Origin: Flagellimonas oceanensis
Lineage (GTDB): Bacteria > Bacteroidota > Bacteroidia > Flavobacteriales > Flavobacteriaceae
Reading direction: 5' to 3'
Assembly (NCBI RefSeq): GCF_003992595.1
Contig: NZ_RZNA01000052.1
Coordinates: forward strand, 186,001-250,000
DNA: 64,000 bases
In this document: positions 1 to 64,000 of the stretch, in pieces
How the letters are laid out: each line of letters begins with the position of its first letter
How positions within the stretch are numbered: position 1 is the stretch's first letter
Program-made: the position numbers and the translations under genes
Notes under the pieces: model-generated
Told to the model about the DNA's origin: nothing
Seen by the model: only the letters and a program-made list of their open reading frames with translations
Databases searched by the model: none

Positions 1-669
1 AAGGATGAATACTCCAAGCGCACCGAAGGCCATATTGTGACCTGGAATCGCCTGTGCCTTTCCATCTACGTATTTACCAATTCTTGGGCCTACCAAAATA
101 GCGGCTACCAAAGCAGCGGCACCACCTACGGCGTGTACTACGGAAGAACCTGCAAAATCGACAAATCCTGCGGTGTTCAACCAAGCATCGTCATCGAATG
201 GCCAGTACCAGCTACCGGAAATTGGGTATATCAACGTGGTAAGGATAGCGGAGAAGATCAAATACGTAGAGAATTTGGTTCTTCCCGCAATGGCTCCGGA
301 TACAATAGTGGCTGCTGTGGCACAGAACACTGTTTGGAAGAACAGGTTGTACCAATCATCGGCACTGAAAAAGAAGTACCCTTGGTCAGATGGACTGGAC
401 CTAAAGAATCCGCCACCTACCAGGTCGCTACCATACATAATGGCATAACCTACTGCCCAGAACATGACCGAACCAACGGCCAAGTCCATTACGTTTTTCA
501 TAATAATGTTACCAGTGTTCTTGCTTCGGGTAAAACCTATTTCCAACAAGGTGAAACCTGCCTGCATGAAAAACACCAAAATCGCTGCTAGGGTAATCCA
601 CAAGGCACCCATGTCGCCAGTGATGGCCTCTACAGCTTTATCTATCGCTTCTTGTTCTTGTACAATCAT
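1..669 (-). CDS. amt: Ammonium transporter Amt (N-terminal part, cut by window edge)
   Basis: Inner-membrane channel of the Amt/MEP/Rh family that conducts ammonium or ammonia. The first 223 codons are present, starting at an ATG at 669; the rest lies left of the window. Several hydrophobic segments are visible. The family segment VDFAGSSVVHAV (residues 169-180) carries the Asp and His equivalent to E. coli AmtB D160 and H168, and it is followed by the GHNMAFGALG stretch typical of the next helix. It lies 33 nt downstream of the PII gene on the same strand, the classic glnK-amtB pair in which PII plugs the channel when nitrogen is ample. The N-terminal stretch before the first helix is short, and any signal peptide is unclear. 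The family call is secure. Confidence 0.95.
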   Translation of the reverse strand, partial: MIVQEQEAIDKAVEAITGDMGALWITLAAILVFFMQAGFTLLEIGFTRSKNTGNIIMKNVMDLAVGSVMFWAVGYAIMYGSDLVGGGFFRSSPSDQGYFFFSADDWYNLFFQTVFCATAATIVSGAIAGRTKFSTYLIFSAILTTLIYPISGSWYWPFDDDAWLNTAGFVDFAGSSVVHAVGGAAALVAAILVGPRIGKYVDGKAQAIPGHNMAFGALGVFIL

Positions 670-702
670 AATCTAAGTTTTAAAGTTTTTTGGCTATTAA
701 TG

Positions 703-1041
703 TTAGTTGATTCCGGCGCTTCCGCTTTCCTTGGTCCTAATTCTGTAAGCCTCGATAACATCGGAGACGAAAATTTTTCCATCACCCACATTACCGGTAC
801 CTGCAGTGTCCAGTAAAACGTTTACGGTTTTTTCCAGAAAGTCATCGCTAACCACGATAACCAAATACCTTCGTTGGATATCGCTAGTGCTGTACGATAT
901 GCCACGATAGACATGTCCCTGTTTTTCATTTCCAACTCCAGTTACATCCCAGTAACTAAAGAAGTTGACCTCAATTTGATGGAGGGCTTTCTTTACCTCA
1001 TCAAATTTGGATTTTCTAATAATTGCCTCGACTTTTTTCAT
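703..1041 (-). CDS. glnB: Nitrogen regulatory protein P-II
   Basis: Small trimeric signal protein (112 residues, the usual length) that senses 2-oxoglutarate and adenine nucleotides and controls nitrogen uptake. The T-loop contains GHVYRGISY (residues 42-50), with Tyr50 at the place of the modified Tyr51 of E. coli GlnB. The C-terminal signature GNVGDGKIFV is intact. The segment NFFSYWDVTG before the T-loop is aromatic, unlike the enterobacterial GITGMTV; from memory this is common in Bacteroidota. It is transcribed with the amt gene that follows, so a GlnK-like role in gating Amt is likely. A TAnnTTTG box lies 24 nt upstream of the start. The choice between the names glnB and glnK is arbitrary here. 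Confidence 0.95.
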   Translation of the reverse strand: MKKVEAIIRKSKFDEVKKALHQIEVNFFSYWDVTGVGNEKQGHVYRGISYSTSDIQRRYLVIVVSDDFLEKTVNVLLDTAGTGNVGDGKIFVSDVIEAYRIRTKESGSAGIN

Positions 1042-1064
1042 AATTAAGTAGTTAATTGATGATT

Positions 1065-1072
1065 CAAATATA
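1065..1072 (-). promoter_or_regulatory. -7 box for the PII-amt operon
   Basis: Reading the minus strand, TATATTTG matches the Bacteroidota -7 consensus TAnnTTTG, 24 nt upstream of the PII start codon. No convincing TTG -33 element is visible at the usual distance. Confidence 0.5.
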
Positions 1073-1129
1073 TAGGAATTAGAATGAGACTATTAAAAAA
1101 CGAAGGGTAGATGCGTGATTTTTATGGGT

Positions 1130-1163
1130 ATAAGAAAAATACCCCCAAAATTTTAGGGGTATT
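1130..1163 (-). terminator. Terminator downstream of crcB
   Basis: Arms AATACCCC and GGGGTATT enclose a 10-nt loop at 1138-1163. On the minus strand the hairpin is followed by TTTTTCTT, as in an intrinsic terminator. It lies about 150 nt past the crcB stop and upstream of the PII promoter, so it separates the two minus-strand units. Confidence 0.6.
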
Positions 1164-1310
1164 CAATTTTAGATTAAGTTTTGTTATCTTTTTTTTGATT
1201 TAAACTTAATATTGGATGCTTTGAGGTTTGTTTTTATCAATAATAGAGCTCCAAAACATGTAAAATGTTTAGTTTTTAACAAATTTTAACTGTAAAAATG
1301 CAATTTGTAA

Positions 1311-1685
1311 CTATGAAATGTGTTTGGCAAGCCACAATCCTAAAATAACTGCCAAAACACCCACACCGATACTGGAAATCATGTAGATAGCTAAATTGAA
1401 TAGTTCGCCATTCTTTAAATAGGAGTGTTTTTCAAAGGCGAATGCTGAAAATGTGGTAAAGCCACCACAAAATCCAGTGGCAAGAAAAAGTGTACTGTTA
1501 TAGGTAAGTAAATGACCCCTTGCGGAAAGTCCCAAAAATAACCCGATCAATAGGCAGCCAATGATATTGACCAAAAAGGTCCCCAAGAAAAAATTGTGGA
1601 AAAGCGGATTGAGGGGTCGAGAAATCAAATAGCGCAGAACACTTCCAAATCCCCCGCCCAAAAAAACAAGTAAGGCCTGTTTCAT
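1311..1685 (-). CDS. crcB: Fluoride ion channel CrcB/Fluc
   Basis: Four-helix membrane protein (124 residues) that forms a dual-topology dimeric channel and expels fluoride. All family landmarks are visible: GGGFGSVLRYLIS near the N terminus, GTFLVNIIGCLLIG with the pore Asn, and GFCGGFTTFSAFAFE carrying the Thr/Phe fluoride track. The length is normal. A 59-codon gene ends 16 nt upstream on the same strand, so the two are probably co-transcribed. I looked for a fluoride (crcB-type) riboswitch in the leader upstream of that small gene and saw none. Confidence 0.93.
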   Translation of the reverse strand: MKQALLVFLGGGFGSVLRYLISRPLNPLFHNFFLGTFLVNIIGCLLIGLFLGLSARGHLLTYNSTLFLATGFCGGFTTFSAFAFEKHSYLKNGELFNLAIYMISSIGVGVLAVILGLWLAKHIS

Positions 1686-1701
1686 GCCCTAAAGGTACAA
1701 A

Positions 1702-1881
1702 CTATACCGCTTCCTTATATTCGGTTTCCATGGCCTCACGAGGGAAAAGTCTGGTAGTTGAGGTTTTGGAAATCCGTTGCACCGGTTTAGTAAACCTTTC
1801 TTTAGCTCCGTTGACACTGAAAATCAACAGAATGGCGTTCACAGCAAGCAATACAAAAAGAATACTTAAAAATACAGTCAT
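1702..1881 (-). CDS. Small single-span membrane protein upstream of crcB
   Basis: A 59-codon reading frame that starts MTVFLSILFVLLAVNAIL: one hydrophobic segment at residues 2-22, then a basic, Ser/Thr-rich tail (RFTKPVQRISKTSTTRLFP) ending in an acidic stretch. I do not recognise a named family, though short proteins of this shape are common in flavobacteria. Support for it being real: a good -7 box lies 28 nt upstream of the ATG, codon use resembles the neighbours, and crcB begins 16 nt after its stop, so it is probably the first gene of a two-gene transcript. The function is unknown. The N-in/C-out topology with a basic cytoplasmic side is not settled by the sequence. Confidence 0.65.
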   Translation of the reverse strand: MTVFLSILFVLLAVNAILLIFSVNGAKERFTKPVQRISKTSTTRLFPREAMETEYKEAV

Positions 1882-1909
1882 TACAGGTTAGGTGTAAAGT
1901 ATTGTTAAA

Positions 1910-1917
1910 CAAAAGTA
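1910..1917 (-). promoter_or_regulatory. -7 box for the small gene and crcB
   Basis: TACTTTTG on the minus strand fits TAnnTTTG exactly, 28 nt upstream of the 59-codon gene. It would drive that gene together with crcB. Confidence 0.5.
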
Positions 1918-1998
1918 CGGTTTTTCCTATAATAACGAAATCAGGTCTCTGCTATTGTTGTGAAAACGAGAATTTTTGTGGTTAACGCAATTCCATTG

Positions 1999-2187
1999 TT
2001 AATTTTTGAGGAAGTATTTAATTAAGAACAGGATAATTATGAAAGTTATGAAGGAAATCAGTATCCAAATAACGCCTTTGTAATTCTTTTTGTGCAGTTT
2101 TTTATCCTTTTTGTATGAAAATGAGATGATTGCTACAAAGGCGATAAAGAATAGAGCCGCAAAAATTATCTGTCCTGTGCTGAACAT
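1999..2187 (-). CDS. Small two-span membrane protein of unknown function
   Basis: 62 residues with two hydrophobic segments, roughly 6-24 and 39-58, joined by a strongly basic cytoplasmic-type loop (SYKKDKKLHKKNYKG). I recognise no domain. The shape is typical of small conserved flavobacterial membrane proteins. It is transcribed alone, divergent from the MazG-like gene at 2227, and has its own TAnnTTTG box 17 nt upstream. It ends about 120 nt from the promoter of the crcB unit. A positive-inside reading of the loop suggests both termini face the periplasm. Confidence 0.7.
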   Translation of the reverse strand: MFSTGQIIFAALFFIAFVAIISFSYKKDKKLHKKNYKGVIWILISFITFIIILFLIKYFLKN

Positions 2188-2203
2188 ATTTTATATTTTT
2201 ACG

Positions 2204-2211
2204 CAAAGCTA
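2204..2211 (-). promoter_or_regulatory. -7 box for the 62-residue membrane protein
   Basis: TAGCTTTG on the minus strand is an exact TAnnTTTG match 17 nt upstream of the ATG at 2187, within the short divergent intergenic region. Confidence 0.5.
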
Positions 2212-2226
2212 AATCAAATAAGTGTA

Positions 2227-2613
2227 ATGGAAAGTAAAATAAAAGCCGTGGAGCTCTTCCACAATTCTTTTGGATTGGGAGTTTCGCAAAAGCCAAAGGC
2301 CGATCTTGGAAAGGATAAAAACAAGCTTCGTTTCAATTTGATGGATGAAGAGAACCGGGAATATCTGGAAGCGGCAAATGATAACGATTTGGTGGAAGTG
2401 GCCGATGCATTGGGGGATATGCTGTACATTTTATGTGGAACCATTTTGGAGCACGGTATGCAATATAAAATCGAAGAGGTTTTTGAAGAGATACAGCGAA
2501 GCAACATGAGCAAGCTTGGTGCCGATGGAAAGCCCATCTACCGTGAAGATGGGAAGGTACTGAAAGGCCCAAATTATTTTAAGCCGGACATTCAGAACAT
2601 AATCGATAAATAA
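2227..2613 (+). CDS. MazG-like nucleotide pyrophosphohydrolase
   Basis: A 128-residue all-alpha NTP pyrophosphatase-like protein of the MazG/HisE superfamily. The acidic metal-binding pattern is visible: DEENREYLEA supplies the first E-x-x-E helix and LVEVADALGDMLYI the second E-x-x-D helix. The family hydrolyses nucleoside triphosphates to the monophosphate and pyrophosphate, mostly to clean non-canonical nucleotides. The substrate here cannot be read from sequence. It is a single-gene unit, followed immediately by a hairpin terminator shared with the convergent ilvE. It is distinct from the full two-domain MazG encoded at 50754. Confidence 0.8.
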   Translation: MESKIKAVELFHNSFGLGVSQKPKADLGKDKNKLRFNLMDEENREYLEAANDNDLVEVADALGDMLYILCGTILEHGMQYKIEEVFEEIQRSNMSKLGADGKPIYREDGKVLKGPNYFKPDIQNIIDK

Positions 2614-2642
2614 AAAAAGCGCCAACTGGCGCCTTTTCTTTT
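2612..2642. terminator. Bidirectional terminator between the MazG-like gene and ilvE
   Basis: GCGCCA and TGGCGC arms (2619-2632) are flanked by an A-run on the left and a T-run on the right, so the hairpin can terminate both convergent transcripts. Confidence 0.8.
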
Positions 2643-2643
2643 T

Positions 2644-3711
2644 CTAGATGACTTCGTGTCGCCATCCAAACTTATCTTCAGCGCGGTTGTATTGAATATC
2701 CGTGATTCTTTTCTTTAAAAGGGAAGCATAGCTTTCCTCCAATTCAGGGAGGTCATAATCCTTCCCGTGGTATCCAAAACCTGATATAGGTGAGATCACT
2801 GCTGCTGTACCTGCACCGAACATTTCTTTCAAGGATCCATTTTCCGCAGCTTCCACCAATTCGTGAACGGATATTTTACGCACCTCGGTTTTGATGCCTT
2901 CGTCATTGGCGATGTCCAAAATGCTCTTTCGGGTTATCCCATCCAAAATACGGTCGCTGGTAGGGGCTGTCATCAAAGTGTCATTGATACGAACAAAAAC
3001 GTTCATGGCGCCCGCTTCCTCGATATACTCGTGGGAGTTGTCATCTGTCCAGATGACTTGTTGGTAGCCTTTGTCCGCAGCCAATTTGGTTGGGTAGAAC
3101 TGACCCGCATAGTTACCACCGGCCTTTGCATATCCTACACCACCGTTAGCGGCACGGGAGTATGTTTCCTCGATCAACACCTTTACCTTCCCAGAGAAAT
3201 AAGCCCCTGAAGGAGCACAGGCAATGATGAATTTATATTCATCGGCAGGTGAGGCGTGGAACCCATTTCCCGAAGCAAACATAAACGGCCTTATATATAA
3301 GGAACTGCCAGGGTTTTGGGGAATCCAGTCACTCTCCAATTGAATAAGTGCATTGAGCCCTTCCATAAAATACGCCTCAGGTATTTCCGGAATGGCCAAT
3401 CTTTTGGCGGATCTGTTCAAACGTTTCCAGTTTTCCTCGGGCCTAAAAAGCCATGCTTTGCCATTCTCGTCCTTGTAGGCTTTCATCCCTTCAAAAATAG
3501 ACTGTCCATAATGGAAGATCTTTGCGGATGGGTCCAGGGTGATAGGTTGGTAAGGAACCACTTTGGGTTCGGACCACTTACCGTTTTTATAATCACAGAC
3601 CAGCATATGGTCGGAATAAACACTTCCAAAAGAAAGGTTGTCAAAATCCACGTCATGGATTTTTGATGATTTTGTCTTCTCGATAGCAATTTTGTTAGCC
3701 ATTGTTTCCAT
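2644..3711 (-). CDS. ilvE: Branched-chain amino acid aminotransferase
   Basis: PLP enzyme (355 residues, the length of the long BCAT group) that interconverts leucine, isoleucine or valine with their 2-oxo acids using glutamate/2-oxoglutarate. The PLP lysine is K196 in GYAKAGGNYAGQ. Also visible are the substrate/PLP segments FHYGQSIFEGMKAY, YIRPFMFASG and the C-terminal FGAGTAAVISPI that grips the cofactor phosphate. No other branched-chain biosynthesis genes are nearby, so it is a stand-alone unit. The frame opens with METMANKIAI: the ATG at 3711 gives the listed start, but the ATG nine bases later (3702) is an equally good choice. Confidence 0.95.
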   Translation of the reverse strand: METMANKIAIEKTKSSKIHDVDFDNLSFGSVYSDHMLVCDYKNGKWSEPKVVPYQPITLDPSAKIFHYGQSIFEGMKAYKDENGKAWLFRPEENWKRLNRSAKRLAIPEIPEAYFMEGLNALIQLESDWIPQNPGSSLYIRPFMFASGNGFHASPADEYKFIIACAPSGAYFSGKVKVLIEETYSRAANGGVGYAKAGGNYAGQFYPTKLAADKGYQQVIWTDDNSHEYIEEAGAMNVFVRINDTLMTAPTSDRILDGITRKSILDIANDEGIKTEVRKISVHELVEAAENGSLKEMFGAGTAAVISPISGFGYHGKDYDLPELEESYASLLKKRITDIQYNRAEDKFGWRHEVI

Positions 3712-3751
3712 ATCACTTACATTTACCGTGATAAAATTAGCTATTTATTGT

Positions 3752-3759
3752 TAGTTTTG
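3752..3759 (+). promoter_or_regulatory. -7 box for the DUF4920 gene
   Basis: TAGTTTTG fits TAnnTTTG, about 46-58 nt upstream of the two possible ATG starts of the lipoprotein gene. Confidence 0.4.
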
Positions 3760-3805
3760 GACAATTCGTAAATCTAAATGTTGGACTTGACTTACAATTA
3801 CTTAA

Positions 3806-4294
3806 ATGTTATCAAAAATGAGGATTTTTAACACTTTTACTACTGTTTTTTTACTAGGTATTGTGATGGTTTCCTGCAAACAAGAAACCATGCAAGGTGA
3901 TTATTTTGGAGAGGAATTTGAAATTTCCAGAAAAGCTTCCAAAACATCGGCTCCTTTTGACAAGATTTCCGGTAAGGATTCCTTGCAGACCCAAATCGTT
4001 GGCGAGATCAAGGAAGTTTGCCAGGCCAAAGGTTGCTGGATGAAGGTACAATTGGAGTCAGACGACGAAGTTTTCGTCCGTTTTAAGGATTATGGATTCT
4101 TTGTTCCCAAAGATGCTGCAGGGAAAAAAGTAGTGATGAACGGCGCGGCCTTTTTTGAGGAAATGTCCGTTGAAGACCAAAAACACTACGCAGAGGACGA
4201 AGGAGCATCTGAAGACGAATTGGCACTAATAACCGCTCCCAAGAAAACACTTAGGTTCGAAGCGGACGGGGTGCTGATCGAAACCCAGCCTTGA
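3806..4294 (+). CDS. DUF4920-type lipoprotein
   Basis: A 162-residue predicted lipoprotein. A signal peptide ends in a lipobox-like GIVMVSC with the acceptor Cys at residue 24. The body contains the motifs I associate with DUF4920: EVCQAKGCWMKVQL and VFVRFKDYGFFVPKDAAGK, suggesting a small beta domain with a Cys pair that could bind metal or form a disulfide. Its function is not known to me. The ATG at 3806 is listed; a second ATG at 3818 would shorten the signal peptide to a still valid size. The stop TGA overlaps the TTG start of mnmD (TTGA), so the two genes are probably translationally coupled. Confidence 0.82.
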   Translation: MLSKMRIFNTFTTVFLLGIVMVSCKQETMQGDYFGEEFEISRKASKTSAPFDKISGKDSLQTQIVGEIKEVCQAKGCWMKVQLESDDEVFVRFKDYGFFVPKDAAGKKVVMNGAAFFEEMSVEDQKHYAEDEGASEDELALITAPKKTLRFEADGVLIETQP

Positions 4295-4953
4295 AAAGGA
4301 AAATAATCACCACAGGGGATGGTTCCAAGACCATCCAAATTGAGGGTTGGGACGAACAGTACCATTCCAAGCACGGAGCTGTCCAGGAAGCCTATCATGT
4401 TTTTATGGAACATGGTTTGCGATTGTTTCAAAATGAAGAAGTCAAACTGTTGGAAATCGGCTTTGGCACAGGGTTAAATGCCCTTATCACTTTAATGGAA
4501 GCTCCCAAACAACAATTGAGTGTTGATTATGTTGGGGTTGAGGCTTTTCCGGTTTCAATGGAAGAAGTAGGTGCTTTGGACTATTGCCGGCAATTGGAAG
4601 CCGAAGTCCATCAAGCTGACTTTCAAAAAATGCACAGTTCACCTTGGGAAGAAACTGTAAGTATAACCCCTGGCTTTTCCCTTTTGAAGCAGCAAAAGGA
4701 TTTCAAGGAAATCGATGATCAAAATTCTTTCAACCTCATATATTTTGATGCGTTCGGAGCACGGGTACAACCTGAACTTTGGACAGAAGGGGTTTTCTTG
4801 AAGATGTACCATGCACTCCGGCAAAATGGGGTTTTGGTAACCTACGCGGCCAAAGGTAGTGTGAGACGGGCCATGCAGGCAGTTGGTTTTACCGTGGAAC
4901 GCTTACCGGGACCACCTGGGAAGAGGGAGATGCTGAGGGCCAAAAAGCTTTGA
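4291..4953 (+). CDS. mnmD: tRNA (mnm5s2U34) methyltransferase, MnmD type
   Basis: SAM-dependent methyltransferase (220 residues) matching the methyltransferase half of MnmC, which finishes the wobble uridine modification of tRNAs for Lys, Glu and Gln. The SAM-binding loop LEIGFGTGLNAL is at residues 54-65, and the family motif YFDAFGARVQPELWT follows later. The oxidase half of MnmC is absent, as in stand-alone MnmD proteins. The start is a TTG at 4291 overlapping the stop of the lipoprotein gene; there is no ATG at a sensible place, and KRKIITTGDGSKT is the expected family N terminus. About 135 nt of non-coding sequence follows. Confidence 0.88.
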   Translation: MKRKIITTGDGSKTIQIEGWDEQYHSKHGAVQEAYHVFMEHGLRLFQNEEVKLLEIGFGTGLNALITLMEAPKQQLSVDYVGVEAFPVSMEEVGALDYCRQLEAEVHQADFQKMHSSPWEETVSITPGFSLLKQQKDFKEIDDQNSFNLIYFDAFGARVQPELWTEGVFLKMYHALRQNGVLVTYAAKGSVRRAMQAVGFTVERLPGPPGKREMLRAKKL

Positions 4954-5066
4954 TGAATGTCAATGATATCTTAACAAACAGCCTATCGAATTCATAAATA
5001 CCCATAAAATTCCAGCTAAATATGTTAAACCTAAATTAACATCTCATATACAGTCGATTAAACCGA

Positions 5067-5074
5067 TAAATTTG
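5067..5074 (+). promoter_or_regulatory. -7 box for the TIGR01777-like gene
   Basis: TAAATTTG is an exact TAnnTTTG match 14 nt upstream of the ATG at 5089. Confidence 0.5.
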
Positions 5075-5088
5075 CATAAAATGATAGT

Positions 5089-6033
5089 ATGAAGGTGTTG
5101 ATAACAGGAGCTACGGGATTGGTAGGTCAAGCCATAGTAGAGGTGTTGAACCGCAGGGGGATACCCGTAAACTATTTGACCACAAGTAAAGGAAAAATTA
5201 CATCCTCAGAAGATTTTCAGGGATATTACTGGAATCCCTCCAAAGCGGAGATAGACTTGGATTGTTTCAAAGATGTACAGGCCATTATCAATTTGGCAGG
5301 AACCAGTATAGCCAAACGTTGGACCCCTCAGCATAGAAAAAAGGTGCTTTCCAGCCGTCTCGATAGTTTGAGAACCCTAAAAAAGGGACTGGGAGATTCG
5401 GGAAACAAAGAAGTTGAGTGTCTTGTTTCTGCATCTGCCATTGGAATTTATCCAGATTCAAAATGTGATTACTACGAAGAAAGCGAAACAAAATTGGATG
5501 ATGGCTTTTTGGGCGAAGTAGTGTCAAAATGGGAGGCCGAGGCGGGTACTTTTGAAAAACTTGGTGTTGATGTGGCCAAAATCAGAATCGGGTTGGTGCT
5601 TTCCAGAGATGGAGGAGCCTTGCCTAAAATGGCCTTGCCTGTCAAGAACTTCATTGGGGCGCCGATAGGGAGTGGAGACCAATGGCAATCTTGGATTCAT
5701 ATTGAAGATTTGGCGCAGATGTTTGCCTTTGCCGTTGAAAATAATCTACAGGGAACTTATAATGGTGTGGCCCCAAATCCAGTAACGAATACAAAACTTA
5801 CCAAAGAACTGGCCAGAGTATTGGACAGGCCCCTTTGGATGCCCAATGTCCCCGCGTTTGTCCTGAAGGTGGTTTTGGGTAAAATGTCAACACTGTTGCT
5901 GGCAAGCCAGCGAGTGAGCAATAAAAAAATTGAGGAAGAGGGATTCGCTTTTCAATACACTAATGTTTGCCAAGCTTTAAAGAGCATTTATACTTCGGAA
6001 GAAGAAGGTGTCCCCGCATCGGTTGAAGCTTAG
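5089..6033 (+). CDS. TIGR01777-family NAD(P)-dependent epimerase/dehydratase-like protein
   Basis: An extended short-chain dehydrogenase of 314 residues. The Rossmann glycine motif GATGLVGQ is at residues 7-14. INLAGTSIAKRWT, SASAIGIYPDS and the Ser/Tyr region before EVVSKWEAEA are the usual landmarks of this family (SDR39U1/YfcH-like). The C-terminal segment that follows GTYNGVAPNPVTN is also typical. The substrate is unknown for the whole family. It is transcribed alone from its own -7 box and closed by a clear terminator. Confidence 0.88.
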   Translation: MKVLITGATGLVGQAIVEVLNRRGIPVNYLTTSKGKITSSEDFQGYYWNPSKAEIDLDCFKDVQAIINLAGTSIAKRWTPQHRKKVLSSRLDSLRTLKKGLGDSGNKEVECLVSASAIGIYPDSKCDYYEESETKLDDGFLGEVVSKWEAEAGTFEKLGVDVAKIRIGLVLSRDGGALPKMALPVKNFIGAPIGSGDQWQSWIHIEDLAQMFAFAVENNLQGTYNGVAPNPVTNTKLTKELARVLDRPLWMPNVPAFVLKVVLGKMSTLLLASQRVSNKKIEEEGFAFQYTNVCQALKSIYTSEEEGVPASVEA

Positions 6034-6066
6034 TCAATAGGTGTTCATGACGTTTTTAATCGATAA

Positions 6067-6089
6067 AGTCCGCTTAGGCGGCTTTTTTT
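6067..6089 (+). terminator. Terminator after the TIGR01777-like gene
   Basis: CCGC/GCGG stem with a TTAG loop, extended by AG/CT across a bulged T and followed by seven T residues. Confidence 0.75.
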
Positions 6090-6100
6090 ATGTTTTGCGG

Positions 6101-6141
6101 TGACATTTTGACATTTTTGGACAATTGGCAGTACTTTTGCC
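6101..6141 (+). promoter_or_regulatory. grpE-dnaJ control region: TGACA-N3-TGACA plus -24/-12-like element
   Basis: TGACATTTTGACA lies at 6101-6113. TTGGCAGTACTTTTGCC at 6125-6141 fits the sigma-54 consensus (YTGGCA, N6, TTGC) with GG and GC twelve bases apart. The element centre (6107) is 20 bp from the first G of the GG. An alternative reading is a housekeeping promoter, since TACTTTTG (6132-6139) matches TAnnTTTG with TTTTG at 6106-6110 as the -33 element. The same element and the same 20-bp spacing recur upstream of hsp20. Confidence 0.55.
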
Positions 6142-6169
6142 ACTTCAAATCGGAATAAAACAATAGAAC

Positions 6170-6745
6170 ATGAGCAATAAAAGTAAGGTTGAGGAAATGG
6201 AAGATGAGCCTAAAAAAGGGCAAACCGAAGAGAGTACTGAGCTGAACGATGAGCATATAGAGGCTGAAAACGCAGAAGAGAATAAAGAGGAACTTTCCGA
6301 AGAGGAAAAATTGCGCGAGGATTTGGCCAAAGAAAAAGAAAAGTTCTTGAGGCTTTTTGCGGAGTTTGAAAACTACAAGCGCAGGACTTCCAAGGAACGT
6401 ATGGATTTGTTCAAAACTGCAGGACAGGAAGTCATGGTGGCATTGCTTCCCATTATGGATGACTTTGATCGTGCCCTCAAGGAACTTTCCAAGTCAGAGG
6501 ATAAAGAAATGTTCAAAGGTGTGGAACTCATCAGCAATAAATTCAAGGAAACTTTGAAGAACAAGGGCTTGGAGCAAGTGGAAGTGGGGGAAGGTGATGT
6601 ATTTGATGCCGAGGTGCACGAAGCCATTACCCAGATCCCTGCACCGAATGATAAAATGAAAGGGAAGATCATTGATGTGGTGGAAAAAGGGTTCAAACTC
6701 GGCGATCGCATCATAAGGCATCCAAAAGTCGTTGTTGGAAACTAA
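6170..6745 (+). CDS. grpE: Nucleotide exchange factor GrpE
   Basis: Co-chaperone (191 residues) that releases ADP from DnaK. The N terminus (to about residue 50) is highly acidic and probably disordered. A long coiled coil follows, then the family core LRLFAEFENYKRRTSKER and the C-terminal beta domain with FDAEVHEAITQIP and the typical ending VVEKGFKLGDRIIRHPKVVV. dnaJ begins 6 nt after the stop, so the two form an operon; dnaK is not in the window. The upstream region carries an element also found in front of hsp20 in this window, which suggests shared stress control. Confidence 0.96.
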   Translation: MSNKSKVEEMEDEPKKGQTEESTELNDEHIEAENAEENKEELSEEEKLREDLAKEKEKFLRLFAEFENYKRRTSKERMDLFKTAGQEVMVALLPIMDDFDRALKELSKSEDKEMFKGVELISNKFKETLKNKGLEQVEVGEGDVFDAEVHEAITQIPAPNDKMKGKIIDVVEKGFKLGDRIIRHPKVVVGN

Positions 6746-6751
6746 AGTTGT

Positions 6752-7873
6752 ATGAAGGAAGATTATTACGAAATATTGGGAGTCTCCAAAGGGGCTTCAG
6801 CTGCAGAAATTAAAAAGGCCTATAGAAAAAAGGCCATCAAATATCACCCGGATAAAAATCCAGGCGATGCCAAAGCTGAGGAAATGTTCAAGAAATCCGC
6901 TGAGGCATACGAAGTGCTGGGCAATCCTGACAAAAAGGCAAAGTATGATCAGTTTGGCCATGCAGCCTTCGATGGTAGCGGCGGATTTGGCGGCGGAGGT
7001 ATGAATATGGACGATATCTTCAGTCAATTTGGTGATATTTTCGGCGGCGCCTTTGGTGGCGGTGGCGGATTCAGTGGGTTTGGCGGATTTGGTGGCGGAC
7101 AGCGCAGGGCCAAAGGAAGCAATCTTCGAATCCGAGTTAAGTTGACCCTCGAAGAAGTGGCCAATGGTGTGGAGAAGAAAGTCAAGGTAAGACGTAAGCT
7201 TCAAGCGGACGGAGTGACTTATAAAACGTGTCCCACTTGTAACGGTACCGGTCAAATCACAAAAATCACTAACACCATATTGGGTAGAATGCAGACTGCA
7301 ACCACCTGTACCACATGTGGTGGGGCTGGGCAGGCTATTGATAAAAGACCTGCAGGGGCCGATGCACAGGGACTTCAGGTGGAAGAAGAGACCGTATCCA
7401 TTAAAATACCACCAGGTGTGGAAGATGGCATGCAGTTGAAAGTGAGTGGTAAAGGGAACGATGCCCCAGGAAACGGTATTGCCGGGGATCTGTTGGTGGC
7501 TATTGAAACCTTAGAGCACGATACGCTCAAGCGTGAAGGTGATAACCTGCATTATGATCTGTACATAAGCATGCCCGAAGCGGTTCTGGGAAGCTCCAAA
7601 GAAATCGATGCCATAGGCGGAAAGGTCAGAATAAAATTGGAGGCTGGTTTACAGTCCGGAAAAATTTTAAGGCTTCGAGGCAAAGGGATCAACAGTCTTA
7701 ACGGGTATGGAGCAGGAGATTTGTTGGTGCATGTAAATGTATGGACACCAAAGAACATCAATAAGGAGCAAAAGGAATTTTTTGAGCGCATGCAAGACGA
7801 TGACAACTTTGTCCCAAGGCCCGAAAAATCAGATAAATCCTTTTTTGAGAAGGTAAAAGATATGTTCTCTTAA
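6752..7873 (+). CDS. dnaJ: Chaperone DnaJ with a reduced zinc-finger region
   Basis: Hsp40 co-chaperone (373 residues) that delivers unfolded clients to DnaK and triggers its ATPase. The J domain spans residues 3-68 with HPD at 32-34. A Gly/Phe-rich linker runs to about residue 117, and the C-terminal client-binding domains and dimerisation tail are intact. The cysteine-rich region has only two CxxCxGxG repeats (Cys160/163 and Cys186/189), where most type I DnaJ proteins have four, so at most one zinc centre can form. The spacer between them is the usual size for one pair, so this looks like a clean loss rather than a frameshift. The gene follows grpE and ends in a strong terminator. Confidence 0.96.
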
Positions 7874-7964
7874 GAGAAAAACCTTCTGTTTAAATAAAAA
7901 ACGTATATTTGGAACTGATGTTGGGTAACCGATATCTAATTTTCTTTTTCATAGCAATTTTTTT

Positions 7965-7998
7965 CCCATCCTTGAATTTTTTAAGGGTGGGTTTTTGT
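7965..7998 (+). terminator. Terminator after dnaJ
   Basis: A 9-bp stem CCCATCCTT/AAGGGTGGG (one G-T pair) with a T-rich loop, followed by TTTTTGTTTTT, about 90 nt past the dnaJ stop. Confidence 0.75.
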
Positions 7999-8030
7999 TT
8001 TTATAGGAAAACAGGTCTCTAGCAAATACA

Positions 8031-8038
8031 TATCTTTG
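8031..8038 (+). promoter_or_regulatory. -7 box for the NatA/NatB-like operon
   Basis: TATCTTTG, an exact TAnnTTTG match, 14 nt upstream of the ATG at 8053. Confidence 0.5.
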
Positions 8039-8052
8039 AAAAAATAGTTTAC

Positions 8053-8991
8053 ATGGATCATATCCTTGTTGCCAAAAATGTGACCAAAACTTATGGTGAA
8101 TACACAGCACTGAGCAACATTTCATTACAAATCCCTGAGAATTGCATTTATGGACTTTTGGGTCCCAATGGGGCGGGGAAGACCTCGTTTATCAGGATAA
8201 TCAATCAAATAACGCACCAAGACTCTGGTGAGATTCTGCTCAATGGCGAGCCATTGGCTCCAAAGCACATTGCATCCATTGGTTACTTGCCCGAGGAAAG
8301 AGGGCTGTACAAAAGCATGAAAGTGGGAGAGCAGGCATTGTACTTGGCACAATTGAAGGGATTGTCCAAAAGTGAGGCCAAAACCCGGCTTAAATTCTGG
8401 TTCGACCGTTTGGACATTGGAGACTGGTGGGACAAGAAAATCCAAGAGCTTTCCAAAGGAATGGCACAGAAAATCCAGTTTATCGTTACCGTGCTCCACG
8501 AGCCCAAACTATTGATTTTTGATGAACCCTTTAGTGGTTTTGACCCCATTAATGCCAATATCATCAAGGATGAAATACTTCAGTTGAAGGAAAACGGCAC
8601 TTCCATTATTTTCTCCACTCACCGAATGGAATCTGTAGAAGAACTGTGCGAGTACATTGCCCTTATCCATAAATCGGAAAAAATCCTTGACGGAAAACTC
8701 TCCGATATCAAAAAGGCATACAAGAACAATATTTTCAATGTCGCCGTACAAATGGAACAGGATGCGGAAGCTTTTATGAAATCCCTGGAGCAAAAATTCA
8801 ATATACTTTCTTCGGATGTTGATCTCATCGAAAAGCAATTGAACTTCAAAGTGCAACTACCTTCATCCCATACAGGCGATATTTTGATGGAACTTTCCAA
8901 AGTGGCCAACATCAATAAGTTTGAGGAAACCATTCCATCCGCCAACGATATTTTTATTCAAACCGTAAACAGCAAGGACAATGGCAAATAA
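8053..8991 (+). CDS. ABC exporter ATP-binding subunit (NatA-like)
   Basis: A 312-residue ATPase of the ABC-2 exporter class. The Walker A motif GPNGAGKT is at residues 37-44, then the Q-loop region, the signature LSKGMAQKIQ, Walker B LLIFDEPFSGFDP and the H-loop STHRME. A C-terminal extension of about 100 residues resembles the DUF4162-type tail seen in NatA/YhaQ-like ATPases. The permease gene overlaps its last 11 nt, so the two are translated together. NatAB of Bacillus exports sodium, but the substrate cannot be inferred here. Cytoplasmic, peripheral to the membrane. Confidence 0.92.
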   Translation: MDHILVAKNVTKTYGEYTALSNISLQIPENCIYGLLGPNGAGKTSFIRIINQITHQDSGEILLNGEPLAPKHIASIGYLPEERGLYKSMKVGEQALYLAQLKGLSKSEAKTRLKFWFDRLDIGDWWDKKIQELSKGMAQKIQFIVTVLHEPKLLIFDEPFSGFDPINANIIKDEILQLKENGTSIIFSTHRMESVEELCEYIALIHKSEKILDGKLSDIKKAYKNNIFNVAVQMEQDAEAFMKSLEQKFNILSSDVDLIEKQLNFKVQLPSSHTGDILMELSKVANINKFEETIPSANDIFIQTVNSKDNGK

Positions 8992-10321
8992 ACTTGGGTT
9001 GATCATAAAACGAGAATATTTGGCCAAGGTGCGTAACCGCTCCTTCATTGTCATGACCATTTTGAGCCCTTTGCTGATGGTGGGAATGATAGTCTTGATC
9101 GCTTATTTGGCCAAGGTAAATGATGATGAGACCAGAGTGGTGACCGTTTTGAACGAGAGCTCTTTTTTCCAGAATGACTTCAATCCCTCAAAAAACATAT
9201 CCTATGTACATCTGGATGATCTTAGTTTGGAGCAGGCAAAGGATTCCACTACAGCTTTGGAATATTACGGATTGCTGTACATTCCAAACGAGCAGACTGT
9301 GGAACAGGTTGCCAAAGCTGCGTATCTGTTTACCAAGGACAATCCAAATACATCCGTCACGCAGGAGTTGGAGAATGTCTTCCAGACCCAGTTGAGGCAG
9401 CACCGACTTCAAAAACTCGGGGTTACTTCGGAACAGTTCTCCAGTGTGGAGGAACGTTTTGAAATCAATCTCTCCACTTTTGATGGCGAACGGAGCATGA
9501 GGGGCATTAACGAGATCAAAGCCATTATAGGTGGTGGGTTTGGTTATGCCATCATGATGTTCATTATAATTTATGGTGGTTTTGTGATGCGGAGCGTGAT
9601 TGAGGAAAAAACCAGCAGGATTATAGAGGTCATCATATCATCGGTAAAACCGTTCCAATTGATGCTGGGCAAGATCATCGGCAACTCCTTGGCGGGAATC
9701 ACACAGTTTTCCATTTGGATAGTTTCCGCATCTGCCCTGTTGTTCGTTGCTGTGATGATCTTGGGCATCGACCTGTCCGCACTTTCCGCCGATGGAACTG
9801 TACAGCCAGGTCCAATGGGCGGTATGTCCCAATTGGGAGGGATGGACAGTGAAATGATGATGTACGCCAAGGAAATCTATGATATCCCATGGGGACTCCT
9901 TATTGTCTCCTTCTTTATCTATTTTGTGTTGGGCTACCTTATTTATAGTTCCATATATGCGGCAATTGGTGCTGCTGTGGATAATGAGACCGATACACAG
10001 CAATTTATCTTCCCTATTATATTACCTTTAATGTTGGCAATTTATGTGGGGTTCTTTTCTGTTTTCAGTAATCCACACGGTCCCATTGCAGTTGGGTTTT
10101 CATTGTTTCCATTGACATCGCCCATTGTAATGCTGATGCGTTTGCCAGGGGGAATCGGGGAAGGAGGAGTGCCTTTATGGCAATTTTTGTTGTCCGTGTT
10201 CATTCTGATCATTACCTTTTTGGGTATTGTGTCATTGGCGGCCAAAATATATAGAACAGGTATCTTGATGTATGGTAAAAAACCAACGTACAAGGAGTTG
10301 ATAAAATGGTTGAGATATTAA
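8981..10321 (+). CDS. ABC exporter permease (NatB-like, ABC-2 type)
   Basis: A 446-residue membrane subunit. The topology fits NatB: one helix near the N terminus (residues about 20-44), a periplasmic domain of roughly 130 residues, then five or so helices starting around residue 182. The family segment VIEEKTSRIIEVIISSVKPF before the second helix is diagnostic for ABC-2 exporters. An extra Met/Gly-rich loop, QPGPMGGMSQLGGMDSEMMM, lies between helices near residue 275; whether it binds metal is unknown. It overlaps the ATPase gene by 11 nt. The MscS gene starts 6 nt after its stop, so the operon may extend. Confidence 0.9.
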   Translation: MANKLGLIIKREYLAKVRNRSFIVMTILSPLLMVGMIVLIAYLAKVNDDETRVVTVLNESSFFQNDFNPSKNISYVHLDDLSLEQAKDSTTALEYYGLLYIPNEQTVEQVAKAAYLFTKDNPNTSVTQELENVFQTQLRQHRLQKLGVTSEQFSSVEERFEINLSTFDGERSMRGINEIKAIIGGGFGYAIMMFIIIYGGFVMRSVIEEKTSRIIEVIISSVKPFQLMLGKIIGNSLAGITQFSIWIVSASALLFVAVMILGIDLSALSADGTVQPGPMGGMSQLGGMDSEMMMYAKEIYDIPWGLLIVSFFIYFVLGYLIYSSIYAAIGAAVDNETDTQQFIFPIILPLMLAIYVGFFSVFSNPHGPIAVGFSLFPLTSPIVMLMRLPGGIGEGGVPLWQFLLSVFILIITFLGIVSLAAKIYRTGILMYGKKPTYKELIKWLRY

Positions 10322-10327
10322 AATAGT

Positions 10328-11215
10328 ATGCAAGAGGGCACACAGGAGATCAAAGAGATCATAACGCAGGATGTTTGGGGATCCATAAAGGATTTTTTGA
10401 ACATAGGGTTTCATATTGGGGAAGGCGACAAAGCCATTGACCTTACCATTGGGCTATTATTGCTCTTGACGGTTACATTAGTGGTCACGAAGTTCTTGCT
10501 CAAATGGATGCGGCATCTTTTTACCCGAAAGATGCAACAGGAGGACAAACAGAAATTTGCCAGTGTGTTCAAGTTCACCAATTATGTGATCTATCTGATC
10601 GCGGTATTGGTAACCCTGAGTGCGGCGGGAGTGGACATCACGTTGGTGATTACGGCTTCGGCGGCACTATTTGTCGGTTTGGGCCTTGCGCTTCAGGAAT
10701 TGTTCAAGGATATTCTGGGTGGAATTTTCATCATAATTGATAAGTCCTTACAAGTTGGTGATGTTGTAGAGGTCGATGGCAAGGTTGGCAAGGTGTTCGA
10801 GATCAAACTACGTACCACCAGAGCCATTACAAGGGACGACAAGGTATTGATATTGCCCAACCACAAGTTTATCAGTGACATCGTTTATAACTATACCCAA
10901 AACCACCGGACCACTCGGGAAAGGGTAAGTGTCGGGGTGGCTTATGGGAGTGATGTGGATTTGGTCACCAAAATTTTAGAGGAAGTGGCCCATACACAAA
11001 AGCAAGTATTGAAAAATCCAAAGCCATTTGTCCTCTTTGAGGATTTTGGAGACTCAGCGCTTATGTTTTCCATCTACTTTTTTACCAACGACACCTTCCG
11101 GGACCCAAGGATAAAAAGTGAAATGCGGTATAAGATAAATACCAAATTCAAGGAAAACAACGTTACTATTCCGTTCCCACAACGCGATGTACATATTATT
11201 CAGCCAAAACAATAG
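10328..11215 (+). CDS. Small-conductance mechanosensitive channel (MscS family)
   Basis: A 295-residue inner-membrane channel that opens under membrane tension to release solutes on hypo-osmotic shock. There are about three transmembrane helices in the first 130 residues; the pore-lining TM3 includes ASAALFVGLGLALQELFKDI, with the Gly/Ala packing pattern of MscS. The beta domain follows with GDVVEVDGKVGKVFEIKLRTT and VLILPNHKFISDIVYNYT. It begins 6 nt after the exporter permease gene. Its TAG stop is in the same frame as the next gene's reading frame. Confidence 0.94.
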   Translation: MQEGTQEIKEIITQDVWGSIKDFLNIGFHIGEGDKAIDLTIGLLLLLTVTLVVTKFLLKWMRHLFTRKMQQEDKQKFASVFKFTNYVIYLIAVLVTLSAAGVDITLVITASAALFVGLGLALQELFKDILGGIFIIIDKSLQVGDVVEVDGKVGKVFEIKLRTTRAITRDDKVLILPNHKFISDIVYNYTQNHRTTRERVSVGVAYGSDVDLVTKILEEVAHTQKQVLKNPKPFVLFEDFGDSALMFSIYFFTNDTFRDPRIKSEMRYKINTKFKENNVTIPFPQRDVHIIQPKQ

Positions 11216-11221
11216 AGAGCG

Positions 11222-12118
11222 ATAAAAAATTCAATTCATCATACTGCAATTTGGAAGTGCTTTGCTTTCATTGTAATACTGTGTGGCCCTTGTGCAAATG
11301 CCCAGAGCACGGATGTGTTCAGGTTGGAATACCTGAATATTCCAGAAAACGATACGGGCATAAAAACACAGCGCTATAAGGCATTGTTGAATTTGCCCAT
11401 AAAACTAAACGCCAAGAAAGATTATCTGATAACCGGTGTGGAATATAACCGTTTTGATATGGGGTATTCCCAAAATCTGCCCTTTGATAAAAGTGAACTG
11501 ATCCGTTTTCACATCATAGATTTGAACGTGGGACTGATCACCAAATGGAACGAGAATTGGAATTTGGTTACGATTCTTACACCCCGAATGGCCTCCAACT
11601 TTGTTACGGGTACCGTTACTGGGGATTTTTTTATGAACGCAACCGCTACCTTTTGGAAAGAACGTGCGGATGCTGATAAGCCATACCGTATTGTTCTCGG
11701 CCTTACCTATAATAGTACTACGGGCTTACCGGTCCCATTGCCCTTGATCAATTATTACCGCAGGTTTCACCCGGATTGGTCGTTTACTTTTGGAATACCC
11801 AAGTCGGGGTTGAGTTACCATATCTCCAAAAAACACTCTTTGGAAATGGCACTGTTATTGGATGGGTATTATATCAACCTGCAAAACAACATTCCCTTGG
11901 AAAACGGTCAGGTGGCTTCAAAGATCTCTTTGACCTCCTTGTTGGGCACATTGGTATATCAATACCATATTTCCAAAAGAATGTCTCTTTTTGCGATGGT
12001 CGGAAAAACGGTCATACAAGAAGGAATTTTGAGGAACGATGACGAAGACAAGGTTTTTTTATTGAATGACGAGTCAAATTTCTATATTAGAACAGGCTTC
12101 AAAATCGGAATATTTTAA
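11222..12118 (+). CDS. DUF6268-like outer-membrane protein with no canonical start codon
   Basis: The reading frame opens right after the mscS stop and encodes what looks like a full signal peptide (IKNSIHHTAIWKCFAFIVIL, then CGPCANAQ with an A-x-A type cleavage site) before the mature STDVFRLEYLN. In that stretch there is no ATG, GTG or TTG. The first canonical start is a GTG at 11315, which would remove the signal peptide. Candidates are ATA at 11222, preceded by the purine-rich AGAGAG, or ATT at 11234. The mature part (about 270 residues) alternates polar and hydrophobic residues as in a beta-barrel and resembles DUF6268 proteins; its function is unknown. The sigma-54-type regulator begins 10 nt downstream. 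Confidence 0.7.
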   Translation: MKNSIHHTAIWKCFAFIVILCGPCANAQSTDVFRLEYLNIPENDTGIKTQRYKALLNLPIKLNAKKDYLITGVEYNRFDMGYSQNLPFDKSELIRFHIIDLNVGLITKWNENWNLVTILTPRMASNFVTGTVTGDFFMNATATFWKERADADKPYRIVLGLTYNSTTGLPVPLPLINYYRRFHPDWSFTFGIPKSGLSYHISKKHSLEMALLLDGYYINLQNNIPLENGQVASKISLTSLLGTLVYQYHISKRMSLFAMVGKTVIQEGILRNDDEDKVFLLNDESNFYIRTGFKIGIF

Positions 12119-12128
12119 ATAGCAGCAT

Positions 12129-13292
12129 ATGTCAAAAATTTTGGTAATAGAAGATGAATCGGCAATTAGAAGGGTTTTGGTGAAAATACTGGCCGAAGAA
12201 AGCGATAGTTACAATGTAGTTGAGGCTGAGGATGGCCTTGCGGGAATGGATATCATCAAAAAAGAGGATTTTGACCTGGTGCTGTGCGATATCAAAATGC
12301 CAAAGATGGATGGTGTTGAGGTTTTGGAAGCTGCCAAGAAAATAAAACCCGAGATACCCTTTGTCATGATTTCTGGACATGGTGATTTGGATACAGCCGT
12401 GAACACCATGAGACTGGGAGCCTATGATTATATTTCCAAACCACCGGATTTGAACAGGTTGCTGACAACTGTTCGCAATGCCTTGGAAAGAAAGGAGCTT
12501 GCTGTTGAGAACAAAGTGCTCAAGAAAAAGGTCTCCAAGAATTATGAAATGATCGGCGATAGCAAGGAGATAGATGCCATCAAGGATATGATAGAAAAAG
12601 TGGCACCCACCGATGCCCGGGTGTTGATCACAGGCTCCAACGGAACAGGAAAGGAATTGGTGGCCCATTGGGTACATCAAAAAAGCCCACGATCATCCGC
12701 ACCCTTCGTTGAGGTCAATTGTGCCGCTATTCCTTCGGAATTGATAGAAAGTGAGTTGTTCGGTCATGTGAAAGGAGCTTTTACCTCTGCGGTAAAAGAC
12801 CGGGCAGGTAAGTTTGAAGCTGCCAACAAGGGAACCATATTTTTGGATGAGATTGGCGATATGAGTCTGTCCGCACAGGCGAAGGTACTCCGTGCATTAC
12901 AAGAGAACAAAATCAGCCGTGTGGGCTCTGATAAGGACATTAAAGTGGATGTTCGGGTGCTTGCGGCAACGAACAAGGATTTGAAAAAGGAAATTGAAGA
13001 GGGAAAGTTCCGTGAGGACCTATACCATAGATTGGCTGTTATATTGATTAAAGTTCCTTCACTGAATGACAGGCGGGACGATATTCCATTATTGATAGAA
13101 CATTTCGCCAAAAAAATAGCATCTGAGCAAGGAACAGGCGAAAAGAGTTTCTCCAAAAAGGCCATAAACCTGCTCAAAAGTTACGATTGGACAGGAAATG
13201 TCCGTGAACTTCGCAATGTGGTGGAACGATTGATCATTCTCGGTGGCAAGGAAGTATCCGAAGAAGATGTAAAGCTATTTGCCAGTAAGTAG
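12129..13292 (+). CDS. Sigma-54-type (NtrC-like) response regulator lacking a DNA-binding domain
   Basis: 387 residues. The receiver domain (1-120) has the phospho-acceptor Asp54 in CDIKMPKMDG, the acidic pair near residues 8-10, and Lys104. The AAA+ domain (about 140-370) has Walker A GSNGTGKE (169-176), the sigma-54 contact loop GAFTSA (216-221) and Walker B IFLDEIGD. The protein stops soon after the AAA+ lid (NVVERLIILGGKEVSEEDVK), with no Fis-type helix-turn-helix, unlike most NtrC relatives. The gene is intact, so this is a genuine domain architecture. It must act from solution, through a partner, or in concert with another DNA-binding activator. It follows the DUF6268-like gene by 10 nt. 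No cognate histidine kinase is adjacent. Confidence 0.92.
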   Translation: MSKILVIEDESAIRRVLVKILAEESDSYNVVEAEDGLAGMDIIKKEDFDLVLCDIKMPKMDGVEVLEAAKKIKPEIPFVMISGHGDLDTAVNTMRLGAYDYISKPPDLNRLLTTVRNALERKELAVENKVLKKKVSKNYEMIGDSKEIDAIKDMIEKVAPTDARVLITGSNGTGKELVAHWVHQKSPRSSAPFVEVNCAAIPSELIESELFGHVKGAFTSAVKDRAGKFEAANKGTIFLDEIGDMSLSAQAKVLRALQENKISRVGSDKDIKVDVRVLAATNKDLKKEIEEGKFREDLYHRLAVILIKVPSLNDRRDDIPLLIEHFAKKIASEQGTGEKSFSKKAINLLKSYDWTGNVRELRNVVERLIILGGKEVSEEDVKLFASK

Positions 13293-13293
13293 A

Positions 13294-14004
13294 TTAATCG
13301 CAACTGCCCAGCTTATCAAGAGCTTCCTTTGTCAAGGTTTTGACCCTTTGGTAATATTCTTTTTTGTGTTGTGATAGATTGGCGTTCAATAAGGTCAAAC
13401 GTGCTTCTTCATAAGTGTTGGAGATAAATCTGTGGGCATCTTCGCAATCCACATCGGAAACCACTTTGTTCAAAGAGGATTCAAAGTCCAACAAGCACTG
13501 GTGCACCTGTTTTTTTATGGTGGAGCCTTGAGTCAACATCATTCCATTATTAAAATCAAGCACATCAGTGGTGTTCATGACCAACACATTGCTTCCGTAT
13601 TCGCTGGAGGTTTCTTGTTCAAATTCCTCCAATACATTAATGCCAATAATGGTCTTTTCCAGGGCTTTGTGGAGTGCCAACTTCGTTTTGGGCAGTGCAT
13701 TTGCTTTAGTGGCCGTCTTTAAATGGTCCAGTGTGGATTCGAGACTTTCTATGGCTCCTTCACAACCACAATCCAAAAAGTTGCTTCTTGTTTTTTCGAT
13801 ACCGTTCAAAGCTTTGTACGCATGGTATTTGGCCATGTTCACATCTTCGGCCATAACGGCATCCTGTATTTTACTTTTGATGTACTCCAGATTGGAACTT
13901 GCATATTGGCACGCACTTGCCGGGGTTGAGAATGAAGCCATGAGCCAAAGACCGAGTAGGCCAATGCCAAAGACCACAAGTAGGATAATCTTTCTATTGT
14001 TCAT
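13294..14004 (-). CDS. Exported helical protein of unknown function
   Basis: 236 residues. An N-terminal hydrophobic segment (residues 5-24) followed by SFSTPASAC looks like a signal peptide or membrane anchor. The rest is predicted mostly helical and charged. Six cysteines (32, 79, 81 and three more toward the C terminus) suggest disulfides in the periplasm. I recognise no family. It is convergent with the response regulator, with a single base between the stop codons and no terminator between them. Upstream, a near-consensus -7 box (TAACTTTA) can be read on the minus strand. Confidence 0.75.
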   Translation of the reverse strand: MNNRKIILLVVFGIGLLGLWLMASFSTPASACQYASSNLEYIKSKIQDAVMAEDVNMAKYHAYKALNGIEKTRSNFLDCGCEGAIESLESTLDHLKTATKANALPKTKLALHKALEKTIIGINVLEEFEQETSSEYGSNVLVMNTTDVLDFNNGMMLTQGSTIKKQVHQCLLDFESSLNKVVSDVDCEDAHRFISNTYEEARLTLLNANLSQHKKEYYQRVKTLTKEALDKLGSCD

Positions 14005-14189
14005 AACGCTTTTTAGATTTGGGACGCTGCGCCATTGATTTCCATAAAGTTACATTTTCATCGTTTTGGTGGATAAATAGATCGATTAAATAACCAACTT
14101 TGAGTATAAGTGGTCAAATCATCGATGAACGGCATGTTTGGATCATGGTCAGGTTGAAGGAATAATCAAAAAGAATTATATTCAACGCT

Positions 14190-15074
14190 ATGAAAGAAAT
14201 CAAAACTGAAGATTATAAGGTAGTTGATACGGTAAAGCTATCAGAAAAAGATACCTACGAGGATTTTGATGCATCCAAAAAGAAGCTCAAAAAAGAGTTG
14301 AAGAATATCCGAAAGGACCTTGGTGATTTTCAAGATACCCTTTACGCTCATGGAAAGTATGGTGTGCTGGTCTGTTTGCAGGGAATGGACACGGCGGGCA
14401 AGGATAGTCTGATTAGGGAGGTTTTCAAGGATTTCAATGTTAGGGGAGTGGTGGTGCATAGTTTCAAGGTGCCATCAACATTGGAAAAGAAACATGATTA
14501 CCTATGGCGTCACTATATCGATTTGCCTGAAAGAGGCAAGTTTTCCGTCTTCAACCGCACTCACTACGAAAACGTACTGGTAACCAAGGTGCATCCTGAA
14601 TATATCCTGGCAGAAAATCTCCCGAAAGTGGATTCCGTGGATGATATTGATGAAGCATTTTGGGAAAGACGATATCAGCAAATCAATGATTTTGAAAAAC
14701 ATGTCGCCGATAATGGTACCATCATCTTCAAGTTTTTCCTGCACCTTTCCAAAGAAGAGCAGCGACAGCGACTGTTGCGAAGAATTCGTTTAAAACGAAA
14801 AAATTGGAAGTTCTCCCCAAGCGACCTTGAAGAAAGGGAGTTGTGGGACAACTATCAAAGGTGTTACGAAGAAGCATTGAACAAGACCTCCAAAGAACAT
14901 GCCCCTTGGTTTGTGATACCTGCCGACAACAAAAAAGCAGCCCGGGTCATTGTGGCCTCCATAATGATGGAAGCGTTAAAAAAGTACAAAGATATAGAAG
15001 AGCCCGAGCTGGACGATGAAATAAAAGCTAACTTAGAAACCTTTAAACAAGAACTGGAAAAAGAAACCACATGA
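14190..15074 (+). CDS. Polyphosphate kinase 2 family protein
   Basis: 294-residue PPK2 enzyme that transfers phosphate between polyphosphate and nucleotides. Walker A is LQGMDTAGKDSLI; Walker B is VFNRTHYENVLV followed by KVHPEY. The lid region has LHLSKEEQRQRLLRRI. The FNRTHYE form, instead of FDRSWY, resembles class III members, which can phosphorylate both nucleoside mono- and diphosphates; that subclass is my inference. The single-domain length fits. Its last four bases (ATGA) overlap the start of the M28 peptidase gene, so the pair is translationally coupled. Confidence 0.9.
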   Translation: MKEIKTEDYKVVDTVKLSEKDTYEDFDASKKKLKKELKNIRKDLGDFQDTLYAHGKYGVLVCLQGMDTAGKDSLIREVFKDFNVRGVVVHSFKVPSTLEKKHDYLWRHYIDLPERGKFSVFNRTHYENVLVTKVHPEYILAENLPKVDSVDDIDEAFWERRYQQINDFEKHVADNGTIIFKFFLHLSKEEQRQRLLRRIRLKRKNWKFSPSDLEERELWDNYQRCYEEALNKTSKEHAPWFVIPADNKKAARVIVASIMMEALKKYKDIEEPELDDEIKANLETFKQELEKETT

Positions 15075-16468
15075 GAACCACGCTACTTTTGGCCTTTTTG
15101 ATGGTCAGTACCCCATTTTTTTCTCAATCCGAAGACGAAAAACAAATTAAAGCCATTTACGACGAGGCCCTGACCAATGGTAAGGCCTATGATTGGCTCA
15201 ATTATCTGTCCAATCAGATCGGAGGACGCCTTTCAGGTTCCGTGCAAGCACAACACGCTGTGGAATACACTAAAGCGCAGTTGGATTCCCTTGGGTTGGA
15301 CAAGGTTTGGCTCCAGCCCGTTATGGTGCCCAAATGGGTAAGGGGTATCCCCGAATTCGCCTATTTGGAAACAAAACCAGGGTTGAGCACCAATGTTCCC
15401 ATTTGTGCCCTTGGAGGCTCTGTGGCAACGCCAGCAGGAGGCATAAAGGCCAGTGTGGTGGAAGTAAAGGGCATTGAGGACCTGGAAAAATTGGGTCGAG
15501 ACAAAATAGCGGGCAAGATTGTTTTCTATAACCGTCCGATGGACCCCACATTGATCAACACTTTTTCGGCCTATTCAGGATGTGTGGACCAGCGCTACGC
15601 TGGTGCCGCCGAAGCAGGTAAGTATGGTGCGGCAGGGGTTATTGTGCGTTCCATGAACCTTCGTTTGGACGATTACCCGCACACGGGTTCCATGGGATAT
15701 GGAGACACCCCGGTAAATGAACGGATTCCAGCAGCGGCGATCAGTACCAATGGAGCGGAATTGTTGAGTGCCACCCTTAAATTGAACCCAGATGCCAAGT
15801 TTTACTTTAAGCAAAACTGCAAACAATTGGAGGATGTGCAATCCTACAATGTAATCGGGGAAATAACCGGAACTACGTACCCCAACGAAATCATGGTCGT
15901 TGGCGGACACCTGGATTCATGGGATTTGGGAGATGGTTCCCACGATGATGGTGCTGGTTGTGTACAGAGCATGGATGTGTTGCGACTTCTAAAAGAGACG
16001 GGCTATGAGCCAAAACGAACATTACGCGTTGTATTGTTTATGAACGAAGAGAACGGAATGCGCGGGGGCAATAAATATGCAGAGGTGGCTCGTAACAAAA
16101 ACGAGCAACATGTATTTGCCCTGGAGAGTGATTCCGGTGGGTTTACCCCCAGGGGTTTCTCGATTGATGCATCCGACGAAAATGTCAATCAGATTCAAGG
16201 TTGGAGGGATTTGTTCGAGCCCTATTTGATACATATGTTCTACAAAGGAGGCGGGGGAGCAGATATTGGTCCCTTGAAAGAAGATGGAATGGTATTGGCA
16301 GGATTACGACCCGATACCCAGCGTTATTTTGACCACCACCATGCCGAAAACGATACGTTTGAGCATGTGAACAAGCGTGAACTGGAATTGGGAGCGGCCA
16401 CAATGGCGAGTTTGGTCTACTTGATCGATAAATATGGAACCATTCCCACCAAAAAAATAAAGGGATAA
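15071..16468 (+). CDS. Secreted M28-family metallopeptidase (carboxypeptidase Q-like)
   Basis: 465 residues with a signal peptide (MRTTLLLAFLMVSTPFFSQS). A PA-like insert lies around residues 110-240. The co-catalytic zinc site follows: GGHLDSWDLGDGSHDDGAG gives the first His/Asp and the bridging Asp, NEENGMRGG the catalytic Glu pair, ESDSGGFTPRG the next Asp, and YFDHHHAENDTFEHV the last His. The family releases N-terminal residues or dipeptides in the periplasm or outside the cell. The start overlaps the PPK2 stop (ATGA). A strong terminator follows. Confidence 0.92.
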   Translation: MRTTLLLAFLMVSTPFFSQSEDEKQIKAIYDEALTNGKAYDWLNYLSNQIGGRLSGSVQAQHAVEYTKAQLDSLGLDKVWLQPVMVPKWVRGIPEFAYLETKPGLSTNVPICALGGSVATPAGGIKASVVEVKGIEDLEKLGRDKIAGKIVFYNRPMDPTLINTFSAYSGCVDQRYAGAAEAGKYGAAGVIVRSMNLRLDDYPHTGSMGYGDTPVNERIPAAAISTNGAELLSATLKLNPDAKFYFKQNCKQLEDVQSYNVIGEITGTTYPNEIMVVGGHLDSWDLGDGSHDDGAGCVQSMDVLRLLKETGYEPKRTLRVVLFMNEENGMRGGNKYAEVARNKNEQHVFALESDSGGFTPRGFSIDASDENVNQIQGWRDLFEPYLIHMFYKGGGGADIGPLKEDGMVLAGLRPDTQRYFDHHHAENDTFEHVNKRELELGAATMASLVYLIDKYGTIPTKKIKG

Positions 16469-16494
16469 AATAAATTTATATTGTAAGATGGTTG

Positions 16495-16528
16495 AACCGT
16501 TCAGGCTCTTGGTCTGGACGGTTTTTTT
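16495..16528 (+). terminator. Terminator after the M28 peptidase
   Basis: A 10-bp stem AACCGTTCAG/CTGGACGGTT with a 9-nt loop, followed by TTTTTT. It abuts the 3' end of the convergent PepSY gene. Confidence 0.85.
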
Positions 16529-17102
16529 ATGTGAGAGCTTTGTTTTTGCTGGCTTTTCTCATCCGTTTTGGGCCATACCATAACCAAAACCCTGTAATGG
16601 TAAAAATCAAGAGGGACACACCCATTACAGTGGAATACACAAGTTTTATATAGCCGTCTGTCCCCAAGTAATCGTCTAGTATGGAACCGTCGTGTATGTT
16701 TTCAAACAAGTCGGACCTTCGTTGCCCAATGGATAGCACATTACCAGTGGCCCCGTCCAATTGTACTTCATAAAAGGAGTCCACGAACACGAATTTCACA
16801 GACCCTTTTTCCTTTCTCATGTCAATACGGTCTATTTCCAAAGAGAGCTCGGGCGATACCTCATTGTGCAAAGTGGTGCAGGCGATGGTGTGCAGACTAT
16901 CTACGGGCAACCATTTTTGTAGGTCCGCTGTGGTTCCTATTTGTGTTTTTGGCAGAATGTATCCGTTGGAATTCTTTTTCCAGCCCAAAATGAGTCCGGT
17001 TACGGATATGAAAAGGAAAAAAATGAATAATAAAGCTCCTGTGGTTCGGTGTACTTTTCTAAAAATGCGTAATACTTTGGCTTGCTTCTTCCTTTTGCCC
17101 AT
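16527..17102 (-). CDS. PepSY-associated transmembrane protein
   Basis: 191 residues with an N-terminal helix (about 18-40: HRTTGALLFIFFLFISVTGL) and a C-terminal helix (about 155-175: VMGVSLLIFTITGFWLWYGPK), framing a periplasmic PepSY-like domain. The HRTTG and GFWLWYGPK signatures are those of the PepSY-TM family, often found with siderophore-iron reduction or as stand-alone membrane proteins. It is shorter than the four-helix PepSY-TM proteins. No iron-uptake gene is adjacent. It is followed 48 nt away by a second small membrane gene on the same strand. Confidence 0.82.
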   Translation of the reverse strand: MGKRKKQAKVLRIFRKVHRTTGALLFIFFLFISVTGLILGWKKNSNGYILPKTQIGTTADLQKWLPVDSLHTIACTTLHNEVSPELSLEIDRIDMRKEKGSVKFVFVDSFYEVQLDGATGNVLSIGQRRSDLFENIHDGSILDDYLGTDGYIKLVYSTVMGVSLLIFTITGFWLWYGPKRMRKASKNKALT

Positions 17103-17150
17103 TCCAGCTAGTTAAAAACCTTAAAGATCGGCAAATTTTGTCAAAATGGA

Positions 17151-17438
17151 CTAACTGCCTGCCAATGGCGTACCAAAAACACCAACGGCCAATTCCGCCC
17201 AAACAAGAAGAAAAAGAACAACAATGGCTGTGATGACCAAATACCTTTTGTTGATGGTTTTGGTTTTTCTGATGGCAAGGTCGATAGCGAAACCCAGTGC
17301 CAATAATAAGCCACCTACGACCATAAAATCGAACAAAGACCAATTTACTTCGGATGAGAATTGCATAACTGTAAACGGAATCGCCAGCAATGCGAAAATG
17401 GAGGACAGAATTATAACTTGTCTTTTACGGATTATCAT
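17151..17438 (-). CDS. Three-span membrane protein of unknown function
   Basis: 95 residues with three hydrophobic segments (about 8-27, 36-56 and 66-88) joined by short basic loops (RKTKTINKR). I recognise no named family; the shape is common among small uncharacterised flavobacterial proteins. It lies 48 nt upstream of the PepSY gene on the same strand and is probably co-transcribed with it. Upstream are about 290 nt of apparently non-coding sequence. Confidence 0.72.
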   Translation of the reverse strand: MIIRKRQVIILSSIFALLAIPFTVMQFSSEVNWSLFDFMVVGGLLLALGFAIDLAIRKTKTINKRYLVITAIVVLFLLVWAELAVGVFGTPLAGS

Positions 17439-17730
17439 GGGTAAATATATTTTCCAACTAAATTATACTTTAAAGCGTTTGGTTGGAAATATTTAGGGAA
17501 AAAATTAACGAGGTTTAGCTCCTATCATTTGGTAATACGGTATTGATTGGGGCAAAACATGGAAGAGATCTTACAGGTTGTACTTATCGGTTAGCTAAAT
17601 ATCGATTCAATGATTTTTAGCGTACGATACCGAAACTAGTTCGGCACAGGTAAGTGAAGTTATTGATAAAGAATTGGAAATTCCACAATTAATTGATGGA
17701 TGCAGCTTATGAATTGACGAATGTTTCAAC
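17439..17730. other. Intergenic stretch with a possible gene remnant
   Basis: No full gene on either strand. On the plus strand a frame ending in TGA at 17709-17711 reads SAQVSEVIDKELEIPQLIDG and then CSL, which looks like the tail of a degraded gene, but there is no start and no upstream match. Otherwise AT-rich sequence without hairpins that I can support. Confidence 0.3.
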
Positions 17731-18321
17731 CTACCGATACGCATCATTCAGCCCGATACCTTCTTTGATCATGGGCAGGATTTTTTCCAACCTACGTAGT
17801 TTCGTTTTCTCCTGTTTGGCTCCTGCAATGTGTTCGCAGAACTCTTTTTGTTTGTAAGGGGTAAATTTTTCAAAAGCAGTTTTTAAAGCGGAGTCTTTAT
17901 TTAATTCCGACTGCAATAATTCTGGAACAACCACCTTTTGTGTTTTCTCAGCTTTTACCTCCAAGCCATTTTTCTGGTTGTCCAATGCTTCTTTCATGTA
18001 GCCAAGCACAGCTTTACCATCCACCTCGTTCAAACGCTGGAACTTCCAGTGTCGCATACCCTTGGTTTTACCTTCCTGCGCATTTTCCAATACCTTTTTT
18101 GGGTCTTTTAAGAACACGCCATTAAAAAACCACACCCCAAAATGATGTTTGAACCTACAAATGCCAAATACATTGCTATTGTTCAAGGTGTACACGGGAA
18201 TACTCCATTTAAAATCCTCAACTGCTTCCGTTTTCATGGCAAGTTCCCTCAAGTAGGCTATTTCCTCTTTGAACGGATGCTCCTTCCCGTAATACCCCTC
18301 CAGTTTTTCAGACTTGTCCAC
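17731..18321 (-). CDS. YdeI/OmpD-associated family protein with DUF1801-like N terminus
   Basis: 196 residues. The N-terminal part (to about 110) resembles DUF1801, with the segment FKWSIPVYTLNNSNVFGICRF and FGVWFFNGVFL. The C-terminal part has the YdeI-type ending, FEKFTPYKQKEFCEHIAGAKQEKTKLRRLEKIL. The biochemical role is not established. The start is a GTG at 18321 that directly follows the stop of pepT; an ATG is not available in frame. Co-transcription with pepT is therefore likely. Confidence 0.83.
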   Translation of the reverse strand: MDKSEKLEGYYGKEHPFKEEIAYLRELAMKTEAVEDFKWSIPVYTLNNSNVFGICRFKHHFGVWFFNGVFLKDPKKVLENAQEGKTKGMRHWKFQRLNEVDGKAVLGYMKEALDNQKNGLEVKAEKTQKVVVPELLQSELNKDSALKTAFEKFTPYKQKEFCEHIAGAKQEKTKLRRLEKILPMIKEGIGLNDAYR

Positions 18322-18323
18322 AA

Positions 18324-19553
18324 CTACTTGATTTGACTAGCCGTAAGTTCGCAAATTTTTACGATAACCATCACGGCTTTTTGCATACTCTCCAAAGGAA
18401 CATATTCGTATTTGCCATGGAAATTGTGTCCGCCAGCAAAAATATTGGGACAGGGCAGCCCCATAAAGCTCAGTTGTGAACCATCCGTTCCACCTCGAAT
18501 GGGTTTGATGATGGGTTCAATTTGAAGGGACTTCATCGCCTCTTCGGCAATCTCGACAATGTGGTACATGGGCTCCACTTTTTCTCGCATGTTCTTGTAC
18601 TGGTCTTCAATGATCACATTGACAAATTCCCCATATTTTTTGTTGAGTTTTTCCTTGATGTCGTTCAGAAGGTCTTTCCTTGCTTGAAAATGCACCGCAT
18701 CGTGGTCACGGATAATGAGTTCTATCTCCGCTTTTTCAATTTCGCCCTTGATTTTGTGTACATGGAAAAAACCTTCACGACCCGTGGTATGCTCGGGGAC
18801 TTCGCTGGGAGGTAGGTGGGTCAGGAAGTCGTTGGCTATGCCAATGGCATTTACCATCTTGTTTTTGGCGTAACCGGGGTGCACGCTTTTGCCTGTTATG
18901 CTTATGTTGGCTTTTGCCGCATTGAAATTTTCGTATTCTAGCTCGCCCACTTGGCTGCCATCCATGGTGTAGGCCCATTCGGCGCCGAACTTTTCCACAT
19001 CAAACTTATGTGCTCCCCTACCAATTTCCTCATCAGGGGTAAAAGCTATACGTATTTTACCATGTTTGATCTCAGGATGCTTGATGAGGTACTCCATTGC
19101 AGTAATGATTTCCGCAATACCCGCCTTGTCGTCCGCACCCAACAAGGTTGTACCATCCGTAGTAATCAGGGTCTGGCCTTCGTATGCATTTAAATCTTCA
19201 AAATAGTCGGGAGACAGTACAATGCCCTTCAATTTGTTGAGGACAATATCCGTGCAATCGTAATTTTCAACGATCTGTGGTTTTACATTTCTGCCCGAAA
19301 AGTCTGGAGAGGTATCAAAATGGGAAACAAAACCTATGGTTGGTACTTTTTTGTCCATATTGCTGGGTAAAGTGGCCATAATGTAGGCGTTCGCATCTAT
19401 GGATACCTCCTGCATGCCAATCTGGTGCAGTTCCATAACCAGTTTTTTTGCCAAATCCCATTGCTTTTCCGTACTGGGTGTGGTTTTGGAATAGGGGTCA
19501 CTTTGTGTATCCGTGGTCACGTATTCCAAAAATCGTGGGAGTAACTTTTCCAT
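18324..19553 (-). CDS. pepT: Peptidase T (tripeptide aminopeptidase)
   Basis: M20-family zinc peptidase (409 residues, the usual length) that removes the N-terminal residue of tripeptides in the cytoplasm. The metal-site motifs are present: FVSHFDTSPDF with the first His/Asp, TTDGTTLLGADDKAGIA with the bridging Asp, AFTPDEEIGRGAHKFD with the catalytic Glu pair, and GGHNFHGKYEYVPLESM near the end. The dimerisation domain starts around NISITGKSVHPGYAKNKM. The YdeI-like gene follows with no gap. Confidence 0.96.
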   Translation of the reverse strand: MEKLLPRFLEYVTTDTQSDPYSKTTPSTEKQWDLAKKLVMELHQIGMQEVSIDANAYIMATLPSNMDKKVPTIGFVSHFDTSPDFSGRNVKPQIVENYDCTDIVLNKLKGIVLSPDYFEDLNAYEGQTLITTDGTTLLGADDKAGIAEIITAMEYLIKHPEIKHGKIRIAFTPDEEIGRGAHKFDVEKFGAEWAYTMDGSQVGELEYENFNAAKANISITGKSVHPGYAKNKMVNAIGIANDFLTHLPPSEVPEHTTGREGFFHVHKIKGEIEKAEIELIIRDHDAVHFQARKDLLNDIKEKLNKKYGEFVNVIIEDQYKNMREKVEPMYHIVEIAEEAMKSLQIEPIIKPIRGGTDGSQLSFMGLPCPNIFAGGHNFHGKYEYVPLESMQKAVMVIVKICELTASQIK

Positions 19554-19657
19554 GGTCGTTGTTGAGTTTTACCAAAAATAAAGCTTATTCAAACGTAATC
19601 TTGCAAATCAATGGCATTAATACCTATCTTTCGCAAAACCATTAATTGTAATCTGAA

Positions 19658-20077
19658 TTGAAGGCGGTTGTATTTTTTGTTTTTTTGAGTTTGAGCTTTA
19701 GCGGATTTGCTCAAATGGACTGTATTTTGGGTGTGGGTGGACGCGATAATGAAACTATAACCAAGGTCTTTGAATTGACGGAAGAACAGCAAAAGAACCT
19801 GAAGGATTGGAGTGCCGAACTCAAGATTCGTAATGACATCTTCAAGGGTAAGGCGGAATATCTCATGAAACAGAATGAAGAGAGTTCTCCCGAAGTATTG
19901 ATAGAGGTGTCCAAAAAGTACCAATCCTTTATCGATAGTATGACCAAAAATGTCCGAATGATGGATAAAAGACTGTTGACAAGCTTCAATGAAGTCCAGT
20001 ATGAGCGGTATTTGAAATTATGCCGCCAAATGACTTTGCGTCCTATCCATATTAATAGGTCTGTTGACGAAAATTGA
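19658..20077 (+). CDS. Small exported protein of unknown function
   Basis: 139 residues: a signal peptide (KAVVFFVFLSLSFSGFAQ) and a helical, charged mature part with three Cys. I recognise no family; a distant resemblance to periplasmic helical stress proteins such as Spy (two LTEEQQKNL-like helices) is only an impression. The start must be the TTG at 19658, because an in-frame TAA lies three codons upstream and no ATG precedes the signal sequence. It stands alone, 57 nt before pyrD. Confidence 0.68.
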   Translation: MKAVVFFVFLSLSFSGFAQMDCILGVGGRDNETITKVFELTEEQQKNLKDWSAELKIRNDIFKGKAEYLMKQNEESSPEVLIEVSKKYQSFIDSMTKNVRMMDKRLLTSFNEVQYERYLKLCRQMTLRPIHINRSVDEN

Positions 20078-20108
20078 CCGAAATGCCAAGAACTGTTTTA
20101 AGAGTTTT

Positions 20109-20116
20109 TATTTTTG
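20109..20116 (+). promoter_or_regulatory. -7 box for pyrD
   Basis: TATTTTTG, an exact TAnnTTTG match, 17 nt upstream of the pyrD ATG. Confidence 0.5.
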
Positions 20117-20133
20117 TCTTAAATCCATTTTGA

Positions 20134-21174
20134 ATGTATAAAATCCTTATCCGCCCGGTACTTTTCTTGTTCGATCCAGAAGCCGTGCACCACTTTTCAT
20201 TTCGGGCCATTAGGTTTTTTTCAAGATTGGGTTTGATTGGTCTTTTCAGGAAGATGTTTATCGTAAGCGACCCAAAATTGGAACGTGAGGTGTTTGGTGT
20301 GAAGTTCAAGAACCCCGTGGGACTAGCCGCAGGTTTTGATAAGGATGCCAAATTGTATAACGAATTCTCCGACTTTGGCTTTGGATTTGTGGAAATAGGG
20401 ACGGTAACCCCAAAACCCCAGCCGGGAAACCCCAAAAAGCGGCTCTTCCGTTTAAAAGATGATAAGGCCATCATCAACCGAATGGGCTTCAATAACAAAG
20501 GGGTTTTTGAGGCAGTGGAACAGTTGAAAAAGAAGCATCGGGTAATTATTGGCGGAAATATTGGCAAAAATAAGGTAACGCCCAACGAAGCTGCCATCAA
20601 GGATTATATGATCTGTTTTGAAGCGCTTTTTGAACATGTGGATTATTTTGTGGTCAATGTGAGTTCGCCGAATACCCCTGGACTTCGAGAGCTTCAAGAT
20701 AAGGAGCCATTGACAAAATTGTTGAAGAAACTAAAAAGTCAGAATAAAAAATTGGCAAAAAGTTTCAAGTTGAAAGAAAAGCCCATTTTATTGAAAATAG
20801 CTCCGGATTTAACGGATGATCAGTTGTTGGATATCATAGAGATCGTTGCGGATACCAAAATAGATGGCGTTATTGCGACCAACACGACCATAGAACGAAA
20901 AGGGCTGAAATCACACTTGATATTGTCCGAAGAAAAAGGAGGACTCAGTGGAAAACCTTTGGCCAAGAGAAGCACCGAAGTTATTCGGTTTTTATCTGAA
21001 AACAGTAGAAAGGCTTTCCCGATCATAGGGGTAGGTGGTATCCATTCCGCAGAGGATGCCTTGGAAAAGTTGGAGGCCGGGGCTGACTTGGTACAGCTCT
21101 ATACTGGATTTATTTACGAAGGTCCAGGACTCATCAAAAAAATCAACAAGGCCATTTTGGAGAAAGTGGACTAA
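20134..21174 (+). CDS. pyrD: Dihydroorotate dehydrogenase (quinone), class 2
   Basis: FMN enzyme (346 residues) that oxidises dihydroorotate to orotate in pyrimidine synthesis and passes electrons to menaquinone. The N-terminal amphipathic region ([20 protein letters not shown]) marks the membrane-bound class 2. FMN and substrate motifs follow: [34 protein letters not shown], and [14 protein letters not shown] with the class 2 catalytic Ser (residue 177 or 178). VGVGGI-type phosphate binding is seen as [13 protein letters not shown]. It starts a probable three-gene operon with the LysE-type gene 5 nt downstream and the HMG-CoA lyase gene. Confidence 0.96.
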
Positions 21175-21179
21175 GATAT

Positions 21180-21836
21180 ATGCACAGTTTGTTTTTATTT
21201 CTGGAAACCGTCAATTACCCCATATTGATAGGATTTCTAGTGTCCTCATTGGCTTTGGCCATTTCGCCGGGACCTGACAATATTTTTGTGTTGACCCAAA
21301 GCATCAGTAACGGTACAAAATCAGGGTTGGCCACGGTTTTTGGCTTGGTCTCAGGCTGTTTGGTACACACAACTTTGTTGGCTTTTGGGGTTTCGGAAAT
21401 CATCAAACGCAGCGATACCTTGTTTTTTGCAATCAAACTGTTTGGGGCCTTGTATCTTTTGTACTTGGCCTATCAGGTGTACCGAAGTGATGCCTCTATT
21501 CTTTTAGACAACGGAAATAAACAAACCCAAGCGCTCTCAAAACTTTTTTGGAAAGGTTTTACCATGAATGTGCTCAACCCCAAGGTAACCATCTTCTTTT
21601 TGGCTTTTTTTCCAGGTTTCTTATTTAGCACCGAATTCAATACCGTTGTTCAATTCTATGTTTTAGGGTTGCTTTTCATGCTCTCCGCGCTTATTGTTTT
21701 TGGTGCGATTGCTGTACTTGCCGGAAACATCTCCAAATATCTGACCAGTCATGAAAAGGCGGGTGTTTACTTAAAATGGGTGCAGATCGTTGTTTTTGTA
21801 GGGATTGCCATTTATCTATTTCTATCGGATAAATAA
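21180..21836 (+). CDS. LysE/RhtB-family exporter
   Basis: 218-residue inner-membrane exporter of amino acids or related solutes. The family start is visible in ALAISPGPDNIFVLTQSISNG, the conserved Pro-Gly-Pro turn of LysE/RhtB. Six hydrophobic segments fit the family. The FWKGFTMNVLNPKVTIFFLAFFPGF segment is also diagnostic. The substrate cannot be read from sequence. It lies 5 nt after pyrD and 21 nt before the HMG-CoA lyase start. Confidence 0.9.
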   Translation: MHSLFLFLETVNYPILIGFLVSSLALAISPGPDNIFVLTQSISNGTKSGLATVFGLVSGCLVHTTLLAFGVSEIIKRSDTLFFAIKLFGALYLLYLAYQVYRSDASILLDNGNKQTQALSKLFWKGFTMNVLNPKVTIFFLAFFPGFLFSTEFNTVVQFYVLGLLFMLSALIVFGAIAVLAGNISKYLTSHEKAGVYLKWVQIVVFVGIAIYLFLSDK

Positions 21837-21857
21837 GTGCTATTTTTACGGAAGCCT

Positions 21858-22721
21858 ATGCCAAAAGTAAAACTCATAGAATGTCCTCGGGACGCCATGC
21901 AGGGAATCAAAACCTTTATCCCCACGGATGAAAAAGTGAAGTATATCCAATCTTTGCTGGGTTGCGGTTTTGATACCATCGACTTTGGAAGTTTTGTGTC
22001 CCCAAAGGCCATCCCGCAAATGCAGGACACTGCGGAAGTGCTTGCCCGATTGGATTTGTCGAGGACCCAAAGCAAGCTTTTGGCTATTGTGGCCAATGTT
22101 CGGGGCGCACAAGATGCATGCAAGCATAAAGCCATTGATTATTTGGGCTTTCCTTTTTCCATTTCGGAAAACTTTCAGATGCGCAACACGCACAAGACCA
22201 TTGCTCAATCGGTAGAAACCTTAAAAGGAATCTTGGAGTTGGCGAATGCGCATGATAAAGAAGTCGTGACCTATATTTCCATGGGATTCGGGAATCCGTA
22301 TGGAGATCCTTGGGATGTGGAAATTGTAGGGGAGTGGACGGAGAAATTGGCCGATATGGGAACCAAAATCCTCTCTTTGTCGGATACCATTGGAAGTTCC
22401 ACCCCAGAGGTTATTGATTACTTGTTCTCCAACCTGATAATAAAATATCCGGAAATTGAGTTTGGTGCACATTTGCACACCACGCCCACCAAATGGCATG
22501 AAAAGGTGGATGCGGCCTACAAAGCGGGGTGTCGTCGTTTTGATGGTGCCGTGCAGGGTTTTGGCGGTTGTCCCATGGCTAAGGATGAGTTGACCGGTAA
22601 TATGCCTACCGAGAGAATGCTTTCCTATTTTACCACGGAAAAGGCGGATACGGGCGTTAATTGGATGGTTTTTGAAGCGGCATTCAATAAGGCCACGGAG
22701 CTTTTTTCCCAGTACCATTAA
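21858..22721 (+). CDS. Hydroxymethylglutaryl-CoA lyase
   Basis: TIM-barrel enzyme (287 residues from this start) that cleaves HMG-CoA to acetyl-CoA and acetoacetate, the last step of leucine breakdown. Early motifs are KLIECPRDAMQG, in the place of the DGLQ substrate loop, and DFGSFVSPKAIPQM. The metal-binding HLHTTP-type motif is AHLHTTPTKWHEK. The catalytic Cys loop is FGGCPMAKDELTGNMPTE, a variant of the more common GGCPYAPGATGN. The ATG at 21858 is preferred over a GTG at 21837 because the family begins with the MPKVKLIE strand. Likely in the pyrD operon. Confidence 0.88.
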   Translation: MPKVKLIECPRDAMQGIKTFIPTDEKVKYIQSLLGCGFDTIDFGSFVSPKAIPQMQDTAEVLARLDLSRTQSKLLAIVANVRGAQDACKHKAIDYLGFPFSISENFQMRNTHKTIAQSVETLKGILELANAHDKEVVTYISMGFGNPYGDPWDVEIVGEWTEKLADMGTKILSLSDTIGSSTPEVIDYLFSNLIIKYPEIEFGAHLHTTPTKWHEKVDAAYKAGCRRFDGAVQGFGGCPMAKDELTGNMPTERMLSYFTTEKADTGVNWMVFEAAFNKATELFSQYH

Positions 22722-22770
22722 AACATCTGACAAACTTAAGGGGTTGATTTGTTATTTAGATTCGGTCTAA

Positions 22771-23316
22771 ATGGATATATTTGATGCTTCAATGATGTAT
22801 CCTATGAAGTACAATGGTTTATTGCCGACACTGCCCAAAGAACTGCGACTTTTTATTTCCGTTTTTGTAATCGTACTTTCCGTGGGATATTTTACAGGAC
22901 TGCTTTTTATACAAGAAACAGAATCGACCACTCCCGCTGGGATTGAGGAAAATTACCTGGGCAATGAAGAAGATGAAGATGCCGAGGTCATGAAATTTAA
23001 AAAAGGGGGGCGTGAAATGCTTACAGTGATCCATACCCATGTGCTTTCCATGTCATTTATTTTCTTTCTACTGGGTGGATTGGTCTGGTTGACGAAGGCT
23101 CCAAAAAAACTAAAGTTCTTTTTGACCATTGAACCGTTTCTTTCCATCATCCTGACCTTTGGTGGGATTTATGTGATGTGGTCGGGGGTAAATTGGTTTC
23201 GGTACGTTGTGGTTTTTTCAGGAATTTTAATGACGATTACCTACACTGGTTCCGCTGTCATGGTACTGTGGCAATGCGCACTTCCAAAAAAGTTCCAAAA
23301 CACCTTGCCGGCTTAG
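22771..23316 (+). CDS. Four-span membrane protein of unknown function
   Basis: 181 residues with hydrophobic segments at about 26-46, 88-108, 117-135 and 146-166, and an acidic periplasmic-type loop (GNEEDEDAEV) after the first. The motif TVIHTHVLSMSF at the second helix, with two His, looks conserved and could bind a metal or haem, but that is a guess. No named family is recognised. The start is uncertain: a perfect -7 box (TATATTTG at 22776-22783) lies inside the first codons, so the ATGs at 22792, 22795 or 22804 may be the real start. The 3' end overlaps the convergent DUF6686-like gene by 4 nt. Confidence 0.72.
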   Translation: MDIFDASMMYPMKYNGLLPTLPKELRLFISVFVIVLSVGYFTGLLFIQETESTTPAGIEENYLGNEEDEDAEVMKFKKGGREMLTVIHTHVLSMSFIFFLLGGLVWLTKAPKKLKFFLTIEPFLSIILTFGGIYVMWSGVNWFRYVVVFSGILMTITYTGSAVMVLWQCALPKKFQNTLPA

Positions 23317-23663
23317 TTTTCTATGAACTGATAGTCTATTTCGTCATGCGAGAGTAGCTGAACCTGCTGTTTTTCAAATCGAAGCAAGCTCAATAGTTCG
23401 TCCACTTCTTCTTTGTTCACTAAAATGATAAAGTGCTTTCTCCCAACCGAAATAGGGATTTTACGCTGTTGGCTCCAATGTTTCAAATGATTTTCCCAAT
23501 AGGGGATATCCAATTGTTCAATGTATTCCTTCAATGCTTCCAACTCCCACTCATACAATTCAAAACAAAGATTGTTGTATAGGAGTTGAAACAATTTGGT
23601 ACGGTTACAGAAGGTCAACACTCCGTTTTTAGATCGGCCCATTACGTTTAAATAGCTACACAT
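23313..23663 (-). CDS. DUF6686-like small protein
   Basis: 116 residues from the ATG at 23663. The pattern KNGVLTFCNRTKLFQLLYNN followed by LCFEL, then YWENHLKHWSQQRKIPI and a C-terminal FIILVNKEEVDEL strand-helix, fits the small flavobacterial DUF6686 proteins as I remember them. Function unknown, no membrane segment. An upstream ATG at 23681 is in frame, but it coincides with the -7 box, and the start MCSYLNVMGRSKNGV matches the usual family N terminus better. Confidence 0.65.
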   Translation of the reverse strand: MCSYLNVMGRSKNGVLTFCNRTKLFQLLYNNLCFELYEWELEALKEYIEQLDIPYWENHLKHWSQQRKIPISVGRKHFIILVNKEEVDELLSLLRFEKQQVQLLSHDEIDYQFIEN

Positions 23664-23680
23664 ATAAAAGATTTGAGCCA

Positions 23681-23688
23681 TAAATATA
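23681..23688 (-). promoter_or_regulatory. Near-consensus -7 box for the DUF6686-like gene
   Basis: TATATTTA on the minus strand (seven of eight TAnnTTTG positions), 17 nt upstream of the preferred ATG at 23663. Confidence 0.35.
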
Positions 23689-23784
23689 ACAATTATATAG
23701 AATGATTCTAAATAATTGGACTAAATTCCGAACAGTCTTCAAAATGGAGTGGTGGCACAAGGCGGTATTCAAATAAATTAGTGG

Positions 23785-23792
23785 TATATTTG
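23785..23792 (+). promoter_or_regulatory. -7 box for guaB
   Basis: TATATTTG, an exact TAnnTTTG match, 23 nt upstream of the guaB ATG. Confidence 0.5.
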
Positions 23793-23803
23793 CACGCAAT
23801 TAA

Positions 23804-25288
<1,485 letters not shown>

Positions 25289-25291
25289 TTA

Positions 25292-25330
25292 AAATAAAAA
25301 TGTACGCTGGGGAATTTATTTCCCAGCGTA
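25292..25330 (-). terminator. Terminator of the thioredoxin gene, possibly shared with guaB
   Basis: TACGCTGGG/CCCAGCGTA arms (25303-25330) overlap the last codons of the minus-strand gene. On the minus strand the hairpin is followed by CATTTTTATTTT. The plus-strand side lacks a good T-run, so guaB termination here is doubtful. Confidence 0.7.
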
Positions 25331-25831
25331 GCTTTGCCAATCCTTGTCTTTGTAGATATTATCGCCAAAGTATTTGGCAATCTGCATGAATGGCTCCACT
25401 TGTTGATACCCGGGCACAGGGGACAACATATTCAATTGTTCGTCCAGAAATACCACGGTAGGGTAGCTCATTTTACCCTGTAGCAGAGCGGCTGCCAATT
25501 CATGATAACCTCTTCTTCCAGATGGTACAAACTTGAAGGTCCTACCCTGATACTCAATGGGGTCTTTGCCTTCGGCATCCATTTTTACCATATAGAAATT
25601 ATCCTGCATATATTTGGAGACATCAGGATGTTGAAAGGTGTTTTTATCCATTTTTTTGCACCATCCACACCAATCGGTGTAGACATCGACAAATATCTTT
25701 TTGGGCTGGGCATCCGTTTGGGAAAGTTGCACGGCCTCTTCCCAAGAAATCCATTGGATGTCTTGAGCATGAGCAGTAAAGCTCGTGAATACTATAAAAA
25801 GTAAGCTGATTTGGGTAAAAATTGCGCGCAT
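25316..25831 (-). CDS. Secreted thioredoxin-fold protein
   Basis: 171 residues with a signal peptide (cleavage after AHA, residues 20-22) and a thioredoxin-like domain carrying the redox motif DWCGWCKKMDKNTF (Cys55, Cys58). The cis-Pro loop is KMSYPTVVFLDE. The CGWC motif plus the DKNTF extension is typical of periplasmic thioredoxin_7/DUF255-like proteins in Bacteroidota that reduce or isomerise envelope disulfides. Its partner is not evident. Convergent with guaB, with a -7 box 38 nt upstream of the ATG. Confidence 0.87.
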   Translation of the reverse strand: MRAIFTQISLLFIVFTSFTAHAQDIQWISWEEAVQLSQTDAQPKKIFVDVYTDWCGWCKKMDKNTFQHPDVSKYMQDNFYMVKMDAEGKDPIEYQGRTFKFVPSGRRGYHELAAALLQGKMSYPTVVFLDEQLNMLSPVPGYQQVEPFMQIAKYFGDNIYKDKDWQSYAGK

Positions 25832-25868
25832 AGTCTAGTTTTTTGACGTAATCGTCGTCCTATCAATA

Positions 25869-25876
25869 CAAAACTA
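25869..25876 (-). promoter_or_regulatory. -7 box for the thioredoxin gene
   Basis: TAGTTTTG on the minus strand is an exact TAnnTTTG match 38 nt upstream of the ATG at 25831. Confidence 0.45.
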
Positions 25877-25930
25877 ACGAAAATTGTGCCAAAAAAGTAT
25901 GCGCTTTAACAGTCTGATAAGGCGAATAAC

Positions 25931-27169
25931 CTACTTTACAGTTTCTTTTTCTGGTGCATCAAAAAGCTCCTTCACGTCCACTTGATTGTGTAGGATGTCA
26001 TCAAAAGTTTCCCTTTTTCTGATCAAATGACCTTTACCTTTGTACCAAAGTACTTCGGCAGGTCTGTATCTGGAATTATAGTTGCTTGCCATCGTGAAGC
26101 AATAGGCTCCTGCATTTTTAAAGCAAAGAATGTCCCCTTCCGTGATTTCATTGATCCTGCGATTGCTTCCGAAGGTATCCGTTTCGCATATATAGCCCAC
26201 TACCGAGTAATAACGTTCTCTTCCTTTTGGGTTGGAAATGTTGGTGATTTGGTGGGTGGAACCATACAACATGGGTCTAATCAAGTGGTTGAACCCAGAA
26301 TCTATACTGGCAAAAACGGTTGAGGTGGTCTGTTTTACCACATTTACCTTGGCCAAGAACACACCTGCTTCACTTACCAAGAATTTACCCGGTTCAAAGG
26401 CTAGGGTAAGCTCTTTGCCGTACTCCTTACAGAATTCGTTGAATCTTTTGGTCAGTTTCTTGCCCAATTCATCCACATTGGTTTGGATATCGCCTTCTTT
26501 GTAGGGTACTTTAAATCCGCTACCAAAGTCGATGAATTCCAAATCCTTGAAGTTTTTTGCTGCTTCGAAAAGGATTTCCGAAGCGTAAAGAAACACATCA
26601 ATATCCAAAATATCACTACCGGTGTGCATGTGGATTCCGTTGATGTTCATGTTGGTCAACTCCACAATGCGCAATAAATGCGGGATTTGATGCACACTGA
26701 TGCCAAACTTGGAATCAATATGTCCTACGGAAATATTGGAGTTTCCTCCAGCCATCACGTGTGGATTGATACGGATACAAACGGGAATATCGGGATGTTT
26801 GCTTCCAAATTGCTCTAAAATGGACAGGTTATCTATATTCACTTGAACCCCGAGTGCCGCGGCTTCTTCAATTTCCTCCAAGGAAACACCGTTGGGCGTA
26901 AAAATGATGGACTCTGGTTTGAAACCAGCCAAAAGTCCCAATTTTACTTCTTGGATGGATACGGTGTCCAAACCGCTTCCCAAGCTGTTCAGCAGTCTAA
27001 GGACACTGATATTGGACAATGCCTTGGCGGCATAGTTCAGCTTTAGATTAGGAACACCTTTGAATGCATTGGTCAATTTTTTGTACTGCGAAGTGATTTT
27101 ATCCGCATCATATACATAAAGAGGGGCGCCGAATTGCTCCGTAAGCTGAAGTAAGTCCTTAGAATTCAT
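25931..27169 (-). CDS. lysA: Diaminopimelate decarboxylase
   Basis: PLP enzyme (412 residues) that makes lysine from meso-diaminopimelate. The PLP Lys49 is in KLNYAAKALSN. GSGLDTVSIQE, HMHTGSDI (with the His stacking on PLP), AFEPGKFLVSEAG and GYICETDTFG (catalytic Cys and dimer-interface segment) follow in family order. It is a single-gene unit with a good -7 box. dapD, an earlier step of the same pathway, is 19 kb away in this window. Confidence 0.96.
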   Translation of the reverse strand: MNSKDLLQLTEQFGAPLYVYDADKITSQYKKLTNAFKGVPNLKLNYAAKALSNISVLRLLNSLGSGLDTVSIQEVKLGLLAGFKPESIIFTPNGVSLEEIEEAAALGVQVNIDNLSILEQFGSKHPDIPVCIRINPHVMAGGNSNISVGHIDSKFGISVHQIPHLLRIVELTNMNINGIHMHTGSDILDIDVFLYASEILFEAAKNFKDLEFIDFGSGFKVPYKEGDIQTNVDELGKKLTKRFNEFCKEYGKELTLAFEPGKFLVSEAGVFLAKVNVVKQTTSTVFASIDSGFNHLIRPMLYGSTHQITNISNPKGRERYYSVVGYICETDTFGSNRRINEITEGDILCFKNAGAYCFTMASNYNSRYRPAEVLWYKGKGHLIRKRETFDDILHNQVDVKELFDAPEKETVK

Positions 27170-27189
27170 ATTAAAACGAGTATTTTGAA

Positions 27190-27197
27190 CAAATCTA
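27190..27197 (-). promoter_or_regulatory. -7 box for lysA
   Basis: TAGATTTG on the minus strand, an exact TAnnTTTG match 21 nt upstream of the lysA ATG. Confidence 0.5.
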
Positions 27198-27331
27198 GCT
27201 TATGTAGCCCTTACACACAAGGATTCCGTGTAATTTATCAAAATATAACAAATTGTTGTGTTTTCAACATTTAGAATCAACTGAGCTTGTGACTTTAGGT
27301 TTTGATATGTATTTTTAGACAAATCACAAGC

Positions 27332-27970
27332 ATGAAATTACCTTTATTTCCATTGAAATCCGTGTTTTACCCTGGTGAAACTGTTCCCCTTCACATTTTT
27401 GAAGATCGCTACAAACAATTGATCGCCGATTGCAGGAGGGAGGCTCTAACCTTTGGAATTCCCGTGTACATTAATGATGTTGTATCCTACGGGACGGAAG
27501 TGCAGTTGGTAGAGGTGGTGAACACATACAAATCAGGGGAGATGGATGTGGTTTGTGTGGCACGTCAGGTGTTTAAGGTGTTGAGCTTTGAAAAACAAAT
27601 GAACGGAAAGCTCTATGCTGGAGGTGAAGTGGAATTTCTGGAAATGGAAAATGATGCCAATGATGGTTTGCGGGAGGAGGTGCTTCAAAAAGTGGAGGTT
27701 TTATACGATGTAATGGGGGTGCCATTTACCAAAATATCCCCAAAGCAGTTCAACAGTTACTCATTGGCCCACAAAATGGGACTCTCCTTTGAGCAGGAAT
27801 ATGAATTATTGCTTATGCCGAAAGAGACGGACCGCCTGAATTTCATCAAAAAACATTTGGAGGCGACCACCAATGTCCTGAGCGAAGTAAACCGTACCAG
27901 AGAAGTGATTGAAATGAACGGACATTTCAAAAATTTTGACCCACTGGACTTCCAAGATTTCAAGTTGTAA
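27332..27970 (+). CDS. LON-substrate-binding-domain (Lon N-like) protein
   Basis: 212 residues. The start MKLPLFPLKSVFYPGETVPLHI followed by FEDRYKQLI is the signature of the Lon N-terminal domain family without the protease. The rest forms the family beta fold and a C-terminal helical bundle (MGLSFEQEYELLLMPKETDR). Its role is not defined; these proteins are presumed to bind peptides or partner proteins. The ATG at 27332 is preferred over an upstream TTG because it yields the expected family start. Single gene between lysA and sucC. Confidence 0.88.
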   Translation: MKLPLFPLKSVFYPGETVPLHIFEDRYKQLIADCRREALTFGIPVYINDVVSYGTEVQLVEVVNTYKSGEMDVVCVARQVFKVLSFEKQMNGKLYAGGEVEFLEMENDANDGLREEVLQKVEVLYDVMGVPFTKISPKQFNSYSLAHKMGLSFEQEYELLLMPKETDRLNFIKKHLEATTNVLSEVNRTREVIEMNGHFKNFDPLDFQDFKL

Positions 27971-28055
27971 TGTTTCCTTTTGAAGAAAGGGGCACTTTCT
28001 TCGTATTTATCACTAATTAATCATTTAACATCTTCAATTTGTCAGCGGTGTTTTT

Positions 28056-28063
28056 TATTTTTG
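28056..28063 (+). promoter_or_regulatory. -7 box for sucC
   Basis: TATTTTTG, an exact TAnnTTTG match, 25 nt upstream of the sucC ATG. A TTTG at 28038-28041 is closer than the usual -33 spacing. Confidence 0.5.
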
Positions 28064-28088
28064 TCTGCAAACAAAAGTAAATTCACAG

Positions 28089-29282
28089 ATGAATCTTCAC
28101 GAATATCAAGGAAAAGAGATTTTAGCCAGTTTTGGTGTTAGAATCCAAAGGGGAATTGTTGCCCACAACGCCAAAGAAGCGGTAGATGCCGCAAAACAAC
28201 TTACACAAGAAACCGGAACCGGATGGCACGTAATCAAAGCGCAGGTGCATGCTGGTGGCCGTGGTAAGGGCGGTGGCGTAAAATTGGCCAAAAACTTGAA
28301 AGAGGTGGAAGAGTTGGCAGGTAGCATTATAGGTATGAACCTTGTTACCCCACAAACATCTGCTGAAGGTAAAAAGGTACACCAAGTATTGGTGGCCGAG
28401 GATGTGTATTATCCAGGCGATAGCGAAACCAGTGAATTTTACATGTCTGTTCTTTTGAATAGGGGAACGGGTAAGAATATGATTATGTATTCTACCGAAG
28501 GAGGTATGGATATCGAAGAGGTTGCTGAAAAGACACCGCACCTGATTTTCACCGAAGAGGTAGACCCGGGGTTGGGCTTATTGCCTTTCCAAGCAAGAAG
28601 GATTGCGTTCAACTTGGGATTGTCAGGAACCGCTTTTAAGGAAATGGTAAAATTCGTAACGTCCTTATACAAGGCTTATGTTGAAAGTGATTCCAGCCTT
28701 TTTGAAATCAACCCGGTACTTAAGACATCCGATGATTTAATTATGGCGGTCGATGCCAAGGTGACCATAGATGATAATGCATTGTACAGAAGAAAGTCCT
28801 ATGCGGAAATGAGGGACCTTCGCGAAGAAAATCCAATTGAGGTTGAAGCTCGCGAGGTTGGACTTAACTACGTGGACTTGGATGGTAATGTAGGTTGTAT
28901 GGTAAATGGGGCCGGATTGGCGATGGCCACTATGGACTTGATTAAAATGGCCGGTGGCGAACCAGCTAACTTCTTGGATGTTGGAGGGACCGCAGATGCA
29001 AAAAGGGTGGAGGAAGCCTTCCGCATTATTCTTAAGGACCCTAACGTAAAAGCAATCTTGATTAACATTTTCGGGGGTATCGTACGTTGTGACCGTGTGG
29101 CACAAGGTGTTGTTGATGCCTACAAGAATATGGGGGATGCCATCCAGGTGCCAATCATTGTGAGACTGCAAGGAACCAATGCGGAGTTGGCCAAGGAAAT
29201 CATAGACAATTCTGGTTTAGCCGTACACTCAGCTGTTCAGTTTAAAGAAGCTGCGGACAAAGTTGAGGAAGTTTTGAGCTAG
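28089..29282 (+). CDS. sucC: Succinate-CoA ligase, beta subunit
   Basis: TCA-cycle enzyme subunit (397 residues). The ATP-grasp domain starts MNLHEYQGKEILASFGV, with KAQVHAGGRGKGGGVK as the nucleotide/CoA loop and NPVL and DAK motifs for magnesium. The C-terminal ligase domain has GAGLAMATMDLIKMAGGEPA followed by NFLDVGGTA, and INIFGGIVRCD. The alpha subunit gene (sucD) is not adjacent: sucC stands alone between its own -7 box and a strong terminator, so sucD must lie elsewhere. Confidence 0.97.
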   Translation: MNLHEYQGKEILASFGVRIQRGIVAHNAKEAVDAAKQLTQETGTGWHVIKAQVHAGGRGKGGGVKLAKNLKEVEELAGSIIGMNLVTPQTSAEGKKVHQVLVAEDVYYPGDSETSEFYMSVLLNRGTGKNMIMYSTEGGMDIEEVAEKTPHLIFTEEVDPGLGLLPFQARRIAFNLGLSGTAFKEMVKFVTSLYKAYVESDSSLFEINPVLKTSDDLIMAVDAKVTIDDNALYRRKSYAEMRDLREENPIEVEAREVGLNYVDLDGNVGCMVNGAGLAMATMDLIKMAGGEPANFLDVGGTADAKRVEEAFRIILKDPNVKAILINIFGGIVRCDRVAQGVVDAYKNMGDAIQVPIIVRLQGTNAELAKEIIDNSGLAVHSAVQFKEAADKVEEVLS

Positions 29283-29299
29283 ATTCATTTCAATAATAG

Positions 29300-29337
29300 A
29301 AAAAAGGGCAACACTTTTTTAAGTGTTGCCCTTTTTT
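29300..29337 (+). terminator. Terminator after sucC
   Basis: A perfect 16-bp stem AAAAAGGGCAACACTT/AAGTGTTGCCCTTTTT with a TTTT loop and a T-run; a strong intrinsic terminator. Confidence 0.92.
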
Positions 29338-29609
29338 ATTTTCTGATTTTCAAGGTTTTTTTCCATTGTTTGGTGCTGTAAAATCGTACCACTTTCGTTT
29401 TGAGAAACTTCTGTAATCTGACCTTTGGAATTGATGAAATTGCGGTATTAGCCCAAGGTTAAGGACATTAAACATTTGTTAAATAACTCTAAAGTGTAAC
29501 AATTATGTTTTTTTATCGTCTTATTTTTGAAGTGTCGTTAAAATGGAGCCTTAATCAAGCTCTGATATTGACATATTATTAATCATCAGTTTAATCAAAA
29601 AACAAAATC
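29338..29609. other. Intergenic region upstream of a small exported protein
   Basis: Apart from a -7 box at 29522-29529 I see no gene, hairpin or repeat here. The sequence is AT-rich. Both strands are interrupted by stops in all frames within short distances. Confidence 0.5.
29522..29529 (+). promoter_or_regulatory. -7 box for the 111-residue exported protein
   Basis: TATTTTTG, an exact TAnnTTTG match. The 81-nt leader to the ATG at 29610 is unusually long for this window. Confidence 0.45.
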
Positions 29610-29945
29610 ATGAAAAAATTAAAAACTGTTTCAGTAGCGTTGGCATTATTTGCCACAATGAGTGCATTCGCAACAAAAGGTAAGAAAGTGACCAAAGAAA
29701 ACAATCTTACGGGTCAAATCTACGAGTTGCTAAAAGAGCATGAATTTAAATTGGATTCAGAAGAATTGACAGCAGAAGTTCGCTTTATTTTTAATGAAGA
29801 AGGTGAATTAGTGGTGTTGTCAGTCAAGACTGATCATGATATTGTGGAAGGTTTCGTAAAAAACCGTCTCAACTACAAAAAGGTGCAATCGGAAGAGATT
29901 GTTCCTGGTAGGGTTTATGAGCTTCCAGTCCGTATTACCGCTTAA
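29610..29945 (+). CDS. Small exported protein of unknown function
   Basis: 111 residues: signal peptide MKKLKTVSVALALFATMSAF with cleavage near AFA, then a domain with AEVRFIFNEEGELVVLSVKT and VEGFVKNRLNYKKV followed by a C-terminal RVYELPVRI strand. The pattern of strand, helix, strand resembles a TonB C-terminal-like fold, and close relatives are common in flavobacteria; both points are impressions. Periplasmic location expected. It has its own -7 box and a strong terminator, so it is monocistronic and probably well expressed. Confidence 0.75.
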   Translation: MKKLKTVSVALALFATMSAFATKGKKVTKENNLTGQIYELLKEHEFKLDSEELTAEVRFIFNEEGELVVLSVKTDHDIVEGFVKNRLNYKKVQSEEIVPGRVYELPVRITA

Positions 29946-29971
29946 AAACCGGGAATTGTTTGAGTTAGTTA

Positions 29972-30002
29972 GAAAAAAGCCCTGAATTTCAGGGCTTTTT
30001 TA
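29972..30002 (+). terminator. Terminator after the small exported protein
   Basis: AAAAAAGCCCTGAA/TTCAGGGCTTTTTT-type hairpin with a very short loop, T-rich on the right. Confidence 0.85.
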
Positions 30003-30063
30003 TGTACTAAAAAGGAGTGTTTTGGAGTTATCTAATTAGGATAACCAACCAGAACCAGACCTC

Positions 30064-30465
30064 ATGGGTACTTACAAGGAAAAATTGAGCATTCTTTCGG
30101 AGATGATCGGCTTTGCTAGAGTTGATCATTCCCTGAAACAGTCCGAATATGAATTTTTGTTGAAAGTGGCCCAGAATTTAGGGGTAAGCAAAGATGTTTT
30201 TGACGGATTGTTAAAGGAGAAATCCCCCAAAGTTCGCCTAAAGACACAAGCAGAACGCATTGTGCAATTCCATAGACTTATTTTGCTCATGAACGTGGAT
30301 CATGAACAGCATAAAAAAGAAATCAATACACTTTATAATATTGGACTCAATATGGGCTTACCACCAGCCGCAATCAGTCAGGTGTTGGAAATAATGCATC
30401 GCTATCCCAATAAAATTGTCCCTCCCGATGTGCTCATTAATATCTTCAAGGCACATTACAACTAA
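30064..30465 (+). CDS. TerB-like helical protein
   Basis: 133 residues, all helical, resembling the TerB (tellurite resistance B) superfamily: an acidic-to-basic helix pattern with FARVDHSLKQSEYEFLLKVA, where TerB proteins often have a D-G-x2-DxxE metal site; here only part of that site (DHSLKQSEYEF) remains. Function unknown, cytoplasmic. No other ter genes are nearby. Single gene, about 115 nt upstream of hsp20 on the same strand; the intervening region carries the hsp20 control elements rather than a terminator. Confidence 0.65.
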   Translation: MGTYKEKLSILSEMIGFARVDHSLKQSEYEFLLKVAQNLGVSKDVFDGLLKEKSPKVRLKTQAERIVQFHRLILLMNVDHEQHKKEINTLYNIGLNMGLPPAAISQVLEIMHRYPNKIVPPDVLINIFKAHYN

Positions 30466-30538
30466 TGTCAAAATGACATCTATTTTTTCTTGAATCATGT
30501 CAAATAGACATGGTTTTTCCATTGGTACAGGTTTTGAC
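30465..30538 (+). promoter_or_regulatory. hsp20 control region: two inverted repeats and a -24/-12-like element
   Basis: Perfect inverted repeat ATGTCA-N3-TGACAT at 30465-30479, and CATGTC-N5-GACATG at 30496-30512. Then TTGGTACAGGTTTTGAC at 30522-30538, resembling a sigma-54 promoter with GG at -24 but GA in place of GC at -12. The second repeat is centred 20 bp from the first G of GG and the two repeats are 32 bp apart. No TAnnTTTG box is present. Compare the grpE upstream region. Confidence 0.6.
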
Positions 30539-30581
30539 TTATACAGGTTGATTTGAATGTTTAACTAAAAATTGAATCGCC

Positions 30582-31007
30582 ATGAGTATAGTAAAAAGAA
30601 ACAACCTGTTTTTTCCATCCTTGATGAACGATTTTGTAAGTCCTGATTGGTTCGGTGGAACAGAAAAGTGGAATGCTTCCATGCCCGCTGTGAACATAAA
30701 GGACAATACCGAAGGATTTGAATTGGAACTTGCGGTTCCAGGTATGAAAAAAGATGATTTTACTGTGGAAATCGACAACGATGTGTTGACCATTTCCAGC
30801 GAAGTGAAATCCGAGAACGAGGAAAGCAACGATAATTATACACGAAAAGAATTCTCTTATTCTTCGTTCAAAAGAGCTTTTACACTACCAGAAACCGTAG
30901 ATGGATCTAAAATCGATGCCAAGTACGAGGATGGGGTGTTGAAATTGACTTTGCCCAAAAAACAAGAGGCATTGCCAAAACCAAAAAGATTGATTGAGAT
31001 AGGGTAA
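30582..31007 (+). CDS. Small heat-shock protein (Hsp20/alpha-crystallin family)
   Basis: ATP-independent holdase (141 residues) that binds unfolding proteins during stress. The alpha-crystallin domain covers about residues 36-130: MPAVNIKDNTEGFELELAVP, MKKDDFTVEIDNDVLTIS, and the family GVLKLTLPK box near the end. The N terminus (NNLFFPSLMNDFVSPDWFGG) has the usual aromatic client-binding motifs. It lies behind paired inverted repeats and a -24/-12-like element, and ends at a strong terminator. Monocistronic. Confidence 0.95.
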   Translation: MSIVKRNNLFFPSLMNDFVSPDWFGGTEKWNASMPAVNIKDNTEGFELELAVPGMKKDDFTVEIDNDVLTISSEVKSENEESNDNYTRKEFSYSSFKRAFTLPETVDGSKIDAKYEDGVLKLTLPKKQEALPKPKRLIEIG

Positions 31008-31066
31008 AACATTAGAACACCAACTATAGGTGTTTCATGATGGTTGGATTAGTTGGTTAGTTGAGG

Positions 31067-31099
31067 CGCGCTCTCGCACATGCGGGGGCGCGTTTTTTT
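31067..31099 (+). terminator. Terminator after hsp20
   Basis: A GC-rich stem CGCGCTCTCGCA/TGCGGGGGCGCG (12 pairs, two of them G-T) followed by seven T, 60 nt past the hsp20 stop and touching the uvrB stop on the other strand. Confidence 0.88.
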
Positions 31100-33086
31100 A
31101 TTCCTTTTCCTGAAGCATTTTTATTTCGTCCCTAAGTTTGGCCGCTTCCATAAAATTGAGCTCCTTGGCCGCTTTTTCCATGGCCTTTCTTTTTTCCCGA
31201 ATCAGTTTTTCCTTCTGATCTTCGGTAATGTACTTCAAGTCGGGTTCTGCAGCTCGCAACTCTTCCTTCTGGAAATGATAGGTGGAAACTGAGTTTTTGG
31301 CCAGTGCGCTGTCCAAGTTTTTCTTAAGGGCCGTAGGGGTTATATTGTTCTCTTTGTTGTAGGTCATTTGTTTGTCCCTACGATAATTGGTCTCATCGAT
31401 GGTCTTCTGCATGCTTTCGGTAATTGTATCGGCATACATGATGGCTTTTCCGTTCAAATTCCTTGCTGCCCTTCCCACGGTTTGCGTCAACGAGCGGTTA
31501 CTTCGTAAAAAACCTTCTTTGTCAGCATCCAAAATAGCAACTAGGGATACTTCGGGCAAATCCAATCCTTCACGCAGGAGGTTGACACCGATAAGTACAT
31601 CGAAAAGACCTTTTCGAAGATCTTGCATGATTTCCACACGTTCCAGCGTGTCCACATCACTGTGGATGTAGCGGCAACGCACATCAATTCTTGATAAATA
31701 TTTAGTGAGTTCCTCTGCCATACGTTTGGTAAGGGTCGTGACCAAGGTGCGTTCGTCCAATTCCACACGTTGCTGAATCTCCTCAACAAGATCATCGATT
31801 TGGTTTTCGCTGGGGCGAACTTCAATCACTGGGTCCAATAAGCCTGTTGGACGGATAATCTGTTCGACATAAACCCCCTCGCTCAATTCCAGTTCGTAGT
31901 CCGCGGGTGTGGCACTCACATATAGCACTTGATTTTGAAGGGTCTCAAACTCTTCAAACTTCAACGGGCGGTTGTCCATGGCAGCAGGTAAGCGAAAACC
32001 GTATTCCACCAAATTTTCCTTTCTGGAGCGGTCGCCACCATACATGGCATGCACTTGCGGTATGGTCACGTGGCTTTCGTCCACCACCATCAAATAATCA
32101 TCCGGGAAATAATCCAACAAGCAGAAAGGTCGGGTCCCTGGTTTTCTGCCGTCCAAATATCTTGAGTAATTCTCGATTCCCGAACAATAGCCTAGCTCTC
32201 GAATCATTTCCAGGTCAAAATTGGTGCGCTCCTCCAAGCGTTTGGCTTCCAATGGTCGACCGATTTCCTTAAAGTAGTCTATTTGTTTTACCAAATCATC
32301 CTGAATCTCCTTTATCGCGTTTTGAAGCACATCGGGAGAGGTCACGAACATATTCGCAGGGTAGATGTTCAGGGTGTCATAAATTTCAATGACCTTATTA
32401 TTGTAAGGGTCCAATGCTTCGATTTCCTCAATCTCATCCCCAAAAAAATGAATACGGAAGGCATGGTCGGCATAACCGGGAAAAACATCCACGACATCGC
32501 CTTTTACCCTAAAGTTCCCGTTCCTGAAATCAGCCGTGGTTCGCGCATATAGACTTTGAACCAACTGCTTTAAAAACTTGGTTCTTGAAATCACTTGATC
32601 CCTATGGATGGTAATGACGTTCTTTTGAAACTCTATGGGGTTCCCTATTCCATACAGGCAGGAAACAGAGGCGACCACAAGTACATCCCGCCGTCCTGAA
32701 AGAAGGGAAGAAGTGGTGCTCAAGCGCAATTTCTCGATATCCTCATTGATGGAAAGGTCCTTTTCTATATAGAGTCCACTTGTGGGAATATAGGCTTCGG
32801 GCTGATAGTAATCGTAGTAGGATACAAAGTATTCCACCGCGTTATTTGGAAAAAACTGCTTGAACTCCGAATACAATTGTGCGGCCAGGGTCTTGTTGTG
32901 GGCCAAAACCAAGGTAGGCTTCTGAACCGATTCCACTACATTGGCCACCGTGAATGTTTTACCAGATCCAGTCACGCCAAGCAACGTCTGATGCTGGGTC
33001 TTGGATTCGATGCCCTCTACCAGTTGTCGTATGGCTTCGGGCTGATCGCCCGTCGGCTTAAATTCGGAAACTACCTGAAATTTCAT
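31098..33086 (-). CDS. uvrB: Excinuclease ABC subunit B
   Basis: Damage-verification helicase-like subunit of nucleotide excision repair, 662 residues. Walker A GVTGSGKT is at residues 38-45. The beta-hairpin that clamps DNA is VSYYDYYQPEAYIP, the DEAD-type box is DESH (VVDESHVTIPQ), and motif VI is QTVGRAARN. A C-terminal UVR domain (EKAAKELNFMEAAKLRDEI) binds UvrC. Full length and intact; no other uvr gene in the window. Convergent with hsp20. Confidence 0.98.
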   Translation of the reverse strand: MKFQVVSEFKPTGDQPEAIRQLVEGIESKTQHQTLLGVTGSGKTFTVANVVESVQKPTLVLAHNKTLAAQLYSEFKQFFPNNAVEYFVSYYDYYQPEAYIPTSGLYIEKDLSINEDIEKLRLSTTSSLLSGRRDVLVVASVSCLYGIGNPIEFQKNVITIHRDQVISRTKFLKQLVQSLYARTTADFRNGNFRVKGDVVDVFPGYADHAFRIHFFGDEIEEIEALDPYNNKVIEIYDTLNIYPANMFVTSPDVLQNAIKEIQDDLVKQIDYFKEIGRPLEAKRLEERTNFDLEMIRELGYCSGIENYSRYLDGRKPGTRPFCLLDYFPDDYLMVVDESHVTIPQVHAMYGGDRSRKENLVEYGFRLPAAMDNRPLKFEEFETLQNQVLYVSATPADYELELSEGVYVEQIIRPTGLLDPVIEVRPSENQIDDLVEEIQQRVELDERTLVTTLTKRMAEELTKYLSRIDVRCRYIHSDVDTLERVEIMQDLRKGLFDVLIGVNLLREGLDLPEVSLVAILDADKEGFLRSNRSLTQTVGRAARNLNGKAIMYADTITESMQKTIDETNYRRDKQMTYNKENNITPTALKKNLDSALAKNSVSTYHFQKEELRAAEPDLKYITEDQKEKLIREKRKAMEKAAKELNFMEAAKLRDEIKMLQEKE

Positions 33087-33151
33087 TACGTAAAAATACT
33101 AAAGGTAGGTGCCAAATAGAAGCAAAGCTTTAATATTCTCACCGAGAGAAA

Positions 33152-33985
33152 CTACAAATCACGTTTCTTCAATATAGCATAGGATAAATAGATGAAAATG
33201 GCGGTCCAAACGATAACAATCAAGAATTCATACCAGTACACATGGTAATCGAATCTCATGTCCTCACCTATTTGTTGACCAATGTTCTGCACTGCTGAAA
33301 GTCTGGTGGCAGGTTCTTTTATCAAGTTCGCCATGGATTCCAAAGGGAAGAAACGTTTGACCATTTTGGCAGCTTCCCAACTCATGACTTTCCATCCCAA
33401 TAAACCAAATACCACTTGCTCCAATATGGTCCACAGAATCAGAAAACCAAGCGCAAAGGCGGAACGTTTTACCAACATACCCAAGAAAAGGCAGAAGGAG
33501 AAGAAGGCGACCAACTTAAAAAAGAAGGCGGGCAAGAACTCCAAATCAGAGAAAATGATTGACATTTCATTATAATCGGAATAAACCAGCCCAAGGATCA
33601 AGGATCCCACAAAAACAAATATGGTGGAAATCAAGGCAAAACTGATAACGGTAAGGACCTTGGAGAGAATAAATTCTTTTTTGGACAATCCATCGATAAG
33701 ATTTTGCTTGATGGTTTTGTTGCTGTATTCGTTGGACATCATGGAGACAATGACAATGGCCAAAAACAGCTTGAACAAAGCCGTGACATAGGTGTTGAAA
33801 TGCCAGATGTAAGGGAAATTGAAAATCCCTTGATCGGCCAAGTGAAATTGTACAGGGCCAATATCAAATTTTATGGCCGCAATCAGCGCAATGGAAGTGA
33901 GGAGCACAAAATAGGAGATGATCAGCACCTTGCTGGCTCTATTGTTCCAAAGTTTTATGAATTCTATTTGTAGGAGACGTAACAT
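33152..33985 (-). CDS. ABC exporter permease (ABC-2 type)
   Basis: 277-residue membrane protein with six hydrophobic segments and the N-terminal LLQIEFIKLWNNRASKVLI pattern of small ABC-2 permeases such as the BcrB/NosY type. It contains MMSNEYSNKTIKQNLIDGLSKKEFILSK, the cytoplasmic coupling helix region. It lies 11 nt downstream of the ATPase gene on the same strand, so together they form one exporter whose substrate is unknown. It is not the gliding-motility GldF: the length and topology do not match well. Confidence 0.85.
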   Translation of the reverse strand: MLRLLQIEFIKLWNNRASKVLIISYFVLLTSIALIAAIKFDIGPVQFHLADQGIFNFPYIWHFNTYVTALFKLFLAIVIVSMMSNEYSNKTIKQNLIDGLSKKEFILSKVLTVISFALISTIFVFVGSLILGLVYSDYNEMSIIFSDLEFLPAFFFKLVAFFSFCLFLGMLVKRSAFALGFLILWTILEQVVFGLLGWKVMSWEAAKMVKRFFPLESMANLIKEPATRLSAVQNIGQQIGEDMRFDYHVYWYEFLIVIVWTAIFIYLSYAILKKRDL

Positions 33986-33996
33986 TCGTTTTTTGA

Positions 33997-34893
33997 TTAT
34001 TGGTTCTTGGTCAAGGTTAAAAATTGTTCTTCGAGGCTTTCTTTTCGTTTCACAAGATGGGATAGCACGATTCCTTTGTCAAAGAGCATTTGGTTCAAGC
34101 TTTCGGCATCCATTTCCTCTTTTAGATAGGCTGTGAGCGTGCCATTGAAGTTCTCAATTTTTCCGAAACTGGCACTTTTCTCCAATAGTTTCTGCAGTTG
34201 ATCAAGATCATTGGACCTCAATTCAAAAAAGCCATGACTCGCCAGCATACTGTCTACCGGTCCTGAATACAGGTTTTCGCCCTTACGGAGAATGATGACG
34301 TGCGAACAGACCTTTTCCACCTCGTCCAATAAGTGGGAGGCCAATAAAATGGTGGTGCCTTGACTCGCAATTTTCTTGATGATTTCCCTTATCTGATGGA
34401 TTCCCTGAGGGTCCAAACCATTCGTGGGTTCATCCAAAATCAATATTTCCGGGTCGTTCAGCAAGGCCGATGCAATGGCCATACGCTGTTTCATCCCCAA
34501 TGAATAGGTCTTGAACTTACTATTGCGACGATCCCACAAGCCTACCAATTCCAGTTTTTCCTGAATTTTGGTTTCAGGAACATCCTTTATTTTACAGACC
34601 AAACGCAAATTCTGGATGGCGTTCATGTAAGGATAAAAGTTGGGACGTTCTATAATGGCGCCTACTTTTTTCAAGGCTTCGTGGGTGGATGTGGTGCCAT
34701 CGAACCAACTGAATTCTCCCGAAGTTCGGTTCACTACGTTGAGAATAATGCCCAAGGTTGTGGATTTACCGCTTCCGTTAGGTCCCAGAATACCGTAAAC
34801 ATTTCCTTTCTCAATGGTAAAGGAAAGATCTTTTACGGCTGTGAGGTACCCAAACTTTTTGGTGAGATGGCTTACATTAAGTATTGTTTCCAA
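33997..34893 (-). CDS. ABC exporter ATP-binding subunit
   Basis: 298-residue ATPase: Walker A GILGPNGSGKSTTLG, signature YSLGMKQRMAIA, Walker B ILILDEPTNGLDP and H-loop ASHLLDEVE. The roughly 80-residue tail after the nucleotide domain resembles the bacitracin-resistance (BcrA-like) group. The partner permease follows 11 nt downstream. It is divergent from the kinase-like gene at 34972 with 78 nt between. Confidence 0.92.
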   Translation of the reverse strand: METILNVSHLTKKFGYLTAVKDLSFTIEKGNVYGILGPNGSGKSTTLGIILNVVNRTSGEFSWFDGTTSTHEALKKVGAIIERPNFYPYMNAIQNLRLVCKIKDVPETKIQEKLELVGLWDRRNSKFKTYSLGMKQRMAIASALLNDPEILILDEPTNGLDPQGIHQIREIIKKIASQGTTILLASHLLDEVEKVCSHVIILRKGENLYSGPVDSMLASHGFFELRSNDLDQLQKLLEKSASFGKIENFNGTLTAYLKEEMDAESLNQMLFDKGIVLSHLVKRKESLEEQFLTLTKNQ

Positions 34894-34971
34894 AAGATGC
34901 TATCGTTTTTTGAATGGTTTATACTAACTTGACGAAGTATATTGCAATTTGTTACAAAATAATCGAATACA

Positions 34972-36048
34972 ATGTCGGAAGAAAAGTTGATGTCGAAAAA
35001 GAAACCTGCTTACCCCATAAGCAAGGAACTGGATGAATATTTGAAATATTACAATAGAAAAATTGAGATTCCCATTCATTATGATGACCTGCTCCGGTTC
35101 TCGGGAAGCGTTGCCGTATATGATGCGAATGATGAAGATACCCTTTGGGTACGGGTGTTCTACCCTGAGTTTGATCGCGATGAAATTGACCTGGCATTAA
35201 AACGGGTGTACTCCAATTTTGTGTCGGATGGTAGCGATTCCATTTTTCAATATTTAAATGTGGATTATGTGGACTACTGCACATTTGGGAACTCAAAACC
35301 TTTCAGGATCAAGGTGCGTAACATTTTGAACGATAATTACACCCTGTTCTATGTAAAAAAGACCGATGCCTCCCGTGTTTACGGTTTGGAACTGGAACAT
35401 ATGCTATCCCCGTACAACCTCAATTTTGTGATTTACGAAAACACCTTGATCGAGGAGCATATAGTGGGCATACCCGGTGATGTTTTTATGAAGAAAAACC
35501 TTCCCGAATGTACGGAGTTTGACAAAGCCCAGATTGCCAAGGAATTTGTGAAGTTCAATGAGCGTTGTATGATTCGTCTCTTGGGCGATATGCGCTCCTA
35601 TAACTATGTAATAGTGCCGACCCACGATTTTGACAGTGTGGTCTATAAAATCAGGGCCATAGACTTTGACCAGCAGTGTTACGAAGGTAAAATAAAGGTA
35701 TACCGTCCCCAGTTCTTTAAGGAAAACAAAACCATGGTCGATTTGGTGCAGGACAAGTTGACCGTTGACTCCGTTAACCAGTACATTGTTGAAGAGCGTT
35801 CCATTATCGCCAAAAGGATTTTGAGCTGGGGCAGAAGGTTAAAACGGTTGTTGGATGTGTGTCAAATTGATACCATTGCTCCGCCAGAAAATACCGAAAT
35901 GCTCAAAACCCAATTATTGGAACTTACCGGTGACATCAATTTCAGGGACAGCAAAACCATGGGTGAAGTATTGATTCACGCCTTGGATTTTGTGAAACGA
36001 AATTATGAAGACGTAAGCATGAAGCAGATTATAGACAAAAAGTTCTAA
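34972..36048 (+). CDS. Conserved protein of unknown function with a kinase-like residue pattern
   Basis: 358 residues, no signal peptide or membrane segment. I do not recognise a named family. Read against a protein-kinase fold, the order of candidate catalytic residues is right: Lys129/130 in LFYVKKTD, Glu140/142 in GLELEHML, then RLLGDMRSYNYVIV (Asp206-x4-Asn211, like the HRDxxxxN loop) and RAIDFDQQ (Asp231-Phe-Asp233, like DFG). A HipA-like or aminoglycoside-phosphotransferase-like enzyme, or an inactive relative, is a possible reading. There is no clear Gly-rich loop. The stop overlaps that of the convergent nucleoid-associated protein gene by 4 nt. Confidence 0.6.
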   Translation: MSEEKLMSKKKPAYPISKELDEYLKYYNRKIEIPIHYDDLLRFSGSVAVYDANDEDTLWVRVFYPEFDRDEIDLALKRVYSNFVSDGSDSIFQYLNVDYVDYCTFGNSKPFRIKVRNILNDNYTLFYVKKTDASRVYGLELEHMLSPYNLNFVIYENTLIEEHIVGIPGDVFMKKNLPECTEFDKAQIAKEFVKFNERCMIRLLGDMRSYNYVIVPTHDFDSVVYKIRAIDFDQQCYEGKIKVYRPQFFKENKTMVDLVQDKLTVDSVNQYIVEERSIIAKRILSWGRRLKRLLDVCQIDTIAPPENTEMLKTQLLELTGDINFRDSKTMGEVLIHALDFVKRNYEDVSMKQIIDKKF

Positions 36049-37103
36049 CTCTTCTGCTCTTTGTTGAAATACACGAGGTAATAGTACATCTGGCGCTCTT
36101 CGTCCCATCCCTTTTCCACAAACTTTTCTGCGGATTCCGGGTTGATGAAATCCATCTTGATTTGGATATTGGTATCCAAATTGATGACATTCTTGATTTT
36201 CTTTCGGGCATCGCTCACAGCCTTGTTGGCAATGTCAAAATTGGAAACGTCCTCAATACTGTATTTTGGTCCTTTCTCTACTTTGTAGTGTTTGAACTCA
36301 GGTATAAGCTCTGGGTTCTCCATGACCTCGTTCAAGAATGAGGTCTCCTCAAAATTATCGTTTTTGGCGAAATGGTTCACAGCTCGGTTCATGAACATCA
36401 CTTCTTGTTGCTTGTCCTCGGCTGGCAAAACCACATCTTTAGCGAAGTTTTGGCAGAACTTAAGGTAGTTTTTGGTGTAGAAGTTCTCATCGGTCAAAGG
36501 AAGAACGCCCAAGAAATTTTCCAACCAATATTTGGCATCGTATCGGTTACTGTCCACCGAAAGTACCTTGTAACCTTCTTCTTTACCAAGATTGAAAACG
36601 ATACAACCCTTGTCCAGTTTGTTGATATTGATTCCTTGGCGAATCAAAATCTCCAAATTGTGTTCGTTTTCCTCAAACTGTAGAAAATCGTGCTTCAGTT
36701 CACTTTTAAAAATACCTACGGCATCCGTTTTTTGGTTGTCTATTACCATATCGGAAAAGTGAACCACATAAACCTCTCCGCTTTTAATATGCGGATGGTT
36801 GGACTGCTCGTACAGGTGCGTGGTTAATTTTTTGGATAACCTATGGTTGTCGGATGGATTGTCGAATATCCCAGAAACTGCGGTATATACCTCATTGAAC
36901 TCCAAATCCACCTCGTGGCCAAACTTATAGTAGTTCTCCTCTTTTTCCCTGAAGGGTTTGAAAAAATACTCTTTCAGCAGACCGGACATTTCATCGTTGA
37001 GCGAAAATGGCTCTGCGGATAAAAAAGCGGATTCGTTTTTACTTTTATTGCCTACACGGTGAAGCGATATGCTTTCAATTTGGGCGTTATACAGGTTCAG
37101 CAT
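36045..37103 (-). CDS. Nucleoid-associated protein (NdpA/YejK-like)
   Basis: 352 residues. The layout (MLNLYNAQIESISLHRVGNK, then EVYVVHFSDMVIDNQKTDAV, FKSELKHDFLQFEE and the C-terminal DARKKIKNVINLDTNIQIKM) is that of the 37-kDa nucleoid-associated protein family, first described in E. coli as NdpA/YejK. The function in Bacteroidota is not established; DNA association is assumed from the family. Convergent with the kinase-like gene (4-nt overlap). The next gene downstream on the strand is separated by 44 nt. Confidence 0.85.
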   Translation of the reverse strand: MLNLYNAQIESISLHRVGNKSKNESAFLSAEPFSLNDEMSGLLKEYFFKPFREKEENYYKFGHEVDLEFNEVYTAVSGIFDNPSDNHRLSKKLTTHLYEQSNHPHIKSGEVYVVHFSDMVIDNQKTDAVGIFKSELKHDFLQFEENEHNLEILIRQGININKLDKGCIVFNLGKEEGYKVLSVDSNRYDAKYWLENFLGVLPLTDENFYTKNYLKFCQNFAKDVVLPAEDKQQEVMFMNRAVNHFAKNDNFEETSFLNEVMENPELIPEFKHYKVEKGPKYSIEDVSNFDIANKAVSDARKKIKNVINLDTNIQIKMDFINPESAEKFVEKGWDEERQMYYYLVYFNKEQKS

Positions 37104-37147
37104 TTTTTGGGGTGTGATTAATGGTTAAAACTTAGGTCTAATATCGT

Positions 37148-37651
37148 TTAGTTCCAGTTCTCGTCAAAGTCCATATCGTCATAACGATCTAGGAGGTCGT
37201 CATAATCGCCTTCGTCATCGCTTGGCTTTGCCTCAAACTGTTTTTCCGGCGGGGCATCTGGCAATTCCCCAAAAGTGAACAGCAAGTTGGGATAGACCCG
37301 GCCGTCCTCTTTATCAACAATATCGGCTAATTCCACAAAAAAGGTCCACATGCTGAAAAAGTCGTACACGTAGATCATTTTTGGATTGTCCTCGGTTAAA
37401 ACATCGTCAAGGGACGTTTCGTTCATCAATCGGATATCGGAACCGCTCTCGCTCATGTCGAAAAGGGCAATTTCCTCATCTTGGTTCCATTCTTCGTCAC
37501 ATGTATAAAAAGAGGCCATTTCACTTCCCTCAAAACCAAAAGCTTGGGTTATGGCATTGTGGAAATCCTCCAAATTACTTTGGTCCTCAATTTCGATATC
37601 ACGAAAGATATCTTCCTCAGCATCAAGTATTATCCTGATTTTATAAATCAT
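37148..37651 (-). CDS. pRiA4b ORF-3/TnpR-passenger-like small protein
   Basis: 167 residues of the pRiA4b ORF-3-like family: N-terminal strand/helix segments IYKIRIILDAEEDIFRDIEI and NLEDFHNAITQAFGF, then SDIRLMNETSLDDVLTEDNP and MIYVYDFFSMWTFFVEL. The acidic C terminus (GDYDDLLDRYDDMDFDEN) is probably disordered. Databases often label this family as an IS1096 passenger, yet there is no transposase, inverted repeat or direct repeat nearby, so I regard it as a resident gene. A -7 box sits 23 nt upstream. Confidence 0.78.
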   Translation of the reverse strand: MIYKIRIILDAEEDIFRDIEIEDQSNLEDFHNAITQAFGFEGSEMASFYTCDEEWNQDEEIALFDMSESGSDIRLMNETSLDDVLTEDNPKMIYVYDFFSMWTFFVELADIVDKEDGRVYPNLLFTFGELPDAPPEKQFEAKPSDDEGDYDDLLDRYDDMDFDENWN

Positions 37652-37673
37652 CCATCAAATTTTAGAGTGGGCA

Positions 37674-37681
37674 CAAAGGTA
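37674..37681 (-). promoter_or_regulatory. -7 box for the pRiA4b ORF-3-like gene
   Basis: TACCTTTG on the minus strand, an exact TAnnTTTG match 23 nt upstream of the ATG at 37651. Confidence 0.5.
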
Positions 37682-37694
37682 CAATAAATAGACC

Positions 37695-38708
37695 TTATTT
37701 CGAGAACCTGTGCAGGGTAAAAGTCATGGCGGCCAAAAGGAAAAAAGCACCGATTTGATGCGCAATTCCCAGCCAGAGCGGTACCGCGTAAACCAACGTG
37801 AGCACACCCAATACAAATTGTATAAAAACCAGGGCGAGTAAGCTTTGCAATCCCTTTTCCTGTAGGGTTGTCCTTGGTGTTTTTCGCGTTCTGAACCAAA
37901 TAAGGCCAATAAAGCCGACTACAATGTAAGCTAGGTACCGATGTACGAACTGAACCCCACTTTTTCCTTCAAAAAAGTTTTTGATGACAGGTTGCTGCTC
38001 TATGTAAACGGTTTCGTGAATGAGTTTACCATCGCTCATCAATGGCCAGTGGTTGTGTATGAAACCTGCATCCAATCCTGCAACAAAGGCGCCCCAAATG
38101 ATTTGAAGCAATAAAAGGACAAGTCCAACTCGAATCAGGTTTCTGATGTTCTTGTTGATTTCTTTCCGCTTTGGATAGATAAGGTCCAAGGCCACCCATA
38201 AACTGTAGGCAAAAGTCAGGAATGCCGTGGTCAAGTGTGCTGCTAACCTAAAGTGGGACACATCCGGACGGTCCACCAAACCACTTTTGACCATGTACCA
38301 GCCCAAAAAGCCCTGGAATCCACCCATGAAGAGCAGAATCAAACATTTTTTGATGGTGGGCCTGTCCAATTTTTTGGTAATCAAAAAGAAAAGGAATGGT
38401 ATAATGAACACAACTCCAATGAATCTTCCAATAACCCTGTGCAACCATTCCCAGAAGTAGATGTCCTTAAATTCTTCGATTCCGAAATGATAATTGAGCT
38501 TCTGGTATTCTGGATATTGCTTATAGAGTTCAAAGGCTTCTTGCCATTCCTGCTCGTTCATTGGGGGAATGGTTCCGTGAATCAATTTATAGTCGGAAAT
38601 GGACAATCCCGAGTGGGTAAGACGCGTGATGCCCCCGACCAAGACCATCACAAAAATGAGAAAACACCCAGTTAACAACCAATACACTACATATTTGCTC
38701 TTTTTCAT
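37695..38708 (-). CDS. ctaA: Haem A synthase (COX15/CtaA)
   Basis: Inner-membrane enzyme (337 residues, eight hydrophobic segments) that oxidises the C8 methyl of haem O to make haem A for aa3-type cytochrome oxidase. Conserved histidines lie in GITRLTHSGLSIS, FWEWLHRVIGRFIG, HFRLAAHLTTAF and QFVHRYLAY/GIAHQIGAF, fitting the Cox15-like type. It is last in an operon that includes cca just upstream (4-nt overlap). No other haem-A or oxidase genes are nearby, so the location is not functionally linked. Confidence 0.93.
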   Translation of the reverse strand: MKKSKYVVYWLLTGCFLIFVMVLVGGITRLTHSGLSISDYKLIHGTIPPMNEQEWQEAFELYKQYPEYQKLNYHFGIEEFKDIYFWEWLHRVIGRFIGVVFIIPFLFFLITKKLDRPTIKKCLILLFMGGFQGFLGWYMVKSGLVDRPDVSHFRLAAHLTTAFLTFAYSLWVALDLIYPKRKEINKNIRNLIRVGLVLLLLQIIWGAFVAGLDAGFIHNHWPLMSDGKLIHETVYIEQQPVIKNFFEGKSGVQFVHRYLAYIVVGFIGLIWFRTRKTPRTTLQEKGLQSLLALVFIQFVLGVLTLVYAVPLWLGIAHQIGAFFLLAAMTFTLHRFSK

Positions 38709-40135
38709 TCGGAGTGGACTTTTAGGTTCATTTTTTTGCCTTTTTCCAACATAAATTGATAGGCAGCCTCATATTCATTGGGTATTTCCCCTTCCAAAAT
38801 GGCTTCTTTGATGGCGTCTTTGATGATGCCTATTTCCTTGGAGGGTTTTAAGTTGAAGGTTTCCATGATTTCTTCACCGGAAACAGGAGGTTGAAAGTTT
38901 CGGATATGGTCACGTTCTTCGACCTCTACTATTTTTTGACGAACTATTTTAAAGTTGTTCTTGTATTTTTTCTGCTTGCGGGGATTCTTGGTGGTAATAT
39001 CCGCTTCACATAAGGTCATCAAGTCTTCCACAAAATCCCCAGCATCAAAAACCAATCGTCGAACTGCGGAATCGGTCACGTGATCTTCGGATAGGATGAT
39101 GGGGCGTGAACTCATCAATACCATTTTCTGAACGAATTTCATTTTCTCGTTCAATGGCATCCGGAGTCTTTTAAAAAGTTTATAGACCATTTTTGCTCCC
39201 ACAAACTCGTGCGCATGGAAGGTCCAACCAATCTTTTTGTGGAACTTTTTGGTGGGTGCCTTACCGATATCGTGCAATAATGCGGCCCAGCGCAACCATA
39301 GGTTGTCCGTTGTTTCCGCAATGTTGTCCACTACCTCCAGGGTATGCCAAAAGTTGTCCTTGTGACGTTGCCCCTCTATTTCTTCAATGCCTTGTAACGC
39401 TGTAAGTTCCGGTAGAATCAGGGACAACAATCCTGTTTGGTGCATCAGTTTGAAACCAAGTGATGGTTTGGAACTCATCAATATTTTGTTGAGCTCGTCC
39501 ACGATACGTTCCTTGGAAACAATTTTGATGCGGTCCTTGTTCTCGGTTATCGCTTGAAGTGATTGCAGTTCAATGGTAAAATGCAATTGTGTGGCAAATC
39601 GGATGGCACGCATCATCCGCAATGGGTCATCGGAATAGGTAATGCCTGGTTCCAGTGGCGTTCGAATGATTTGCCTGTCCAAATCGTCCAAACCGTCAAA
39701 AGGGTCTAAAAGCTCCCCAAAATTGGATTGGTTCAATGCCAGGGCCATGGCGTTTATGGTAAAGTCACGACGGTTCTGATCGTCTTCCAACGTACCATCT
39801 TCCACAATGGGCTTTCGGCTATCCCGATTATAGCTTTCCTTTCGTGCACCCACAAATTCAAGCTCCAATTCCTTGTGCTTGATCATGGCCGTGCCGAAAT
39901 TCTTGAACACGGAAATCTCTGGTTTGCCCTTTAGTTTGGAAGCCACTTTTTTGGCAAGTTCTATGCCGCTACCAATGGCAACAATATCAATATCCTTCGG
40001 GGTATTTCTTTTTAAAAAGTAATCCCTCACAAAACCACCGATGACATAAGCATCTACGCCCAGCTCATCTGAAGCTTCGCCAATAAGTTTAAAAATAGGA
40101 TGTTGTATTGCCTCTGTATGGAATTCCTTCGCCAT
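38705..40135 (-). CDS. cca: CCA-adding tRNA nucleotidyltransferase with HD domain
   Basis: 476 residues. The nucleotidyltransferase core has AYVIGGFVRDYFLKR and the metal motif DIDIVAIG, then RRDFTINAMALAL and SDDPLRMMRAIRFAT, the segments that read the tRNA acceptor end. An HD domain begins around WAALLHDIGKAPTKKF. The long C-terminal part shows it to be the HDIG-type enzyme. It probably repairs and matures tRNA 3' CCA ends in the cytoplasm. It sits in an operon with tsaC upstream (2-nt gap) and ctaA downstream. Confidence 0.95.
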   Translation of the reverse strand: MAKEFHTEAIQHPIFKLIGEASDELGVDAYVIGGFVRDYFLKRNTPKDIDIVAIGSGIELAKKVASKLKGKPEISVFKNFGTAMIKHKELELEFVGARKESYNRDSRKPIVEDGTLEDDQNRRDFTINAMALALNQSNFGELLDPFDGLDDLDRQIIRTPLEPGITYSDDPLRMMRAIRFATQLHFTIELQSLQAITENKDRIKIVSKERIVDELNKILMSSKPSLGFKLMHQTGLLSLILPELTALQGIEEIEGQRHKDNFWHTLEVVDNIAETTDNLWLRWAALLHDIGKAPTKKFHKKIGWTFHAHEFVGAKMVYKLFKRLRMPLNEKMKFVQKMVLMSSRPIILSEDHVTDSAVRRLVFDAGDFVEDLMTLCEADITTKNPRKQKKYKNNFKIVRQKIVEVEERDHIRNFQPPVSGEEIMETFNLKPSKEIGIIKDAIKEAILEGEIPNEYEAAYQFMLEKGKKMNLKVHSE

Positions 40136-40137
40136 TG

Positions 40138-40698
40138 TTACTCCCGAATAACCTTCACTTGTCCGTCCGTACTCAATTTAATGATGGAGGAGGGGGAAGG
40201 GTTTATATTTTCATCGGGCAAATTTACCACATAGTCCACTCCTTTTAAAATTTCTTCATCAATATCCTTGAATTGTTTTGGGGTGGGATTGCCCGAAATA
40301 TTGGCCGATGTGGATACAATGGGCTTTCTGAATTTATTGATGAGATATTGGCAGAATTTATCCGAAGCCACTCTAATGGCCAAAGTGTTGTCTTCCGCCA
40401 CTAAATTGCTGGCTATGCCCATGGGGTTGTCGAATACGATGGTGGTGGGTTTTGTGGCCAAGTCCATAATATCGTAGGCGACATCGGGCACTTCTTTTAT
40501 GTGGCGCTCCAACATGGCCTGATTGGACACCATACAAATTAGTGCCTTGGAATCCTCTCGCTTTTTTAAAGCGTATACTTTTTTGACCGCTTCGGGGTTT
40601 GTGGCATCGCAGCCTATGCCCCAGACCGTATCGGTAGGGTAGAGGATGAGCCCGCCTTCCTGCAGTATTTTATTGCAATTGTTGATTTCTTCGATCAT
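40138..40698 (-). CDS. tsaC: L-threonylcarbamoyladenylate synthase (Sua5/YrdC family)
   Basis: 186 residues, the single-domain YrdC-type enzyme that makes the threonylcarbamoyl-AMP used for t6A37 in tRNAs. Visible motifs: LILYPTDTVWGIGCDATN, KKREDSKALICMV (Lys/Ser nucleotide pocket) and PIVSTSANISGNPTPK. It overlaps the upstream glycosyltransferase-like gene by 4 nt and is followed by cca, so two tRNA-modification or maturation genes are neighbours. Confidence 0.94.
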   Translation of the reverse strand: MIEEINNCNKILQEGGLILYPTDTVWGIGCDATNPEAVKKVYALKKREDSKALICMVSNQAMLERHIKEVPDVAYDIMDLATKPTTIVFDNPMGIASNLVAEDNTLAIRVASDKFCQYLINKFRKPIVSTSANISGNPTPKQFKDIDEEILKGVDYVVNLPDENINPSPSSIIKLSTDGQVKVIRE

Positions 40699-41774
40699 TT
40701 GATTTGATTTTCTTCAAGAAAATTGATGTAGTTGTTTTTCTGCGCTTCAAAACTCCACTTGCTTTCCAGATATTTCTTTTTCTCTACTTGTCCCTGACTG
40801 ATTTGCTCCAAAACCATGGAGAGTCCTTTTGCTCCATCATAAAGTATGGAATGTTTGCCAATGTCAGGGATATGGCTGAGGCCGATAGGGGAAATCAAGG
40901 TTTTCCGGTACCCAAAGGCTTGATTGTAGCACCCCATGATTTTATGCTTTGCATAATTATCCCCGATAGCATTCAATGGGATGAGAATGTAATCTGATTT
41001 TTTCAAATAGTCATGGAATACATCATTGTCCAAGAAGGAATCAAAGGTCATAAAATGCTCTTCAAGGTCATTTTTTTGGATGAATTCTAGGAATTCACTG
41101 CTTCTAGGGTCATTGGAATTGGTGCTACCCAAAATCAGAATTTTCAAATTGCTTTTTGATGGTGTTTTTTGAAGAGCCTCTGCAACAAGATAGTAGTCCC
41201 TTCTTCCAAAATCAAGTTTGCCGGGTATGCTGATCCAAACCTCTTCTTTTGGTTTTTTGAGGGTCGTTTCCTCGTAGGTTGGAAAAAAGATAGGATAAAA
41301 ACGCTGCAGTTGTATCGATGTGTCTTCCAGTTCGATGGAGTTTTCTAAAAAATCATTGAGTACAAAATAGTTTTTTATGGACCTGTTGATGAGCTTTTGG
41401 GAAAAGCTGTGGTTTACTTTTTTTAGATTATGCAGAATGCCAAATAACGCGGTTCGCTTATTCAATAAAAAACCCAACAAAATCACTTCCAGCCTTGAAC
41501 TTGCCGTATTGAATATGACTGTTATTATGTCTCTTTGATTTAATTGCCTTTTAAGTTTCCATGAGAACGAAATACGACTGAAGAGATTCTTTTGATGTGA
41601 ACGGTCAAATGTTATCACCTCATCGGGAATATCCAAATATTCAGAAGCCCGGTCCTTTATTTGACTGCTTACGACCAAGATCTGTGAATATCCAGCGGAG
41701 TCGAGGATTTTAAGCTGCGAATACAGGCATTCATCATGATATGGGTTCAACTCGACAATTGCTACTTTCTTCAT
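40695..41774 (-). CDS. Probable GT-B fold glycosyltransferase
   Basis: 359 residues from the ATG at 41774. An N-terminal Rossmann-like part (MKKVAIVELNPYHDECLYSQ, with a His in the glycan-facing loop) and a C-terminal part (IPGKLDFGRRDYYLVAEALQ, then LKILILGSTNS and a donor-side helix near DYILIPLNAIGDNYAKHKIM) suggest a GT-B enzyme, but no clear signature motif places it in a CAZy family. An in-frame ATG at 41852 would add 26 residues. I reject it because the -7 box (41810-41817) lies inside that extension. First gene of the operon with tsaC, cca and ctaA. Confidence 0.62.
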   Translation of the reverse strand: MKKVAIVELNPYHDECLYSQLKILDSAGYSQILVVSSQIKDRASEYLDIPDEVITFDRSHQKNLFSRISFSWKLKRQLNQRDIITVIFNTASSRLEVILLGFLLNKRTALFGILHNLKKVNHSFSQKLINRSIKNYFVLNDFLENSIELEDTSIQLQRFYPIFFPTYEETTLKKPKEEVWISIPGKLDFGRRDYYLVAEALQKTPSKSNLKILILGSTNSNDPRSSEFLEFIQKNDLEEHFMTFDSFLDNDVFHDYLKKSDYILIPLNAIGDNYAKHKIMGCYNQAFGYRKTLISPIGLSHIPDIGKHSILYDGAKGLSMVLEQISQGQVEKKKYLESKWSFEAQKNNYINFLEENQIK

Positions 41775-41809
41775 TGGGAGTTTTTGGATAAAACCAAAGG
41801 TTCTTTTTA

Positions 41810-41817
41810 CAAAGTTA
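41810..41817 (-). promoter_or_regulatory. -7 box for the glycosyltransferase-tsaC-cca-ctaA operon
   Basis: TAACTTTG on the minus strand, an exact TAnnTTTG match 35 nt upstream of the ATG at 41774. It decides against the longer start at 41852. Confidence 0.5.
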
Positions 41818-41839
41818 TCTTTTAAATGATAGACTTTAC

Positions 41840-41847
41840 TATTTTTG
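41840..41847 (+). promoter_or_regulatory. -7 box for the GT2 gene at 41853
   Basis: TATTTTTG, an exact TAnnTTTG match ending 5 nt before the ATG at 41853. If used, the mRNA would be nearly or fully leaderless. Confidence 0.4.
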
Positions 41848-41852
41848 CTCAA

Positions 41853-42686
41853 ATGAGCCCAAAGGAAAAGGAATCGCCGAAAATATCAGTAATCGTAAGC
41901 ACTTATAATGCCGAGGAATGGTTGAAAAAAGTGCTTTGGGGTTTTAACTGCCAAATTTTCAAGGATTTTGAGGTGGTTATTGCTGATGATGGTTCTGGCC
42001 CGAAAACCAAGGAGCTTTTGGAGGAAATGTCCGAAAAGGTCTTTTACGATATCGTCCATGTGTGGCAAGAGGATGATGGCTTCCAAAAGTCGAGAATTTT
42101 GAACAAGGCCGTTGAGGCCTGCAATGCGGATTACATCATTATGACGGATGGTGATTGTATTCCGCGGGAAGATTTTGTCGAAGTACATTACATCAACAAA
42201 GAACCCGGTTATTTTATTTCTGGGGGATATTACATGCTCCCGATGAACATTTCCAAGATGATTACGTTGGAAGATATCGAGAATCAAAATTGTTTCAATA
42301 TCCAATGGCTCAAGGAAAAAGGTATTCCCAAGACGTTCAAGAACAATAAATTAACGGCGAACGGAATTGTTTCCAAGTTGCTGAATACATTTACACCGAC
42401 CAATGCCAGTTGGAACGGTCATAACTCATCAGGTTGGAAAAAGGATATTTTAAATGTGAATGGCTTTGACGAGCGCATGCAATATGGTGGCCAAGACCGT
42501 GAATTGGGCGAGCGCTTGTTCAATTTTGGGATAAAATCCAAGCAATTACGCTATAGCGCGGTGTGCGTACATCTAGATCATAAGCGAGGCTACAAAACAC
42601 CGGAATCCATTGCCAAAAATCAAGCCATACGAAAGGAAACCAGGTCCAGTAAGTTAGTTTGGACGCACTACGGCATTACCAAATAA
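41853..42686 (+). CDS. Glycosyltransferase family 2
   Basis: 277 residues from this start. The GT2 core is plain: PKISVIVSTYNAEEWLKKVL, VVIADDGSGPKTKELL, VEACNADYIIMTDGDCIPRE with the DxD motif, and the acceptor side GGQDRELGERLFNFG in the ED/QDxE position. It resembles the chondroitin-synthase-like or galactosyltransferase-related GT2 group. The ATG at 41853 is chosen over 41826, since the longer version would run through the -7 box. Its 3' end overlaps the convergent GT2 gene by 19 nt. Likely acts on surface glycans with glf and its neighbours. Confidence 0.87.
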   Translation: MSPKEKESPKISVIVSTYNAEEWLKKVLWGFNCQIFKDFEVVIADDGSGPKTKELLEEMSEKVFYDIVHVWQEDDGFQKSRILNKAVEACNADYIIMTDGDCIPREDFVEVHYINKEPGYFISGGYYMLPMNISKMITLEDIENQNCFNIQWLKEKGIPKTFKNNKLTANGIVSKLLNTFTPTNASWNGHNSSGWKKDILNVNGFDERMQYGGQDRELGERLFNFGIKSKQLRYSAVCVHLDHKRGYKTPESIAKNQAIRKETRSSKLVWTHYGITK

Positions 42687-43471
42687 TAGGCAAGTTCATT
42701 TTTCTTTTCCAAGCGTTTCAATTCCCTGAATCGCTCCAATACGCCAAGAGCATTAAGATAGCAGATGGTCCATCCCTTTTTGCCATCTAATATGCCTAAA
42801 CGAAGGATGTAATGGTTAAAGAACTTCCAAAACGGTTTTACCGTCATCAAAAGGTAATTGAAGTGCTTTTCTTTGTAAAAGTCCTCTTTGGCTTTTAATT
42901 GGCCATATTTGAGCATTTTGCCTTTGTAGTCCTCGTAGTTTTTGTAGCAAAAATGGGTTAGTTTTTCCTTCAGGATCCCGGATTTGCCATCAACCACCAA
43001 GGTTTCGTGTACAATCTTACGATCGGTAAAATGCGCTTTGCTTTTTTTGAAAAGTCTATGGTTTTTATCGGTTTGCCAGCCACTGAAGTTCAAGGGTTCA
43101 TTTTGGAACATGAACTTTCTGTAAAACCAATAAGCTTCATGAGCATCTGGATTATTTATAGTTTCGATGATTTCTTTTTGAAGATTTTCGGTAACCACTT
43201 CGTCGGCATCCAAAAACAAGACCCAATCGTTGCTGGCTTGCTTTAATGTAAATGACTTTTGGGCGGTAAAATTTTCAAAAGGATTCTGAATTACCTTTAC
43301 TTTCGGATGGTCCAAAAGATACTCATAAGTACCATCAGTACTGAAGGAATCAACCACTAAGATTTCATCTGCAAAAGAAACGGAATCGATGCATTTTTCA
43401 ATGTATCCCATTTCATTGTAGGTAATGATAAGTGCTGATAATTTTTGCTTTGGGGTGCTCAATCCAGCCAT
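42668..43471 (-). CDS. Glycosyltransferase family 2 (WaaE/LPS-core-like)
   Basis: 267 residues. KLSALIITYNEMGYIEKCID, EILVVDSFSTDGTYEYLLDH, NDWVLFLDADEVVTENLQKE (DxD) and the C-terminal FWKFFNHYILRLGILDGKKG followed by WTICYLNALG match the WaaE/KdtX-like group, which adds sugars to the inner lipopolysaccharide core. That assignment is by pattern and not proven. It has its own -7 box and converges on the other GT2 gene. The amphipathic C terminus suggests peripheral membrane association. Confidence 0.88.
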   Translation of the reverse strand: MAGLSTPKQKLSALIITYNEMGYIEKCIDSVSFADEILVVDSFSTDGTYEYLLDHPKVKVIQNPFENFTAQKSFTLKQASNDWVLFLDADEVVTENLQKEIIETINNPDAHEAYWFYRKFMFQNEPLNFSGWQTDKNHRLFKKSKAHFTDRKIVHETLVVDGKSGILKEKLTHFCYKNYEDYKGKMLKYGQLKAKEDFYKEKHFNYLLMTVKPFWKFFNHYILRLGILDGKKGWTICYLNALGVLERFRELKRLEKKNELAYYLVMP

Positions 43472-43500
43472 AATTTATTGGTGTAGTGTTTTGGTGTTTA

Positions 43501-43508
43501 CAAATCTA
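43501..43508 (-). promoter_or_regulatory. -7 box for the WaaE-like GT2 gene
   Basis: TAGATTTG on the minus strand, an exact TAnnTTTG match 29 nt upstream of the ATG at 43471. Confidence 0.5.
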
Positions 43509-43689
43509 TAACAAAAAAACAGGTTAAAAATTGTCCAACTGTTTATTTTTCTTACAACAATTAAGTGTGCAATTTTCCTGCCTATTTTTTGTCAAAATCG
43601 TATAATCGATTCGTCTTATATTGTTTAGACGGGAACAAGAGAGGAGCGTTGCGTGGGATTATGGGATTTTTCTTAAAAAAATGAAATAA

Positions 43690-44799
43690 TCAGTCAAACA
43701 TCTTTTTGGTCTTGGATAAAGCAGCGCCGATTACTTGGTGCATATCATAATATTTGTATTCGGCCAGCCTCCCTCCAAAAATAGTGTTCTCCTTTTTCGC
43801 CATGTCCTGATAAGCTTTGAAAATAGCCGTATTCTTGCTATCGTTGATAGGGTAATAGGGTTCTTTTTCCGAAGAAGCTTCCAAGGGATATTCCTTGGTA
43901 ATTACTGTGGTTTTTTGCTTGCCAAATTCAAAATGTTTGTGCTCTATGATTCTGGTATATGGAATTTTGGCTTCTGTGTAATTCACTACTGCATTTCCTT
44001 GATAATTGGTTGTTTCCAGTATCTCATGTTTGAAATCCAAGCTTCGATATTCAAGCTTTCCGTGGCAATAATCAAAATATTCATCAATTTTACCGGTAAA
44101 GACCACTTGTTGGGCTAAACTGGTCAAAGTTTCTTTTTCTTTGAAAAAATCAACATTGGTCCTGCACTCCACATTTTCGAGCAAACCTTCGGTTAATTTG
44201 TTGTACCCTCCAATGGGTATACCTTGATAAGCATCGTTAAAATAATTGTTATCATAGGTAAATCTCAATGGTAATCTTTTGATAATGAATGCAGGAAGTT
44301 CGTTGGTCTTTCTTCCCCATTGCTTCTCGGTATACCCTTTTATCAATTTCGTGTAAATGTCATCTCCTACCAGTTTTAAGGCCTGTTCTTCAAGGTTGGA
44401 TGGATTGATATCCTGGTATTTGCTTGTCTGCTGGTCAAGAACAGCCTTAGCCTCTTCGGGTGTTTTTGTACCCCAAAGCTGATAGAAAGTGTTCATGTTG
44501 AAAGGTAAATTGTAAAGTTTCCCTTCAAAATTGGCCAATGGGGAGTTCGTGTATCGGTTAAAAGGAACAAAACTGTTCACGTAGTCCCAGATGGTTTTGT
44601 CGTTCGTGTGAAAAATATGGGCGCCATATTTATGCACATTTATTCCGTTGATGTCCTCGCAATAGGTATTGCCGCCCAGATGGTCCCGTTTGTCAATTAC
44701 CAAACATTTTTTGTTGCGCTTGGTCGCTTCATGGGCAAAAACGGCTCCGTAAAGGCCTGCGCCAACAATAAGATAATCATATTCGGGGCTGCTTTTCAT
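43690..44799 (-). CDS. glf: UDP-galactopyranose mutase
   Basis: FAD enzyme (369 residues, the usual length) that converts UDP-galactopyranose to UDP-galactofuranose. FAD motif LIVGAGLYGAVFAHEA, then DKRDHLGGNTYCEDINGINV, YGAHIFHTND and the substrate lid region with YTEKQWGRKTNELP. Late in the chain, YEYPL/NDSKN-type residues (EKEPYYPINDSKNTAIF) bind the nucleotide and the flavin. It is divergent from the galactofuranosyltransferase-like gene, pointing to Galf in the cell-surface glycans. About 200 nt of AT-rich sequence follow. Confidence 0.96.
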   Translation of the reverse strand: MKSSPEYDYLIVGAGLYGAVFAHEATKRNKKCLVIDKRDHLGGNTYCEDINGINVHKYGAHIFHTNDKTIWDYVNSFVPFNRYTNSPLANFEGKLYNLPFNMNTFYQLWGTKTPEEAKAVLDQQTSKYQDINPSNLEEQALKLVGDDIYTKLIKGYTEKQWGRKTNELPAFIIKRLPLRFTYDNNYFNDAYQGIPIGGYNKLTEGLLENVECRTNVDFFKEKETLTSLAQQVVFTGKIDEYFDYCHGKLEYRSLDFKHEILETTNYQGNAVVNYTEAKIPYTRIIEHKHFEFGKQKTTVITKEYPLEASSEKEPYYPINDSKNTAIFKAYQDMAKKENTIFGGRLAEYKYYDMHQVIGAALSKTKKMFD

Positions 44800-44867
44800 T
44801 GGGACAGTGTTTAATTGTTCTGGAAAATGTTTGGCCGCAATTTATGGATTAGTTGTTTGAAAAAAGA

Positions 44868-44875
44868 TATTTTTG
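44868..44875 (+). promoter_or_regulatory. -7 box for the galactofuranosyltransferase-like gene
   Basis: TATTTTTG, an exact TAnnTTTG match 18 nt upstream of the ATG at 44894. It overlaps the alternative TTG start at 44873, which is therefore unlikely. Confidence 0.5.
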
Positions 44876-44893
44876 GAAAACAAACACTTAACC

Positions 44894-45940
44894 ATGCAAA
44901 GCACTGACCTGTTTTATATTTCCCGAAACTATAAATTTTCCAAGAACGCCGCTTCCAAGCCCAAAATGGATTGCGAAAATGTCTTGTCCAAAGCGGGTTT
45001 TAAGAATTTGGGGTTTAAACAAAGTAACCACCCCAGTTCAGCCATAGGGGCAATCATTAGTTTTTTTGGCATTACCAAGGGATTGATTTTGTTGCCCTTT
45101 TCATCCACTCTTTGCATGCAATACCCGCTCAGTAAGTTCTTCAACTATAAAGTTGGCGTGGCCAAGCTCAAAGGGTGTAAAATAGTTTTGATTGTCCATG
45201 ATGTGAAAACATTGATGGGCAAAAACAAGGATGTGGAAAAAGAAATGAAACGCTTCAACAAAGCGGATGTTCTAGTGCTTCATAACGAGGTAATGATGAA
45301 ATGGTTTGCGGAAAATGGGTATAAAGGTAAAAAGGTCCCCTTATATTTATTCGATTATTTGCTCGCTCACAATCAGGAATTACCTGAAACACCTAAACAT
45401 GCTGAAAAGGAGATTGTTTTTGCAGGAGGTTTAGGAATGGAAAAAAGTGCGTTTCTATATAAAGTGGATGAGTTGGGACAAAAGGATTTTACCCTAAAGC
45501 TCTACGGGAATGGTTATCAAAAGGAAAAAGTGGACGAAAATTCCACTTTAGACTATCAAGGGGTTTTTGCCCCGGATGAGGTGTTGGATAAAATGAAAGG
45601 GAATTTTGGATTGGTGTGGAACGGCAATGCCATCAAAGAGTGTGATGGAGCATTTGGCAAATACATTCAGTACAACAATCCACATAAAACATCTCTATAC
45701 TTGTTGGCAGGTTTGCCTGTCATAGTCTGGGACAAAGCAGCGGTGGCCAAACTCATTGAAGAAGAACAAATAGGCTTTGCCATTTCATCTTTGGATGAAT
45801 TATCAGAAAAGCTCGCTAACATTGATGATGCGACTTATTCCAAAATGGTCGCCAATGTTGATGCGATACGGCATAAAATAACGAACGGCCACTTTTTGCA
45901 AGCGGCCGTCGGTAATGCTTTATATGAATTAAATAGCTGA
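44894..45940 (+). CDS. Probable galactofuranosyltransferase (GT-B fold)
   Basis: 348 residues. Two Rossmann-like halves: an acceptor side ending in CKIVLIVHDVKTLMGKNKDV and a donor side with KEIVFAGGLGMEKSAFLYKV, LKLYGNGYQKE and a closing NPHKTSLYLLAGLPVIVWDK. The layout, with the HD in the first half and the TSLYLLAGLPVI loop, resembles beta-1,6-galactofuranosyltransferases of the WbbI type. Adjacency to glf, in divergent orientation, supports this role. Start ATG 44894 fits the -7 box; an upstream TTG is discarded. Membrane-peripheral, cytoplasmic. Confidence 0.75.
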   Translation: MQSTDLFYISRNYKFSKNAASKPKMDCENVLSKAGFKNLGFKQSNHPSSAIGAIISFFGITKGLILLPFSSTLCMQYPLSKFFNYKVGVAKLKGCKIVLIVHDVKTLMGKNKDVEKEMKRFNKADVLVLHNEVMMKWFAENGYKGKKVPLYLFDYLLAHNQELPETPKHAEKEIVFAGGLGMEKSAFLYKVDELGQKDFTLKLYGNGYQKEKVDENSTLDYQGVFAPDEVLDKMKGNFGLVWNGNAIKECDGAFGKYIQYNNPHKTSLYLLAGLPVIVWDKAAVAKLIEEEQIGFAISSLDELSEKLANIDDATYSKMVANVDAIRHKITNGHFLQAAVGNALYELNS

Positions 45941-46756
45941 TTACACGGCAACATTGTGCTCGCGCAAGGCATTGTTCAAAGAAGTCTTCTTGTCCGTACT
46001 TTCTTTTCGCTTACCAATAATCAAGGCACATGGTACTTGATAATCCCCAGCAGGGAATTTTTTGGTATAGCTTCCAGGTATCACAACGGACCTAGCTGGT
46101 ACGCGACCTTTCAATTCCACTGGTTCATTTCCCGTCACATCAATAATTTTGGTAGATGCCGTCAAAACTACGTTGGCACCCAAAACAGCTTCTTTCTCCA
46201 CTCGGACACCTTCCACAACAATACATCTGGAGCCGATAAAGGCATTGTCCTCAATGATTACGGGAGCAGCCTGCAATGGTTCCAAAACACCACCGATACC
46301 AACGCCGCCACTTAAGTGGACGTTTTTACCGATTTGCGCACAACTTCCTACTGTGGCCCAGGTATCCACCATGGTTCCTTCATCTACGTAGGCACCAATG
46401 TTTACGTAGCTTGGCATCAAAATAGTGCCTTTGGAAATATAGGCGCCGTGTCGTGCCACCGCATGGGGAACCACACGAACACCTTTTTCTTTGTAGCCTT
46501 TTTTCAAAGGAATTTTATCGTGATATTCGAAAATGCCAGCTTCCAACACTTCCATTTTTTGGATGGGGAAGTAAAGCACGACCCCTTTTTTCACCCATTC
46601 GTTTATCTGCCACCCATCTTCCGTAGGTTCCGCACATCGCAGCTCTCCTGAATCAATTAGCTTTACGACTTCGCGTATGGCGTCCTGAGTCTTTTCGTCT
46701 TCCAGTAATGCTCTATTGTCCCACGCTTTTTCAATTAGCGTTCTTAATTCTGTCAT
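45941..46756 (-). CDS. dapD: Tetrahydrodipicolinate N-succinyltransferase
   Basis: 271-residue left-handed beta-helix acyltransferase in lysine/diaminopimelate synthesis, succinylating tetrahydrodipicolinate. The hexapeptide repeats are visible from YISKGTILMPSYVNIGAYVD through GSCAQIGKNVHLSGGVGIGG. Also seen are the N-terminal helical part (TLIEKAWDNRALL) and the VPARSVVIPGSYTKKFPAGD region that closes the helix. Single-gene unit with a good -7 box; it abuts the 3' end of the galactofuranosyltransferase-like gene with no gap between their stops. Confidence 0.96.
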   Translation of the reverse strand: MTELRTLIEKAWDNRALLEDEKTQDAIREVVKLIDSGELRCAEPTEDGWQINEWVKKGVVLYFPIQKMEVLEAGIFEYHDKIPLKKGYKEKGVRVVPHAVARHGAYISKGTILMPSYVNIGAYVDEGTMVDTWATVGSCAQIGKNVHLSGGVGIGGVLEPLQAAPVIIEDNAFIGSRCIVVEGVRVEKEAVLGANVVLTASTKIIDVTGNEPVELKGRVPARSVVIPGSYTKKFPAGDYQVPCALIIGKRKESTDKKTSLNNALREHNVAV

Positions 46757-46774
46757 TTTTCTTAAAGTTTTGAC

Positions 46775-46782
46775 AAAGATAA
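46775..46782 (-). promoter_or_regulatory. -7 box for dapD
   Basis: TATCTTTG on the minus strand, an exact TAnnTTTG match 19 nt upstream of the dapD ATG. Confidence 0.5.
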
Positions 46783-46835
46783 GCCCCGTGGCAGAATTAT
46801 GGTGGCCATTTTTAAGCGCATAACATTTTTAAGGT

Positions 46836-46843
46836 TATTTTTG
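46836..46843 (+). promoter_or_regulatory. -7 box for ruvX
   Basis: TATTTTTG, an exact TAnnTTTG match 13 nt upstream of the TTG start at 46857. Confidence 0.5.
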
Positions 46844-46856
46844 CCAAAAAATTATT

Positions 46857-47267
46857 TTGGCTAGAATTTTAGCTTTGGATTTTGGAAAGGTGCGTACCGG
46901 AATAGCGGTTACCGATGAACTGCAATTAATTGCATCTGGTTTGACCACCATGGAGACCAAAGACTTGCTGTCCTTTCTGGAAGAATACATCCAAAAGGAA
47001 TCTGTGGAACGTTTTGTAGTGGGATTGCCCAAACAAATGGATAATACCGCTTCCGAGTCCGAAGTGCTCATCCAAGAGTTTTTAAAAAAGCTGAAAGCCA
47101 AGTTTCCTTCCATTCCTGTAGAGCGCCAAGATGAGCGGTTCACCTCCAAAATGGCGTTTCAGTCCATGTTGGACAGCGGAATGAAAAAGAAGAAGAGAAG
47201 GGACAAGGCCCTAGTCGATGAAATAAGTGCCACGCTCATATTGCAGGCCTATTTAAACAGATTTTGA
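46857..47267 (+). CDS. ruvX: Holliday-junction resolvase-like/pre-16S rRNA nuclease (YqgF family)
   Basis: 136 residues with an RNase-H-like fold. Catalytic acids lie in RILALDFGKVRTGIAVTD (Asp8), VVGLPKQMDNTASE and the end segment RRDKALVDEISATLILQAY. VERQDERFTSKMA is the other signature. YqgF in E. coli processes the 5' end of 16S rRNA. The start is TTG: no ATG is in frame before the catalytic strand, and the -7 box fits. The peptide deformylase gene begins 3 nt after the stop, giving a ruvX-def operon. Confidence 0.92.
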   Translation: MARILALDFGKVRTGIAVTDELQLIASGLTTMETKDLLSFLEEYIQKESVERFVVGLPKQMDNTASESEVLIQEFLKKLKAKFPSIPVERQDERFTSKMAFQSMLDSGMKKKKRRDKALVDEISATLILQAYLNRF

Positions 47268-47270
47268 TTT

Positions 47271-47861
47271 ATGATTTTACCCATAGTAGCTTACGGAGAC
47301 CCCGTTTTGCGAAAAAAGGCGAAGGATATCACATCCGACTATCCAAAACTTGACGAGTTGATCACCAATATGTGGGAGACCATGTACAATGCCCATGGTG
47401 TTGGTTTGGCCGCCCCTCAAGTCGGACTTCCCATTCGCATGTTCATGGTGGACACCACTCCTTTTGCGGATGATGATGAATTGACAGAAGCGGAGCAGAA
47501 ACAGCTCGATGGTTTCAAAAAAGTGTTCATCAATGCGACCATTGAAGAGGAAAACGGCAAGGAGTGGGATTTCAACGAAGGTTGTTTGAGTATTCCCGAT
47601 ATCCGTGAAGATGTAAAGCGCAAGCCCGAAATAACCATTACCTATTTGGATGAAGATTTCAAGGAGCATACCGAGACTTTTGATGGTCTGTTGGCTCGGG
47701 TAATTCAGCACGAATACGATCATATCGAAGGTGTTCTGTTCACCGACAAGCTTTCAACCCTTAAGAAACGATTGTTGAAAAGCCGATTGGAAAAGATTTC
47801 CAAAGGAAAAATAAATGTGGATTACCGAATGAGGTTTCCCAATATCAAAAAAGGACGTTAA
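47271..47861 (+). CDS. def: Peptide deformylase
   Basis: Metalloenzyme (196 residues) that removes the formyl group from new proteins. All three motifs are intact: HGVGLAAPQVGLP, EGCLSIPDI with the metal Cys, and ARVIQHEYDHIEGVLF with the two metal His and the catalytic Glu. The insert with DDDELTEAEQKQLDGF after the first motif is typical of the family in Bacteroidota. Directly follows ruvX. The DUF5606 gene downstream has its own promoter. Confidence 0.97.
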   Translation: MILPIVAYGDPVLRKKAKDITSDYPKLDELITNMWETMYNAHGVGLAAPQVGLPIRMFMVDTTPFADDDELTEAEQKQLDGFKKVFINATIEEENGKEWDFNEGCLSIPDIREDVKRKPEITITYLDEDFKEHTETFDGLLARVIQHEYDHIEGVLFTDKLSTLKKRLLKSRLEKISKGKINVDYRMRFPNIKKGR

Positions 47862-47887
47862 AAAAATCGCTGTTTGCGATAAAAACA

Positions 47888-47895
47888 TATTTTTG
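47888..47895 (+). promoter_or_regulatory. -7 box for the DUF5606 gene
   Basis: TATTTTTG, an exact TAnnTTTG match 21 nt upstream of the ATG at 47917. Confidence 0.5.
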
Positions 47896-47916
47896 CGCCC
47901 ATAAATTACTATTTGA

Positions 47917-48360
47917 ATGGCATTAGAAAAGATTTTATCTATTGGAGGTAAACCAGGACTTTACAAATTATTGACCCAAACCCGAGGTGGCTTTGTTGGC
48001 GAATCCCTGTTGGATGGCAAACGTGTAACCGTTGGTTTAAGAAGCAATGTAAGCGTGTTGTCCGAAATAGCCATTTACACCTTGGAAGAGGAACTTCCTT
48101 TGCGGGAAGTCTTCCAGAAAATCAAGGAAAAAGAAGGAGGTGAAAAAACCTCCATCAGTCACAAAGCTGAAAAAATCGAATTGGAAGAGTATTTCTTCGA
48201 GGTGCTTCCCAATTATGATGAGGACCGAGTGTACGCCAGTGACATCAAGAAAATCATACAGTGGTACAACATCCTTCTCGACAACGACATCACTGACTTT
48301 GTTGAAGACGAAAAGGATGCTGAAGAACCTACTGTGTCCGCCTCAGAAGAGGAAGAATAA
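47917..48360 (+). CDS. DUF5606 protein
   Basis: 147 residues that start MALEKILSIGGKPGLYKLL, the typical opening of the Bacteroidota DUF5606 family. The fold appears to be a beta-barrel-like N-terminal half (RVTVGLRSNVSVLSEIAIYT) and a helical C-terminal half (ASDIKKIIQWYNILLDN). The C terminus is acidic and probably disordered. Its function is unknown to me; cytoplasmic. It lies after ruvX-def, and the GH20 gene on the other strand ends 3 nt beyond its stop. Confidence 0.85.
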   Translation: MALEKILSIGGKPGLYKLLTQTRGGFVGESLLDGKRVTVGLRSNVSVLSEIAIYTLEEELPLREVFQKIKEKEGGEKTSISHKAEKIELEEYFFEVLPNYDEDRVYASDIKKIIQWYNILLDNDITDFVEDEKDAEEPTVSASEEEE

Positions 48361-48363
48361 ACA

Positions 48364-49941
48364 CTATTCTTTTTCCCAATCCACCAATATAGTTGGGTAA
48401 TAGTTGATTTGCATGGCTTCCAAATAAGCAGCCTGTGCGGCCAGGCGCTCTTTGTAATCGTCCCAGTCAAGGTGTTCGCTTAGGGACCATCCCAATTCGG
48501 CATATCCAATCAATCTTGGGAATGCCAAATATTCCAATTCGGTCCCATTGCTAATGGTTTCTGACCACAGTGGAGCTTCAATTCCGAGAATGTTCTCTTT
48601 GGCAAGTCCTTCGGCGTAGGTTTCGGGATCCCAGTTATAGCCTACATCAACTGGTATGTAGCCAGCCCATTTTAAGCCATATTCGGAAATGGAATCATAT
48701 TTCATGTCCAAGTAGGCCTTTTTCGCTGGCGATATTATGATTTTGGAACCATTTTCTGAAGCTTTCAAGGCATTTTCAGCGCTGTTCCATAATTGAACTA
48801 CCGAGCTAGGGTCAATATCCGCTTGTGCTATTTCGTCCCACCCGATCATTCTTTTGTTGTGCTTTTTAACCAAATCACCTACTTTTTCAACAAAAAGGAT
48901 ATAATCACTCTTTCTGGTAACATGGCTTTCATCCCCTCCAATATGAAAATAGGGGCCAGGTGTCATTGCGGCAATTTCGCCGATTACATCATCCAAAAAG
49001 CTGTAAACCGTATCTTTTTGTGCATCAAAGGAACTGTAGCCGACTTTCATGTCTGTGCGAACTCTTGGTGTTTCTGCCCCAGCATAATGTAAAAATGGAT
49101 AGCTCAGCGATGCTGAATTGGTGTGCCCTGGCATGTCGATTTCTGGTACAATGGTTATGTGTCTGTCACCAGCGTAGGCCACAAGGTCTTTGTATTCTTC
49201 CTGTGTATAAAAACCGCCTTCGCCACCACCAACTTCGCTGGCACCACCGACCTCTGTCAGTTTCGGCCAGGACTTGATTTCAATACGCCACCCTTGATCG
49301 TCCGATAGGTGCAAGTGCAGGGTGTTGAATTTGTAATATGCCAAGGCATCGATATATTTTTTGACCTCATCCACGGTGAAAAAATGTCGGGCCACATCCA
49401 GCATGGAACTGCGGTATCCGTATTTTGGAGCATCCATGATCTTGCCCGAAGGGATCACCCATAAAGGATGGTCGGTCAACGTATCATTGCTTTTTGTTGG
49501 AATAAGCTGTTGAAGGGTCTGAATCCCCCTAAAAGCACCCGCTGCGGTTTTGGCGTTCAATAAAATGGAATCTTTTTTAATGTAAAGTTGATAGGATTCC
49601 GGCGTTTCCAAATCCACACTATCGGATTGGTTGATGTAGATCAAACGCTCCAATTTGTCTTCGGATGCTGTATTTACTCCGATATCCAGCCCGGTTTTGG
49701 ATTTAATGTTCTCGGATAAAAATCGTCCTACTTTCTCAAATTCGGGGTCTGTGGTCGAAGTATAAATAGCAGTGCCGGCATCCAATCCAAAAGCACTCCC
49801 TGTGGGAATGGTTTTAATGGGTTTGGGGATTAACGGAGCACTGGCTAGGTCGGTTTTCGGAAAATTGATTTCCTCTTTTTCGGTTTGGCAAGCTGCCATG
49901 CAGATAACTGCAACGAACAGCAAAATTGATCTGTAAATCAC
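48364..49941 (-). CDS. Beta-N-acetylhexosaminidase lipoprotein (GH20)
   Basis: 525 residues. A lipobox-like VICMAACQ puts the lipid on Cys18, so the enzyme is probably on the outer or inner membrane. An N-terminal GH20b-like domain is followed by the barrel. The catalytic pair Asp-Glu is in YFHIGGDESHVTR; VARHFFTVDEVKKYID and HLSDDQGWRIEIKSWPKLTE are the other typical segments. It removes terminal N-acetylglucosamine or N-acetylgalactosamine from glycans. The start is a GTG, as no ATG precedes the signal peptide in frame. It follows the SGNH esterase gene by 12 nt. Confidence 0.93.
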   Translation of the reverse strand: MIYRSILLFVAVICMAACQTEKEEINFPKTDLASAPLIPKPIKTIPTGSAFGLDAGTAIYTSTTDPEFEKVGRFLSENIKSKTGLDIGVNTASEDKLERLIYINQSDSVDLETPESYQLYIKKDSILLNAKTAAGAFRGIQTLQQLIPTKSNDTLTDHPLWVIPSGKIMDAPKYGYRSSMLDVARHFFTVDEVKKYIDALAYYKFNTLHLHLSDDQGWRIEIKSWPKLTEVGGASEVGGGEGGFYTQEEYKDLVAYAGDRHITIVPEIDMPGHTNSASLSYPFLHYAGAETPRVRTDMKVGYSSFDAQKDTVYSFLDDVIGEIAAMTPGPYFHIGGDESHVTRKSDYILFVEKVGDLVKKHNKRMIGWDEIAQADIDPSSVVQLWNSAENALKASENGSKIIISPAKKAYLDMKYDSISEYGLKWAGYIPVDVGYNWDPETYAEGLAKENILGIEAPLWSETISNGTELEYLAFPRLIGYAELGWSLSEHLDWDDYKERLAAQAAYLEAMQINYYPTILVDWEKE

Positions 49942-49953
49942 GTTAGTTCAGTT

Positions 49954-50598
49954 TTAGTCTATGTAGTCTTTGATCACATCGTACCAGATGTCATAACCTT
50001 TATCGTTCATGTGCAGGCCATCTTCAATAAAAATGTCCTGTTTTACCTTTCTTTCATCCAACATGGGGTACCAAACATCCACAAAATCGATTCCGTCGGT
50101 TTTGGATGCCAATCGGTCGAGTTTACGGTTTAATCTGCGGTACCTACCTCTATATTTCCAACGGGAAATGCTTGGTTTGGCGGAAATGAGCACAATCTCC
50201 ATGTTCGGATTTCTTTGTTGAAGAATGCCAAGAATGTATTCGGCTCGTTTCAGTATTTTTCGAGGTCTCTTTTTGGCAAAGATATCGTTGTCCCCCTCAT
50301 AAATAAAAACTTTTGATGGATTGTAGTTCAATATCAATTCATCCAAATAAAGTTCAAGGTCCGAAAATTGTGAACCACCAAAACCAGTGTTCAATACTTG
50401 GTGCTCTGGAAAACGATCCTGGACATCTTCCCAAAAACGAATACTCGAACTTCCCGTAAATACAATGGTCGGTCGGGACGAATCCCAAAGGGAATCATTC
50501 TTTTGCTGGATTGCCTTAACTTCATTTTCAAAGGGATTGTCGGTCTGCGCAATGGCCATCAATGGAAATGTGAGCAATGCAATAAAAAGATATTTCAT
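49954..50598 (-). CDS. Secreted SGNH/GDSL-type esterase
   Basis: 214 residues with a signal peptide (MKYLFIALLTFPLMAIAQ). SGNH blocks: VFTGSSSIRFWEDV (block I, the nucleophile Ser), LNTGFGGSQFSDLE (block II Gly), VFIYEGDNDIFAKKRP (block III Asn) and the C-terminal EDGLHMNDKGYDIW (Asp/His). It probably removes acetyl groups from carbohydrates. The GH20 gene is 12 nt downstream, so the two may act together on a surface or external polysaccharide. Confidence 0.9.
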   Translation of the reverse strand: MKYLFIALLTFPLMAIAQTDNPFENEVKAIQQKNDSLWDSSRPTIVFTGSSSIRFWEDVQDRFPEHQVLNTGFGGSQFSDLELYLDELILNYNPSKVFIYEGDNDIFAKKRPRKILKRAEYILGILQQRNPNMEIVLISAKPSISRWKYRGRYRRLNRKLDRLASKTDGIDFVDVWYPMLDERKVKQDIFIEDGLHMNDKGYDIWYDVIKDYID

Positions 50599-50729
50599 TC
50601 TACTGTTCTTTTACCTTAAAATGACGTTGAAGATAGTGATATTTTTCCGTAAGTATGCGTTGTTGAAAAATACCAAAAGACTTTTCATAAGTAAAGTTTG
50701 AAGATGGAATCACAACCAAAGGGAGTTCG

Positions 50730-50737
50730 TATTTTTG
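50730..50737 (+). promoter_or_regulatory. -7 box for mazG
   Basis: TATTTTTG, an exact TAnnTTTG match 16 nt upstream of the mazG ATG at 50754. Confidence 0.5.
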
Positions 50738-50753
50738 GTCAAAATCCAAAGTC

Positions 50754-51527
50754 ATGAATACAAGATCGGAACAGTTGGCCGCTTTTGACCGCCTTTTGAC
50801 CATTATGGATGAATTGCGCGAACAATGTCCGTGGGACAGAAAGCAGACCATGCAAACCCTTCGCCATTTGACCATTGAGGAAACCTATGAACTGGGCGAT
50901 GCCATTCTGGACAACGATTTGGAGGAAGTAAAAAAAGAACTGGGCGATATCTTGTTGCACATTGTTTTTTATTCGAAAATAGGTTCCGAAACACAGGATT
51001 TTGATATTGCCGATGTGGCCAATGGCATTTGTGAGAAACTCATCAATAGGCATCCGCATATTTATGGCGATGTGAAGGTCGAAAATGAAGAGGATGTAAA
51101 GCAGAATTGGGAAAACATCAAATTAAAAGAAGGGAAGAAAAGTGTACTCGAAGGTGTGCCCAATGGTCTGCCCTCCTTGGTCAAGGCCAATAGAGTCCAA
51201 GATAAGGTCGCAGGAGTGGGATTCGATTGGGAACGACCTGAACAGGTCTTTGAGAAGTTAAAAGAGGAATTAGGAGAGCTTCAGGAAGAAGTGGAGGCCA
51301 ACAATGCCGATCAAATGGAATCTGAATTTGGCGATGTGCTGTTTTCAATGGTCAACTATGCCCGTTTCCTGAAAATCAATCCAGAAAATGCATTGGAACG
51401 TACCAATAAAAAGTTTATTAAGCGCTTTCAATATGTGGAGCAAAAAGCAAAAGAAGCAGGTAAATCCATGAGCGATATGACATTGGCCGAAATGGACGTG
51501 TTCTGGGAAGAGGCAAAACAGCTATAA
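50754..51527 (+). CDS. mazG: Nucleoside triphosphate pyrophosphohydrolase MazG
   Basis: 257 residues, full two-domain MazG. Each half has a metal-binding ExxE ... ExxD pattern: HLTIEETYELGDAI with LEEVKKELGDILLHI in the first, and EELGELQEEVEANNADQMES with EFGDVLFSMV in the second. The linker has GVPNGLPSLVKANRVQDKVAG. It hydrolyses (d)NTPs to the monophosphate and limits ppGpp-related stress in E. coli. Preceded by a -7 box; it is divergent from the SGNH gene. Confidence 0.95.
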   Translation: MNTRSEQLAAFDRLLTIMDELREQCPWDRKQTMQTLRHLTIEETYELGDAILDNDLEEVKKELGDILLHIVFYSKIGSETQDFDIADVANGICEKLINRHPHIYGDVKVENEEDVKQNWENIKLKEGKKSVLEGVPNGLPSLVKANRVQDKVAGVGFDWERPEQVFEKLKEELGELQEEVEANNADQMESEFGDVLFSMVNYARFLKINPENALERTNKKFIKRFQYVEQKAKEAGKSMSDMTLAEMDVFWEEAKQL

Positions 51528-51579
51528 TATGTATCCATTCCCTAACAGATTCATTCATCTTAATTGTGGGCAAACTGAC

Positions 51580-51587
51580 TATCTTTG
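51580..51587 (+). promoter_or_regulatory. -7 box for the MATE gene
   Basis: TATCTTTG, an exact TAnnTTTG match 23 nt upstream of the GTG start at 51611. Confidence 0.45.
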
Positions 51588-51610
51588 CCATCCTTTTTTA
51601 AATATACGTT

Positions 51611-52978
51611 GTGTTTCAAAACTACACTAAAGAATTTGCCTATAATCTAAAACTGTCCTATCCCGTGATTTTGGGAATGTTGGGGCACACCTTTGTGGCC
51701 TTTGCGGACAATATTATGGTAGGGCAGCTGGGAACGGCCGAACTGGCCGCCGTTTCTTTGGGGAACAGTTTTGTTTTTATCGCAATGTCGCTCGGAATTG
51801 GTTTTTCCACGGCCATTACACCCTTGGTGGCCGAAGCGGATGGCGCAAAAGACCAAGCGGCGGGCAAAAGTGCCCTAAAACACGGTTTGGTACTTTGTAC
51901 GCTTTTAGGCTTGTCCCTGTTCGGGCTTATCCAAGTTGCCAAACCTTTGATGTACCATATGGAGCAGCCTCCCGAAGTGGTGGAACTCGCTATGCCCTAT
52001 CTGGACTTGGTGGCTTTTTCCTTGGTGCCTTTAATCATATTCCAGGCGTTTAAACAGTTTTCGGATGGGCTCTCACAGACCAAATACCCTATGTACACCA
52101 CTATTGTTGCGAATGTCGTCAACATAACCCTGAATTATTTACTCATATTTGGTTCATTCGGATTTCCAAAATTGGGCATTGTGGGGGCTGCAGTGGGTAC
52201 TTTGGTTTCGCGAGTGATTATGGTCGCTTTTATATGGTATTTACTCCAACGAAAAGAGAAGTTCGAAGCTTATGTGACCCATTTCAATTTTAGAAAAATC
52301 GAGAAAAAAGTGATGCGGAAAATCATCAGTCTTGGTTTTCCCTCTGCGTTGCAAATGTTTTTTGAAGTAGCCATTTTTACCGCGGCCATTTGGTTGAGTG
52401 GAGTTTTGGGTAAAAATGCACAGGCCGCCAATCAGATTGCTTTGAATTTGAGCAGCATGACATTTATGGTGGGAACAGGGCTCAGTGTTGCCGCCATGGT
52501 AAGGGTGGGAAACCAAAAAGGGCTTCGGAATCATAAAGAACTGAAGCGCATCGCGGAATCCGTGTTTTTCTTGACATTGCTTGTGGAAGTCGCTTTCGCT
52601 GCCATTTTTCTGTTGGGAAGACATTGGTTCCCCACGATTTATTTGGATGTTGACGATATAGCCAATCAGGCCGATAATACCGAAGTGATTTTTATAGCTG
52701 CCAAATTGTTATTGGTTGCTGCTTTTTTTCAGATTTCAGATGGATTGCAAGTGGTGGTTTTGGGGGCTCTTCGAGGTCTTCAGGATGTGAGGGTTCCCAC
52801 ACTCATCACGTTCATAGCCTACTGGTTGATTGGTTTTCCCATCAGTTATTATTTGGGATTGCACACAAGTTTTGAAAGCACAGGCATATGGATCGGATTA
52901 TTGTCGGGGCTTACGGCATCGGCCGTAATGTTGTATCTTCGATTCAACTTTTTGACCAAGAAATTGATAACGAGTTAG
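51611..52978 (+). CDS. MATE-family multidrug/sodium antiporter
   Basis: 455 residues with twelve hydrophobic segments in two homologous halves; family motifs VILGMLGHTFVAFADNIMVG, with the intact N-terminal Asp, and QIALNLSSMTFMVGTGLSVA. NorM-type exporters use sodium or proton gradients to expel cationic drugs. The start is a GTG, as no ATG lies nearby in frame. It leads a plus-strand run: the next gene starts 34 nt after its stop, then PAP2 and a GT39 gene follow without gaps. Confidence 0.93.
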   Translation: MFQNYTKEFAYNLKLSYPVILGMLGHTFVAFADNIMVGQLGTAELAAVSLGNSFVFIAMSLGIGFSTAITPLVAEADGAKDQAAGKSALKHGLVLCTLLGLSLFGLIQVAKPLMYHMEQPPEVVELAMPYLDLVAFSLVPLIIFQAFKQFSDGLSQTKYPMYTTIVANVVNITLNYLLIFGSFGFPKLGIVGAAVGTLVSRVIMVAFIWYLLQRKEKFEAYVTHFNFRKIEKKVMRKIISLGFPSALQMFFEVAIFTAAIWLSGVLGKNAQAANQIALNLSSMTFMVGTGLSVAAMVRVGNQKGLRNHKELKRIAESVFFLTLLVEVAFAAIFLLGRHWFPTIYLDVDDIANQADNTEVIFIAAKLLLVAAFFQISDGLQVVVLGALRGLQDVRVPTLITFIAYWLIGFPISYYLGLHTSFESTGIWIGLLSGLTASAVMLYLRFNFLTKKLITS

Positions 52979-53012
52979 AGGATTTCCAAGATTGGAATCA
53001 AAATAAGAACAC

Positions 53013-53240
53013 ATGGAACTACCTAAATTTTTATTGGCCGACAATACGGATCATCCCGAGGCCATTTTTATCGTCCATACCGAATACCCTAGATTCATCA
53101 TCAACCTGGAAAATGACGAGGTGGAATGGATGGAAGAATTCTCCAAACAAGACGAAGCCGATTTAATGGAGGAAGCCGAAAGTTTGATCGAGGCCGCCAC
53201 AGCTTTTTATGATCGGGAAGTCTCCAGATACGATCAGTAA
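53013..53240 (+). CDS. Small acidic protein upstream of the PAP2 gene
   Basis: 75 residues, rich in Asp/Glu (EWMEEFSKQDEADLMEEAES), no membrane span. Starts MELPKFLLADNTDHPEAIFI followed by VHTEYPRFII, which looks like two strands before a long helix. Small proteins of this type sit beside PAP2 genes in other flavobacteria as far as I recall, but I cannot name the family. Its last base is shared with the PAP2 start (TAATG), so translation is coupled and a functional link is likely. Confidence 0.72.
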   Translation: MELPKFLLADNTDHPEAIFIVHTEYPRFIINLENDEVEWMEEFSKQDEADLMEEAESLIEAATAFYDREVSRYDQ

Positions 53241-53809
53241 TGCTGGAACAGTTACTGCAACAGGATAAAGAGCTGTTTTTGTTCCTTAATGGATTGGGAA
53301 CCGAAACTTGGGACGGCTTCTGGATGTTTATGACAACAACCAGAAATTCCGCACCCCTTTATTTGCTATTGCTTTACTTGTCTTACCGAACCTTTGGTTG
53401 GAAGGGAACAGGAATAATATTGGTATCCATCGCCCTGCTGATTACCTGCACCGACCAATTATCCAATTTTTTCAAATATGGTATCGGTCGTTTGCGTCCA
53501 TGCCACGAACCCGAAGTAAGCAGCGCAATGCGTTTGGTAAAGAGTTATTGCGGTGGACAGTTTGGATATTTTTCCGCCCATGCGGCCAACTCTTTTGGTC
53601 CAGCTGTATTCTTTATTATAATGTTCAAGAACAGAGTAAAGTATATTTCTTGGGTTTTGCTGCTATGGGCCTGTATTGTAGCCTATAGCCGAATTTACAT
53701 TGGTGTGCACTATCCGTTGGATGTGCTTACAGGCGCCTTGGTGGGTACACTTTTCGGTTGGTTGTGGGCCAAGTTGGCTATATTTGCTTTCCAAAAAACA
53801 GGGGTATGA
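53240..53809 (+). CDS. PAP2-type phosphatase
   Basis: 189-residue integral membrane phosphatase with five or six spans. Active-site pieces: KYGIGRLRPCHEP (the K-x6-RP motif), YFSAHAANSF in place of the more usual PSGH, and YSRIYIGVHYPLDVLTGALVG (SRxxxxxHxxxD). Members dephosphorylate undecaprenyl pyrophosphate or phospholipids. It begins within the previous gene's stop and overlaps the GT39 start (ATGA), so it may recycle the polyprenyl phosphate used by that enzyme. The SAHA variant keeps the His. Confidence 0.9.
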   Translation: MLEQLLQQDKELFLFLNGLGTETWDGFWMFMTTTRNSAPLYLLLLYLSYRTFGWKGTGIILVSIALLITCTDQLSNFFKYGIGRLRPCHEPEVSSAMRLVKSYCGGQFGYFSAHAANSFGPAVFFIIMFKNRVKYISWVLLLWACIVAYSRIYIGVHYPLDVLTGALVGTLFGWLWAKLAIFAFQKTGV

Positions 53810-55464
53810 TCTCGACAGCCAGATACTGGTTTTATATTGCATTGATCGTGTTGGTGTACATCATTGGGATGTTCGTGACCCTGTTCGAGAACGATTCCGC
53901 CCAATTTGCAGTTATGGCCATGCGAATGGTGCAGGAAAATGATTTTTTGAGCCTGTTCAAAGGCCCCGAAGAGTATCTGGACAAACCACATATGCATTAT
54001 TGGTTGGCCGCACTTTCCTATAAAATATTCGGCATTCACGATTGGGCCTACCGCATTCCCGGTATTTTGTCGACTTTGTTGGGTGCCTATAGTTGCTACG
54101 GACTTGGAAAATTGCTCTACAATAAGGACGTGGGGCGGTTCGCCTCATTGATTTTTATGACGGCCCAAACGATGGTCTTGGCCAACGTCGATGTACGTAC
54201 CGATGCTGTTTTGACTGGATTCACAATTTTTTCCATTTGGCAATTGGCCACATATATCGAGAAAAATACCTTAAAAAGCATTGCTTTGGGGGCTTTTGGG
54301 GCGGGAATTGCATTTTCGACCAAGGGTCAGATTGCTTTGGTGGTCATTGGCATATCAATACTGTGTCACTTGGCCTATACCCGAAAATGGACACAATTAC
54401 TGAACTGGAGAGTAGTGGTGGCCATTTTGGTCTTTGGATTGACCATTACCCCGATGTTGTACGCCTATTACCATCAGTTTGATTTGCACCCTGAGAAAGT
54501 AATCCGTGGAAAGGATAACCGCAGTGGCATCTTCTTTATTTTTTGGGAACAAAGTTTTGAGCGGATGAGCGGCGAAGGCATCGGGAAGAACAGTAGCGAC
54601 TTTTTCTTTTTCTTTCACACCTTTTTGTGGGTATTCCTACCGTGGACGGTTCTCGCATTGATAGGCTACTGGATGAAAGTAAAAACGTTTTGGCAAGCCA
54701 AATTCGCTTACATGCCGAATTTGGAATTCTTGACCTTGGGCGGGATTTCAATTCTGTTCCTGCTAATCAGCTTTGCCCAGTTTAAGCTTCCCCACTACAT
54801 GAACATCCTGATGCCCTTGTATGCTATTCTGTCGGCAGGGTTTTTATATGTCTTGCATCAACAACAAAAATTAAAGATGGCCAAAATCATTTTGGGTATC
54901 CAATATTTTATATTGGGATTGGTAGTGATCTTCTCAGTTCTAGTGAGTTTCTACGTTTTCAAACTGGAGCATTGGTATGGTTATTTATTCTTGTTGATGG
55001 CACTCGCATTGGTGTCGTACATTATCCTCCAAAAGGAAGCTCCGTATACAAAGATCGTCACTGTTGCCATTTTGAGTTCTGTTCTGTTGAATGGCTTGAT
55101 GAACGCCCATTTTTACCCAAAATTGCTCGATTATCAGGGTGGTTCCAATATGGCGGAAAAGGTACAGGAGAAGAATATTCCCGTGGACCACATTTATAAG
55201 GTCTCGGAAAGATATTCCTGGTCGTTGGATTTTTACAATAAAAAGCCGGTTCAAATAGTTACGATGCCGGAAATAGCCAAAAAGAAGGATGTTTGGGTCT
55301 ATGCTACGGAGGAAGAATTGAACAGATTAAAGAAAAATGGAATTGCTTGGGATGAGCAAATTACCGTGGATCAATTTCGTATTACCCGATTGCAGATCAA
55401 GTTTCTGAATCCGAATACCCGTGAGGACAAATTGAACAAAATGCATTTGGTCCATCTGGATTAG
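53806..55464 (+). CDS. GT39-family membrane glycosyltransferase (ArnT/PMT-like)
   Basis: 552 residues from the ATG at 53806, which overlaps the PAP2 stop as ATGA. About eleven hydrophobic segments; the first periplasmic loop has FENDSAQFAVMAMRMVQEND with the acidic catalytic-type pair, and later EYLDKPHMHYWLAALSYKIF, as in the DKPP motif of the ArnT/PMT family (here DKPH). It transfers a sugar from a polyprenyl-phosphate donor to lipid A, another lipid or protein. The donor may be made by the DPM/ArnC-like gene at 56314 in the opposite orientation. The 3' end overlaps the flippase-like gene by 4 nt. Confidence 0.88.
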   Translation: MISTARYWFYIALIVLVYIIGMFVTLFENDSAQFAVMAMRMVQENDFLSLFKGPEEYLDKPHMHYWLAALSYKIFGIHDWAYRIPGILSTLLGAYSCYGLGKLLYNKDVGRFASLIFMTAQTMVLANVDVRTDAVLTGFTIFSIWQLATYIEKNTLKSIALGAFGAGIAFSTKGQIALVVIGISILCHLAYTRKWTQLLNWRVVVAILVFGLTITPMLYAYYHQFDLHPEKVIRGKDNRSGIFFIFWEQSFERMSGEGIGKNSSDFFFFFHTFLWVFLPWTVLALIGYWMKVKTFWQAKFAYMPNLEFLTLGGISILFLLISFAQFKLPHYMNILMPLYAILSAGFLYVLHQQQKLKMAKIILGIQYFILGLVVIFSVLVSFYVFKLEHWYGYLFLLMALALVSYIILQKEAPYTKIVTVAILSSVLLNGLMNAHFYPKLLDYQGGSNMAEKVQEKNIPVDHIYKVSERYSWSLDFYNKKPVQIVTMPEIAKKKDVWVYATEEELNRLKKNGIAWDEQITVDQFRITRLQIKFLNPNTREDKLNKMHLVHLD

Positions 55465-56333
55465 TCCACCGCTTCCAATTTTGGCTTTTTAAAATGAAAA
55501 ATCACACCAAAAAGTGAGGTCAGTGCCGTAATCAAAAAGAAGGTAAAGCTGATGCCAATGGACATGCTTTCATCCAAGCCCAGCCATTTTGCTCCGTACA
55601 AAAAGGTAACCTCTCTACTTCCGATGCCGCCAATCGTCAACGGAATTACGGAGACAATCGAAGAGACCAAAAACACAAACAGGTATTCAATACTATCCAA
55701 ACTAACGGACAAAGACTTCAAAATAAAGAGAACACAGACCAATTGTGCCAATTGGACCAAGGCCGAAAACCCAATGGATTTCCAAAATACGGGTAGGGTA
55801 GCCGTGAAAAAGGTCTTGTTCACAAACCAAAATACCACAACACTCAACGGAATGGCCGCAACAATCAACCAGTAAAAACGCTGGAAAAAGTCATTCTTGG
55901 ATAATAAAGCGAGTACACAGGCATAAACAAAAAGCAAGAGCATCCCGCTTAAACGGTCCAGCAGCAAACTGGAGACCACCTTTTTAGTACCAGGTCGATA
56001 TTCTTTTTGGATGATGTAGCCCTTGTAGGCATCACCGCCGATACCTCCAGGTAAAAAGAGGTTGTAGAACATGCCCAACAGGTATAGCTTCAAATTGCCC
56101 AACTGGGAAATCTTCGCCCCGATTTGATGAAAATACAAGTTGGTCCTAAAAGCGGATAAAACCTTGGACAACACAAAAAACAGCAGCGCTAAGAATAAGT
56201 ATAGAGGCTCGCTTTTTTTTAGGGTCTGGACTACATCCTTCAGCTCTATTTTCGTGAAAATAAAGTAGATCAGTACCGCGCTAACAATGATTTTTAGAGC
56301 AGTGATGAGCTTTTTACGCAGCTTTTCCGTCAC
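55461..56333 (-). CDS. Flippase-like membrane protein (lysylphosphatidylglycerol synthase TM family)
   Basis: 290 residues, eight hydrophobic segments. The LPG_synthase_TM/UPF0104 pattern is seen in SAFRTNLYFHQIGAKISQLG, FYNLFLPGGIGGDAYKGYII, LLLDRLSGMLLLF and VIPLTIGGIGSREVTF. No catalytic GNAT domain. It overlaps the DPM/ArnC-like gene by 20 nt on the same strand and converges on the GT39 gene. In other bacteria such proteins accompany polyprenyl-phosphate sugar pathways, so a role in translocation is possible but unproven. Confidence 0.86.
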   Translation of the reverse strand: MTEKLRKKLITALKIIVSAVLIYFIFTKIELKDVVQTLKKSEPLYLFLALLFFVLSKVLSAFRTNLYFHQIGAKISQLGNLKLYLLGMFYNLFLPGGIGGDAYKGYIIQKEYRPGTKKVVSSLLLDRLSGMLLLFVYACVLALLSKNDFFQRFYWLIVAAIPLSVVVFWFVNKTFFTATLPVFWKSIGFSALVQLAQLVCVLFILKSLSVSLDSIEYLFVFLVSSIVSVIPLTIGGIGSREVTFLYGAKWLGLDESMSIGISFTFFLITALTSLFGVIFHFKKPKLEAVD

Positions 56334-57276
56334 CTATGGTAATTTTTTTGATGCGATATGGCCGTTTCTGTTGTGATTCGTAGTAGGTACGGATCAAGAG
56401 TTCCATCACGATTCCGATAGTGAACAACTGGATTCCCCCAACAATGAACATCATACCAAAAATAAGTAAGGGTCGGGTTCCGATGTCCTGACCGAATCCA
56501 AGTTTCACGATCAACAGATACACATTGATCAATATGCCAAGTATGACCAATAACACCCCAAAAATTCCAAACAAGTGGATGGGACGTTGGAAGTATTTTC
56601 TAATGAAAAGCAACAGCATCATATCGGCCACTACCTTGAAAACCCGTTCCAGACCGTACTTGGAAACCCCAGCGTGCCTCGCATGGTGCTTTACTGGCAC
56701 CTGTTTGATCTGTGCACCTTCCAAATGGGCCAAAAGGGTAATAAAACGGTGCATTTCCCCGTATAGGTTTAGGCTTTTTGCAATGTCTTTGGTAAAAACC
56801 TTGAGCGCACAACCGTTGTCCTTGATGTCCAATTTGGTAACCCTGCGTACCAAAAAGTTGGCGATTTTTGAGGGTATTTTTTTTGCCAAGGAATCCTTTC
56901 GCTTCTGACGGATACCGGTCACGACGTCGTATTCCTCGGTGATGGCATATTGCAACATATTCGGAATATCAGAAGGGTCGTTTTGGAGGTCGCCATCCAT
57001 CGTGATGATGTATTCGCCCTCGGCATAGTCAATTCCTGCGGCAAGGGCCAAACTTTGGCCATAGTTCTTTTTCAATTCGATCAAGTGGACCCTCTTATCA
57101 TCCATTTCCTTAACCTTGATTCGGGTTTTATCGGTGGAAAAATCATCCACATATACAATTTGGTAATTGTACCCTTCAAGGCTTTCATTGATTTTTTGGG
57201 TCAAAAGAACCACGTTATCTTCCTCGTTGTACAAAGGAACCACTATGGATAAAAGGGAATCGGTAACAGTGCTCAT
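56314..57276 (-). CDS. Polyprenyl-phosphate glycosyltransferase (GT2, DPM1/ArnC-like)
   Basis: 320 residues. GT2 core: LLSIVVPLYNEEDNVVLLTQ, VYVDDFSTDKT, LKKNYGQSLALAAGIDYAEG and YIITMDGDLQNDPSDIPNML with its DxD. Two C-terminal transmembrane helices (about 225-250 and 265-290) follow, as in ArnC/GtrB. It makes a polyprenyl-phosphate sugar on the cytoplasmic face. It is first in an operon with the flippase-like gene (20-nt overlap) and supplies a plausible donor for the GT39 enzyme. Confidence 0.92.
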   Translation of the reverse strand: MSTVTDSLLSIVVPLYNEEDNVVLLTQKINESLEGYNYQIVYVDDFSTDKTRIKVKEMDDKRVHLIELKKNYGQSLALAAGIDYAEGEYIITMDGDLQNDPSDIPNMLQYAITEEYDVVTGIRQKRKDSLAKKIPSKIANFLVRRVTKLDIKDNGCALKVFTKDIAKSLNLYGEMHRFITLLAHLEGAQIKQVPVKHHARHAGVSKYGLERVFKVVADMMLLLFIRKYFQRPIHLFGIFGVLLVILGILINVYLLIVKLGFGQDIGTRPLLIFGMMFIVGGIQLFTIGIVMELLIRTYYESQQKRPYRIKKITIGDGKAA

Positions 57277-57293
57277 TCAGTATAAAATCTGTG

Positions 57294-57301
57294 CAAATTT
57301 A
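57294..57301 (-). promoter_or_regulatory. -7 box for the GT2-flippase operon
   Basis: TAAATTTG on the minus strand, an exact TAnnTTTG match 18 nt upstream of the ATG at 57276. Confidence 0.5.
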
Positions 57302-57311
57302 TTGCTTTTAT

Positions 57312-58355
57312 TTAAAGTTCCTTGGTAATCTTGTCCAATAGGATTTTGGCAGCGTAAAATGGTGAAATTTTATGCTCTTCGATTTCTGTCAACAACTTGG
57401 CCTGTTCTGTTTTAAAGGTTTCTTTTTGATGGAAAAATTGTTTGATGTATTCGTCCACGGTCTGAAGGAACCAATTTTTGTTCTGCTGTTGTCGGTTCTT
57501 TTCAAAAAAACCGTTTTCCTTGTTGTGTTTCACGAATTGCTGCACCATTTCCCAGATGTCTTCAATCCCTGTGTTCTCCACGGCAGAACACTTCATCACT
57601 TTAGGCGTCCAGCCGTTGGCTTTGGGCGGATACAGATGCAAAGCCCTTGAAAATTCTGTCACTGCTAGCTTGGCGTGTTCCAAATTACTGCCATCCGCTT
57701 TGTTGATGGCGATGGCATCGGCCATTTCCATAATCCCTCTTTTTATGCCCTGGAGCTCGTCTCCCGCTCCTGATAATTTGAGCAGCAGGAAAAAGTCCAC
57801 CATGCTGTGCACGGCAATTTCACTTTGGCCAACGCCCACGGTTTCCACTAAAATGACATTGTATCCCGCAGCTTCGCAAAGTATGATGCTTTCCCTGGTT
57901 TTTTGTGCCACACCTCCCAAAGATGTACCGGAAGGAGAGGGGCGGATAAAGGCATTCGGGTCTTTGGCCAAGGTTTCCATTCGGGTTTTGTCCCCTAAAA
58001 TGCTACCCTTGCTCAAGGAGCTGGTCGGATCCACGGCCAACACTGCGACTTTGTTGCCTTGGTCGGTCAGGGTTTTGCCCAAAGTTTCGATAAACGAACT
58101 TTTACCGACCCCTGGAACCCCTGTAATCCCAAGGCGAATGCTATTTGTAGATTTGGACAAACACTTTTCAATAACGGCATTGGCCTTTTCAAAATGGGCC
58201 TGTTTGGTACTTTCCAATAGGGTTATGGCCTTGGCAAGCATAGCTTTGTTACCATCAAAAATACCTTGTGCCAAAGCATCGGCAGAAAGTTCTTGTTTTC
58301 TGAGTGCCTTGATTTTGGAAATAGTATGCGTGGGTATTTTGTTATCTTCTGCCAA
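57312..58355 (-). CDS. meaB: Methylmalonyl-CoA mutase-associated GTPase MeaB
   Basis: G3E-type P-loop GTPase (347 residues) that loads and protects the B12 cofactor of methylmalonyl-CoA mutase. G1 motif GITGVPGVGKSSFIE; then AVDPTSSLSKGSILGDKTRM, LVETVGVGQSEIAVHSMVDF (G3 region) and AINKADG (G4). The N-terminal helix bundle and the C-terminal dimerisation arm are present. Neither mutase subunit is in the window, so the partner is encoded elsewhere. It is followed on the minus strand by the GT2 gene without a close link. Confidence 0.95.
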   Translation of the reverse strand: MAEDNKIPTHTISKIKALRKQELSADALAQGIFDGNKAMLAKAITLLESTKQAHFEKANAVIEKCLSKSTNSIRLGITGVPGVGKSSFIETLGKTLTDQGNKVAVLAVDPTSSLSKGSILGDKTRMETLAKDPNAFIRPSPSGTSLGGVAQKTRESIILCEAAGYNVILVETVGVGQSEIAVHSMVDFFLLLKLSGAGDELQGIKRGIMEMADAIAINKADGSNLEHAKLAVTEFSRALHLYPPKANGWTPKVMKCSAVENTGIEDIWEMVQQFVKHNKENGFFEKNRQQQNKNWFLQTVDEYIKQFFHQKETFKTEQAKLLTEIEEHKISPFYAAKILLDKITKEL

Positions 58356-58517
58356 GGGAACGGTTCATCGGTTTATACGAATTTATGAAGATTTTATGGG
58401 TTTGTCAGGACTTTGGTCGGATTGTAAACGCATTTTTAATCCAACCATTTCACAAAAATTTAATATCTGTTAAAGTGGACTTCCGCCAGCAAATTGGTAC
58501 CTTATTCGTTACATAAC

Positions 58518-58544
58518 CGGCAATCGCAAGAGTGCCGATTTTTT
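58518..58544 (+). other. Hairpin plus T-run in the ohr leader
   Basis: CGGCA and TGCCG arms enclose a 10-nt loop at 58518-58537 and are followed by ATTTTTT, 24 nt upstream of the ohr ATG. It looks like an intrinsic terminator, yet no plus-strand gene precedes it, so it may be a leader attenuator or a 5' mRNA-stabilising hairpin. Confidence 0.4.
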
Positions 58545-58567
58545 ATGAACCTATAAACATTTAAAAG

Positions 58568-58993
58568 ATGAAGACTATTTTTGAGGCCAAGGCCACCAAT
58601 ACAGGAGGAAGAGCAGGACATGTAAAGAGCGAGGACGGTGTTTTGGATTTCCCGATAAGTATGCCGAACTCCAATGGGAAGCCAGACCCGAAATCCACCA
58701 ATCCTGAAGAACTTTTTGCTGCGGCTTACTCCACTTGCTACGCTGGTGCGGTAGAGGCCGTTGCCAATAATCACGATATTGATGACCTTGGAGATTTTAA
58801 TGTAACCGCCATTGTAGCTTTCAACAAAGAGGAGGAAGGTTTTTTCTTGGAAGTTACCCTTGACACTTATTTGCCAACAGTGGATAAGGAAATGGGAGAG
58901 ACCATTATTAAGGAAGCTCACGAAATGTGTCCTTACAGCAAGGCCACACGCGATAATATTACCGTGCATTTAAATTTGTTAATGGACGAATAA
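58568..58993 (+). CDS. ohr: Organic hydroperoxide resistance protein (Ohr, OsmC family)
   Basis: 141-residue thiol peroxidase that reduces fatty-acid and other organic hydroperoxides using a lipoyl-type reductant. The Ohr signature is complete: STNPEELFAAAYSTCYAGAVE with Cys57, EMCPYSKATRDNI with Cys121, and Arg15 in NTGGRAGHVKS. The Ohr form rather than OsmC is supported by TNPEELFAAAY. It is monocistronic, preceded by a leader hairpin with a T-run and closed by a strong terminator. The leader also shares a motif with the msrA leader. Confidence 0.92.
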   Translation: MKTIFEAKATNTGGRAGHVKSEDGVLDFPISMPNSNGKPDPKSTNPEELFAAAYSTCYAGAVEAVANNHDIDDLGDFNVTAIVAFNKEEEGFFLEVTLDTYLPTVDKEMGETIIKEAHEMCPYSKATRDNITVHLNLLMDE

Positions 58994-59014
58994 GCCACGT
59001 AACTTTTTAATTAT

Positions 59015-59047
59015 GAGCCCCGTTGAAATTATCAGCGGGGCTTTTTT
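59015..59047 (+). terminator. Terminator after ohr
   Basis: AGCCCCG/CGGGGCT stem (59015-59041), an inner TGA/TCA helix and a following T-run. Confidence 0.88.
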
Positions 59048-59078
59048 TGTTAAAAATGCGCCAAAAACGTACTAATTT

Positions 59079-59104
59079 GCAACGTTGCATTTTTTGCATC
59101 GTCC
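59079..59104 (+). promoter_or_regulatory. ECF-type promoter of the sigma-factor operon
   Basis: GCAAC (59079-59083) and CGTCC (59100-59104) are separated so that AAC and CGTC are exactly 16 nt apart, the classic ECF -35/-10 layout. The -35 is part of a perfect 12-bp palindrome TGCAACGTTGCA at 59078-59089. This points to autoregulation by the encoded ECF sigma factor. Confidence 0.65.
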
Positions 59105-59144
59105 TTAATACAGAACAACTAAAAAACCAAACATAGAACCAAGT

Positions 59145-59681
59145 GTGCTCCATATCGAGCTTGTAGAAAAGTGCAAGGCGAACGACCGCCAGGCGCAAAT
59201 GAAACTGTATCGTCAGTATTGCGATGGTATGTTTTGTGTGGCCATGCGCTTTCTAAAAAATGCCGAGGACGCAGAAGATGTGTTGCAAGATTCGTTTATC
59301 AAGGCGTTTCAGCGAATTGAACAGTTTAAGGGAGATGTAACGTTCGGGGCATGGTTGAAGAGAATTGTAGTGAATGGCAGTATCGATTTTTTAAAATCGA
59401 AACATCAACGTACGGTGGAGCTCAATGAAAGTTATCTACAGGTGGCGGAAGAGGATGATTGGTCGGTGGAGGAAGGAATCTCCATCGAACAAGTGAAGGA
59501 GGCCATTGAGGAACTGCCCCAAAAATATAGATATGTTGTGCAATTGTTTTTAGTGGAAGGGTATGACCACTCGGAAATTTCTAAAATACTAGGAATAACC
59601 GAAACGGCTTCACGGACCCGATTGCTGCGGGGAAAGGCACAATTAAAAGAAAAACTAAAAGATTTGGCTTATGGCACGTGA
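59145..59681 (+). CDS. RNA polymerase ECF sigma factor
   Basis: 178 residues. Region 2 is visible in RFLKNAEDAEDVLQDSFIKA followed by FQRI and the WLKRIVVNGSIDFLK segment. Region 4 is seen in ELPQKYRYVVQLFLVEGYDH followed by SEISKILGITETASRTRLLR. No extra domains, so it is a standard ECF factor. Start is a GTG; no ATG lies in frame. The gene is preceded by an AAC-N16-CGTC promoter and its end overlaps the next gene by 11 nt, so it forms a three-gene operon with a probable anti-sigma factor and a large exported protein. Confidence 0.92.
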   Translation: MLHIELVEKCKANDRQAQMKLYRQYCDGMFCVAMRFLKNAEDAEDVLQDSFIKAFQRIEQFKGDVTFGAWLKRIVVNGSIDFLKSKHQRTVELNESYLQVAEEDDWSVEEGISIEQVKEAIEELPQKYRYVVQLFLVEGYDHSEISKILGITETASRTRLLRGKAQLKEKLKDLAYGT

Positions 59682-60273
59682 TCTTAGAAAATTGTTTGAA
59701 AAAGAAAGGAAGGAGAAGCGCTTCAAAATGAAAGAGGGTCATGAAGACCGTTTCTTTGCGAAGCTGGAAGATGAGTTGCCGAAAGACTCTCCTGAGAAAA
59801 GTGTCTTTTCCCTTTGGATGCAGATTGCTGCCTCTGTAGTGGTTGCCGTGGGATTATCCTTCTATTATTTCAGCAGTGATGAGGGAACAGTGGACCCAGA
59901 TGAAAAAATAACCGTTGTGGATAGGAATAATCCAGGTAAAAAGGCACAGGGCATTTCGTTGGGAGATCTATCCCCTGACCTAAAAAAGATAGAAACTTAT
60001 TACACGACCAATATCAACCTGCAGTTGTCCGAATTGGCCGATGACCCGGGTAACAAGGAACTTGTGGACAGCTATATGGAGCGATTGGCGGAACTGAACA
60101 AGGAATACCAACGGCTGAACCAAGAGCTGAACGAATTGGGCCCGAATGATCAGACGATAAGCGCCCTGATCAATAATCTACAACTCCGGTTGCAATTATT
60201 GCAAAAGTTAAAATCAAAGTTGAATCAATTAAAATCATCAAAAAATGAACAGGAATCATCAAATATTGTTTAG
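59671..60273 (+). CDS. Probable anti-sigma factor
   Basis: 200 residues with a charged cytoplasmic N terminus (ARDLRKLFEKERKEKRFKMK, residues 1-43), a single membrane helix (about 46-66) and a periplasmic, helix-rich part with coiled-coil-like stretches (YMERLAELNKEYQRLNQELN). No zinc-binding HxxxCxxC motif is visible, so it is not a ZAS-type anti-sigma, but position, overlap with the sigma gene (11 nt) and topology fit an anti-sigma role. It overlaps the following gene by 29 nt. The assignment is by context. Confidence 0.65.
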   Translation: MARDLRKLFEKERKEKRFKMKEGHEDRFFAKLEDELPKDSPEKSVFSLWMQIAASVVVAVGLSFYYFSSDEGTVDPDEKITVVDRNNPGKKAQGISLGDLSPDLKKIETYYTTNINLQLSELADDPGNKELVDSYMERLAELNKEYQRLNQELNELGPNDQTISALINNLQLRLQLLQKLKSKLNQLKSSKNEQESSNIV

Positions 60274-61705
60274 CGGCTTGCTTCTTGCTTTGTTCGGGTT
60301 TACCGGCCAAGCGCAGGAAAAGTCCAAAACCTACAAGGAAACCTTCAATGTCAACAAGGACACGGAACTCAACATCAATACAAGTTATGCCGATATAGAG
60401 TTTGAGACTTGGAACAAGGATGAGGTGGAAATCACTGCCGTAATCGAGCTGGAAGGAGTGGACAAAGAGGAGGCCGACTCATATTTTGAACAGGACTTGG
60501 TCAAAATAATGGGCAATAGTAGGGAAATTGAAGTCAGCACTGAAGGCGCTGGACCCAACTATGCTTTCAATTTTCAAGGGTTCAATATCGATATTCCCGA
60601 AATGCCATCGGTTGCTGAGATTATGGCCGATGTCGAGATTCCTGAAATATCAGAATTTGTCATTCCAGAAATTGCCGTAATGCCATCTATGCCTCCTTTA
60701 CCACCGATGCCCCCTATTGAGTTTGATTATGATGCCTATAAAAAGGACGGAGAGAAGTATATGAAGAAATGGCAAAAGGAGTTCGCCAAAACTTTTGATG
60801 AAGAGTATAAAGAGCAATTTGAAAAATGGGGCGAAGAAATGGAAAAGATGGCTGAAGAGCGGGAGGCCCAAAGAGAGGAAATGAGAGAGGAAAGAGAGCG
60901 ATTCCGTGAAGAGCAGCAGGAAGTGCGCAGGGAAATGCAAGAAGTAAGGAGAAAGCAGCAAGAGGAGATTCGAGCGCACCAAGCCGAAATCAGGGAGGAG
61001 CAAGCTAAACTTAGAAAAGAGCTTCGGGAAAAAGCACGATCCGTAAACGGTGGTCCCAATGTGTTCTATTTTTCTTCCGACGGGAAGCACAAAGAATATA
61101 AGGTCAAAAAACGAATCATCATCAAAATGCCGAAGTACATTAAATTGAATATGAATGTACGTCACGGTGAGGTAAAATTGGCTGAAAATGCCAAAAACAT
61201 CAATGCAAGCTTGTCCTACGCAAGCTTGCTTGCCTCAACCATTGATGGTGCCAATACCGATATTCGGGTATCCTACTCGCCAGTAGTTGTACAAAACTGG
61301 AACTATGGCAGCTTGAGTACGGACTATTCCGATAAGGTCAACTTAAAAGAGGTAAAGGAACTGAAATTGAACTCGGTTTCTTCCAATGTAGTGATCGGCA
61401 GGGTGTCCAATAGGGCAGTGGTAACCAATAATTTTGGGGCCTTGAGTATTGATGAAGTGTCCAATGGCTTCAATACCATCGATATTTCCTTGGAAAATGG
61501 CGAGCTGGATTGCAAACTGCCCGAAACACCATATGTGATTTCGGTAAATGAGATCACTTCGGGCTTTCAATACCCCAAAGCATTGAAGATGACTTCTACA
61601 AAGGATAGGGGTGGGAATCGATATACGGGATACAACATCAACAAAAATGATGGGAAGACCATCACGATAAACTCCAAATTCAGCGAGGTGGTTCTAAAGA
61701 ACTAG
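60245..61705 (+). CDS. Exported DUF4097-like beta-repeat protein with a long coiled-coil insert
   Basis: 486 residues. Signal peptide to about residue 23 (FGFTGQAQ). Residues 28-115 and 285-486 have the strand-rich, Asn/Ser-containing pattern of DUF4097/adhesin-like beta-helices (LNINTSYADIEFETWNKDEV; INASLSYASLLASTIDGANT). Between them lie a Pro/Met segment MPSMPPLPPMPPIEF (146-160) and a strongly charged Glu/Arg coiled coil of about 100 residues (165-265). Probably periplasmic or on the surface. It overlaps the anti-sigma gene by 29 nt, so it may be the signal partner or main output of the system. The role is inferred only. Confidence 0.7.
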   Translation: MNRNHQILFSGLLLALFGFTGQAQEKSKTYKETFNVNKDTELNINTSYADIEFETWNKDEVEITAVIELEGVDKEEADSYFEQDLVKIMGNSREIEVSTEGAGPNYAFNFQGFNIDIPEMPSVAEIMADVEIPEISEFVIPEIAVMPSMPPLPPMPPIEFDYDAYKKDGEKYMKKWQKEFAKTFDEEYKEQFEKWGEEMEKMAEEREAQREEMREERERFREEQQEVRREMQEVRRKQQEEIRAHQAEIREEQAKLRKELREKARSVNGGPNVFYFSSDGKHKEYKVKKRIIIKMPKYIKLNMNVRHGEVKLAENAKNINASLSYASLLASTIDGANTDIRVSYSPVVVQNWNYGSLSTDYSDKVNLKEVKELKLNSVSSNVVIGRVSNRAVVTNNFGALSIDEVSNGFNTIDISLENGELDCKLPETPYVISVNEITSGFQYPKALKMTSTKDRGGNRYTGYNINKNDGKTITINSKFSEVVLKN

Positions 61706-61787
61706 CTTTTTTGCCCGTCCCAAGGAACCACCTCAAACCTATTGGTCAATATAATTCTTCAATGACCAGCACCTACCCAATCATTTA

Positions 61788-62483
61788 TCAGTGAGCACCT
61801 TCTTTTAGGTAGGACTCAAAATTCTTTTTGAAACGATTCAATCTGGGAATCGATACATTTCTCACATAACTGTTGTTTGGATTTCGCTTTTCGTAGTCCT
61901 GATGGTATTCCTCCGCCATGTAGAATTTTTCAAAAGGGGTTACCTCCGTTACAATAGATCGGTTACCGTAAACATTCTCAGATTCCAGAAGGTTGATATA
62001 ATCTTGTATGATTTTCTTTTCGGCATCGTTTTTATAGAAAGCGATAGATCGATATTGTGCGCCACGGTCAGGTCCCTGTCGGTTGAGGGTGGTGGGGTCG
62101 TGCGAACCAAAGAACACCTGAACCAATTGTTTGAAGGATATGACATTGGGGTCGTAATAAACTTCCACAGCTTCCGCATGATGCGTTCTGCCATACGAAA
62201 CCTCTTCGTAGGTGGGATTCTTCTCCGAACCACCGGAATATCCTGAATATACTTCTTTTACCCCTTTCACGCTTTCAAAAATGGCTTCCACGCACCAAAA
62301 GCATCCACTGGCAAAATACGCGGTCTCATATTCTTGGAGTTGCTCAGCCGTAAGTTTGGTCTTCATATGTGATGCTGATCGCTCTGTTTTGGCAACTTCT
62401 TGTTTGTCGGATTTGTTTTTGGGTTGGCAACTTATGGATACCAATAGGAGTAGAATTAAAAATGGAGTTCTCACGATTTTCAT
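61788..62483 (-). CDS. msrA: Peptide-methionine (S)-S-oxide reductase, lipoprotein form
   Basis: 231 residues. A lipobox-like LLVSISC puts the lipid on Cys19, so the enzyme is anchored in the envelope. The MsrA core starts at residue 55: AYFASGCFWCVEAIFESVKG with catalytic Cys61, then SGYSGGSEKNPTYEEVSYGR, THHAEAVEVYYDP and the RSIAFYKNDAEKK and YMAEEYHQDY segments. It repairs oxidised methionine of envelope proteins. It is monocistronic, convergent with the sigma operon, and its leader shares a motif with that of ohr. Confidence 0.93.
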   Translation of the reverse strand: MKIVRTPFLILLLLVSISCQPKNKSDKQEVAKTERSASHMKTKLTAEQLQEYETAYFASGCFWCVEAIFESVKGVKEVYSGYSGGSEKNPTYEEVSYGRTHHAEAVEVYYDPNVISFKQLVQVFFGSHDPTTLNRQGPDRGAQYRSIAFYKNDAEKKIIQDYINLLESENVYGNRSIVTEVTPFEKFYMAEEYHQDYEKRNPNNSYVRNVSIPRLNRFKKNFESYLKEGAH

Positions 62484-62884
62484 TTTAGTTTCTTGTTTAG
62501 TTGTAATAAGATACCAACAATTACTGGGATGGCCGTTAAAAAATGTTAATCATCTCTTTTTGGACACTCAAAATGTATTTAGGGAAAAAATTGACATTCG
62601 TCAATTATAGTTGTGTTTTCCTACATAAACTCACAAAAATTAATCTTTTTCCTACAAATAAATTATTGTTGTTCAGTGAGTTGCAGATGAACAGCATAGC
62701 AGATTATCGATGAAATGCATATGCGTTCGGTATGTTGTTTTTGGGGTCAAAAACGTTTGTCGAGGATAAAAAACACTTTACCCGAAAAAAATTTATTCAC
62801 CGAAAGAAAGGGGTCATTGAGCGATGGAAATCGAGTTGAGCTTGTTCGCGAAAGTAATTTTACATCGTAAAACAATCAGAACAA
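62484..62884. other. 400-nt intergenic region between msrA and a small exported protein
   Basis: No gene is supported on either strand. It holds the msrA leader with TTGGTATCTTATTAC (minus strand, 62503-62517), a perfect 7-bp inverted repeat GTTTTTG-GGGT-CAAAAAC at 62737-62754, and near the right end a near-consensus -7 box (TAATTTTA at 62855-62862) with a TTG 16 nt upstream of it, both in front of the plus-strand gene at 62885. Confidence 0.4.
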
Positions 62885-63121
62885 ATGAAGACAATTTTAA
62901 CCATCATCGCAGTAACTTTTTTCGGAACTATGGCTTCTGCCCAAGATATTTCTAAAGAAACTAAAGTAGCTACCACTACAATGGGTGTTGAGTTGAAAGT
63001 TGAAATGAACAACACAATCAGAAAGGATAGGAAAACAGCGAGATTGTACAAATTCAAGAACTCCAGAATCAAAAAGGAGCTTTCTTTCAAAACGAAAAGG
63101 AACAACGCTAAATTGGCTTAA
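62885..63121 (+). CDS. Small exported basic protein
   Basis: 78 residues with a signal peptide (MKTILTIIAVTFFGTMASAQ, cleavage after ASA), then a short mature chain that becomes very basic (NNTIRKDRKTARLYKFKNSR, then IKKELSFKTKRNNAKLA). No family recognised. The abundance of Lys/Arg suggests binding to acidic surfaces such as lipids, teichoic-like polymers or nucleic acids outside the cell; this is speculation. A near-consensus -7 box lies 22 nt upstream. A 30-codon reading frame follows 5 nt after its stop. Confidence 0.65.
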   Translation: MKTILTIIAVTFFGTMASAQDISKETKVATTTMGVELKVEMNNTIRKDRKTARLYKFKNSRIKKELSFKTKRNNAKLA

Positions 63122-63126
63122 TAACG

Positions 63127-63219
63127 ATGTTGGATGTGTTGATACCCTTTGTGTTGTCGCTAAGTATTGCTTTTGTTCTGGCAAGCATAGCGTTCTCTTT
63201 TAGGGAAAGAAAATTCTAG
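63127..63219 (+). CDS. Possible 30-residue membrane microprotein
   Basis: ATG-initiated 30-codon frame: MLDVLIPFVLSLSIAFVLAS, then IAFSFRERKF, a single hydrophobic helix with an acidic start and a basic end. It begins 5 nt after the stop of the small exported basic protein, so a coupled two-gene transcript is plausible, and a terminator follows 33 nt downstream. No homology is claimed. Its hydrophobic helix and tight spacing make it more than a random frame, but the length keeps confidence low. Confidence 0.42.
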   Translation: MLDVLIPFVLSLSIAFVLASIAFSFRERKF

Positions 63220-63251
63220 AAGTTTAAGTTTATATTGGAATATATAGGATG

Positions 63252-63280
63252 GGTCGGTGCAAGCCGACCTTTTCTTTTTG
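63252..63280 (+). terminator. Terminator of the small-protein unit
   Basis: GGTCGG/CCGACC stem with a 6-nt loop (63252-63269), followed by TTTTCTTTTT on the plus strand. On the minus strand the histidine kinase gene begins its stop at 63300. Confidence 0.7.
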
Positions 63281-63299
63281 TGTGTGGTCAATCAATCAA

Positions 63300-64000
63300 T
63301 TATTGATCGACAGAGTTGAACTGCTCTATCACTTCCTCGAATTCAATGGTGTAGTGTGTGCCTTTTTTGGCATAGTCCCTGGTAATGGAACCCCTGAGTT
63401 GGCGTGCCAGGTTGTAAATAAGCTTTAACCCCAAGGAATTGGATGTCTTTGGATTGATTTCTTCTGAATAACCGACCCCATTATCACCAAGGTACATTTT
63501 GTAACGGGTTTCATCCATTTTCTCCACAGAAACATGGATTTCGCCGTCATTTCCTTCTGTGATACCATATTTTAGGGCATTGGTAATGGTTTCGTTGATA
63601 ATCAATCCCAAAGGGATTATGGTATCGATGCTGAGTTTGTAATCGGCAATGTCCAAATTCACTTTCACATCGCGGTTGCTTCCCTTTACCGACCGTACCA
63701 GATAATCGCATAATTCCCTTACGTAGGGTTCAAGTTCAATTTTGGAAAGATAATCATCCCGCTTGTACAACATTTCGTGGACCATGGCCATGGAAACCAC
63801 CCGGTTTTGACTGCTTTTGATGATATTACTGATTTTACTGTCGTCTATTGCTCTGGATTGAAGGCTCAGCAAGCTGGATACGGTCTGTAGGTTGTTCTTG
63901 ACGCGATGATGTACTTCTTTGAGCAATGTTTCCTTCTCATCAATACGTTCTTGTATCTCATTTCGGGATTTGTACAGCCTATGGTGCGCGTTTAAGAGGT
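63300..64000 (-). CDS. Sensor histidine kinase (HisKA_2 type), C-terminal part; runs off the right edge
   Basis: The open frame continues to the window edge, so only the last 233 codons are visible. The HisKA_2 H-box is LLKEVHHRVKNNLQTVSSLL with the phospho-His, and the HATPase region has LGLIINETITNALKYGI (N box), YLGDNGVGYSEE (G1) and NSLGLKLIYNLARQLRGS (G2). The segment before the H-box (EIQERIDEKETLLKE) is coiled coil. Flavobacterial proteins of this type often carry N-terminal TPR repeats, outside the window. No response regulator is adjacent inside the window. Confidence 0.9.
   Translation of the reverse strand, partial: LLNAHHRLYKSRNEIQERIDEKETLLKEVHHRVKNNLQTVSSLLSLQSRAIDDSKISNIIKSSQNRVVSMAMVHEMLYKRDDYLSKIELEPYVRELCDYLVRSVKGSNRDVKVNLDIADYKLSIDTIIPLGLIINETITNALKYGITEGNDGEIHVSVEKMDETRYKMYLGDNGVGYSEEINPKTSNSLGLKLIYNLARQLRGSITRDYAKKGTHYTIEFEEVIEQFNSVDQ

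Follow-up and report, generated by a model that had tools for sequence, protein, structure and literature searches.

Heat-Shock Promoters in the Window

Two sets of heat-shock genes, grpE-dnaJ and hsp20, lie on the forward strand of the window, the stretch of 64,000 nucleotides of the Flagellimonas oceanensis genome analysed here. Each is preceded by a sigma-54-type -24/-12 box and, farther upstream, by a spaced element of the form TGNCA-N3-TGNCA, which we treat as a candidate operator and which is present in two copies at hsp20 (Table 1). The reading frame 3' of grpE has a translation that matches the gene following grpE in two reduced symbiont genomes (G131 and G141), and is likely dnaJ, the gene after grpE in the same operon. 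From the usual distance to the -12 region, we predict that transcription of grpE-dnaJ starts near position 6152.

Table 1. Coordinates of the promoter elements and genes at the two heat-shock loci (window positions) and of the candidate activator gene (contig positions).
Feature	Position	Strand	Remarks
Proximal candidate operator of grpE-dnaJ	6101..6113	+	TGACATTTTGACA, TGNCA-N3-TGNCA form, centre 20 bp before first G of -24 box
Sigma-54-type -24/-12 box of grpE-dnaJ	6125..6140	+	TTGGCAGTACTTTTGC
grpE	6170..6745	+	Pfam GrpE 5e-40
dnaJ	6752..7873	+	From the ORF list; name from the earlier note
Distal candidate operator of hsp20	30466..30478	+	TGTCAAAATGACA, perfect dyad, centre 52 bp before first G
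Proximal candidate operator of hsp20	30498..30510	+	TGTCAAATAGACA, centre 20 bp before first G
Sigma-54-type -24/-12 box of hsp20	30522..30537	+	TTGGTACAGGTTTTGA, GA replacing GC
hsp20 (small heat-shock protein)	30582..31007	+	Pfam HSP20 1.3e-26
Candidate activator, 426 aa	G000:C45:85776-87056	-	One of six strong PF00158 matches

An earlier note on this DNA had described the shared promoter architecture, and a re-reading of the window found the promoter sequences it quoted for grpE and hsp20 in place. The distance of 20 bp that it gave from the centre of the nearest element to the first G is exact (6107 to 6127 at grpE and 30504 to 30524 at hsp20), the second hsp20 element does lie 32 bp farther upstream than the first, and the -12 of hsp20 has GA instead of GC, as it had cautioned. 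The gap within the box, which it gave as N6, has been corrected to N4, so that the box reads TTGGYA-N4-TTTTGM. The element TGWCA-N3-WGACA has four matches in the window against 0.49 expected, a number reached in 3 of 100 shuffles; the four matches correspond to three places, one perfect dyad being counted on both strands. A TerB-like reading frame (30064-30465) stops immediately before the distal hsp20 operator, which therefore begins right behind a stop codon.

A Predicted Chaperone Regulon Across the Genome

On its own, the element (TGWCANNNWGACA) is weak evidence, because its counts in the whole genome (9 forward and 4 reverse matches) are near those of the control (5 and 7). The composite of element and box, in the motif of the earlier note with N4 and at most 3 mismatches, has four matches in the 4.27-Mb genome against 1 forward and 0 reverse for the control. 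These are grpE, hsp20, and two sites that had no part in making the motif, directly 5' of reading frames that we take, from their protein starts, to be htpG and clpB. The composite is also present, with 4 and 5 mismatches, at dnaK and groES, which were located by family search and by gene order, respectively. A refined motif, allowing at most 2 mismatches, has seven matches in the genome and 0 and 0 in the control, six of them at grpE, hsp20, dnaK, groES, htpG, and clpB; because this motif was fitted to those six promoters, only its specificity and its control count as independent. The seventh match lies inside a long reading frame and was not counted as a promoter.

The six host promoters align without gaps, with 20 bp between operator centre and first G in each. 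The GG and GC spacing of a sigma-54 promoter is complete at grpE and groES, while hsp20, htpG, clpB, and dnaK have GA in place of GC. The genome contains one rpoN match (PF04552, 1.7e-51), the gene whose presence the earlier note had wanted checked, and the spaced composite, rather than being scattered at random, falls at chaperone operons in six of seven cases. The suggestion that heat-shock chaperones of this lineage may be run by sigma-54 and an AAA+ activator thus gains support from the presence of rpoN and from the composite at six chaperone operons. At L022:2447-2646, upstream of a lon-like gene, a box resembling that of sigma-54 promoters, ATGGCACAGGAATTGC, lies some 142 bp from the gene start, with no clear operator.

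Coordinate control of groESL, dnaK, grpE, clpB, and hsp20 is a trait that this gene set shares with the HrcA/CIRCE and RpoH systems, the common arrangement in other bacteria. That HrcA or an RpoH-like sigma factor is in control here is nonetheless barely conceivable, and we rejected both: the six host promoters differ from those systems in having neither CIRCE nor a good sigma-32 promoter, as no CIRCE (TTAGCACTC-N9-GAGTGCTAA) occurs within 6 mismatches in the 270-310 bp searched at any of them, and the closest sigma-32-like matches, those at hsp20 and dnaK, have 3 mismatches. The reduced genomes G131 and G141 each have one CIRCE-like place at 4 mismatches, which is not at any of the chaperone starts examined there.

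Published Sigma-54 Promoters of Chaperone Genes

In Flavobacterium psychrophilum, 5'-end RNA-seq places the starts of groESL, dnaK, grpE-dnaJ, htpG, clpB, and lon at sigma-54-type (SM4) promoters, according to the available part of that report (PMC9723704), so the sigma-54 part of the arrangement was already known there. The promoter class is the same as in our host at groESL, dnaK, grpE-dnaJ, htpG, and clpB; the account differs in that its available part mentions neither TGTCA nor a palindrome, and it predicts three sigma-54 activators and assigns none of them (PMC9723704). An in silico survey, likewise available in part, finds predicted sigma-54 promoters enriched at GroEL, GroES, GrpE, DnaJ, DnaK, and IbpA in Bacteroidota and Planctomycetota, most strongly in Flavobacteriia, and in that part assigns no enhancer site or activator (PMC12316311). 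Searches of PMC7366714 and PMC12596196 by term turned up nothing relevant. Within the one literature library searched, we found no operator, activator, or autoregulation described for these chaperone promoters and no named heat-shock regulator for Bacteroidota. Sigma-54 control is therefore the known part, and the candidate operator and activator, the phasing, the probable self-control, and the symbiont evidence are what we add.

The Operator at grpE and groES of Relatives

Thirty genomes were chosen for grpE; the gene was not located in one (L216), and 27 of the 29 upstream stretches have an acceptable -24/-12 box, the two without being G395 and G340. Of these 27 promoters, 20 match TGNCA-N3-TGNCA in 7 or all 8 of its fixed letters when the element is placed at -26 or -27 relative to the first G, and offset -26 has the highest mean score among all offsets tested (4.73 vs 2.0, sd 0.57). 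The same offset stands out at groES, with a mean of 5.24 vs 1.98 (sd 0.68) for 25 usable genes among the 80 named loci listed. Here the downstream half-site is the better kept: TGWCA lies exactly at -18 in 17 of 25 promoters, and the upstream half-site is degenerate in most loci. An exact double half-site, present in 6 of 25 windows, is too strict for groES, and offset scoring was used for that reason.

Seven grpE promoters (L206, L208, L212, L227, L231, L215, and L217) do not reach 7 of 8. For L208, a wrong box at the edge of the fragment had been picked, which allows no score, and another box there scores 7/8; in L231, an exact operator pair lies two turns farther up, near 40 bp. In L215 and L217, both of family f21, the operator at grpE is arranged differently, with GTGGCATTATATTTGC and, farther up, one GAATGWCA.

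The grpE promoter of the host can also be read as a housekeeping promoter (TACTTTTG, with a TAnnTTTG -7 box), a fair caveat of the earlier note, and ordinary housekeeping promoters with an incidental -24/-12 likeness would account for such a reading. Among relatives, a TAnnTTTG box at the housekeeping position is kept in 6 of 27 grpE promoters and not in the other 21, against TGGCA at -24 in 23 of 27, a count to be read with the bias of a box finder that gives preference to TGGCA and TTG. In rpoN-less relatives, the chaperone promoters examined no longer have the operator, and the F. psychrophilum starts, in the available part of that work, map to SM4/sigma-54 motifs (PMC9723704). We consider control by housekeeping promoters alone extremely unlikely and rejected it in favour of sigma-54 promoters.

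A TGCCAGC...GCTGGCA hairpin followed by T's precedes groES in L031 (on the reverse strand) and in several of L114-L126. TGACA or TGTCA often occurs within this hairpin, which sits about 30 bp above the proximal half-site and may serve both as the terminator of secG and as a distal operator.

Spacing and Helical Phase

In 18 grpE loci of symbionts, the distance from operator centre to first G is 21 bp in 13, 20 bp in 3, and 19 bp in 2. Longer distances are found at groES, with 50-52 bp in 13 and 40-42 bp in 3 of the 20 symbiont regions; the distal hsp20 element of the host, at 52 bp, falls into the first of these classes. Single genomes give 21 bp at grpE of G141 and 31, 41, and 51 bp at groES of G131, G395, and G141, respectively. 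The larger spacings thus differ by whole helical turns, as would be expected if the bound protein must sit on one face of the helix.

Sigma-54 activators usually bind some 80-150 bp upstream of the promoter, which is a habit and not a strict criterion. The centre of the candidate operator lies 19-52 bp before the -24 box and so outside that range, and a distance of 20 bp from -24 is far shorter than that of activator sites in textbook cases, which counts against our proposal.

A Sensor-Less Candidate Activator in the miaB-groESL Cluster

The genome has 13 matches to PF00158, six of them strong (E<1e-66). One of the six lies in the gene order miaB, activator, lptE, 296-aa protein, secG, groES, groEL (we take the neighbours to be these genes; the names are not those of an annotation). 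The protein consists of the AAA+ domain (PF00158, 6.8e-67), a lid, and a C-terminal Fis-type HTH (HTH_8, PF02954, 2.7e-11); Pfam detects no sensor or N-terminal regulatory domain, and the AAA+ part begins at residue 13. Among the best 30 matches to this protein, 28 have a GAFTGA or GSFTGA loop and two are unmatched by the regular expression. The linker between AAA+ and HTH contains a conserved stretch around residues 282-301, whose pattern matched 69 of 82 proteins; in an AlphaFold model of moderate quality (mean pLDDT 66.7), the linker is predicted, at low confidence, to be helical. At E <= 1e-60, and with paralogues counted, each of the 118 phylum genomes matches the activator; within the order, 284 of 296 genomes do so at 1e-40.

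The five other strong matches are of another kind. Four of them (L001, L002, L003, and L005) contain a response-regulator domain by Pfam, and the fifth, L004, has a receiver-like start before its AAA+ part, in a sequence that holds masked letters. L001, encoded at window positions 12129-13292, is a response-regulator sigma-54 activator beside a DUF6268 gene. The existence of these five, one of them 4 kb downstream of dnaJ, is the argument for a response-regulator type activator, such as L001, driving the chaperones. Against it, Pfam finds no DNA-binding domain or HTH in L001, on which ground we rejected this protein, and small genomes keep a single activator match (E<=1e-40), which is the miaB-cluster protein in the three genomes checked. 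We regard control by one of the other activators as very unlikely, and the best candidate is the sensor-less sigma-54 activator of the miaB-groESL cluster.

The Operator Upstream of miaB

The upstream regions of miaB in 30 usable named loci carry the operator with all 8 fixed letters in 27 cases and with 7 of 8 in the other three. A TAnnTTTG housekeeping box follows an operator in 25 of the 30, at 16-21 bp downstream in 22 and at 10 bp in 3, and the host itself has TGCCATATTGTCA-N18-TATCTTTG upstream of miaB. Over loci L114-L175, the 12.05 kb of miaB and groES upstream windows contain 44 operators, and the other 613.8 kb contain 12. The miaB sites account for 27 of the 44; the remaining 17 lie in groES windows, where several sit in the hairpin before groES and not at -26.

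No -24/-12 box was seen in the miaB-side stretches of the symbiont regions examined, so the operator before miaB, judged from sequence, probably acts in repression. The gene order suggests that miaB and the activator form one operon, and a site standing before the cluster of an activator is what one would usually expect of the operator that the regulator itself binds. More than one promoter may serve the cluster, as the available part of the F. psychrophilum RNA-seq report maps an SM5-type start immediately 5' of the activator gene (PMC9723704). No operator was seen within the Bacteroidales loci L136, L148, and L157-L159, and in L141 and L161 one was located some 1.75 kb beyond the start of the activator. 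The contig of L121, labelled Rhizobium sp., has the flavobacterial order miaB-activator-lptE-secG and is probably mislabelled or contaminated.

PspF of the psp system is a sensor-less AAA+ activator with a Fis-type HTH that serves a stress regulon and represses its own housekeeping promoter. The candidate resembles it in having no N-terminal regulatory domain and in the apparent placement of its operator at its own housekeeping promoter, given the complete operators in 27 of 30 miaB regions. It is unlike PspF in its different operator, its cytosolic chaperone targets, and its spread over much of a phylum; moreover, the PspF site lies about 100 bp upstream, whereas the site of the candidate adjoins -24.

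Retention and Loss in Reduced Symbiont Genomes

Our sample of the order includes 50 genomes of family f44, of about 0.3 or 0.6 Mb, which appear, from their size and composition, to be Blattabacterium-like. All 47 that bear rpoN (45 of genus g101 and 2 of g96) have exactly one activator match (E<=1e-40), and in G131, G141, and G395 the activator sits between miaB and groES. The 45 genomes of g101 contain 128 exact sites (TGWCA-N3-TGWCA), 1 to 6 each, vs 19 for the reversed pattern. Among the 27 loci listed, 18 of the sites are at grpE, 4 at groES, 2 at miaB, and 3 elsewhere. In 20 symbiont regions that were chosen because exact sites had been listed there, a miaB-side site occurs in 19 of the 19 where miaB was found, and a groES site in 16 of 20.

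Single genomes give the same picture at finer grain. The three exact sites of G141 (629,662 bp) precede grpE, miaB, and groES; G131 (344,793 bp) has three, at grpE, at groES, and inside a reading frame; and G395 (317,200 bp examined) has one, at groES. At grpE of G395, no accepted box and no operator were seen, though rpoN and the activator are present, and in G131 and G141 the element is lacking upstream of clpB.

Three f44 genomes, G340, G355, and G400, have no rpoN match. The activator is absent from G355 and G400, and G340 has only a weak match to it (1.7e-41). Exact sites number 0, 0, and 1 in G340, G355, and G400, the one in G400 being inside a reading frame. In G400, miaB and groES are adjacent, the activator having gone from between them, and no element lies upstream of groES, dnaK, htpG, or grpE; likewise, none lies upstream of grpE in G340. 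The losses of rpoN, activator, and operator thus appear to run in parallel, but incompletely across the three genomes.

This pattern bears on who reads the operator. Lying near -45, it looks less like a remote enhancer than like an ordinary binding site of an activator or repressor, and another transcription factor, a repressor or co-activator, could bind there while the miaB-cluster activator works without binding it. However, symbiont genomes with a single activator match keep the exact operator mostly at grpE, groES, and miaB (24 of the 27 loci listed, and all three sites of G141), relatives without rpoN lack it at the chaperone promoters examined, and it stands before the activator's own gene cluster. 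We therefore hold a separate operator-binding factor to be unlikely and favour binding by the miaB-cluster activator itself.

Model of the Regulon

The regulon, the operator with its spacing, the co-retention, and the partial co-loss are legible in the genomes compared. On this basis, we are fairly confident that the host has a sigma-54 chaperone regulon whose operator would be bound by a self-repressing activator encoded in the miaB cluster. We propose the following steps:

(i) The core chaperone operons (grpE-dnaJ, hsp20, dnaK, groESL, htpG, and clpB) would constitute one sigma-54 regulon, in which each promoter combines a -24/-12 box with TGNCA-N3-TGNCA centred 20 bp upstream (about position -45), on one face of the helix.

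(ii) The Fis-type HTH of the sensor-less AAA+ activator would recognise the operator, and the bound activator would remodel the closed complex of the sigma-54 polymerase into the open complex.

(iii) A basal amount of activator would be made from a housekeeping promoter, which the activator would repress at miaB in a PspF-like negative loop.

(iv) Under stress, the activator would open the chaperone promoters. We guess that the activator is held back by a chaperone or by some other factor that senses damage, perhaps via the conserved linker, which is predicted to be helical.

From the evidence above we infer operator binding, activation, repression at the activator's own promoter, and stress sensing. 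With less assurance, we lean towards a broader reading, in which heat-shock control across much of Bacteroidota would have had this single self-repressed, sensor-less activator as its ancestral master regulator, working from a helix-phased operator beside -24, and in which chaperone control would be the one job that keeps the sigma-54 system in minimal symbionts. For the heat-shock response of Bacteroidota, the model names a single candidate gene and a single operator, delimits a regulon, and includes an autoregulatory loop; it would also suggest why rpoN and one activator are retained in genomes of 337 and 345 kb. It offers, besides, a case in which an activator site seems to act close beside the polymerase and from a single face of the helix. 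The three rpoN-less genomes, G340, G355, and G400, are useful natural controls for sigma-54 function.
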